DNA of 35,744 bases, from contig KQ960831.1 of the NCBI GenBank assembly GCA_001553355.1, positions 1 through 35,744 of the forward strand. Reading direction: 5' to 3'. The notes under the pieces were generated by a model. It did no database searches, was not told the DNA's origin, and worked only from the letters and a program-made list of their open reading frames with translations. Positions 1-35,744 of the stretch are shown one piece after another (the stretch's first letter is position 1; each line of letters begins with the position of its first letter). Position numbers and translations under genes: made by a program. The DNA is from Veillonellaceae bacterium DNF00626. Its GTDB lineage: Bacteria; Bacillota; Negativicutes; Veillonellales; Dialisteraceae.

Positions 1-1244
1 AAGGCGGAGATACGCATATCAAGACAGCTGTGGATGGTGCTCATATAACGCTTGTGACAGATAGTAATAATATCAATCTTAAAGATGATGCAGAAGTACG
101 TAATGTTTTGACAGCATTGGCAGGGAAATTGTATTATGATGCAGCTAAAACTAATGGACAGAGTACAACCGGTGAAAATAAGTTAACGAGTAAAGTTAGT
201 ATTGCTGAAGGTTTGACATCTTCTTCAAAATCACTGTTTATAGCAGACTTGACATTTAAGAATATGAATGGTCAGGGAGAATTGAAAGCAGATGCAAAGA
301 TCACTCCGTTACCAAAACCTCCTATTAAAGATGGCGAGTATGAAACTCCAGCTATGCAAGGAGTGCGTAGTTCTATGATGAACGCAAGTCTGAATTGGCA
401 GATGCTTGCTCGTGAATTTGGCGGACGTATGGCAGAAATTCATCATGGGGCAGAAGATGGAGCTTGGGCACGAGTTAATCATGTAAAATCTACATATCGT
501 GGAAATATGGTGATGGATGCACAAGATACCACTATTCAAGTTGGTTTTGATAAGGTTCTTAGTGATAGTTGGAATGTCGGTATTGGATTAGCGTATCAAG
601 AAGGTCAAGCTGATTATCAATATGATGGAAAAGGCGATTATAAGAATTATGCAGTGGGAATTTATGCAACACACAATTTGAAAGATGGTGCGTACTTTGA
701 CTTAAGTGCGAAGATTGGTCAAGTTAAGAATGATTTCATTGTTAAAATGAAAATGAAAGATGATTTAGCTGGTAGTTATATAACTAAAGGAATAGCAGCT
801 ACTGTACAATATGGTAAACGAATGATTCAAACCGGTGGCAGTTATATCGAGCCACAGATTCAATTGACGTGGTCGGGGTTGTCAGGGAAAAAATATGATG
901 CTAAATCAGGCACAGAAATATTAACGATTGATCAAAAACCCTATACAAGTTTGGTAGGCAGGATTGGTGTAGAAGCCGGTATGGGTAATGAACGGAGTCG
1001 CTTGTTTGCTCGTGCCAGCATCGCTCATGAATTCTTAGGCGATATTGAAGGTGATTATATGGCTAAAGATGGCGGTTTGAAAACCACAAAGTTTGAGATG
1101 AAAGACAGTTGGCTTGAACTTGGTGTGGGTGGAAGATATAGTTTAGCAGAAAATACAGCATTATCTTTCAGTCTGAGTAGAGATATGACCGGTAATTATC
1201 GTCGTGAATGGAATGTTGGTGTACGTTTGGACTATAGATTCTAA
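1..1244 (+). CDS. Autotransporter, C-terminal part (5' end outside window)
   Basis: This frame is open from the window edge, so the gene starts upstream; the GTG at 30 is internal. What remains is about 100 residues of passenger, a Pro-rich linker (around nt 300-335) and a C-terminal beta-barrel of about 300 residues. The barrel begins near the motif ETPAMQGVRSS and ends in RLDYRF, with the terminal Phe typical of proteins folded into an outer membrane by the Bam complex. The barrel aligns by eye with that of the next gene (GVRSS/GIRSS, QVGFDK, GKR, QKPYTSLVGRIG/QKPLLSVVGKLG, AHEF, KDSWLELGVGG/KDTWFELEAGG), so the two are tandem paralogues. Likely role: surface adhesin or display protein; the passenger function cannot be told from this fragment. 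A strong terminator follows. Confidence 0.85.
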   Translation, partial: GGDTHIKTAVDGAHITLVTDSNNINLKDDAEVRNVLTALAGKLYYDAAKTNGQSTTGENKLTSKVSIAEGLTSSSKSLFIADLTFKNMNGQGELKADAKITPLPKPPIKDGEYETPAMQGVRSSMMNASLNWQMLAREFGGRMAEIHHGAEDGAWARVNHVKSTYRGNMVMDAQDTTIQVGFDKVLSDSWNVGIGLAYQEGQADYQYDGKGDYKNYAVGIYATHNLKDGAYFDLSAKIGQVKNDFIVKMKMKDDLAGSYITKGIAATVQYGKRMIQTGGSYIEPQIQLTWSGLSGKKYDAKSGTEILTIDQKPYTSLVGRIGVEAGMGNERSRLFARASIAHEFLGDIEGDYMAKDGGLKTTKFEMKDSWLELGVGGRYSLAENTALSFSLSRDMTGNYRREWNVGVRLDYRF

Positions 1245-1361
1245 GTTAGAGATAAATTGATAAAAGTATAAGAGATAACTGTGCTTGTAGCATGGGGTGT
1301 GCTTGTTTTCTCAGCTTTTGTCGAATGCCGGAATCCTTTAATTAGGGTTATGAAAATAAGA

Positions 1362-1409
1362 AAAGGAAAAGGAGTAGTTATATTATAAGATGACTGCTCC
1401 TTTTCCTTT
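1362..1409 (+). terminator. Intrinsic terminator of the first autotransporter
   Basis: A 17-bp stem (left arm 1362-1378, right arm 1393-1409, one G-U pair) closes a 14-nt loop. The A-rich left arm and T-rich right arm make it active-looking in both directions. Confidence 0.8.
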
Positions 1410-1680
1410 ATCTATTTATAGCATATAATTTGAGTATTTAATTTATTGAAATCCTGAATTCTAAAAATATCTACCTATTTGATAACAGTGTTAATATTTT
1501 CAATATATTAGATACGTTTTCATTTTTATAATCTAAAATATAGTTTAAGAGAAAAATACTATATAGAAGATAAAGAAAATTTTAGATTTATAAACGGGAA
1601 GAACTTTTAAAATTATAGAGGTTTTTCAATTATATAAACTTAAGGGAATAATAGAAAATAAATCATAACAATAAAAGTAT
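1410..1680. other. AT-rich spacer, no gene seen
   Basis: About 270 bases of very AT-rich DNA between the terminator and the promoter of the riboswitch leader. No ORF with a ribosome binding site, no convincing repeat and no RNA gene were seen. Confidence 0.5.
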
Positions 1681-1709
1681 TTAACGAAAGTTTTACATAA
1701 AGATATAAT
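1681..1709 (+). promoter_or_regulatory. Promoter for the riboswitch-autotransporter transcript
   Basis: A perfect TATAAT (1704-1709) lies 17 bases after a TTAACG hexamer (1681-1686, 4 of 6 to consensus). Transcription would start near 1716, giving a leader of about 475 nt before the autotransporter start. Confidence 0.5.
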
Positions 1710-1755
1710 AATAAGAGATTCATAAAAAGGTAAAATTAAATAGCATGAATAAAAC

Positions 1756-1886
1756 GGAAACTTTTAGTTATATGGGAAATTTAGTGAAATACTGAAACTG
1801 GTCCGCAGCTGTAAAGGGAGTTTGTTCGTGGTAATGCCTTCGCCGGACGCGAACAGATGAGGAACTAAGTCAGAAAGCCAGCCGTT
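1756..1886 (+). promoter_or_regulatory. Cobalamin (adenosylcobalamin-type) riboswitch aptamer
   Basis: The conserved core is readable in order: GGGAA followed by a GTGAAA segment (about 1774-1791), the CTGGTCCGCAGCTGTAA block (1798-1814), and the B12 box AAGTCAGAAAGCCAGCC (1867-1883). Spacing and order match the cobalamin riboswitch family, whose members sense B12 and usually shut off B12 transport or synthesis genes. Here the next gene on the strand is a large autotransporter, which is an unusual target. No TonB receptor or B12 transporter follows directly. Confidence 0.88.
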
Positions 1887-1897
1887 TTAAAAGACTT

Positions 1898-1960
1898 GCG
1901 CGACATAAGTAATATGCATTGAATATTATTGAGAAAATTGCTTTTATGATGTGGCTTTTT
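1898..1960 (+). terminator. Possible expression-platform terminator of the riboswitch
   Basis: A weak stem pairs GC.ACAT (1898-1906) with ATGT.GC (1949-1955) around a long, partly self-paired loop, followed by T5 (1956-1960). It sits just after the aptamer, where a terminator-type expression platform would be. The stem has mismatches and the alternative pairing with the aptamer was not established. Confidence 0.35.
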
Positions 1961-2051
1961 CGATGAAGATTCTTTGTTTAGTTTATGTACGCTTTTTTTT
2001 ACATAAAATGAAGTTATTTTTATGAAGTGAAAGAAAAAAGGAGTGAGGCAT

Positions 2052-2087
2052 ATGATTGTATTAAACCCTACTATTGAAAATTTCTAA
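2052..2087 (+). CDS. Possible 11-codon leader ORF
   Basis: An ATG at 2052 is preceded by a strong ribosome binding site (AAAAGGAGTGAGG) and encodes MIVLNPTIENF before a TAA. It lies between the B12 riboswitch and the autotransporter, and its second half forms the left arm of a long hairpin (2064-2119). No homologue is recognised. It may be a translated leader peptide or the remnant of a gene once controlled by the riboswitch; translation is unproven. Confidence 0.35.
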   Translation: MIVLNPTIENF

Positions 2088-2119
2088 AGGGAAAGAAGAA
2101 ATTTATGAAATAGTGGGTT
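2064..2119 (+). promoter_or_regulatory. Long hairpin in the autotransporter leader
   Basis: AACCC-ACTATT (2064-2075, one bulged T) pairs exactly with AATAGT-GGGTT (2109-2119), and inside it AAATTTC (2078-2084) pairs with GAAATTT (2098-2104), about 18 bp in all. No T-run follows directly, so it is not a standard terminator. It could control access to the downstream message or be an anti-terminator element. Confidence 0.5.
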
Positions 2120-2191
2120 CTCAAAAGATTGTTTTTGGTCGTATTTTATGATGATAGAACATGTATTTTGTATATGAGGAGGCAATTTATT

Positions 2192-5100
2192 ATGCGTAAA
2201 AATCAATTAAAAGCATGTATTATGAGTGGATTAGCTTGTGGAGTCATGATGGGTGTTATGGGACTAACGACAACTCCGGCACAAGCAGCAACGTATGAAG
2301 ATGAATTAATGGCTGATGTTAGCGATGGAGATTTAGAAAGTAGTAGTGCGGCATATACATATGGGCATGTGATGAGTTATGATAACAAAAATCAAGCAGT
2401 TATATATGATTTCCGTGGGGAAGATGTGACAGAAATCTCCGGACATGCAGTTTCTTCTATTAGTGTCATGCCGGGGTGCAACGCAAATGTACGGGCTAAT
2501 ATGTTAAAGCTGAAATCGGATATTGACGATTTTAGCCTTGCCGGCGGCGGTGTTATGATTAACGATAAAGGCCGATTAGATTTGAATGCGAAGGATATTT
2601 TAGTATCTTCTAACATGGAGAAGCAGTATCCTAATCACGGAATTGCGATGGCACATACCGGAATGGATGAAGGCGGAAAAGGAATTTTGAATGTGAATGG
2701 AGAAGTTATCATTAAGAAGAATATTGATGGTGATGTAGGTGTATTGAAACAGAGCTTTTCAAATAGTCCGGATTATGGTATTACCAGAGAAAAAAATTAC
2801 TGGGGGTATGATGATAGTTATAAAGGCGGGCGTTGGCTTCCAACCGGTGTATTTGGCGGACTGAGTGCCGGTAGTGTAATGAATTTCAATGTTCCGGTGT
2901 ATGTGGCAGTGAAAGGAACAGCGATACAGTCAGATCCCTATTATAAATGGCAGGGAATTGCTGATTATGATCTGATGACTGTTAATATAAATAAGGGTGG
3001 TTATATTCTGACACCCATAGATAAAAATATGGTAAGTTATTCAACGGCTAATTTTGGTGGTACTATCAATATCAATGTCCCAGAGGTAAATGGGAAGCGG
3101 GTTTTAGGGGATTCTCCTGTGTATATGGTGGGGAACGCCATTGTTATGAAAGATGATGGGCGAGGAGGTAAGTATTTCTTCCGTAATGGTAGAACGAATA
3201 TTGCTCTTACTACGCCTGATTCCTATTGGCGTGGCGCAATCGATAATACCGGTGCAGCACAGGTGGGTGAATTGAATCTTTATATACAAAATGGAGCCAA
3301 ATGGATTTGTGAACAAGTCGGGGCATTGAATGGCATGAGAGGCGATGAAATGCCTGAGGTGGAGAGTAAAGGACATTATGGAAATTATGATGGCATCCAT
3401 CATGTTAATTTTCTCATCGGGGGCGATACAGAAGCATCGGCAGGTATTTTACAACAAGAAGATGCAAGACCTATTACCGTGTCTTATTATGCTGGTCATA
3501 TGAAAGTACTATATTCAGATCCCAATGGAGATAATACATTTGCTAATCGAGGTTCTTTGACGATAGATCAAGCACAAAAGGGATCTGAAATTGTGATTAT
3601 GCCTATGGGGTATGTAAATGGAACTACTGTTGAAAGAATTCTTGGGGGTAAGGTTATTTACAAGGGAGGCAATAATCATTTATCGAAGAAAGTTTATGTG
3701 GGAGAAGGAATGCTACGCTCTGCTCAGATATATAGTAATGTTTTTATGGTAGAGAATAGAGAAACAATAAACACAGATGAAAATGCATTTTTTAATTCTT
3801 ACGTAAAAGCAGTAAAAGGAAATAATCAGTATGTAAAAGGATATATATCCGGTGATTCAGAAAAAGATAGTGCATGGATTAAAGAAAAAGTCTCTAAGGG
3901 AAATGGGAACTATGAATTTATCGAAGATACATCCCTTATAGCAGAAGATGAGAAAAATTTTGCAGTGGAGGTAGTAAAGGATATCCATATCAGCGCGAAA
4001 GATAAAAAACTATATGTAGCGGTAGAAAAATCCAAGAATAAATTGATCCGAGGATTATCCAACTATGTTCCTGGAGGCAAATTAACGATTGATGCAAAAG
4101 AAATTCATATATTGTCAGCAAATACTACATCTGGAAGAACAGAAAGCATTGGTATGAATTCTTCGAAGAAAGAGAAAAAAACAGAAGTCATATTGAATGG
4201 GAATGTATATGTTAATTCGATTAATGAAAGTGGTTACCTTTTAGGTGTTTATGCCAGTGGCAATTCTCATTTAGTCATTAACGGCGATTTTACGATGATA
4301 GGACCGGACGAAAAGCATCCCTGGGGATTGACTTATAAAAGGGAGCGTAAGGTAAATCCGGCGGTACAAGGTGGTATAGAGTATGGTGCCAACGGTTTAT
4401 ATGCCGGTAGTGATTATGGTATTCAACAAGGTCCTTATATTGAAGTAAACAGAAATGTGCATATAAAAGGGAAAGGGGAAGGCGTTTTTGCTAATGGCGG
4501 CGGATCTCGTATTGATATTATCGGCGGTGGATATATAGAAGTAGAACATAGCACCCATCCTTATTTTGCTTTATTAGCACAAAGTGGAATTGTTCACATC
4601 AATACTAACAAAGAAGGTACCGTTCCAAATAATAATAAATTGGTCATTAAGGGAGACATAGGAGTTATGCCTGGGTCTGTACATTCTAATGAACCTTTTA
4701 AAATATCAGAAGTGGTATTGGCACTTACTACATCGGATTCGTCTTTAACCGGTAAAATATTTAATGGCTTTAAGCCGATGCATATTAATAAAGGATTTAC
4801 CGGTAAAAATGTATTGTTTTTACAAAATGGTGCCACTTGGTATGATACTAGATATAATAAGACGGCTGCAGTAAGAGACGGAAATTGTTATATTACGACA
4901 TTATATGGTGGTAAAGATGAAAGTTCTGCAGGTATTATAGTTAAAAGCGCTGAGGTAGAAAGTGTGGGAGATATAAAAATAGATGAATTACAAGGATATG
5001 TAAAAATTATTTTTCCACACTTACGTATGGGGACATATATTACTGATTATCCCGGTAAGGTTGATATAGAAAAAGCTACAAAAGGTTCTTTTGTTACTAT

Positions 5101-6493
5101 CATAACTGATGCTAAAGAAATAGATGTGAATGATACAAATCAAATAAAAATGGTGTTAGAGAAATTAGTGGGTCATGTGCATTATAATGCAAAAGAAAAT
5201 AGAGATAATTTAAAGGGTAAAGCAGTAATTGGTGAAGGTCTCTTATCATCTCGTTATTTTATAGAGGCACCGATTAGTTATCCGAAAGGTAGGGGTGGTG
5301 GTATCGGTCTTGTAGACTTTAAAGAAATGAAGAAAATAAAACAAGATCCAAATCCGGAAAAAGATACAGATAAGTTGAAGACGGCATTTGATTTATGGAA
5401 AGAAAATCAAATAAAGAAAGCCGGGGATGATGCAGACAAAAAAGGCAAGGCTGAGAAGCTAACGATTGATGATTTTATTAATGAATTAAAAGGAAATTCA
5501 GAATCGGAAGAGAAACCGGAAACAGATATTATTATCACGGATGGTGATTTTGAAACAGGTGTCATGAAAGGGATTAGAAGTAGTATATTCTCTGCTATAT
5601 CCATGTATCGGGCACATAGTAATGATATGTTGAAGAGATTGGGTGATGTACGTTTGTTTAAGGCCGATACGGGTATTTGGGCTAAATATCAAGGCGGACA
5701 TACTGATATAGATACAAAAGATAAAAATAATGTACATGTCCAATTGGGACAAAAGTATAATATGCTTCAAGTTGGATTTGATAAAAGAATAAATCCGGCA
5801 ACTTTAGTAGGTGCTGCTTTTGATTATGGAACTACCAAAGATACTTATGAGTTTGGCGCCGGTAAAGGCCACATTGGTGGATTGGCAGTATATGGCATGG
5901 TAACAAAAGATAATGGCCTTTATGTAGACGTTATCGGTAAGTTTGGAAAGATGAAGGCGGATTACGATGTAGAGACTAAAGAGCATGCCATTTATAAAGT
6001 GATCGGAGAAAAAGCTTCCGGAAGTTATGAAGCGATGGCAACATCCCTTAGCGTGGAAGTCGGCAAGCGAATAGAGCGTACGCAAGGCTTCTATATGGAA
6101 CCAAAAGCAGAACTGACCTTGGGATACATCGGTGAACATAGTCATGATGTTGTGTCGGAAAAAGGAAATCGGATGAATGTAAAGCAAAAACCACTACTGA
6201 GTGTTGTTGGTAAGTTGGGGCTTTTGTTGGGAAGAAAAATGGAAAAAGGAAGTATGTTTGCCGGAGCTATGGTTGCTCATGAATTTGGAGGGAATTTGGA
6301 TACGGTCTTCAGTGTAGGGAAGAAAAGTAAAACAGTATCCATGGATTTAAAGGATACGTGGTTTGAGTTGGAAGCCGGCGGAACATGGAAGACAAGTGAA
6401 AATAGTTATATATATGGAACGCTTAGTAAGAATTTTGGTGCCTTCGTAAATGAAAAATGGAGAATTGATGCCGGCATTCGATTGGCGTTCTAA
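2192..6493 (+). CDS. Giant autotransporter (type V secretion), 1433 aa
   Basis: The start at 2192 follows AGGAGG with good spacing. An in-frame extension to a TTG at 2129 lacks such a site and would spoil the signal peptide. Residues 1-32 form a Sec signal ending TPAQA before ATYED. The passenger (about 33-1060) has the Gly/Asn-rich, short-strand repeats of a beta-helix and appears internally duplicated: LYIQNGAKW/LFLQNGATW, ALTTPDS/ALTTSDS, and GGDTEASAGI/GGKDESSAGI recur in the same order. A Lys/Glu-rich linker (about 1050-1118) leads to the barrel domain (about 1120-1433), which ends in RLAF. Likely surface-exposed; no protease or esterase motif was seen, so adhesion or display is the best guess. 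The leader carries a B12 riboswitch. Confidence 0.9.
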   Translation: MRKNQLKACIMSGLACGVMMGVMGLTTTPAQAATYEDELMADVSDGDLESSSAAYTYGHVMSYDNKNQAVIYDFRGEDVTEISGHAVSSISVMPGCNANVRANMLKLKSDIDDFSLAGGGVMINDKGRLDLNAKDILVSSNMEKQYPNHGIAMAHTGMDEGGKGILNVNGEVIIKKNIDGDVGVLKQSFSNSPDYGITREKNYWGYDDSYKGGRWLPTGVFGGLSAGSVMNFNVPVYVAVKGTAIQSDPYYKWQGIADYDLMTVNINKGGYILTPIDKNMVSYSTANFGGTININVPEVNGKRVLGDSPVYMVGNAIVMKDDGRGGKYFFRNGRTNIALTTPDSYWRGAIDNTGAAQVGELNLYIQNGAKWICEQVGALNGMRGDEMPEVESKGHYGNYDGIHHVNFLIGGDTEASAGILQQEDARPITVSYYAGHMKVLYSDPNGDNTFANRGSLTIDQAQKGSEIVIMPMGYVNGTTVERILGGKVIYKGGNNHLSKKVYVGEGMLRSAQIYSNVFMVENRETINTDENAFFNSYVKAVKGNNQYVKGYISGDSEKDSAWIKEKVSKGNGNYEFIEDTSLIAEDEKNFAVEVVKDIHISAKDKKLYVAVEKSKNKLIRGLSNYVPGGKLTIDAKEIHILSANTTSGRTESIGMNSSKKEKKTEVILNGNVYVNSINESGYLLGVYASGNSHLVINGDFTMIGPDEKHPWGLTYKRERKVNPAVQGGIEYGANGLYAGSDYGIQQGPYIEVNRNVHIKGKGEGVFANGGGSRIDIIGGGYIEVEHSTHPYFALLAQSGIVHINTNKEGTVPNNNKLVIKGDIGVMPGSVHSNEPFKISEVVLALTTSDSSLTGKIFNGFKPMHINKGFTGKNVLFLQNGATWYDTRYNKTAAVRDGNCYITTLYGGKDESSAGIIVKSAEVESVGDIKIDELQGYVKIIFPHLRMGTYITDYPGKVDIEKATKGSFVTIITDAKEIDVNDTNQIKMVLEKLVGHVHYNAKENRDNLKGKAVIGEGLLSSRYFIEAPISYPKGRGGGIGLVDFKEMKKIKQDPNPEKDTDKLKTAFDLWKENQIKKAGDDADKKGKAEKLTIDDFINELKGNSESEEKPETDIIITDGDFETGVMKGIRSSIFSAISMYRAHSNDMLKRLGDVRLFKADTGIWAKYQGGHTDIDTKDKNNVHVQLGQKYNMLQVGFDKRINPATLVGAAFDYGTTKDTYEFGAGKGHIGGLAVYGMVTKDNGLYVDVIGKFGKMKADYDVETKEHAIYKVIGEKASGSYEAMATSLSVEVGKRIERTQGFYMEPKAELTLGYIGEHSHDVVSEKGNRMNVKQKPLLSVVGKLGLLLGRKMEKGSMFAGAMVAHEFGGNLDTVFSVGKKSKTVSMDLKDTWFELEAGGTWKTSENSYIYGTLSKNFGAFVNEKWRIDAGIRLAF

Positions 6494-6554
6494 GTTGCTC
6501 AAAGAGTTTTTACGAAGAGTTGAGTTTTGTGATGAATAGATAGGTAGTAAAAGA

Positions 6555-6587
6555 AAAGGATGATATCCAAAGGATATCGTCCTTTTT
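6555..6587 (+). terminator. Terminator of the giant autotransporter
   Basis: A stem of about 14 bp (6555-6568 with 6572-6585, one G-T pair) closes a 3-nt AAA loop and ends in T5 (6583-6587). Confidence 0.85.
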
Positions 6588-6623
6588 CATTTGATTTGTG
6601 ATAGTGAGATAGAATTGTCAATC

Positions 6624-6653
6624 TTGACTTGAGGCGAGTGGATAAATTATACT
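6624..6653 (+). promoter_or_regulatory. Promoter of the bioW operon
   Basis: TTGACT (6624-6629) and TATACT (6648-6653), each 5 of 6 to consensus, are 18 bases apart. Downstream, TTGTAAAC (6688-6695) resembles one half-site of a Firmicute BirA operator, but no matching inverted half-site was found at the expected distance, so biotin repression is not claimed. Confidence 0.6.
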
Positions 6654-6730
6654 TTTTATTGTAGTAAAACGCAGAGAATATCGAGTATTTATTGTAAACA
6701 AATGTCAACTTAAAGGAAGAGGGAGTGCCT

Positions 6731-7495
6731 ATGTTGTACAGTGTGAAGATGCGTTCTAATTTGGGTGGTGTGCATGGCGTGGGAGGCCGGCATATTTCCG
6801 GAGCGGAGCGTATTGTGGATGAGTCGGCGTTGGATGAGGAGGTTCTGTCTATGATTCATCGAGCCAGGTGTCATGATCGAGGAAGCGCGGATTTCATTCA
6901 AGTAAAGGTGGAAGCGGTGGAAGAAAATCAAATTTCTTATGTGCCTTTGCTTGGCTTTTATCAGGTTGATACGACGACGAAAGAGGAAGGGCGTCAGGCG
7001 GCACGGAAGGAATTGGCACGAATCGGTGTGAGTGATGCGGCTATTTCTAAGGGGTTTGCTTTGCTTGATGCGCTTACGGATAGTGTGCGTGGGGCAATGG
7101 TTCTTGATGCCGTGTCCGGGGAGCGTCTGGATGATTTGGCGGAGCGTGGCGTTAGGTGCAGTAATATGGATATAGAGGATAGCGCCACTTATGAGGGGAA
7201 AATGAAGGCGGCCGGTCATGGGGGCATACATGCTCGTGAGGCTATGGTTTTGGCATCGAAAGTGGCTCATGCGCCCGGGGCTGTGGCGGAACTTTGTTGG
7301 TCTGATGATCCGCATTATGTCACCGGCTATGTGGCGTCTAAGAAGTTCGGTTATGGGCGCATTATGGTGCTGAAAGATTTGTGTGATCCGGTGGGCGGTC
7401 GTATCTTTTTCGTCAACCCCGGAACGGATATGAAAGCGTATGAAGATTATTTGCAAAATCAAGTGGTGTTAGTGAGGATGAATGATGAAGATTGA
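6731..7495 (+). CDS. bioW: 6-carboxyhexanoate-CoA ligase (pimeloyl-CoA synthetase)
   Basis: BioW joins free pimelate to CoA using ATP, making pimeloyl-CoA, the first committed biotin precursor in organisms that use BioW. The 254-residue sequence matches the family by eye from end to end: YSVKMR at the start, GGRHISGAERIV near residues 17-28, a central VRGAMVLDAVSGERLD, and the signature ELCWSDDPHYVTGYVASKKFGYGRI near 192-216. The family is usually about 250-260 residues. The ATG at 6731 follows GAGGGAG; a GTG two codons earlier (6725) is possible. It overlaps bioF by 14 bases, so the two are translationally coupled. No bioA, bioD or bioB is in the window, so the pathway is completed elsewhere. 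Confidence 0.95.
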   Translation: MLYSVKMRSNLGGVHGVGGRHISGAERIVDESALDEEVLSMIHRARCHDRGSADFIQVKVEAVEENQISYVPLLGFYQVDTTTKEEGRQAARKELARIGVSDAAISKGFALLDALTDSVRGAMVLDAVSGERLDDLAERGVRCSNMDIEDSATYEGKMKAAGHGGIHAREAMVLASKVAHAPGAVAELCWSDDPHYVTGYVASKKFGYGRIMVLKDLCDPVGGRIFFVNPGTDMKAYEDYLQNQVVLVRMNDED

Positions 7496-8657
7496 AGATA
7501 TCCCTCAGGTATTAAAGGAAATAGAAAAGGCCGGTTTGACTCGTCGTGTCGTAGATTATCGAATGAAGACAGCAACGCTTGCGATGGATCGAAGGGGAAC
7601 GGAATATATCGTTTTTAATTCTAATGATTATCTGGGCATGACGCATGAAAAAGAAGTGTTGGAAGCAGCGCGCCGGGCTATTTCTTTTGGCACAGGCTCA
7701 GGCGGTTCGCGTTTGGTCAGTGGCGCAACATTTGAAATATCTGATTTGGAGAAGGAATTATGCAAGGTGAAGCATAAGGAAGGGGCGCTTGTATTTAATA
7801 CGGGGTATATGGCGAATGTGGGCGTGCTTTATGCGCTTTCGGGGCCCGGGGATGTGATTTTTAGTGATGCACTGAATCACGCAAGTATTATTGACGGTTG
7901 TCGTATGGCAAGAGCCAAGGTGGTTGTGTATCCTCATGGAAATATGGCGCGACTTGAGGAATTACTCGCGGAAACGCCTTGTGACGGTGAACGGTTTATC
8001 GTGACTGACGGTGTATTTAGTATGGACGGAGATATTTGTCCGTTACCTGACTTAGTTCGGCTGAAAAGGAAATATCATGCGCGTCTTTTGGTAGATGATG
8101 CTCATGCTTTAGGGGTCATAGGGAAAAATGGCGGCGGCACATCAGATTATTTCCAAGAATATGATGTGGATTTACAAATCGGCACTTTGTCAAAGGCGTT
8201 AGGAGCAGAAGGCGGTTATGTGGCAGCTGATCCGCTGATTATTGATTATTTGAAAAACCGCTCACGGCCGTTTATATTTTCCACAGCCTTACCTGCTTCG
8301 ATCGGGGCGGCAGCGCTTACGGCATTGAAGCTTTTGCAGGCGTATCCACAGAGATTTACGGCGAAAGTGAATGAGAATACGACATACTTGAGAAATCGTT
8401 TGAAAGAAAGCGGTGTGTCGGTAAAAGAAGGAGAAACGCCTATTCTTCCTATTATGGTAGGTGATGAGAAAGAAGGGGTGCGATTGGCAGAGGCTTGCCT
8501 TAAGAGGGGTATTTTACTTTCCGCTATTCGTCCGCCGGCAGTGCCGAAGGGGACAAGTCGTCTTCGACTGACCGTAACGGCAGCACATACAAAAAATGAA
8601 CTAGATCAAGTTTGTCAAGTCCTTATAGAGGAGGGTAATCATTTATGGAAACAGTAA
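7482..8657 (+). CDS. bioF: 8-amino-7-oxononanoate synthase
   Basis: BioF condenses pimeloyl-CoA with L-alanine, releasing CO2 and CoA, to give 8-amino-7-oxononanoate. It is a cytoplasmic PLP enzyme of the alpha-oxoamine synthase family and uses the product of the upstream BioW. At 391 residues it is of normal length. Visible motifs: FNSNDYLGM near the N terminus, GSGGSRLVSG (72-81), VDDAHALGVIG (204-214) and GTLSKALG (234-241) with the PLP lysine at K238. The close relative glycine C-acetyltransferase cannot be fully excluded by eye, but the bioW neighbour settles the role. Two adjacent ATGs (7482, 7485) are possible; the second is better spaced from GAGGA. Confidence 0.93.
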   Translation: MMKIEDIPQVLKEIEKAGLTRRVVDYRMKTATLAMDRRGTEYIVFNSNDYLGMTHEKEVLEAARRAISFGTGSGGSRLVSGATFEISDLEKELCKVKHKEGALVFNTGYMANVGVLYALSGPGDVIFSDALNHASIIDGCRMARAKVVVYPHGNMARLEELLAETPCDGERFIVTDGVFSMDGDICPLPDLVRLKRKYHARLLVDDAHALGVIGKNGGGTSDYFQEYDVDLQIGTLSKALGAEGGYVAADPLIIDYLKNRSRPFIFSTALPASIGAAALTALKLLQAYPQRFTAKVNENTTYLRNRLKESGVSVKEGETPILPIMVGDEKEGVRLAEACLKRGILLSAIRPPAVPKGTSRLRLTVTAAHTKNELDQVCQVLIEEGNHLWKQ

Positions 8658-9133
8658 AAGATACCAATCGGGAGAACGTGATAGCTCTTTGTGAAACTGC
8701 TTTGTTGGCAGTACTCATTGCCGTATCGGGATCATTTAAAATACCGGGATTTGTGCCGGGAACGGAATTTCAACTTTCAGCACCTATTGCGGTCGCTATC
8801 TGCGGAGTATTCGGCTTCAAAAAATATATTTCCGCCGGTATCATTGCATCTATTATTTGCTTAGCTTTAGGGACACAAACCATTTTAAATGTGTGCATTG
8901 CGATGACTTTCCGCATTGTTATCGGATTGGTATGGTTAAGCATAGGGTCGTCAAAAATCTTTTATATCATTTCAGGCCCTTTGGGTACTATCGCTGCTCG
9001 GGCGGTGATGACAGTGATTATCGGGAAAGGCTTTTACGCCATGGTAGCGGCAGCATTCCCGGGAATGGTATTTACGGCAGCTACGGCATGGTTTTTTGCC
9101 GCTGTATTGAAACGCTGCCGGTATCGTAGATAA
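8645..9133 (+). CDS. Small integral membrane protein in bio operon, possible ECF S-component
   Basis: The start overlaps the end of bioF by 13 bases and is preceded by GGAGGG, so it belongs to the bio operon. The 162 residues are very hydrophobic, with about five membrane segments, a short basic C terminus (KRCRYRR) and a conserved-looking loop FKIPGFVPGTEFQLSAP near 32-48. This size and layout fit a substrate-binding S subunit of an energy-coupling-factor (ECF) transporter, which would share a separate ATPase/T module. The usual BioY sequence pattern is not seen. Because BioW needs free pimelate, uptake of pimelate or another biotin precursor is a reasonable inference; biotin itself is the alternative. 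No energising module lies in the window. Confidence 0.6.
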   Translation: METVKDTNRENVIALCETALLAVLIAVSGSFKIPGFVPGTEFQLSAPIAVAICGVFGFKKYISAGIIASIICLALGTQTILNVCIAMTFRIVIGLVWLSIGSSKIFYIISGPLGTIAARAVMTVIIGKGFYAMVAAAFPGMVFTAATAWFFAAVLKRCRYRR

Positions 9134-9161
9134 GTAAAAGAAATAAGAAGTTTTGAGACAA

Positions 9162-9187
9162 TAAAAAAGATTCGCTAAAAGCGAATC
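9162..9187 (-). terminator. Terminator of tRNA-Gly
   Basis: Read on the minus strand, GATTCGC and GCGAATC (9181-9187 and 9169-9175) pair around a 5-nt loop and are followed by a T6 run. It ends the minus-strand tRNA transcript just past its CCA end. Confidence 0.8.
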
Positions 9188-9192
9188 CGTAA

Positions 9193-9266
9193 TGGAGCGG
9201 ATGAAGGGAGTCGAACCCTCCTCTCAAGCTTGGGAAGCTCGCGTTCTACCGATGAACTACACCCGC
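9193..9266 (-). tRNA. tRNA-Gly (anticodon CCC)
   Basis: The minus strand folds into a full cloverleaf: acceptor GCGGGTG with CATCCGC, D-stem GTTC/GAAC, anticodon stem CGAGC/GCTTG around the loop TTCCCAA, and a T-arm with loop TTCGACT. The anticodon at positions 34-36 is CCC, reading the glycine codon GGG. The CCA end is encoded (TGG at 9193-9195 on the plus strand). The gene lies between convergent or divergent protein units and has its own terminator. Confidence 0.95.
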
Positions 9267-9347
9267 ATAAGATATTTGTATCATAGCATAAATTATTTTC
9301 TTTTTCCACTATCATGTAAGCATTTTTCGCTAAAATGGTAGAAAATA

Positions 9348-9389
9348 AAAGCACTTATTCTCTTGAAGTGAGAGATATAAGTGCTTTTT
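9348..9389 (+). terminator. Terminator downstream of the bio operon
   Basis: AAAGCACTTAT (9348-9358) pairs with ATAAGTGCTTT (9377-9387), with a further TCTC/GAGA pairing inside, ending in T5. It would stop plus-strand reading from the bio operon; the minus-strand side also ends in a T-rich stretch. Confidence 0.7.
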
Positions 9390-9690
9390 ACGTCTGTGAT
9401 GATTTTATTTTATTCGGTCATTTTAACTCGTTTTAATTCGTTTTAACTCATTTTGCATAAGATATGAATTGAGTAAAGATATCATTTTACGATTTTTGGC
9501 AATGACGAAGGGGGTTACCGTTTAAAGTGACACAAATGGTTTATTTTTTTGTGTGCGGAAAATTTTTGTGCTCGTGATATTTCATAAAATCGTAAAAAAG
9601 TACTCGATGAATTGATGGGAAGCAGATAGTAGGCACATTTTGAGTTTTTTTAGAAGATGAACGAGAAAACGCTCAAGGTCTGTTTTGGTC
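9390..9690. other. Spacer with short tandem repeat, no gene seen
   Basis: About 300 bases before tatD. Apart from a three-copy 10-bp repeat at 9421-9450 nothing coding or RNA-like was recognised. Confidence 0.5.
9421..9454. repeat. 10-bp tandem repeat, three copies plus four bases
   Basis: TTTTAACTCG, TTTTAATTCG and TTTTAACTCA follow one another and run into TTTT. The 10-bp period places the T-tracts on one face of the helix, as in bent DNA or a multi-site operator. It lies about 265 bp before tatD. Confidence 0.75.
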
Positions 9691-9691
9691 A

Positions 9692-9700
9692 TGGTACAAT
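9692..9700 (+). promoter_or_regulatory. Extended -10 promoter of tatD
   Basis: TGGTACAAT (9692-9700) is an extended -10 element (TGn plus TACAAT). No good -35 hexamer was found. Transcription would start only about 12 bases before the start codon. Confidence 0.4.
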
Positions 9701-9718
9701 GAAAGGGAAAAGAGGTGC

Positions 9719-10498
9719 ATGATGATAAAGTATTATGATATCGGACTTAATTTATTTACTCGTTCATTTCCTGATCCGGAAAAAATTATCAATAACGCAT
9801 TGACAAAGGGGATTTGCCCGATTTTGACAGGCTCAGAGGCGGCTGAAAATGAATTGGTGCATGAATTTGTGAAAACGCATGACCTTTACGGTACGGCAGG
9901 GATTCATCCTCATGCAGCAGATGAGGCGTCGGATGCGGATGTAGCTCGCATTAAAGAAATTATTTTAGAAAATCATCGTATCGTGGCTGTGGGTGAGTGC
10001 GGTCTTGATTATGATCGCATGTATTCATCCAAAGAGAATCAGATGTATTATTTCAAAAAGTTAATTGCTTTGGCAGAGGAATTAAAAAAGCCTATGTTTT
10101 TGCATGAGCGGGATGCGGCGGAGGATTTTATTTCTTGCTTCAAAGGGCATGCGGATATTTGCGCTCAGTCAGTGGTGCATTGTTTTACAGGAAATAGGGA
10201 AACGCTTCGGCGGCTTTTGGCGATGGGCTTTTTTATCGGCATCACCGGATGGATTTGTGATGAACGGCGGAATCATGATTTGCGCGAAGCGGTGATAGAT
10301 ATTCCTTTGGATAGAATCATGATTGAAACGGATGCGCCTTATTTGACACCGAGGGGATTTGGGCTTCCGCGAACGAATGTGCCGGAAAATATTGTTTATG
10401 TGGCAGAAACGTTGGCGACATATATGAATGTGTCGGTGGATGAATTGATTTCTCACGCTAAGGAAAATACGGAGCGGCTTTTCCGTATTTCATCATAA
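9719..10498 (+). CDS. tatD: TatD-family metal-dependent DNase
   Basis: This 259-residue protein belongs to the TatD subgroup rather than the YcfH/YabD type usual in Firmicutes: it begins with YYDIGLNL, as E. coli TatD begins with FDIGVNL, and shares ITGWICDERR. Family members are cytoplasmic TIM-barrel hydrolases with 3'-5' exonuclease activity. Metal ligands visible are His63/His65 (GIHPH), Glu93 (VGECGLDYDR), His129 (FLHERDA), His154 (VVHCFTG) and Asp205 (ETDAPYL); as in TatD proper, the N-terminal HxH of other subgroups is replaced. Two neighbouring ATGs (9719, 9722) are possible; the second is better spaced from AGAGG. It appears to be transcribed alone. Confidence 0.92.
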   Translation: MMIKYYDIGLNLFTRSFPDPEKIINNALTKGICPILTGSEAAENELVHEFVKTHDLYGTAGIHPHAADEASDADVARIKEIILENHRIVAVGECGLDYDRMYSSKENQMYYFKKLIALAEELKKPMFLHERDAAEDFISCFKGHADICAQSVVHCFTGNRETLRRLLAMGFFIGITGWICDERRNHDLREAVIDIPLDRIMIETDAPYLTPRGFGLPRTNVPENIVYVAETLATYMNVSVDELISHAKENTERLFRISS

Positions 10499-10529
10499 AT
10501 AGGCGGTCAAAGGGATCATAGACACAAAA

Positions 10530-10569
10530 CGGCGTTTGAACCGTATGGAGGGGACGGACGCTGTTTTTT
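10530..10569 (+). terminator. Terminator of tatD
   Basis: A 9-bp stem with several G-T pairs (10530-10538 with 10555-10563) closes a 16-nt loop and is followed by T6. Confidence 0.55.
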
Positions 10570-10633
10570 AGAGGAAAAATATTTCGCATGAAAATTTCTT
10601 TTGTTATGCGCATTTAATATAATAAGCTCGATA

Positions 10634-10642
10634 TGCTATAAT
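10634..10642 (+). promoter_or_regulatory. Extended -10 promoter of korAB
   Basis: TGCTATAAT (10634-10642) is a perfect extended -10. TTAATA (10614-10619) at 17 bases is a weak -35. The same ATGCTATAAT core occurs before the ylmE operon. Confidence 0.6.
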
Positions 10643-10707
10643 TAAAAATTATAGAGATAGTTTGAAAAAGAGCTATAACCGTTCATCATCTAAAGGAGGA
10701 AGATGGA

Positions 10708-12453
10708 GTGGAAAAGAAGGATTTTATTTGGAAAATGGGTGGTCAGCAAGGCCAGGGCGTAGAGTCTTGCGGAGAAATTTTGGGACGAGTGTTGGCGCAG
10801 GAAGGGTATTCTCTTTTTAGTCAACGCTTATTTGCGTCACGTATCAAAGGGGGGCATACGACGATTGCCCTTCGTATTGCGACGAAAAAAGTGGCAACCA
10901 TTGGTGAACATGTGGATTGCTTGGTGGCATTGGATCAGGAAACCATTGATTTGCACGGGAAGGAAGTGCCGGAAGGCGGTGTCGTTTTGGCAGATGCGGC
11001 TTTTCATCCGAAGTGGGAGGAGCATACCGGACGCATATTCCTGCCTCTTCTTATTACTGATTTGGCAAAGAAATATGGATCTATGCAGATGAAAAATATT
11101 GCAGCGTTGGGTATGAGTGCCGGGCTTCTGGGATTTCCTGAATTACCTTTTTATCGTTTTATCGCTGAACGGTTTGCGAAAAAAGGGAATGAAATTATTG
11201 ATAAAAATAAGGGGATTTTTAAGGAAGGGTATGATATTGCCATTGAAGCATTGCATGGCATTGAATTAGGAAAATTGGCCACGCCGAAGAAGACGGATCA
11301 ATTTTATCTTTTAGGCAATGAAGCGGCAGCGCTGGGCGCTATTTCCGCCGGCGCGCGTTTTATGGCGTCATATCCTATTACACCGGCAACGGAAATTATG
11401 GAATATGTGATTAAAGTCATTCATAAAATCAAAGGTACAGTGGTACAGACGGAAGATGAATTGGCGGCGGTCACGATGGCGATGGGCGCAGGGTATGCCG
11501 GCGTGCGTGCTTTCACAGCAACGTCAGGGCCCGGGTTGTCACTTATGGCAGAATCTATTTCCATGGCAACGATGGCGGAAATACCGGTCGTTATCATTGA
11601 TGTCATGCGTGCCGGCCCATCTACGGGTATGGCGACAAAAGTGGAGCAAAGTGATATTCGCTATGCCATCGGATCTGGTCATGGAGATGCGGAAAAAATC
11701 GTATTAGCCGCTGCATCCATTGAAGATTGTTATTACATTACGCAAGAAGCATTTAATTTGGCAGAAGAATTTCAAACGCCGGTTATTTTACTTTCTGATT
11801 TGCAATTTGGGATGTGTAAACAGTCCGTGCCGGCTTTTGATTTGAATCGTATAGATATTCGTCGAGGGAAATTGGTTCGTGACGGTTTACCGCCGTTAAA
11901 TACACAGAAAAAAGACTATTTCCATCGGTTTGAAGATGTAGAAGATGGTATTTCACCGAGAACTATTCCGGGCGTGGAAAACGGTATGTTCCTTTCCACC
12001 GGGCTTGAACATAATGTTTACGGGAAACCGGCAGAGGGTCAAGGCGACAGAGTGATGGAAATGAATAAACGCCATCGGAAATGGCAGGGTGTTTCATCAG
12101 CTATTAAGCCGTTTTATGTGACTCATGAAGAACCGGAATGCGATTTACTGCTTATCGGTATTACATCTACGGATGGCGCATTAGAAGAAACACGAGAAGA
12201 ATTAGAAGAAGCCGGATATAAAGTCAATCATTTGCATCTCCGTCTGCTTTCGCCCTTCCCGGAAAAAGAACTTCGACCATATATTGAAGGAGCGAAGAAA
12301 GTGCTTATTGTAGAAGAAAATTTAACAGCTCAATTGCGGGAACTCTTTGCCATTCACTTTATTTGTCATGATAAACTTCTATCTTTACTTCAATATGATG
12401 GCACACCATTTGTTACATCAACGATTGTAAACAAAGCTAAGGAGGTACTCTAA
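10708..12453 (+). CDS. korA: 2-oxoacid:ferredoxin oxidoreductase, fused gamma-alpha subunit
   Basis: With KorB this enzyme reversibly decarboxylates a 2-oxoacid (probably 2-oxoglutarate) to the acyl-CoA and reduces ferredoxin, a central anaerobic reaction. Residues 1-190 are the gamma domain (GGQGQGVESCGEILG near 11-25, SRIKGGHTT near 44-52). Residues 200-581 are the alpha domain, with SYPITPATEIMEYV near 220, TSGPGLSLMAESI and MRAGPSTGMATKVEQSD. This gamma-alpha fusion of about 580 residues is common for the KorA type. The start is the GTG at 10708, seven bases after GGAGGA; the ATG at 10703 is out of frame. Two bases separate its stop from korB. The exact 2-oxoacid cannot be read from sequence. 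Confidence 0.92.
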   Translation: MEKKDFIWKMGGQQGQGVESCGEILGRVLAQEGYSLFSQRLFASRIKGGHTTIALRIATKKVATIGEHVDCLVALDQETIDLHGKEVPEGGVVLADAAFHPKWEEHTGRIFLPLLITDLAKKYGSMQMKNIAALGMSAGLLGFPELPFYRFIAERFAKKGNEIIDKNKGIFKEGYDIAIEALHGIELGKLATPKKTDQFYLLGNEAAALGAISAGARFMASYPITPATEIMEYVIKVIHKIKGTVVQTEDELAAVTMAMGAGYAGVRAFTATSGPGLSLMAESISMATMAEIPVVIIDVMRAGPSTGMATKVEQSDIRYAIGSGHGDAEKIVLAAASIEDCYYITQEAFNLAEEFQTPVILLSDLQFGMCKQSVPAFDLNRIDIRRGKLVRDGLPPLNTQKKDYFHRFEDVEDGISPRTIPGVENGMFLSTGLEHNVYGKPAEGQGDRVMEMNKRHRKWQGVSSAIKPFYVTHEEPECDLLLIGITSTDGALEETREELEEAGYKVNHLHLRLLSPFPEKELRPYIEGAKKVLIVEENLTAQLRELFAIHFICHDKLLSLLQYDGTPFVTSTIVNKAKEVL

Positions 12454-12455
12454 TC

Positions 12456-13322
12456 ATGGCATCACCGAGAGATTTTAAAAATACTATTGTGCCAAATTGG
12501 TGTCCCGGTTGTGGAGATTTCGGCATACAAAATGCCATTTCTGCCGTTTGTGCACAAAAAGGCTGGAAAAATGAAGATATTACTTTAATTTCAGGTATCG
12601 GTTGTTCGTCTCGTATCGGAGGATATCAATATTGCTACGGTGCACACACAGCGCACGGTAGAGCACTTCCTTTTGCGCAAGGAATCAAATGTGCCAATAA
12701 AGACACGCATCTTATTGTTTGTTCCGGTGACGGTGATTCTTATGCCATCGGTTTAGGACATGCTATTCATGCGATGAAAAGAAATATGGATATCACCTAC
12801 ATCGTTTTTGATAATCAAGTATACGGACTCACAAAAGGACAAACGAGTCCGGTATCATCCAAAGGTTTTGTAACAAAAACGACACCGGACGGTAACCCCT
12901 TAACGCCGCTTGACGCGCCCGGATTAGCCTTAGCAGCAGGAGCTACATTTGTAGCACAAGCCTATGCCATTGACGGACGTACGATGATAGACGTTCTTAC
13001 CAAAGCCATTGATCACAAAGGATTTTCCTATGTAAATATTTTCACACCTTGTGTGACATTTAATAATTTCAACACCATTGCATGGTATAACGAGAATTTG
13101 AAAAAGATTTCCGATGTGAGAGAAAATTACGATCCGACCAATAAAGCGGAAGCACTTTCTATTTTGGCAGAAACACAGAGTTTGGCATTAGGCGTAATTT
13201 ATGAAGAAACGGATGTACTTTCCTTCGGAGACATAGTGCCGTCAGCAGATCGCTGCCTTATCGATCACGTGGAAAAACCTGATCCGGAATTGTTTGACGA
13301 TTTATGCAAGGAATTTAGATAA
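12456..13322 (+). CDS. korB: 2-oxoacid:ferredoxin oxidoreductase, beta subunit (TPP)
   Basis: KorB binds thiamine diphosphate and an iron-sulfur cluster and performs the decarboxylation with KorA. The 288 residues contain the cluster cysteines NWCPGCGDFG (C16, C19) and GIGCSSR (C50), a further PCVTFNNF cysteine near 197, the TPP motif CSGDGDSYAIGLGHAIHAMKRN (89-110, read in parts) and DNQVYGLTKGQTSP (119-132). Length is normal for KorB. Its start follows AGGAGG at the end of korA, so both are made from one message. No clear terminator was found after it. No ferredoxin-like delta subunit is nearby, as expected for the two-subunit Kor type. Confidence 0.93.
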   Translation: MASPRDFKNTIVPNWCPGCGDFGIQNAISAVCAQKGWKNEDITLISGIGCSSRIGGYQYCYGAHTAHGRALPFAQGIKCANKDTHLIVCSGDGDSYAIGLGHAIHAMKRNMDITYIVFDNQVYGLTKGQTSPVSSKGFVTKTTPDGNPLTPLDAPGLALAAGATFVAQAYAIDGRTMIDVLTKAIDHKGFSYVNIFTPCVTFNNFNTIAWYNENLKKISDVRENYDPTNKAEALSILAETQSLALGVIYEETDVLSFGDIVPSADRCLIDHVEKPDPELFDDLCKEFR

Positions 13323-13346
13323 ACTCTTTATTTGTTTATAAAACCG

Positions 13347-13355
13347 TGATACAAT
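13347..13355 (+). promoter_or_regulatory. Extended -10 promoter of the Sel1-repeat gene
   Basis: TGATACAAT (13347-13355) forms an extended -10; no good -35 was seen. It lies about 105 bases before the start. Confidence 0.4.
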
Positions 13356-13460
13356 GAAATTAATAAAATATTAACAAATAATAATTAACTTTTATTCATG
13401 CAAATAAGAGTATTGCATAAAACAGAAATTATCGTGTAAACATGAAAGAAGGGTGACGTT

Positions 13461-14528
13461 ATGGCATCGGATCGCATGATGGAATACTATTATTCAATGG
13501 CGCAAGACAGTTTAGGAAATAACGATTTAGAAGAAGCAGTTTCCTATTTTCGCAAAGCGGCGAACTTAGGCGCCAAAGAAGCGGCGAGAGAAATTGGGGT
13601 TATCGGACATCGCTACGAAACAGGAAAAAATGCAGAAAAAGACGAAGAAAAAGCCGTCAGATGCTATCAGATGGCAGGAGATTATGGCGAAGACGAAGCG
13701 TGGTACTATTTAGGCATGCTTTATTTTCGTGGCATTAATGGAGCGAAACCCAATCCGAGAAAAGCGAAAAGAACATTAGAAAAAGCCGCAGATGCCGGTG
13801 TGCTTGATGCCATTCTTATGTTGGCCAAAGTGTATGATGAAGGCCTTTTAGGATACGTTAATTATTCATTGTCGTTTAAATACTATTTGAAAGCGGCAGA
13901 ATACGGAAATTCCGATGCGATGCTTATGACAGGTCTGTTTTATGCTCAAGGCGATGTAGTGCCAAAGAATCTTGATGAAGCAGAAAAATGGATCCGCCGA
14001 GGATGTGAATTAGGAAATCCTGATGGAGAAAACACATTGCGAGGTTTTCTTTCCGTGGCATGCATTGAATATGCGGCCGGTGCCTCCGGACGAGTGGATG
14101 ATAAAAAAGCCTTTGAATATGCCGAAGAAGTAGAAAAAATGGGAGAAGATGATATTTTTCTCCGGTTAGGGAAATATTATAAAAATAGTCGTCAACCAAA
14201 TCATGCTGAAAATGCATTCCGCGCCTTCAAAAAAGCAGCGGAAAAAGGAATACCTGAAGCCCAGTCGGCATTAGGCCTTTGCTATGAAGCGGCTATGGGA
14301 ACAGAAGAAAATATTCAAGAAGCCGTAGGTCTTTATAAAAAAGCGGCCATGGCCGGTGATCCTTTCGGTATGGCGCATTACGGATATGCTTTAGCGAATG
14401 GAGAAGGCGTGAAAGTAAATGAAAAAGAAGCGATGGAATGGCTTATCAAAGCAGCGATGAAAGGCGATAAAGGCGCAGTACAAATTTTAGCAGACGACTA
14501 TAATTACAATTTTGACAAAAAAGTATAG
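13461..14528 (+). CDS. Sel1-repeat (TPR-like) protein
   Basis: The 355 residues consist almost wholly of Sel1-type helical repeats of 36 or so residues, about seven to eight copies, each with the pattern A...LG..Y..G....D...A..W..KAA..G. Clear examples are AWYYLGMLYFRG, AMLMTGLFYAQGDVVPKN, AQSALGLCYEAAMGTEEN and GMAHYGYALANGEGVKVN. Such repeats form a superhelical scaffold for protein-protein contacts. No signal peptide or membrane segment is present, so it is probably cytoplasmic. It has its own promoter and terminator; its partner is unknown and the flanking genes give no hint. The start follows AGAAGGGTG. Confidence 0.85.
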   Translation: MASDRMMEYYYSMAQDSLGNNDLEEAVSYFRKAANLGAKEAAREIGVIGHRYETGKNAEKDEEKAVRCYQMAGDYGEDEAWYYLGMLYFRGINGAKPNPRKAKRTLEKAADAGVLDAILMLAKVYDEGLLGYVNYSLSFKYYLKAAEYGNSDAMLMTGLFYAQGDVVPKNLDEAEKWIRRGCELGNPDGENTLRGFLSVACIEYAAGASGRVDDKKAFEYAEEVEKMGEDDIFLRLGKYYKNSRQPNHAENAFRAFKKAAEKGIPEAQSALGLCYEAAMGTEENIQEAVGLYKKAAMAGDPFGMAHYGYALANGEGVKVNEKEAMEWLIKAAMKGDKGAVQILADDYNYNFDKKV

Positions 14529-14540
14529 AAGAGCTTATAA

Positions 14541-14577
14541 AAAACAGCGGAGAAATAACTCGGCTGTTTTTGTTTTT
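14541..14577 (+). terminator. Terminator of the Sel1-repeat gene
   Basis: AAAACAGC.GAG pairs with CTC.GCTGTTTT (14541-14551 with about 14559-14570) and is followed by T-rich sequence to 14577. Confidence 0.8.
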
Positions 14578-14651
14578 ACACACTGTTATAAAATATAAAC
14601 TTAGTAAAAATTTTATGATGTGTGAAATATTAAAATAAAAGTAAATTTACC

Positions 14652-14679
14652 TTGATTTATCATTTTTGTTTGTTATAAT
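14652..14679 (+). promoter_or_regulatory. Promoter of the thyA leader transcript
   Basis: TTGATT (14652-14657) and an extended -10 TGTTATAAT (TATAAT at 14674-14679) are 16 bases apart. It would start a leader of about 230 nt before thyA. A second perfect TATAAT at 14885-14890, lacking a good -35, could start a short-leader transcript. Confidence 0.6.
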
Positions 14680-14793
14680 AATTGTAGGCGATTTTTAGTT
14701 TCTGTAAAAGTAGAGTGTTTTCTATATGTGTAACAAAAAGAATCGCGCAGGGGATATTTCTTTTGTAAGATTTATTTCCAAAGGGGAGGTTTT

Positions 14794-14889
14794 ATGTATA
14801 AAGGCATCTTTCAGAGTGAGGAAGATGTCTTTTTCGTTGTTTGGCATAAAAGAAGTTTTTATCCTTTTTGTGAGAGATTTGTTGTATAA
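14794..14889 (+). CDS. Possible 31-aa leader ORF before thyA
   Basis: An ATG preceded by GGGGAGG opens a 31-codon frame (start MYKGIFQSEEDV, end CERFVV) that stops at 14889, 27 bases before thyA. The terminator-like hairpin at 14800-14834 lies within its first codons, so ribosomes on this frame would disrupt the hairpin. No homologue is recognised and it could be chance. Confidence 0.3.
   Translation: MYKGIFQSEEDVFFVVWHKRSFYPFCERFVV
14800..14834 (+). terminator. Terminator-like hairpin (attenuator?) in the thyA leader
   Basis: A 12-bp stem with one bulged T (14800-14812 with 14821-14832) closes an 8-nt loop and ends in a short T-run. It lies about 115 nt downstream of the predicted transcription start and 80 nt before thyA, so it could attenuate thyA-dfrA or end a small RNA of about 150 nt. 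Confidence 0.5.
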
Positions 14890-14916
14890 TGATTTTAATG
14901 ATAAAGAGGAGGAATT

Positions 14917-15711
14917 ATGAGCGAAGCGGATCAACAGTATTTATCAATTATAGAAAAAATTTTACATACCGGTCGGCTGGGCGATAATCGTACAGGGATG
15001 CCGGCGTATAAATTGCCTCATCAAATCATGCAATTTGATTTGGAGAAGGAATTTCCTATTTTGACGACAAAGTTTGTGGCGTTTAAGACGTCTGTGAAAG
15101 AAATTCTTTGGATATGGCAGAAACAGTCGAATGATGTCCGTGTACTTCAAGAGTGGAATTGTCATGTCTGGGATGAGTGGATGCGTCCGGATGGTACGAT
15201 TGGCAAGGCTTACGGGTATCAGTTGGCAGAGTATCATCAGGTGGATACGTTGCTTCATCTTTTGAAGACGGATCCGCAGAGTCGCCGTATGGTGGTGGAT
15301 TTGTGGAATGTGAAGGATTTGCCGGATATGGCGCTTTATCCCTGTGCTTTTTTGACGATGTGGGATGTATCGGCAGATGGACGGCTTAATTGCATGTTGG
15401 TGCAGCGGTCGGGTGATATGGGACTTGGTGTGCCTTTTAATATGGCCCAGTATGCGGCACTTATTCATATGATTGCGCAGGTGACGAATTTGAGGCCGGG
15501 TATTTTTACCCATGTGATTAATAATGCGCATGTGTATGAAAATCATGTGGACGGAATGAAATTACAATTGTCTCGTTTACCTGACGCGTATAAAGCACCG
15601 GTATTGAAATTGAATCCGGATATTCATGATTTTTATGATTTCAAGCCGGAGGATATTGTTTTGGAGAATTATGAGCATCACGGGAAAATTCCGTTGGAGG
15701 TGTCTGTATGA
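14917..15711 (+). CDS. thyA: Thymidylate synthase
   Basis: ThyA makes dTMP from dUMP with methylene-tetrahydrofolate as methyl donor, leaving dihydrofolate for the adjacent DHFR. The 264 residues match E. coli ThyA in length and order: DNRTG (23-27, phosphate Arg), KEILW with catalytic Glu62, the active-site Cys143 (LYPCAF), QRSGD (163-167), VPFNMAQYA (172-180) and AHVYENH near 209. The His that follows the catalytic Cys in many ThyA (PCH) is Ala here, a variant known in other bacterial ThyA. The start has AGAGGAGG at good distance and the stop overlaps the dfrA start by four bases (ATGA). Confidence 0.95.
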
Positions 15712-16181
15712 GTTTATCACTCATTGTAGCGCGAGCGAGTAATGGCGTTATCGGTAAGGATAATAAGCTTTTGTGGCATCTTTCGGATGATATGAAATGG
15801 TTTAAGTCATGCACCATGGGGCATCCGGTGGTGATGGGTCGGAAGACGTTCGAGAGTTTGCCGAAATTGCTTCCCGGAAGGAAACATTATGTGCTTACCG
15901 GAGATGTGACATACCAAGCGCCGGCGGAAGTGAATATATTTCATACGCCGGAAGAACTTTTGGCAGCCTTGCCGGAAGGAGAAAATTTCATCATCGGCGG
16001 CGGCGCTATGTATCGGTTGTTTTTCCCTTATGTAGATAAAATGTACATCACAGAAATAGAAAGAGTCTATGAGGGAGATACGATATTTCTCGATTTCGAT
16101 GAAACGGAATGGACGTTGATTTCGTCTAAAGAAGGCGAAGGTGACATTCCTCATCGGTTCGTTGTGTATGAAAAGAAATAA
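15708..16181 (+). CDS. dfrA: Dihydrofolate reductase
   Basis: DHFR reduces dihydrofolate to tetrahydrofolate with NADPH and so recycles the folate oxidised by ThyA. The 157-residue length is standard. Visible motifs: [16 protein letters not shown] (8-23), the catalytic acidic residue in [11 protein letters not shown] (Asp27), GRKTFESLP (about 43-51), and [14 protein letters not shown] near 93-106 for NADPH binding. The ATGA overlap with thyA means the two are translated together from one message. A shared bidirectional terminator follows. Nothing suggests an acquired trimethoprim-resistant type, though resistance cannot be judged by eye. Confidence 0.94.
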
Positions 16182-16192
16182 TAGAGTGAAAT

Positions 16193-16236
16193 AAAAAATG
16201 CGTCAATCTTCTTGATAAGAGATTCACGCATTTTTT
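16193..16236. terminator. Bidirectional terminator between dfrA and rsmG
   Basis: AAAAAATGCGT (16193-16203) pairs with ACGCATTTTTT (16226-16236), with an inner AATCT/AGATT pairing. T-runs are present on both strands, fitting the convergent genes. Confidence 0.85.
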
Positions 16237-16253
16237 GATGTATCATTTTTACG

Positions 16254-16964
16254 TTATTCAGTAAGGATAGGCTTCTTTTCAGCGATGCCGATTTTTCGTG
16301 GATATGTTTTCGGGCAAGGGGCGGTTTTTCTTATGTAGAGAATAGTTCGTTCCTCGCCGGTGGGAAGTGTCAGATTTTTTATTTTTTCCACTTCTGCATG
16401 GAGTTCGTGCAAAATTTTTTGCGATTGCGCCAATTCATCTTTAGCACCCGGGCCTTTCATGGCAGCGAAAATACCGCCGACTTTCACGAAAGGCAAGGCC
16501 CATTCGGAAATGATAGGAAGCATTTTGACAGCTCGAGCCGTGACTACATCAAAAGTTTCCCGCATTTTACGTCTACGACCGGCTTCTTCTGCACGGACGT
16601 GTTGTATTTTTACATTTTTTATACCTAATTCAAGCGCTGTCTTTTCGATAAACAGTAGCTTTTTTTGTATGGAATCCATGAGAATGACATCCAAATCTTC
16701 TCGAATGATTGATAAAGGAATACCGGGGAATCCTGCCCCTGTGCCTAAATCCAAGAGCTTACTATTGGTAGGGAAATAGTCCGGTTCATAGACGGTGAGC
16801 GAATCATAGACGTTTTTGATAAGACTTTCTTCTGTGGTTTTGATTCCTGTGAGATTGATATGTTTTCCTATCTCAATGACACGATTATTGTAAAGCGTTA
16901 GTTTTTTGAGCGCTTGTTCATTTATCGGTAAAGAAAGTTCTTCGGCTATTTCTTTGATAGTCAT
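16254..16964 (-). CDS. rsmG: 16S rRNA (guanine527-N7)-methyltransferase RsmG
   Basis: RsmG (GidB) methylates G527 of 16S rRNA using S-adenosylmethionine; its loss gives low-level streptomycin resistance in several bacteria. The 236 residues show the family N terminus (LYNNRVIEIGKHINLTGI, 24-41, read in parts), the SAM-binding loop LLDLGTGAGFPGIPL (70-84), the acidic end of the next strand (VILMDSIQKK), and VTARAVKMLP. It starts two bases after the mnmG stop, in the usual mnmG-rsmG order. The stop lies beside a terminator shared with dfrA. Confidence 0.95.
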   Translation of the reverse strand: MTIKEIAEELSLPINEQALKKLTLYNNRVIEIGKHINLTGIKTTEESLIKNVYDSLTVYEPDYFPTNSKLLDLGTGAGFPGIPLSIIREDLDVILMDSIQKKLLFIEKTALELGIKNVKIQHVRAEEAGRRRKMRETFDVVTARAVKMLPIISEWALPFVKVGGIFAAMKGPGAKDELAQSQKILHELHAEVEKIKNLTLPTGEERTILYIRKTAPCPKTYPRKIGIAEKKPILTE

Positions 16965-16966
16965 GG

Positions 16967-18835
16967 TTACTCTCCTTTGTGTTGTTTGATGTATACCATA
17001 AGCACGGTGATGTCTGCCGGCGAAACACCGGAGATGCGTGCCGCTTGTCCTAAAGATAGCGGCTTGATTTTATCTAATTTTTGGGCAGCTTCGGTAGAAA
17101 TTCCTTCCATGTGTAAATAATCAATATCTTCCGGAATTTTTTCATTTTCCATACGGGCGGCTTTTCGTATAAGTTCCTCTTGACGGGCAATATAGCCTTC
17201 GTATTTTACGGTGATTTCCATTTCTTCCATAGCCTCTGCATCGAATGAAGGACAATGTAAATAGGTGATCATCTGATCATAGGTTACTTCCGGACGTTTC
17301 AAAATCTGATCGCCGCTTGTGCCTCCGGTGAGTGGCGCAGTGCCCATTTCCTTTAACGCAGTATTGATAGCTTCTTTTGGAGTGAAACGGATATTTCTTA
17401 TATAGGCAAGAGCTTCTTCATATTTCCTCTTTCTTTCCAAGAAATGGCTGTATCGTGCTTTGGAAACCAATCCGATGTCGTATCCTTTTTGCGTCAAACG
17501 AAGGTCGGCATTATCCTGTCTAAGAATAAGACGGTATTCGCTGCGACTCGTCATCATGCGGTATGGCTCATTCGTACCTTTGGTTACTAAATCATCAATG
17601 AGTGTGCCGATATATGCTTCATGACGAGCTAAAATAAAGGGCGCTTGTCCTCGAATTTTTCGCACGGCATTAATGCCTGCCATGAGTCCTTGCGCGGCGG
17701 CTTCTTCATATCCGCTCGTGCCGTTTGATTGACCGGCAGAATAAAGCCCCGGAAGCTTAATAAGCTCTAATGTGGGATAAAGTTGCAACGGATCTAAAAG
17801 ATCATATTCAATGGCATAAGCCGGACGCATCATTTGCACATCTTCAAAGCCCGGAATGGTACGCAAAAAAGCATATTGCACATCAATGGGCATGGACGTA
17901 GACATTCCTTGCACGTACATTTCTGTCGTGTCTGTTCCTTCCGGCTCAACAAAAAGTTGATGACGATTTTTATCGGCAAAGCGAATGACTTTATCTTCAA
18001 TGGATGGACAATATCTCGCGCCGACACCGTGAATTTTTCCTGCATATTTTGGCGCGCGCATGATATTATCACGGATAATTTTATGGGTACTTTCATTGGT
18101 ATATGTGAGCCAACAATTTCGGATATTTTTATCCTCTCTGTGGTTCATAAAGGAAAAAGCGTGATGATTCGGATCGCCTTCTTCCAAAATCATTTTATCG
18201 AAATGAAGTGTTCGGCGATCGACTCGACTGGGTGTACCTGTTTTGAATCGGAGTATATCTATGCCGTGCTTTTTGAGATTTTCCGATAAGCCGACAGAAG
18301 GCCGCATACCGTTAGGGCCACCTGAATACATGGTATCGCCGATGATGATGGTACTATCTAAGTATGTGCCTGTGCATAAAATAACAGCCTTTGCTCGATA
18401 TTCCTCATGAAGCTCCGTAGTGATGCCCACACAGTGACCATCTTCTACGATAATATCCATGACTTGAACCTGCTTCAAATCCAAATTTTTGGTATACTCT
18501 ATTACACTTTTCATATATCGATGATAAGCGCCTTTGTCTGATTGCGCACGAAGAGAATATACTGCCGGCCCTTTACTGAGATTTAACATGCGCATTTGAA
18601 TAGCCGTAGCATCAGCAGCGAGTCCCATTTCTCCGCCCAAAGCATCTATTTCTTTTACCAAGTGACTTTTACCCGGGCCACCGATGGCAGGATTACAAGG
18701 CATCATCGCTACATTATCCAACGAAATTGTCGTTAAAAGCGTTTTACAACCCAAGCGTGCCGATGCTAAAGCTGCCTCACAACCGGCATGACCGGCACCT
18801 ACCACAATGACATCATAAGTATCAATACGATACAA
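16967..18835 (-). CDS. mnmG: tRNA uridine 5-carboxymethylaminomethyl modification enzyme MnmG
   Basis: With MnmE, this FAD enzyme installs the carboxymethylaminomethyl group on the wobble uridine of several tRNAs. Motifs: DVIVVGAGHAGCEAA at the N terminus (FAD), MMPCNPAIGGPGKSHL (about 46-61), RYCPSIEDKV, VEPEG, GTSGYEEAAAQGL and MTSRSEYRLILRQDNADLR. I chose the TTG at 18835, which follows AGAAGGA and gives 622 residues beginning YRIDTYD, like other MnmG. The longer frame to 18880 would begin at or before the transcription start and so is unlikely. MnmE is not in the window. Confidence 0.95.
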   Translation of the reverse strand: MYRIDTYDVIVVGAGHAGCEAALASARLGCKTLLTTISLDNVAMMPCNPAIGGPGKSHLVKEIDALGGEMGLAADATAIQMRMLNLSKGPAVYSLRAQSDKGAYHRYMKSVIEYTKNLDLKQVQVMDIIVEDGHCVGITTELHEEYRAKAVILCTGTYLDSTIIIGDTMYSGGPNGMRPSVGLSENLKKHGIDILRFKTGTPSRVDRRTLHFDKMILEEGDPNHHAFSFMNHREDKNIRNCWLTYTNESTHKIIRDNIMRAPKYAGKIHGVGARYCPSIEDKVIRFADKNRHQLFVEPEGTDTTEMYVQGMSTSMPIDVQYAFLRTIPGFEDVQMMRPAYAIEYDLLDPLQLYPTLELIKLPGLYSAGQSNGTSGYEEAAAQGLMAGINAVRKIRGQAPFILARHEAYIGTLIDDLVTKGTNEPYRMMTSRSEYRLILRQDNADLRLTQKGYDIGLVSKARYSHFLERKRKYEEALAYIRNIRFTPKEAINTALKEMGTAPLTGGTSGDQILKRPEVTYDQMITYLHCPSFDAEAMEEMEITVKYEGYIARQEELIRKAARMENEKIPEDIDYLHMEGISTEAAQKLDKIKPLSLGQAARISGVSPADITVLMVYIKQHKGE

Positions 18836-18883
18836 GTTATTTCCTTCTTTCCTTTTATTTATAAAATATTGTATAGTCAATTT

Positions 18884-18912
18884 ATTATATATAATTTCTC
18901 GCTTTTTTTCAA
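18884..18912 (-). promoter_or_regulatory. Promoter of mnmG-rsmG
   Basis: On the minus strand TTGAAA (18912-18907) and a perfect TATAAT (18889-18884) are 17 bases apart. Predicted transcription start near 18877 puts the longer mnmG frame outside the message and supports the TTG start at 18835. Confidence 0.75.
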
Positions 18913-18923
18913 AATTTAAACGT

Positions 18924-18950
18924 AAAAAACTCTGTCGATGTGACAGAGCG
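18924..18950 (-). terminator. Terminator of the permease-ATPase-yunG unit
   Basis: On the minus strand CTCTGTC and GACAGAG (18948-18942 and 18936-18930) pair around a 5-nt loop and are followed by T6. Confidence 0.85.
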
Positions 18951-18954
18951 TTTA

Positions 18955-19407
18955 TTAGATATTTTCTTTTACTATGTCTGCCATTCGGTCAATAAGGCGG
19001 CGGTAGCGTTCATAGGTGTCGCCACTTCGGATGATATAGTCTCTATCCGTTACTTGATTCGGCTCATAAGAAATAAGCCGCTCATCCATGTAAAACTGCT
19101 GCCACGTGAGATCAATGACATGACCATTAAGGCAGTTGAAATAATGATCCGCTCCGCGGCGACCGGGAACAGAGTGCAACGTGCCGCCGAATAAATCATA
19201 AACAAGAATACTTGTGACGGCACTCTGACCAAAGGACGGATTCGTAGGTACCCACTCTCGTTGATACAATGGATGCGCGGTATTTTGCCACCACGCCAAG
19301 CACAGATATTTATATAAATCATCTAACGTTACTAATTGAGAATGACCTGACTTCAAGCGTTTGATTTCACCGTATTCTTCACCATAATATTTTTTGGCTC
19401 GTTCCAT
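18955..19407 (-). CDS. YunG-like conserved protein, function unknown
   Basis: The 150-residue protein has no signal peptide or membrane segment. It resembles the B. subtilis YunG group by its layout: an N-terminal helix region with an early Trp pair (LAWWQNTAHP), a GQSAVTSILVYDLFGG segment near 60-75, and HYFNCLNGHVIDLTWQQF near 88-105 (the GHVIDLT pattern is typical). Cys/His/Asp placement in that last segment is reminiscent of small papain-like folds, but no catalytic triad is claimed. The start has AAGGAG and lies 26 bases after the ABC ATPase with no terminator between, so it is probably in the same transcript. Whether it serves transport is unknown. Confidence 0.65.
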   Translation of the reverse strand: MERAKKYYGEEYGEIKRLKSGHSQLVTLDDLYKYLCLAWWQNTAHPLYQREWVPTNPSFGQSAVTSILVYDLFGGTLHSVPGRRGADHYFNCLNGHVIDLTWQQFYMDERLISYEPNQVTDRDYIIRSGDTYERYRRLIDRMADIVKENI

Positions 19408-19433
19408 AAAGACTCCTTACAAGACATATTTTT

Positions 19434-20498
19434 TTACAATGTACCATGATCAATTTTTACCAATAATTCATCCAAAGGCGTAGTTTTTACATCGTACACC
19501 GGCACAAGAGCCGTCACGGCATTATCACCCGTATTGATAATAATCTGCGGATCGGAACCTTCAGGTAACTCCCTTCCATGGAAAATGCGAGCGGCCAAAG
19601 AAGTTAGCTCCGACTCATTTTTATCAAAAGAAATATCATAGCCCGATAAAAATAAATGACGGATAATGGTCATTATTGCGGTATTATTTCCTTTGACCAG
19701 AACCATTTTCTTTCGACGATCCGGTTTCTTATATGAAAACAAAGAAAGTTTTCCGGTGAGCGGATCATGATAGACGAGTGCATTCATTGAAAAAACTGTT
19801 TCTAAATTTTTCTCTGTCAGCACATTTTCTGCTTTACCATCTGCGACAAAATGACCATCATGAAGCATCACGAGGCGACTGCAATAATCCGCTGCCATGA
19901 GAAGATCATGACAAACGATAAAAATAGTTTTTCCTTCATGGCATAACGTCTGACAAAGTCGAAATATTTCCTCCTGATAAGGCAAATCAAGAGAAGCTGT
20001 AGGCTCATCCAAGAAAAGAATGGGCGTTTCCTGCGTAAGCACCTTAGCCAAAATGACACGTTGCTTTTCACCGCCGGACAGCGTTTGAATAGGCTTATCC
20101 TTTAAATGAAGCACACCTGTATACGCCATGTATTGATGAGCTAATTCCTTATCCTTAGATTGTTCCCGCTCCCACCAAGACAAATAGGGGTACCGCGCAG
20201 ACAAAACGATTTCCTCGGCGGTGTATGCAAAAGTTGTTTGAAATTCTTGCTGCATAAAGGCGATTTGCTTTGCTTGTTCCTTATCGGATAAGTCATCTGT
20301 ATTTTGGCCATGTAAGAATACAGTACCCGAGGTTTTAGGAATAAGACCGCAAAGCGTTTTAAGAAAAGTACTTTTACCGGCACCATTAGGCCCGATAATT
20401 CCGATAAACTCACCTTTTTCCGCCGAAATACGGCAATCAGTCAATATATTTTTTTCACCTAAAGTGACGGAAAGGTTTGACGCTTGTAAAAGAGACAT
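19434..20498 (-). CDS. ABC transporter ATPase (FecE/BtuD/HmuV type) with C-terminal extension
   Basis: This subunit powers uptake of an iron-siderophore, haem or cobalamin-like ligand through the adjacent FecCD permease. Residues 1-255 are a standard ATPase: Walker A GPNGAGKST (36-44), Q-loop near QQEF (83-86), signature LSGGEKQR (140-147), Walker B ILFLDEP (160-166) and switch His198. Residues about 261-354 form an extra domain starting RRKKMVLVKGNN, predicted to be a small alpha/beta fold; extensions at this place occur in some Firmicute cobalamin/iron-complex ATPases, but a match is not claimed. The start codon shares one base with the permease stop (TAATG), so the two are coupled. Confidence 0.88.
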   Translation of the reverse strand: MSLLQASNLSVTLGEKNILTDCRISAEKGEFIGIIGPNGAGKSTFLKTLCGLIPKTSGTVFLHGQNTDDLSDKEQAKQIAFMQQEFQTTFAYTAEEIVLSARYPYLSWWEREQSKDKELAHQYMAYTGVLHLKDKPIQTLSGGEKQRVILAKVLTQETPILFLDEPTASLDLPYQEEIFRLCQTLCHEGKTIFIVCHDLLMAADYCSRLVMLHDGHFVADGKAENVLTEKNLETVFSMNALVYHDPLTGKLSLFSYKKPDRRKKMVLVKGNNTAIMTIIRHLFLSGYDISFDKNESELTSLAARIFHGRELPEGSDPQIIINTGDNAVTALVPVYDVKTTPLDELLVKIDHGTL

Positions 20499-21538
20499 TA
20501 CATAGCACCCCCTTCTTTACGCATACGACGAATCAAATAAAGGAAATAAGGTGCGCCCAAGAGCGCTGTAATGATGCCTACCCGTATCTCCAACGGCGGT
20601 AAAAGTGCGCGTCCGATCGTATCACAAAGAAGCAAGAAAAACGCACCGAACAAAGCAGATGAAGGAATTAAAAGCCGATGATCCGGTCCAATGAGAATAC
20701 GCATCATATGAGGAACCACAAGACCCACAAATCCGATCATACCGCTGGTACATACCGCCACAGCAGTGATAAATGACGAAATGAAAAGAAATAATGACCG
20801 GTACCATAAAATATTCATGCCCAAAGACTTTGCCTCCGTTTCACCTAACGAAAGCACATTTAAATGACGAGCAAGGACAATCAATGTCACAAGCCCTGCG
20901 ATAATCGGGGCAAAAGACAAAGCAACATGATCCCACCGGCGATAATCAAGTCCTCCGACCGTCCAAAAAAGGAACTCCTTCAAACGATATTCATTCATAA
21001 AAGTTAAAAGCCCATTTGTCATAGCGCCTAAAAAAATACTCACCGCCACTCCTGCCAAAAGAAGACTCATAGGAGGAATTTTTCCATGACGAAACGTCAA
21101 AAGCACCGTGATGATCACCGCAAAAATCGCACCGCCCAAAGCGAATGCCGGCATATAATAAAGAGACACGGAAGTGAGACCTAAAGAAATACAAATTACA
21201 GCACCAAAAGACGCACCGGACGATACACCGATGATACCCGGATCAGCCAAGGGATTAGAAAATACCCCTTGCATTACGGCTCCGGCAGCGGCCAAAGCAG
21301 CACCACACAGTAATGCTACAACGATACGAGGCATACGAATATACCAAAATACCGAAAATTGATCCGCCGTAGGCATCTGACCAAAAGAAGGCAAATCAAG
21401 CCCTCGACATACTTCATGAAGCACCACGCCAAAAGGCACAGAAATCGCTCCGGCATGAAGAGAAATAAGAACGAGGAACAATAAAGCGGCACATAAAGAA
21501 AAGAAAAATAGCCCTTTTCCCTTGACGGTTTGAATCAT
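20498..21538 (-). CDS. FecCD/BtuC-family ABC permease
   Basis: This is the inner-membrane permease for an iron-complex, haem or corrinoid ABC importer. The 346 residues are mostly membrane helices (about nine to ten) with the family patterns RMPRIVVALLCGAALAAAGAVMQG (read in parts), NPLADPGIIGVSSGA and GFVGLVVPHMMRILIGPDHR. I chose the ATG at 21538, which follows GGAGGAGG; a longer frame from a TTG at 21589 overlaps the -35 box and is unlikely. The permease and ATPase are divergent from the receptor, binding protein and CobN-type gene, and together they make one full uptake system. The substrate cannot be read from the sequence. Confidence 0.9.
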   Translation of the reverse strand: MIQTVKGKGLFFFSLCAALLFLVLISLHAGAISVPFGVVLHEVCRGLDLPSFGQMPTADQFSVFWYIRMPRIVVALLCGAALAAAGAVMQGVFSNPLADPGIIGVSSGASFGAVICISLGLTSVSLYYMPAFALGGAIFAVIITVLLTFRHGKIPPMSLLLAGVAVSIFLGAMTNGLLTFMNEYRLKEFLFWTVGGLDYRRWDHVALSFAPIIAGLVTLIVLARHLNVLSLGETEAKSLGMNILWYRSLFLFISSFITAVAVCTSGMIGFVGLVVPHMMRILIGPDHRLLIPSSALFGAFFLLLCDTIGRALLPPLEIRVGIITALLGAPYFLYLIRRMRKEGGAM

Positions 21539-21559
21539 AAAAACCTCCTCCAATATTTT

Positions 21560-21589
21560 TTTATAGTATACTGTTTTTTTGTAACTCAA
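21560..21589 (-). promoter_or_regulatory. Promoter of the permease operon
   Basis: On the minus strand TTGAGT (21589-21584) and TATAAA (21565-21560) are 18 bases apart, just upstream of the ribosome binding site. A second candidate, TGGTATACT with TATACT at 21646-21641, lies further up. Confidence 0.45.
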
Positions 21590-21626
21590 TAAAGAGGTGT
21601 GAAGAAAATAAAAGAAAGCTCTTGAT

Positions 21627-21641
21627 TTATTCTTAGAATAA
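21627..21641. promoter_or_regulatory. 7-1-7 inverted repeat, possible Fur-family operator
   Basis: TTATTCT-T-AGAATAA is a perfect 7-1-7 palindrome between the divergent permease and receptor genes. Fur, PerR and Zur boxes in Firmicutes follow this 7-1-7 design, though the bases differ from the known consensus sequences. It touches a candidate minus-strand -10 (21641-21646) and lies just after TTGATT (21622-21627) on the plus strand, so one repressor here could govern both units. Confidence 0.45.
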
Positions 21642-21689
21642 GTATACCATTATCGTGAAGATGTTGTTTTACTATTATTTAGTTTATTT

Positions 21690-21733
21690 CCCTGCAGATT
21701 TTGCGGAAACGTGGAGACACAAATGAAGCAGGG
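21690..21733 (+). promoter_or_regulatory. Structured leader upstream of the TonB receptor
   Basis: CCCTGC (21690-21695) pairs with GCAGGG (21728-21733) around a 32-nt region holding a small CG-GAAA-CG hairpin. It does not match the cobalamin riboswitch core or any RNA class I recognise. Confidence 0.35.
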
Positions 21734-21782
21734 TGATATATTCATTTTCATTTGTTGTTTTATCAAGAAAGGGGTCTTTTCT

Positions 21783-23682
21783 ATGAAAAAGACAGTATTA
21801 GCTTCTTTTTGCGCCGCTCTTTTGGTCAATGGGGGGGGCGATGGCAGCATCGACCTATCAGCTTGATCCGGTGGTAGTTACCGCCAATCGAGTAGAACAG
21901 AAAGCTTTTGATGCTCCTGCCAATATATCGGTAGTGACAGCGAAAGAAATTCAAGACCGTCATTATAGCGATTTAGGGGATGTGTTAAAGAATATTCCCG
22001 GTGTGAATGTGCAGAATTATGGTGTGAGTGGGGAAAATTATTCTGCCAATCGAATTTATATTAACGGTAGTAAAGGAATTGTGTTTATGGTTGACGGTAT
22101 GCGCGTCAATGTCAATGGTATGTCATCAGGTATCTTAGCAGGGTCTGAATTTCCGGATATGAAAGGCGTAGAACGTATTGAAGTCTTGAAGGGGGCATCA
22201 TCTACATTGTATGGTAGTGATGCCGCCGGCGGTGTTGTAAATATCATTACCAAAAAAGGCGGTTCGGGTATTCATTCTTCTTTGGGATTGAAAACGGGCA
22301 GTTATGGTAATAGAAATATTGTTTTCAATACCCGTGGAGCAGTGGGAGATTTTTTCTATCGTGCATCAGCGTTAAGAAATAAAATGGAAAACTATACCGA
22401 TGCGGTAGGGGAAGAAATTTTGCAGAGGGTGAATGCGAATAATTATAGCGTAACCATTGGGCATCAAATTGATAAAGAGAGTTTTGTTTCTTTGACCTAT
22501 GATAAATACCTGTCAAATTATACTCGTCCGGATGCCGGAAAAATAGTTGGAGATCCTTCAATGACACCGGTTAATGGGGAAAAGGATAATTCGCGGATTG
22601 CGCTTAACTGGACACAGAAATTAGATGATAGATTTAGTAATCAATTCTTTGTTTATCAAAATGAAAATAAGTTAAAGGATGGTACGAATCAACCGGCGGA
22701 TGAAAATTGGATATTTGACTTGAGCACGACCGGTGTGACAGAACAAATTACTTATAAAGATGATAAAAATACCGGCATATTTGGAGTGGATTATTATAAG
22801 GATAAAGTAAATGATTATTGTTCTCATGGAGATAAATATGGTCCGCTAAGCTTAAGTAATAAATCTGTATTTTTGCAGGATGCGTATGAATTTGCACCAA
22901 ATTGGACTATTACACCCGGAGTTAGATATACAGATAATAGTCGTGCCGGATCGAAAGTGACAAAAAATGTAACAGTTAATTATAACGATGGTGATATGAA
23001 TGTCTATGGCGCTTATAAGGAATATTTCATTGTACCTACACAAAATCAATGGTTTGGTAAATATGGAAATCCTGACTTGAAACCCATGACCGGGAAAGGG
23101 ATAGAATTAGGCATGAATTATCGTGTAAAGGATGATTTGTTGTTGACTCTTAATTTACATCATATGAAATCGGAGAATGCTTTTGGATATGATGCAAATT
23201 GGAAAATACGTAATGTGGCAAAAGAAGAATCAAATGGGTATAGCATAGGCATGGAAAAAGTAGTAAGTGATAATCTTTCCGTAAAAGGCGATTATACTTA
23301 TACATATATGCCGGCAGAGAATAGCTCAAAGAATATCAATGGTGATGGATACATTCCTCAACATCAAGTAAATATAGATGTAGATTATACGAAAGGAAAA
23401 TTCCAAGGCATTTTAACAGCTCGGGGAATGTTTAATCGACCGGGTAGAAAAGTAAATGAAAATAAGGTGCCGGATAGCATGAAATCTTTCTGGGTAGTAG
23501 ATGCGACAATGAATTATCAAGCAACAGAAAATATGTCTGCTTATTTTAAAATCAATAATATTTTTGATAAACTCTATACACATGCACTTTATATTGCCAT
23601 TCCAAATGTGAAAGAAAATACGAAAAATTGGTATCCGGCTCCGGGGCGGAATTTCCAGTTTGGTATGGAATTTAAGTTCTAA
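21783..23682 (+). CDS. TonB-dependent outer-membrane receptor, frame broken at a poly-G run (phase-OFF or error)
   Basis: The ATG at 21783 follows AGAAAGGGG and begins a signal peptide (MKKTVLASFCAALLVN), but as written translation stops at 21864 after 27 codons. From 21829 the rest is open in the +1 frame. Removing one G from the run 21831-21838 joins them into a 632-residue protein with a perfect signal ending GGAMAA. After it come a TonB box (DPVVVTA), the plug (ANISVVTAKEI, IPGVNV, ERIEVLKGASSTLYGSDAAGGVVNIITK) and a 22-strand barrel with GNPDLKP and NNIFDKLYTHALY, ending in FKF. The YFIVP...GNPDLKP segment resembles both haem receptors and BtuB; no receptor His between these motifs is seen, so the ligand stays open. 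Confidence 0.88.
21831..21838 (+). repeat. Poly-G run of eight in the receptor signal peptide
   Basis: Eight consecutive G after AAT, inside the codons for the signal peptide, in AT-rich DNA. Seven G puts the receptor in frame; eight gives a 27-codon product. Such runs change length by slipped-strand copying. Confidence 0.9.
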
Positions 23683-23697
23683 TGAAATAGAAAAGCA

Positions 23698-23725
23698 AAA
23701 GAGACGATTTCGGTCGTCTTTTTTG
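23698..23725 (+). terminator. Terminator of the receptor gene
   Basis: AGACGA (23702-23707) pairs with TCGTCT (23714-23719) around TTTCGG, followed by a T-run. The receptor is thus transcribed apart from the binding-protein operon. Confidence 0.8.
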
Positions 23726-23743
23726 TTTTCTTGTTTTGTCGTA

Positions 23744-23773
23744 TTGGCATAAAAGATGGATTTATTTTACAAT
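23744..23773 (+). promoter_or_regulatory. Promoter of the binding protein-cobN unit
   Basis: TTGGCA (23744-23749) and TACAAT (23768-23773) are 18 bases apart and 40 bases before the start codon. Confidence 0.6.
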
Positions 23774-23812
23774 GGACATAAGTAAAACTTTATTTCATAG
23801 AGGAGACAGAAT

Positions 23813-24748
23813 ATGGGGAAAATAATGCGATTTCTTTTGGCGATTATATTGACATTTGCCATTGGATTTTCTGCCGGGTGCGGAATTCCTGATGGGGGGA
23901 CTTCTAAGACGGAAACTCGGGTGGTCACTGATGGCATGGGGACGGAGACGGCGCTTCCTCTTCATCCGACGCGGGTGGTGTCTATCGGTGTGTCTACCGA
24001 TGATGTGGTGCTTTCGCTTATTGGCGGTGAACGGGTCATCGGCATCGGGCATCTTGAGGAAAATATGACAGATGAAGCGGCGAAGGTGCCGAATCATATC
24101 ACGAGTGCGACGGAATCAGTGATTTCTCTTGCACCTGATTTGGTGATTGTGCCGGATTGGATGAGAGCGGAGTTTGCTGATGAACTTCGATCAGCCGGTT
24201 TGTCCGTGTATGTTTATCGCACGCCGGGAACGATTGAGGAGATGCTTCAGATGATAGAGGAAATAGCCTGTGTGGTGAACGAAGAAGAGAAGGGACAGAG
24301 GCTTATTGGCGAAGTTAAAGGACGCATTGAACGAATAGATGATTTTATGAAACAAATTCCGAAAGAAAAAAGATTGAAAGCGGTGTATTGTTATCCTCAA
24401 GCGGTCGGCGGCGGCAAGGGGAGTACTTTTGATGGCCTTTGCGCACATGCCGGACTTGTTAATGGGGCGGCGGAATATGGAATAGGAAGTACGGAGTCGG
24501 CCGGTAGAGAGGCATTGATTGCTATTAATCCGGATATTATTTTTATGGCAGATGATGCTTATTCTAAAGAACCAAAGAATTTGCCGGCGATGCGACAGCT
24601 TTATGATGATCCGGCGTTGGCACATGTGAATGCTATTAAGAATAAGAAAATATATATTATTGATGCGAAAAAATTGTTGAGTTACTCTCAATTTATGATA
24701 GACGCGATGGAAGAAATGGCGCAAGATGCTTATGGATATGAAAAATAG
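23813..24748 (+). CDS. Periplasmic-binding lipoprotein (BtuF/FepB/HmuT type)
   Basis: This 311-residue protein should catch the ligand in the periplasm and hand it to the FecCD permease. A hydrophobic signal ends in FSAGC, a lipobox whose Cys (residue 22) would be lipid-modified. The rest fits the class III metal-complex binding fold: LHPTRVVSIGVSTDDVVLSLIGGERVIGIG (read in parts, near 52-82), SLAPDLVIVPDW, a long linking helix near 150-185, and INPDIIFMADDAYS near 244-257. The start ATG follows GAGGAGA. Its gene is 11 bases before the CobN-type gene, strongly suggesting one operon. Its partners are the divergent permease/ATPase genes, not adjacent ones. Confidence 0.88.
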   Translation: MGKIMRFLLAIILTFAIGFSAGCGIPDGGTSKTETRVVTDGMGTETALPLHPTRVVSIGVSTDDVVLSLIGGERVIGIGHLEENMTDEAAKVPNHITSATESVISLAPDLVIVPDWMRAEFADELRSAGLSVYVYRTPGTIEEMLQMIEEIACVVNEEEKGQRLIGEVKGRIERIDDFMKQIPKEKRLKAVYCYPQAVGGGKGSTFDGLCAHAGLVNGAAEYGIGSTESAGREALIAINPDIIFMADDAYSKEPKNLPAMRQLYDDPALAHVNAIKNKKIYIIDAKKLLSYSQFMIDAMEEMAQDAYGYEK

Positions 24749-24759
24749 AAGGATATGAA

Positions 24760-27700
24760 ATGAAAGAAATTTTTTGCTTTACGAATTTAGAGCCTGTCAG
24801 GGTGAAGATGAAAAAAGCCGTAGAAAGTTTATCTGAATCTGTGCCGGTGGAGATTATTCAATTGAAGGATAATACGGAATGGACCAAAGCAGATGAGAAA
24901 AAGGTGGCTACGGCCGGTTTTGTTTTGGTGCTTTGGATGGGTACCGGGTTGTCGGATACTTTTCTGGCAGGGCTTCATGCTTTTTTGGTGAAAAGAAATA
25001 TTCCTTTCTATTTTGATGAATCGGATTTGGACGAAGGAGAAGAGTCCGGGGCCGTGACATCGGATGTGATTGAAAGGATTCGTGCTTACCAATCCGGCGG
25101 CGGTGTGGTCAATCATCGGAATTTATTTCTTTGGTTACTTCATACTTTTTGTGATGAGAAATATAGGTATGAAGAGCCGAGAGAATATCCTTTTTGGGGT
25201 ATTTATGATCCGGATGAACCGGACGCTTTTTGGGATACGAGAGAGTATATAGCCCGCTTTCATGATTCGAAAAAGCCTACTGTGGGGCTGATATTTTATA
25301 GAAATGACTGGCAAGAGGGTATTTTGCAGTGGCAAGCGCCGCTTATTCGTATTTTGAAAGAGGAAGGTTGTCATGTGCTCGCGGTATTTGCCACAGTGAT
25401 TGATGAAAATCATAATGGCACGCCTTCTTTAGGGGAAAATATGAAACAGGCTTTTTATGTCGACGGAAAGCCGGTTATTGACGTGCTTATTAATCCCATC
25501 ACTTTTGGCCTTATATCCACTGATTTACTCATGTTGCATGACTTAAAGCAATTGAATGTAGCCGTTTTACAAGTATATAATATGTATTCTTCTTATGATT
25601 GGTGGAAAGATCACACGGTCGGATTGACAGCGAATGAAGTGGCTTATGCGGTAGCTTTGCCGGAATTTGACGGTGTTATTCATTCCGTTCCTATTTCTAC
25701 GCAAGAAATGGCATCTGATGGTACGCATGTGCAAAAACCGATGATCGAGCGGATGCATTCTTTAGCACGGCGTGCCAAAAAATGGGCGATGCTTCGGAAG
25801 AAAAGAAATAAAGATAAAAAAGTGGCGATTATATTTCATAATTGTCCACCGGATAATTCACATATCGGCGGTGCATGTCAATTAGATTCCATCGAAAGCA
25901 TGAGACGTCTTTTGTGGTTGTTAAAAGACCGGGGTTATGAGGTGGAAAATTTACCGCAGGATACGAAAGAATTTATGCAGGAATTGACCACTCACGCCAC
26001 CAACGACCGGCGGTTTATGTCAGAAGCCTTGCTCAATCATGCTGACGGTGTATTCTTACGGGACGATTATAAGGCCTATTTTCACCGGTTACCTGAAGCC
26101 ACGCAAGAACATGTGGAAAAGGATTGGGGAAAAGCACCGGGAGAATTGTTTATTCATGAAGGAAATATGATTGTGCCGGGGACGCTGAAAGGACATATTT
26201 TCGTCACTGTTCAGCCGGCGCGAGGGTTTGGCGATCATCCCGATGCTATTTATCATGATCCGAATTTATCACCGACTCATCAATATTTAGGTGCATATGA
26301 ATGGATACGAAATGTGTGGAATGCCGACGCTATTATTCACGTGGGAACACATGGTACGGTGGAATGGCTGCCGGGGAAGGGGGTAGCACTTTCAAATGAA
26401 TGTTATCCCGATATTTGCGTAGATGATATTCCGGATATTTATCCCTACTGGGTGACATGCATCGGAGAAGGCATCGAAGCGAAACGGCGTGGCGCAGCGT
26501 GTATTATTGACCACTTGCCGGCGCCTATGAGCTTAGCCGGTACATACGATGAATATGCGAAATTAGAAAAAACATTGGAAGAATACGCTCATTATCAAAA
26601 AGATGAGGAGAATCCGGACTATGCGCAGCAAACAGAAAATCTCATTCGTGAAGAAGTGGCGGAATGTCATTTGGATAAGGAAATAAAAGAAGAAGAGTTC
26701 CGGAATTTTAATGAATATGCTCATGCATTGCATCATTTCATAGCGGATTTGAAAAATATGCAAATTCAAGTGGGATTGCACATTTTAGGAGAAGTGCCGA
26801 GCGGAGAGAAAATGACCGAGTTTATTTTCGCTTTGACGAAAATGGAAAATGGCGATATTCCGGGCTTGGCGAAAACGCTGGCTTTGGCAAAGGGATATGA
26901 TTATTACAAACTCATGGAAGAGGGAGGACGTATTGACGAAAAAACCGGTCTGACTTACTTGGCGCTTTTAGATCAAGTGACCGAAGAGGCGAAAAAATTT
27001 ATTCTCACACTCCAAAAAGGCGGATTTACCGAAAAAAGTATTGCGGACACGCATCATATTTCCTTTATCAAAAGTATGACCGCAGAGCAGAAGGAAATAG
27101 TAGACACTATCGCACATTACATTAATGAAACCATCGTGCCGTCGCTTGAGAAAACGACCGATGAACAAGAAAATATTTTGCGTGCCTTGGAAGGGGAATA
27201 TATCGAGCCGGGCCCTGCCGGATCACCTACGGCCGGCGGTGCGGATATTTTGCCGACCGGGCGGAATTTTTATAGTGTCGATCCGCGGACGCTCCCGACA
27301 AGACCGGCATGGGAGATCGGAAAACAAATGACAGACGGCGTTATCGAACAATTTATTGCGGACGAAGGGCGCTATCCTGAAAGCGTAGGAATTATCCTTT
27401 GGGCAACGAGCAATATGAGAAATCACGGCACATGCATGAGCGAATTTCTTTATTTGATGGGGCTGAAGCCTCAGTGGGAAGAAGGTAATCAACGAGTTAT
27501 AGGCGTGGAAGTCATTCCTCTATCGGAATTAAAACGACCACGTATCGATGTGACCGGACGTATCAGCGGACTTTTCCGTGACACACTGCCGGCATCAGTA
27601 CGATGGCTTGACGATGCAGCCAACCGAGTGGCAGCCTTAGACGAACCCATAGAAATGAATTTCGTGCGGAAACACGTATTAGAAGATGCAGAAGAATTAG

Positions 27701-28470
27701 AAAAAGAAGGCTTAAGCAAAGAAGAAGCATGGAAAAAAGCAAGCTATCGCATTTTTGGAGATCCGCCGGGGTGCTACGGTGCCGGGGTAGATGCTGCTTT
27801 AGAAGCCAAGAATTGGCAAAATATTGATGACTTAGGGGCTGTTTATATGAGATGGGGCGGTTACGCTTACGATTGTGCCGATGGGGGTAACTATTTGCCC
27901 AAACAATTCAAAAAAAGACTGTCCCAAGTGGAAATTACCATTCAAAATGTAGATCAAAGAGAATCATCCATGCTTTCCAGTGATGATTACAACGCCTATC
28001 GTGGCGGTTTAGTGGCGGCGGTACGAAGTTGCAGCGGAAAAATGCCAAAAAATTATGTCAGCGACAGTTCAGACAAGAAAAAAATCATCACGCGCACTTT
28101 AGAAGACGAACTGAAACGGCGTTTTAGGGGCGAAGCGATGAATCCGAAATATATCGAAGGAATGAAGAAGCACGGCTATAAAGGCGCGGTAGACTTAGCC
28201 GAATATTTAGTCACCAGTTTTGCATGGGACGCCACCTCAGACATTATGGAAGATTGGATGTATGACGAATACACGGATAAATATGTGCTTGATAAAAACA
28301 TGCAAGAATGGTTCAAAGAAGTGAATCCATGGGCATTATCACGTATGGTTGATACATTGTTGGAAGCCGTACAAAGAAATATGTGGCATGCGGACGAAAA
28401 AAGAGTGGAGGCATTGAAAAATCTTCTCTTAGACGTAGAAGGCGAAATGGAAGAAAGTAGTGACAGTTAA
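24760..28470 (+). CDS. CobN/BchH-family tetrapyrrole metal chelatase subunit (HmuS-like context)
   Basis: The 1236 residues have the full CobN domain: HVGTHGTVEWLPGKG with His527, GLHILGE near 669, a GGADILPTGRNFYS block near 826-840, PRIDVTGRISGLFRD near 927-941, RIFGDPPGCYGAGVD near 1000 and NPKYIEGMKKHGYKG near 1128. CobN inserts cobalt into a corrin ring together with CobS/CobT; BchH/ChlH handles magnesium. No CobS, CobT, ChlD or ChlI partner gene is present. In Bacteroidetes a CobN-like protein, HmuS, sits in haem uptake loci and is tied to anaerobic release of iron from haem. This gene lies in the same operon as a ligand-binding lipoprotein, beside a TonB receptor and an ABC importer, so a role in handling an imported tetrapyrrole is my inference. 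No membrane segment or signal was seen, so it is cytoplasmic. Confidence 0.85.
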   Translation: MKEIFCFTNLEPVRVKMKKAVESLSESVPVEIIQLKDNTEWTKADEKKVATAGFVLVLWMGTGLSDTFLAGLHAFLVKRNIPFYFDESDLDEGEESGAVTSDVIERIRAYQSGGGVVNHRNLFLWLLHTFCDEKYRYEEPREYPFWGIYDPDEPDAFWDTREYIARFHDSKKPTVGLIFYRNDWQEGILQWQAPLIRILKEEGCHVLAVFATVIDENHNGTPSLGENMKQAFYVDGKPVIDVLINPITFGLISTDLLMLHDLKQLNVAVLQVYNMYSSYDWWKDHTVGLTANEVAYAVALPEFDGVIHSVPISTQEMASDGTHVQKPMIERMHSLARRAKKWAMLRKKRNKDKKVAIIFHNCPPDNSHIGGACQLDSIESMRRLLWLLKDRGYEVENLPQDTKEFMQELTTHATNDRRFMSEALLNHADGVFLRDDYKAYFHRLPEATQEHVEKDWGKAPGELFIHEGNMIVPGTLKGHIFVTVQPARGFGDHPDAIYHDPNLSPTHQYLGAYEWIRNVWNADAIIHVGTHGTVEWLPGKGVALSNECYPDICVDDIPDIYPYWVTCIGEGIEAKRRGAACIIDHLPAPMSLAGTYDEYAKLEKTLEEYAHYQKDEENPDYAQQTENLIREEVAECHLDKEIKEEEFRNFNEYAHALHHFIADLKNMQIQVGLHILGEVPSGEKMTEFIFALTKMENGDIPGLAKTLALAKGYDYYKLMEEGGRIDEKTGLTYLALLDQVTEEAKKFILTLQKGGFTEKSIADTHHISFIKSMTAEQKEIVDTIAHYINETIVPSLEKTTDEQENILRALEGEYIEPGPAGSPTAGGADILPTGRNFYSVDPRTLPTRPAWEIGKQMTDGVIEQFIADEGRYPESVGIILWATSNMRNHGTCMSEFLYLMGLKPQWEEGNQRVIGVEVIPLSELKRPRIDVTGRISGLFRDTLPASVRWLDDAANRVAALDEPIEMNFVRKHVLEDAEELEKEGLSKEEAWKKASYRIFGDPPGCYGAGVDAALEAKNWQNIDDLGAVYMRWGGYAYDCADGGNYLPKQFKKRLSQVEITIQNVDQRESSMLSSDDYNAYRGGLVAAVRSCSGKMPKNYVSDSSDKKKIITRTLEDELKRRFRGEAMNPKYIEGMKKHGYKGAVDLAEYLVTSFAWDATSDIMEDWMYDEYTDKYVLDKNMQEWFKEVNPWALSRMVDTLLEAVQRNMWHADEKRVEALKNLLLDVEGEMEESSDS

Positions 28471-28475
28471 TTTAA

Positions 28476-28536
28476 GTGAGAACGATAGATCGTTACCACT
28501 CATTTGTGCGGTGACGGTTTAGCGTTCTCGCTTTTT
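28476..28536 (+). terminator. Terminator of the binding protein-cobN unit
   Basis: GTGAGAACG (28476-28484) pairs with CGTTCTCGC (28523-28531) and, inside, CGTTACC pairs with GGTGACG; T5 follows. A strong two-stage hairpin. Confidence 0.85.
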
Positions 28537-28715
28537 GATATTTCTATAAAATATGCAATGAATTGGCACGCGGCATTAGTCATGTTTTGAGACTTTTAGG
28601 GAGCAAATGGTGATATGTTTGCCTTACCGGGGAAAGGGCTTATTATTTTTTGATAATAATGAAAACCAAAATACGGAAGAAATTTGTGAATATTCATTTT
28701 TTTCATAGGTTAGCT
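28537..28715. other. Spacer before the division operon
   Basis: AT-rich, with a small 7-bp stem-loop at 28640-28659 (TTATTAT/ATAATAA). No ORF with a ribosome binding site or known RNA was recognised. Confidence 0.45.
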
Positions 28716-28716
28716 A

Positions 28717-28725
28717 TGCTATAAT
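28717..28725 (+). promoter_or_regulatory. Extended -10 promoter of the ylmE-divIVA operon
   Basis: TGCTATAAT (28717-28725) is a perfect extended -10, identical over ten bases to the korA promoter core; the -35 region is weak. Confidence 0.6.
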
Positions 28726-28764
28726 GTTTCATAGATACAATTTTTATAAATAAAGAAGGATAGC

Positions 28765-29463
28765 ATGTCAGAAATAGAAGAGCGCTTAAACGCAGTGCGA
28801 CAACGCATAAATAGGGCGATGAAGCAATCTCCCTATGGTGAAAAGGTGACGCTTGTGGCGGTGACGAAATTCCATCCGCTTGAGGATATGGAAGAAGCCA
28901 TTCGTTTAGGAGTTACGCAGGTGGGAGAGAATCGTGTGCAGGAAATGGAAATGAAGCATGAGCGTCTATCTGTTCCTGTGACGTGGCATTTGCAAGGACA
29001 TCTTCAGAAGAATAAAGTAAAAAAGGCAGTGGCTATGGCCGATTTGATTCAATCCGTTGATTCGTTGGATATTTTACGTGAAATAGATAAACGAGCCGGA
29101 CAAATCGGAAAGGTGCAAGATATTCTCTTGGAGTTTAATATTTCCGGAGAAGAAAGTAAGTATGGATTAGCGCCGAAGGATTTTGATGAAGTGGTGGCGC
29201 AGGCGCAGGTTTGTGAGCATGTAAGGGTAAAAGGACTTATGTGTATGGCGCCGGAAGGTGCAGCGGAAAAGGAGCTGCATGCGATATTTCATCAAGGTAG
29301 GCGAATGTGGGAGAAGTTACAAACCCATTTTCCGGTGAATCAGGTTTCTATATTATCCATGGGCATGTCCGAGGATTTTGAAACGGCGATAGAAGAGGGT
29401 GCGACGATGGTGCGCATTGGTACTGCTATTTTTGGCATAAGACAGAAGGGAGAGGCAAAATGA
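28765..29463 (+). CDS. ylmE: PLP homeostasis protein (YggS/YlmE/PLPBP family)
   Basis: This family binds pyridoxal phosphate without known enzymatic turnover and keeps PLP and amino/keto acid pools balanced. The 232 residues match family length, with the PLP lysine in LVAVTKFHP (K35), VGENRVQE near 53-60, WHLQGHLQKNK near 74-84 (GHLQ/NK is the family signature), and LSMGMSEDFETAIEEGATMVRIGTAIFG near the C terminus. It opens the division operon, the usual place for ylmE in Firmicutes, and its stop overlaps the sepF start by four bases (ATGA). Confidence 0.94.
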   Translation: MSEIEERLNAVRQRINRAMKQSPYGEKVTLVAVTKFHPLEDMEEAIRLGVTQVGENRVQEMEMKHERLSVPVTWHLQGHLQKNKVKKAVAMADLIQSVDSLDILREIDKRAGQIGKVQDILLEFNISGEESKYGLAPKDFDEVVAQAQVCEHVRVKGLMCMAPEGAAEKELHAIFHQGRRMWEKLQTHFPVNQVSILSMGMSEDFETAIEEGATMVRIGTAIFGIRQKGEAK

Positions 29464-29933
29464 AATTAATGGATAAATTGAAGGAAACATTTGCTCCGCG
29501 TGAGGGAGACGAGTACGAAGAAGAGTATGAGAATGAGGAGATGTCAGTGAATACGGCGGCTCCGGTGCCACCAAAGATGGCAGCAGGTACGTCGCTTAAT
29601 CGGGCTGTTCCTACTCGTCAAGCTAAGCCTTATACCATGGTGGTAGTAAATCCTAAGGATTACAGTGATGCTGAAAAGATTGGCGATCATTTGAAGTCTT
29701 TCCGTCCGGTGGTTATGAATATGGAAAAGACGGATGTGGAAGAAGCACAACGAATTGTAGATTTTGTACAAGGGGTTATGTATGCGTTAGATGGACGAAT
29801 TGATCAGATTTCTGAAAATATTTATCTTTGTGCCCCCAATAATATGAGTGTGTCCAGAGAGAATTTTGCGGCTTTCCCGGAAAGTGTTGCGGCACAACCG
29901 GCGTGGGATCCTCATAAGGCACCGCAGGAATAA
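29460..29933 (+). CDS. sepF: Cell division protein SepF, copy 1
   Basis: SepF helps organise and anchor FtsZ at the division septum. The 157 residues have a short amphipathic N terminus (MKLMDKLKETF, a membrane-binding helix), an acidic linker (about 17-30) and the conserved core from about 57: YTMVVVNPKDYSDAEKIGDHLKSFRPVV, then EEAQRIVDFVQGVMYALDGRI and IYLCAPNNMSVS. It sits in the ylmE-sepF order common to Firmicutes. A second SepF paralogue follows with a one-base overlap (TAATG), which is unusual. Confidence 0.93.
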   Translation: MKLMDKLKETFAPREGDEYEEEYENEEMSVNTAAPVPPKMAAGTSLNRAVPTRQAKPYTMVVVNPKDYSDAEKIGDHLKSFRPVVMNMEKTDVEEAQRIVDFVQGVMYALDGRIDQISENIYLCAPNNMSVSRENFAAFPESVAAQPAWDPHKAPQE

Positions 29934-30382
29934 TGAGTATTCTTGAGAAAATAAAGCATCTGTTTCATTCTTTGTCTGCTTTGTTCGTTTCTGAAGAGAG
30001 CGATGAATATGCGGATGAGGCGGAGGAAAAAGTAGAAAATGATGCATATGAAAAAGTCCGCCGGGACGGGGCACTTCCTGCGAGGGCTTTGCGCCCTTTG
30101 GATTTGGTGATGATGTATCCGAAGCAGTATAGTGATGCACGATACATAGTGAATACCTTAGAAAAAGGGAAAATGGTCATTGTCATATTAAAGGAAAATA
30201 TCAGCCGTGAGGATGCTGCTCGTTTGGTGGATTTTGTGAGTGGTGCTATTTACTTAGGGAAAGGACAAGTGGAATTACTGCGTGAAGAGGTTTTTCTTTG
30301 TGTCCCTTCTTTTGTGGAATTAACGACTGATTTATTGCCCCGTTTGTCGGGTATTCCTGAATGGCGAGTGCCGGGAGAATAA
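29933..30382 (+). CDS. SepF paralogue, copy 2, in the usual ylmG position
   Basis: The 149 residues repeat the SepF plan: amphipathic start (MSILEKIKHLFHSL), acidic linker (about 23-38), and a core RPLDLVMMYPKQYSDARYIVNTLEKGKMVIVILKENIS (read in parts) then AARLVDFVSGAIYLGKG and VFLCVPSFVEL. It has diverged clearly from copy 1: VVVNPKDYSD versus VMMYPKQYSD. The start overlaps the stop of copy 1 (TAATG). In many Firmicutes the next gene here is ylmG (YggT family); that gene is absent. Function may be shared with copy 1 or specialised; inference only. Confidence 0.9.
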   Translation: MSILEKIKHLFHSLSALFVSEESDEYADEAEEKVENDAYEKVRRDGALPARALRPLDLVMMYPKQYSDARYIVNTLEKGKMVIVILKENISREDAARLVDFVSGAIYLGKGQVELLREEVFLCVPSFVELTTDLLPRLSGIPEWRVPGE

Positions 30383-30414
30383 GAGATATTTCATTTTTAG
30401 TTGATAGGTCATTT

Positions 30415-31206
30415 ATGAAAGATAGAGAAAAAATATTGAATTATTTTGCCGCTACCGGCGAGGAAGCGAAAGAGATGACGATTCGTCTTTTGGATTTGGC
30501 TGATTCGGTAGAGAGAGGGCGCCCTTTTGCGGTAGGCCCTTTCATGTCGCCTTTGGCAGTGCAGGTAGGACAAACCATTGGGGCACATGTGAAAACGGTG
30601 ATTTCAAAATCTTTTGGAGGCTATCATGAGGCGGAACGTATCCGTGTAGCTTTCTTTCGTCAGGATTATGACGGGCCGATAGATTTTGGCATCACCGCAT
30701 TACATGTCACATGGGATGATCGGTACCGATTGATTGGTCACCGAGATGTCTTGGGTTCACTTATGAGTCTTGGCGTCAAAAGAGATGTGTTTGGCGATAT
30801 TTTAATGCAAGGGGCCGGCTGTCAAGTGGTAGTGACAGATGAAATAGCGGATTTCCTCATGCAAAATTTCCTGAAAGTGGCCATGGTGCCGGTAAAAGTA
30901 GAAAAAATAGATATCGAAGAGTTAAAACCGCCGCCAAAGACTGCTAAGGAAATACGAGCTACAGTGGCATCTCTTCGTATTGATGCAGTAGGTGCAGCAG
31001 GATTCGGTATTTCCAGAAATAAAATGGTACAATATATTAAAGACGGCAGAACGGAAATCAATTGGCAAGCCGTTAAAGGTACGTCACAAACCGTGAAAAT
31101 GGGAGACATTATTTCCATTCGAGGGAGAGGACGTATCGAGATTAAAGAAACCACAGGAATCAGTCGCAAAGGGCGTACAGGTCTTTTGATTGATAGATAT
31201 AAATAA
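30415..31206 (+). CDS. ylmH: S4-domain RNA-binding protein YlmH
   Basis: YlmH has an N-terminal domain and a C-terminal S4 RNA-binding domain and acts with ribosomal or stalled-ribosome RNA. The central part has FMSPLAVQVGQ and DVLGSLMSLGVKRDVFGDILM (about 120-140), the family signature. The S4 domain lies near 195-245 (LRIDAVGAAGFGISRNKMVQYIKDGRTEINW, read in parts, and VKMGDIISIRGRGRIEI). I chose the ATG at 30415 (263 residues), since this fits family length. An upstream in-frame ATG at 30361 would add 18 residues and overlap sepF copy 2 by 22 bases with a weak ribosome site. Confidence 0.88.
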   Translation: MKDREKILNYFAATGEEAKEMTIRLLDLADSVERGRPFAVGPFMSPLAVQVGQTIGAHVKTVISKSFGGYHEAERIRVAFFRQDYDGPIDFGITALHVTWDDRYRLIGHRDVLGSLMSLGVKRDVFGDILMQGAGCQVVVTDEIADFLMQNFLKVAMVPVKVEKIDIEELKPPPKTAKEIRATVASLRIDAVGAAGFGISRNKMVQYIKDGRTEINWQAVKGTSQTVKMGDIISIRGRGRIEIKETTGISRKGRTGLLIDRYK

Positions 31207-31230
31207 CAATGAAAACAAGGAGGAATTTAT

Positions 31231-31806
31231 ATGATTACACCGATGGACATTCATAACAAAACATTTTCTCGAGGTATTCGTGGTTATAACCAAGAAGAAG
31301 TGGAAGCTTTTTTGCAGGAATTAGCCGGTGACTACGAACGAATTTATCGGGAACATCGTGAAATGGAAGAAGAAATGGACACCATCAAAACGAAATTACG
31401 GAATTACGAAAAGATGGAATCTACCATGTCATCTACGTTGGTAATGGCACAGGAAACGGCAGAAAGCGTAAAGAGAAATGCAGAAAAAGAAGCGGAATTA
31501 TCCGTTCGTGAAGCAAGAAACAAAGCACATCAAATTTTGGCGGAAGCGGAAGCTGCTCGAGTAAAACTCAATTCAGAATTGATGAAATGTGAAGGCGATA
31601 TGAATTTATACATGGAGAAAATATTAGCTAATTTCAAGAGTGCTATGAGTCTTATTGAGTCAGCTAAAAATGCACCGAAACCGTCGACCGTTCAGTCTCC
31701 TATAAAAGAAGATGACAATGAAAATACAGCAGATGAGTCATCAGAAAATCTTTTTGAAGGCAAAGAACCTGAAGAAGAGAGTGGTTCTGAAGAAGTTAAA
31801 GAATAA
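31231..31806 (+). CDS. divIVA: DivIVA-family cell division/polarity protein
   Basis: DivIVA binds curved membrane at septa and poles and places division and cell-wall factors. The 191 residues open with the family motif ITPMDIHNKTFSRGIRGYNQEEVEAFL (read in parts), whose aromatic and basic residues near 12-17 contact the membrane. Then come two coiled-coil stretches (about 28-60 and 75-135, rich in Glu/Lys/Ala heptads) and an acidic tail with many Glu. The start follows AGGAGG. It closes the ylmE operon and is followed by a terminator. Confidence 0.93.
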   Translation: MITPMDIHNKTFSRGIRGYNQEEVEAFLQELAGDYERIYREHREMEEEMDTIKTKLRNYEKMESTMSSTLVMAQETAESVKRNAEKEAELSVREARNKAHQILAEAEAARVKLNSELMKCEGDMNLYMEKILANFKSAMSLIESAKNAPKPSTVQSPIKEDDNENTADESSENLFEGKEPEEESGSEEVKE

Positions 31807-31819
31807 ATAGTTCATGCGA

Positions 31820-31848
31820 AATAACTCGATTTGTCGGGTTATTTTTTT
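31820..31848 (+). terminator. Terminator of the division operon
   Basis: AATAACTCGA (31820-31829) pairs with TCGGGTTATT (31834-31843, one G-T pair) around a 4-nt loop, followed by T-rich DNA. Confidence 0.8.
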
Positions 31849-32031
31849 TGCTCGCTAATTTTTTTGCGGACAGGTGAAATAGATGTGATGCGCATTTGAG
31901 GTTTTTGGAGAAAATGAATGGGAAATTTTGTGTCAAAATATTTCATTTTCAAACAATAGTAAGCTAAATGTATAAAAATCGTCAAAAAGGCAGTTATTTT
32001 CTTTATTTCAATAGGTGAAAGAGGAATTTGG

Positions 32032-32040
32032 TGGTATAAT
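32032..32040 (+). promoter_or_regulatory. Extended -10 promoter of gyrA
   Basis: TGGTATAAT (32032-32040) is a perfect extended -10 with no clear -35, 33 bases before the start codon. Confidence 0.6.
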
Positions 32041-32073
32041 AAATATATATTAGTTTTTGAAAGGTAGGTTTTT

Positions 32074-34512
32074 ATGGAGTGGCAAGAAGGTAAGATCGTA
32101 AATACGTCACTGGAAGGGCAGATGAAAACGTCGTACATTGATTATGCGATGTCGGTCATTGTATCTCGTGCGCTTCCGGATGTGCGTGATGGGCTTAAGC
32201 CGGTGCATCGGCGCATTTTGTATTCCATGAGTGAATCGGGCATGCTTCCGAATAAGCCTTATAAGAAGTCGGCGCGTATTGTCGGCGATGTATTGGGGAA
32301 ATATCATCCTCATGGCGATTCAGCTGTATATGAGTCTGCTGTTCGTATGGCGCAGGATTTTTCTTCTCGTTATATGTTTGTGGACGGGCATGGAAATTTC
32401 GGTTCTGTTGATGGAGATTCGCCGGCAGCTATGCGTTATACGGAAATGCGTATGGCAAAGATTGCCTTGGAGATGCTCCGGGATATTGATAAGAATACGG
32501 TGGATTTTATGCCGAATTATGACGGATCATTGCAAGAACCTTTGGTACTTCCGTCACGTATTCCCGGACTTTTAATTAATGGCTCATATGGTATTGCAGT
32601 CGGAATGGCGACGAATATTCCACCGCATAATTTATCTGAAGTGGTCGATGGCTTGTGCGCTATGATTGATAATCCGGACATTACGGCAGATGAGCTTATG
32701 ACGTATATTAAAGGGCCTGATTTCCCTACGGGAGCGATTATTCAAGGTCGTAAGGGCATTGAAAATATGTACCGTACCGGTAGAGGATCAATCACCGTTC
32801 GTGCAAGAGTCGATGTGGAAGAAATGGAACGCGGCAAGAGTCGGATCATCGTAACGGAGCTTCCTTATCAGGTGAATAAAGCGCGTTTGGTGGAAACCAT
32901 TGCAGATTTATCCAGACAAAAGGTGTTGGATGGTATTACAGCCCTTCGAGATGAATCGGATCGAAAAGGGATGCGCATCGTTATTGAACTTCGAGCAGAT
33001 GTGAATCCGCAAATTATGCTGAATAATCTGTATAAGCATACACAGTTACAGCAGAATTTCGGCGCCATTATGCTGGCTTTGGTCGATGGCAATCCGCGTA
33101 TTTTGAATTTGAAGCAAATTTTATATTATTATTTAAAACATCAGGAAGATGTTATCACCAGACGGACGCAGTATGAGTTAGATAAAGCATTGGCGAAGGA
33201 ACATATTTTAGAAGGTTTGCTTATCGCTTTAGATCATATTGATGAAGTCATCAAGACGATTCGTGAATCTCGGACGGATGAAACGGCGAAAACGTCTTTG
33301 ATGGAAAAATTTGATTTATCCGAAAAGCAGTCTATGGCGATTTTAGATATGCGTCTCCGTCGTTTGACCGGTCTTGAACGGGATAAGATTGAGGCGGATT
33401 ATCAAGATGTGAAAGAAAGAATTGTGTATTTACGGAATTTACTTTCCAGTCGGGATAATATCATGGGTGTCGTAAAGGCAGAATTGATTGATGAAAAGAA
33501 AAGCTTTGGTGATGCTCGTCGTACGGAAATAGCGGAAGCATTGGGAGATATGGAAATCACTGATTTGATTCCCGATAAACCGATGACGGTGACATTGACA
33601 AAGCAAAATTATATCAAACGTTTAGATTCATCTGATTTGCGCACGCAAAGAAAAGGTGGTCGCGGTGTGAGCGGATTGAAGATGAAAGACGGAGATTATG
33701 TACGGAAAATATTAGCGACTTCCACGCATAATCGGATTTTGTTCTTCACGAATAGGGGTAAAGTTTATATGCGCCCGGCATATACTATTCCGGAGTCGAG
33801 TCGAAATGCTCGTGGGAGCGCGATGATCAATTTCATTACATCTTTAGGGACAGATGAATATGTGACGGAGATGGTGGATATTGATACAGCAGCCGAAGGA
33901 ACGAAATATTTGCTCATGGTGACGAAACACGGGTACGTGAAGAAAACGGCATTAGAAGAGTATCAAAATATAAGAAATAATGGAATTATCGCTATTAACT
34001 TGAAAGCTGAGGATGATCGCTTAGTGGCTGTATGGCCCGTAAGAGGCGATGAAGAAATTATCATCGGCACAAGAGGCGGTATGGCCATTCGTATTTCCAT
34101 AGATGATGATACCGTAAGACCGTTGAGTCGTGGAGCAGCAGGCGTTCATGGCATGCGTCTTAAAGAAGGCGATGAAGTAGTAGGTGTTGTTATTGCCGAT
34201 GAGAAAGATATTTTCACTATTTCTGCCGATGGAAATGCAAAGAGAAATGCTCAGACAGCTTATCGACTTCAAGGACGAAACGGACAAGGAACAATCAATT
34301 TCAAGAAAGGCTTTGAAGTGGTAGCGTTAGTGGCGGCGGATGATAAAGATGAATTGGTGGGCGTTTCTGAACATGGTATCACCATTCGGATTCCGGCTGA
34401 TCAGATTTCAAGCAAAAAAGCAAAAGGCGCGCAAGGTGTTATTTTGCAACGTTTGGAAGAGGGCGATCGTATCGCGTCCATTGATGTGGTTAGAAATTTA
34501 GACGATGAATAA
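32074..34512 (+). CDS. gyrA: DNA gyrase subunit A
   Basis: GyrA cuts and rejoins DNA for negative supercoiling with GyrB. The 812 residues have the breakage domain ([16 protein letters not shown] near 37-52), the catalytic Tyr122 in [10 protein letters not shown], and the C-terminal blades with the GyrA box QRKGGRG near 527, which separates it from ParC. The quinolone region [17 protein letters not shown] reads Ser83 and Glu87, in E. coli numbering; Ser83 is the susceptible-type residue and Glu87 is normal for Firmicutes. It stands as a single-gene unit with gyrB not in the window. A terminator follows. Confidence 0.96.
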
Positions 34513-34518
34513 AGAAAT

Positions 34519-34542
34519 CGCTCCCTTCGGGGAGCGTTTTTT
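34519..34542 (+). terminator. Terminator of gyrA
   Basis: CGCTCCC (34519-34525) pairs with GGGAGCG (34530-34536) around the stable TTCG loop, followed by T6. Confidence 0.95.
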
Positions 34543-34584
34543 GTAGAAAATGATGAAGGCGATAAGACTTTGAAGGGAAATAGC

Positions 34585-35415
34585 ATGAGAACTTTACGAG
34601 ATGCCGTATACGCCGCGGCGGTGGGCGATGCCTTAGGTGTGCCGGTGCAATTTAGAGAGAGGGATACTTTTCATGTGGACACTATGACCGGATACGGTAC
34701 GGATAATAAGCCACCGGGTACATGGTCTGATGATACATCCTTGACCTTAGCCACATGCATGAGTATAAAAGAAAGCGGCGGCGTTGATATTTCCTTGATG
34801 AGGACATATTTTCTCAAATGGTATGAAAAAGGAGAATTTACCCCTTTCGGAGAAGCCTTCGATGTAGGCACTACGACACGTCAAGCACTGGAAACAGGTG
34901 TAGGACTCACAGATGTTCGGAGTAACGGTAACGGTTCACTCATGCGCATCGTGCCACTGGCGTTTCTTCATAGTGTATCAAAAAAAGATATCGAAGCCGT
35001 ATCTGCCATCACACATGGGCATCGTATCGCCAAAGATGCGTGCATTATTTACGTCAGCATAGCGCAGGCACTCCTTCAAGGCGCTACCTTACCTGAAGCC
35101 ATTCATGAAGGGATGAAAGGAAATAAAAATCCCCTTTTCGAGCATTTACCGGAAGTAGGTACACGAAAGAGAGAAGAAATAAAAAGCACCGGCTATGTGG
35201 TAGATACTTTGTATGCATCGATCTGGTCTCTTCTACAAACGGACAATTTGAAAGACGCTCTACTTACAGCAGTGAACTTAGGCGACGATAGTGACACCAC
35301 AGCAGCCGTCACCGGAGGTTTAGGCGGAATTTTGTACGGCTGTGAAAGCATACCTTCTGAATGGTTAAATACATTGAAAAGAAAAGACATCATAGAAAAC
35401 TGTTTATTTTTCTAA
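34585..35415 (+). CDS. ADP-ribosylglycohydrolase family protein (DraG-like)
   Basis: Family members remove ADP-ribose from arginine of proteins or from small molecules, using two magnesium ions. The 276 residues start with the typical DAVYAAAVGDALGVPVQF (6-23), then the metal-binding WSDDTSLTLAT (47-57), SNGNGSLMRIVPLAF (113-127) and GDDSDTTAAVTGG (233-245), all in family order. The Asp residues of WSDDT and GDDSDT are the likely metal ligands. The ATG at 34585 follows GAAGGGA; a TTG at 34570 is in frame but poorer. It lies alone after the gyrA terminator. The target is unknown; no ADP-ribosyltransferase or toxin gene is adjacent, so defence use is not supported. Confidence 0.9.
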   Translation: MRTLRDAVYAAAVGDALGVPVQFRERDTFHVDTMTGYGTDNKPPGTWSDDTSLTLATCMSIKESGGVDISLMRTYFLKWYEKGEFTPFGEAFDVGTTTRQALETGVGLTDVRSNGNGSLMRIVPLAFLHSVSKKDIEAVSAITHGHRIAKDACIIYVSIAQALLQGATLPEAIHEGMKGNKNPLFEHLPEVGTRKREEIKSTGYVVDTLYASIWSLLQTDNLKDALLTAVNLGDDSDTTAAVTGGLGGILYGCESIPSEWLNTLKRKDIIENCLFF

Positions 35416-35453
35416 CAATAGTGAATGAAAAACGGATATCGAAAATTGATATG

Positions 35454-35492
35454 TACCCTCTTCACCGGACATCCGGTAAGGAGGGTATTTTT
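35454..35492 (+). terminator. Terminator of the ADP-ribosylglycohydrolase gene
   Basis: TACCCTC (35454-35460) pairs with GAGGGTA (35481-35487), with an inner ACCGG/CCGGT stem, followed by T5. Confidence 0.9.
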
Positions 35493-35744
35493 ATGCTCAT
35501 TTTTTGAAAAGAAATTATTCTGCTTAAAGAGCGAGAATCAAAAATATTTTCTCTCCGGTGTATCAAATCCGTCTTTTATAGTTGAAAATGTGAAAATAAA
35601 GAAGTTTTGCATTTTTTGATTTTCTCAAATGTATGAATACGATTTTCCGGGAGTTCAAATGACTGCAACGGTTTTACAATGTCAGAGAACGCACAAATTG
35701 TTCACTTTCTCCGTGACGGGGATAAGCGTAGCGCAGCCCGCGAT
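35493..35744. other. Window end: no confident gene
   Basis: Mostly AT-rich to about 35650, then distinctly richer in G+C to the edge. An open frame starts at an ATG at 35679 (MSENAQIVHFLRDGDK...) and runs off the window, but it has no ribosome binding site and only 22 codons, so it is only a candidate. Confidence 0.3.

Follow-up and report, generated by a model that had tools for sequence, protein, structure and literature searches.

A poly-G tract, probably a translational on/off switch, in the signal peptide of a TonB-dependent receptor gene of a Veillonellales genome

A TonB-dependent receptor gene belonging to a likely corrinoid uptake cluster is interrupted, inside its signal peptide, by a run of eight G that is very probably a translational poly-G phase-variation (contingency) tract captured in the OFF state. 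The gene lies in the window, by which we mean the whole 35,744-nt stretch of DNA that was analysed. Because nearly all long G runs of this genome front surface-protein genes, this one most likely belongs to a set of random on/off switches. Tract-length variation, reversible switching and the identity of the substrate are what we infer, from a comparison that included one genome per species. The elements of the receptor gene are the following.

21768..21774, + strand: Shine-Dalgarno-like AAAGGGG, 8 nt 5' of the ATG (read directly)
21783..21830, + strand: start codon and first 16 signal-peptide codons, MKKTVLASFCAALLVN (sequence and frame read-out)
21831..21838, + strand: G8 tract, the proposed slippage switch (sequence; one of the genome's eight runs of at least eight G)
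21864..21866, + strand: TGA closing the start-codon frame at a tract length of eight G (sequence and frame read-out)
21829..23682, + strand: TonB-dependent receptor body, Plug (PF07715) plus beta-barrel (PF00593), 617 codons from the in-frame ATG at 21829

At the assembled length of eight G, the start-codon frame reads GGGDGSIDLSA after the run and then meets the TGA, and translation ends after 27 codons. From 21802 the receptor frame continues uninterrupted to its stop at 23682, with a C-terminal phenylalanine as its last residue and no further stop or frame break across 1.85 kb. A change of one unit in tract length moves the receptor gene into or out of frame, and lengths of 1 modulo 3 (e.g. 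7 or 10) unite the signal-peptide and receptor-body frames. The preliminary description had reported the ATG at 21783 with its ribosome site, 16 codons, eight G and a stop at 21864, all of which the sequence and the frame read-out confirm; it had also stated that seven G would join both frames, in agreement with the modulo-3 read-out, and that a 616-residue body is open in the other frame, where the body is indeed intact and the count comes to 617 codons.

To judge whether the gene is read correctly, we consider its orthologues, the closest of which are about 38% identical. Their signal peptides (MKKKYIAASLAALCAAGGAMTVHA, MNRKIMAASLAVLSLSGGAFCVEA and MKQGVLAALVGAALLAGGSAQAA) carry a Gly-Gly (or Gly-Ser) near the position of the tract, and the two halves of the signal peptide here, MKKTVLASFCAALLVNGG and AMAASTYQLDPVVVTANR, fit the same layout. 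This shared layout is evidence that translation truly starts at 21783 and that nothing but the tract breaks the gene. In principle the break need not silence the receptor: RNA polymerase or the ribosome could slip on the G run, or translation could begin at the internal ATG at 21829, which is in frame with the receptor body. We regard this as highly improbable: no ribosome site of the tested pattern precedes that ATG, its product would miss most of the signal peptide, and slippage on the run would be partial.

The preliminary description named a sequencing or assembly slip as the main alternative, under which the run really has a different length and nothing is wrong with the gene. The genome is a draft of 64 contigs, and indel errors occur most often in homopolymers. 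The break at the G8 is nevertheless the only one noticed in the window, whose 25 other genes are all open while carrying 63 homopolymers of at least six bases. An error in one run would also leave the clustering of long G runs at surface genes unexplained; a random slip can account neither for the seven runs out of eight found at such genes nor for the design seen in relatives (both described below), and we consider a slip improbable. Even if the assembled length is wrong, the tract likely remains a switch.

Is a long G run simply a matter of chance? In dinucleotide shuffles of the window the mean was 0.68 G8 matches, with at least one in 40 of 100 shuffles, and we therefore reject the idea that the run is improbable as such: the window's single G8 is unremarkable under this null. 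The earlier statement that G8 is rare in AT-rich DNA is accordingly not significant for the window alone, but it holds to the extent that such runs are scarce in the real genome. Exact run lengths, derived from genome-wide matches to windows of 6, 7 and 8 G, are distributed over the 1.59 Mb as 56 G6, one G7, five G8, two G9 and one G11, giving eight runs of at least eight G. This spectrum has two humps, since a single decaying distribution would not drop from 56 to 1 and then climb to 8. The lone G7 lies in the ribosome site before a CBS-domain-like gene. Seven of the eight long runs are at surface-protein genes, five of these in non-coding upstream DNA. Besides the tract in the receptor gene, the long runs are:

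C4, G11: 256 bp upstream of an ESPR gene
C24, G9: 177 bp upstream of an ESPR gene
C52:40286, G8: 68 bp upstream of an ESPR gene
C52:48635, G8: 57 bp upstream of an ESPR gene
C39, G9: in promoter position, about 57 bp 5' of an autotransporter gene (PF03797) whose product starts with MKKML
C45, G8: frame break in the gene of a signal-peptide protein; the body of this protein is similar to the autotransporter at window 2129-6493
C16, G8: phage-like region, unrelated; the lone misfit among the eight

The genome has seven ESPR (extended signal peptide) trimeric-autotransporter genes, four of them with an upstream run of at least eight G, and placing at least four of eight runs upstream of such genes has P of about 1e-11 under uniform placement. 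None of the G6 or G7 runs in the genome list falls in an ESPR upstream region (Fisher P 1e-4 against the long runs). At C52:48635 the run lies within an 18-base spacer from TTGACA to TATTAT, and at C39 within a 19-base spacer from TTGTTA to TATAAT, arrangements that have the geometry of promoter-spacer switches; around the upstream tracts of C4, C24 and C52:40286 there are no clear promoter boxes. The 5' ends of the genome's seven other TonB receptors contain no poly-G tract.

Several features of the autotransporters can be recorded in their own right. The ESPR autotransporter at C52:40361 (L079 1562-2071), which has a G8 upstream, is interrupted after 169 codons by an in-frame TAG, past which the same frame stays open. 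A trimeric autotransporter on C52 (L080 1691-6445) has, past the YadA anchor, a C-terminal S-layer homology domain. In the window, a cobalamin riboswitch (Rfam, 41.2 bits) at 1711-1900 lies about 290 bp ahead of the start of ORF 2129-6493 (likely start 2192), which encodes a large autotransporter and is not the kind of gene usually expected under B12 control.

This genome-wide placement bears on a second alternative, that the gene suffered a one-off frameshift at a mutational hot spot and that the receptor was recently lost, its state fixed as the first step of a pseudogene. Such a loss may be tolerated, since the genome has seven other TonB receptors, one of them (L098) distantly related; the tract is absent from the orthologues read; and surface genes do break here, as the ordinary in-frame stop at C52:40361 demonstrates. 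Against it, the rest of the 1.85 kb body is unbroken, and the five long runs in upstream DNA are at sites where a pseudogene reading cannot apply. We judge a one-off frameshift unlikely, though it is the strongest of the rivals considered here.

If the tract is instead a phase-variation switch, slipped-strand mispairing at replication would now and then gain or lose a G. At lengths of 1 modulo 3 signal peptide and receptor would form one protein, which would reach the outer membrane, while at other lengths, eight included, no exported receptor would be made. The receptor would then be one of seven poly-G-tagged surface genes, the others being mostly autotransporter adhesins with the tract upstream. 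Switching may be slow, because G8 falls below the poly-G cut-off of at least nine used for Neisseria phasomes (PMC5953494); tracts of G8 do occur in hmbR among isolates (PMC3786947). Loss of mismatch repair as a driver is rejected, as MutS is present in the genome.

We now consider what the receptor may transport. Its Pfam scores (PF07715, 87.3 bits; PF00593, 125.4 bits) both exceed the cut-offs and identify it as a TonB-dependent receptor. NCBIfam scores are similar across siderophore, haem and B12 receptors and every cut-off is missed: assignment as a haem/haemoglobin (HmbR-like) receptor fails at TIGR01785 (164.4 vs 316.85) and TIGR01786 (115 vs 323.75), and assignment as the BtuB vitamin B12 receptor at TIGR01779 (163.5 vs 599.7). 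Among solved structures, the colicin I receptor and BtuB come closest. The gene is surrounded by the following features.

19434..20498, - strand: BtuD/HmuV-type ATPase
20498..21589, - strand: FecCD/BtuC-type permease, divergent from the receptor
23692..23729, + strand: terminator-like hairpin behind the receptor gene
23813..24748, + strand: periplasmic binding protein, BtuF-like (PF01497)
24760..28470, + strand: CobN/BchH-type chelatase large subunit (PF02514)

Orthologues in other families adjoin the same BtuF plus CobN or BtuCD, and one of these loci also carries a YggS gene, as found downstream here. When six of the genome's eight receptors were compared, 17 of 17 relatives matched this receptor over the others. 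Three same-genus homologues sit behind a cobalamin riboswitch; upstream of the window's own receptor gene no riboswitch or other RNA was found, and the best Fur-box 19-mer there matches at 13 of 19 positions, a score equalled by 25 sites in the window and not significant. Haem clusters of the HmuR/S/T/U/V type comprise the same gene classes as this neighbourhood, and for that reason haem stays a candidate. Taken with the riboswitches of the relatives, the neighbourhood favours a corrinoid or other tetrapyrrole over haem, and the receptor probably serves a tetrapyrrole uptake cluster whose substrate is most likely a corrinoid, with haem as a further candidate. It resembles BtuB and other TonB-dependent tetrapyrrole receptors in its plug and barrel and in having BtuF-, BtuC- and BtuD-like genes and CobN alongside; it differs in missing the BtuB equivalog cut-off and in having no upstream riboswitch.

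In Proteobacteria and Campylobacterota, poly-G phase variation is textbook knowledge. The closest known cases, hpuA and hmbR of Neisseria, are outer-membrane uptake genes that likewise contain poly-G within the coding sequence and whose frame depends on tract length modulo 3, and hpuA is in frame at 4, 7 and 10 (PMC3786947), the same modulo class as the window's receptor. They differ in belonging to another phylum, whereas here the run is short (8) and inside the signal peptide, and in their substrate families, since this receptor falls below the haem/haemoglobin cut-offs and is no member of those families. Length variation is documented among Neisseria isolates; here the tract is known from the assembly of one genome. 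The comparison with HmbR and HpuA drawn in the preliminary description is therefore apt for the mechanism and not for haem, given the missed curated cut-offs and the pointers to a corrinoid or other tetrapyrrole. In porA and fetA of Neisseria, poly-G/C tracts in promoter spacers act as switches. The sister tracts of C52:48635 and C39 are alike in position, each separating a -35-like from a -10-like box at a surface gene; those of porA and fetA switch transcription, unlike the window's tract, which is proposed to switch translation.

Runs of at least nine G were also read in relatives, namely five genomes of the same genus and a group of further Veillonellales. Many of them, above all in GC-richer genomes, lie in repeats or intergenic DNA with no clear target. 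Others are at recognisable genes. In G001 an autotransporter homologous to that of C39 (27% identity) has a G11 in the corresponding promoter region, a G9 lies upstream of an ESPR-like start, and a type III methyltransferase (PF12564; L062, C1:687093) is broken at a G9, a possible same-genus phasevarion. A glycosyltransferase (PF00535) of G004 is broken at a G10; both enzymes belong to gene classes known for phase variation. A G11 in G019 occupies the promoter geometry TTGACA-N18-TATATT, within the N18. Three genes carry a run inside the signal peptide, out of frame in G008 (G9, MKRRQLARLAV) and G011 (G9, MKHKKILAAWAAFTLLH) and in frame in G019 (G10, MKRTELRKKVLYALAVASVATFVH). They are not receptor orthologues, gave no Pfam hit in the part that was read, and display the poly-G-in-signal-peptide architecture in both phases. 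Together with the placement of seven of the eight long runs, this design lends the on/off switch of the preliminary description strong, indirect support. Among receptor orthologues whose 5' ends were read none has poly-G in its signal peptide, exact 5'-flank searches and searches for same-locus copies in viral contigs gave no match, and the named genomes contain no near relatives of the receptor and CobN.

Two further patterns were seen in relatives. In G019, L122 and L129 (C1:996492 and C1:1861606) have near-identical G10-bearing upstream regions with different autotransporter-like genes behind them, a likeness that suggests a duplicated, putatively switchable upstream region. Small zinc-ribbon-like proteins (MKRKAKCLVCGAMFTADRITQKYC...) lie 150-220 bp behind a poly-G run at L124, L125, L131 and L132 of G019 and at L101 of G008; each G019 copy has TAC..GTAC around the run and, between run and gene, a conserved hairpin with a T run (GGCAGCAT..ATGCTGTCTTTTTTGCG).

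The mechanism is already known, and what is new, within the open-access literature searched, is its probable occurrence in Veillonellales: we found no relevant report of poly-G phase variation in Negativicutes, Dialister or Veillonella in that literature, outside which most subscription journals lie. As a tentative broader proposal, about which we are rather evenly divided with some leaning to doubt, the Veillonellales diderm Firmicutes may have an unreported poly-G phasome made up of autotransporter promoter spacers, outer-membrane-protein signal peptides, and type III methyltransferase and glycosyltransferase genes, and in this lineage random poly-G switching may have replaced, for a corrinoid-type receptor, the cobalamin riboswitch that controls its relatives. 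Switching makes sense for a receptor with which cells compete for a scarce cofactor and through which phage or bacteriocins can enter. Genes with such tracts would be mistaken for broken ones wherever annotation relies on a single genome. The set of tracts at surface genes of a Negativicute indicates that diderm Firmicutes probably use this bet-hedging too.
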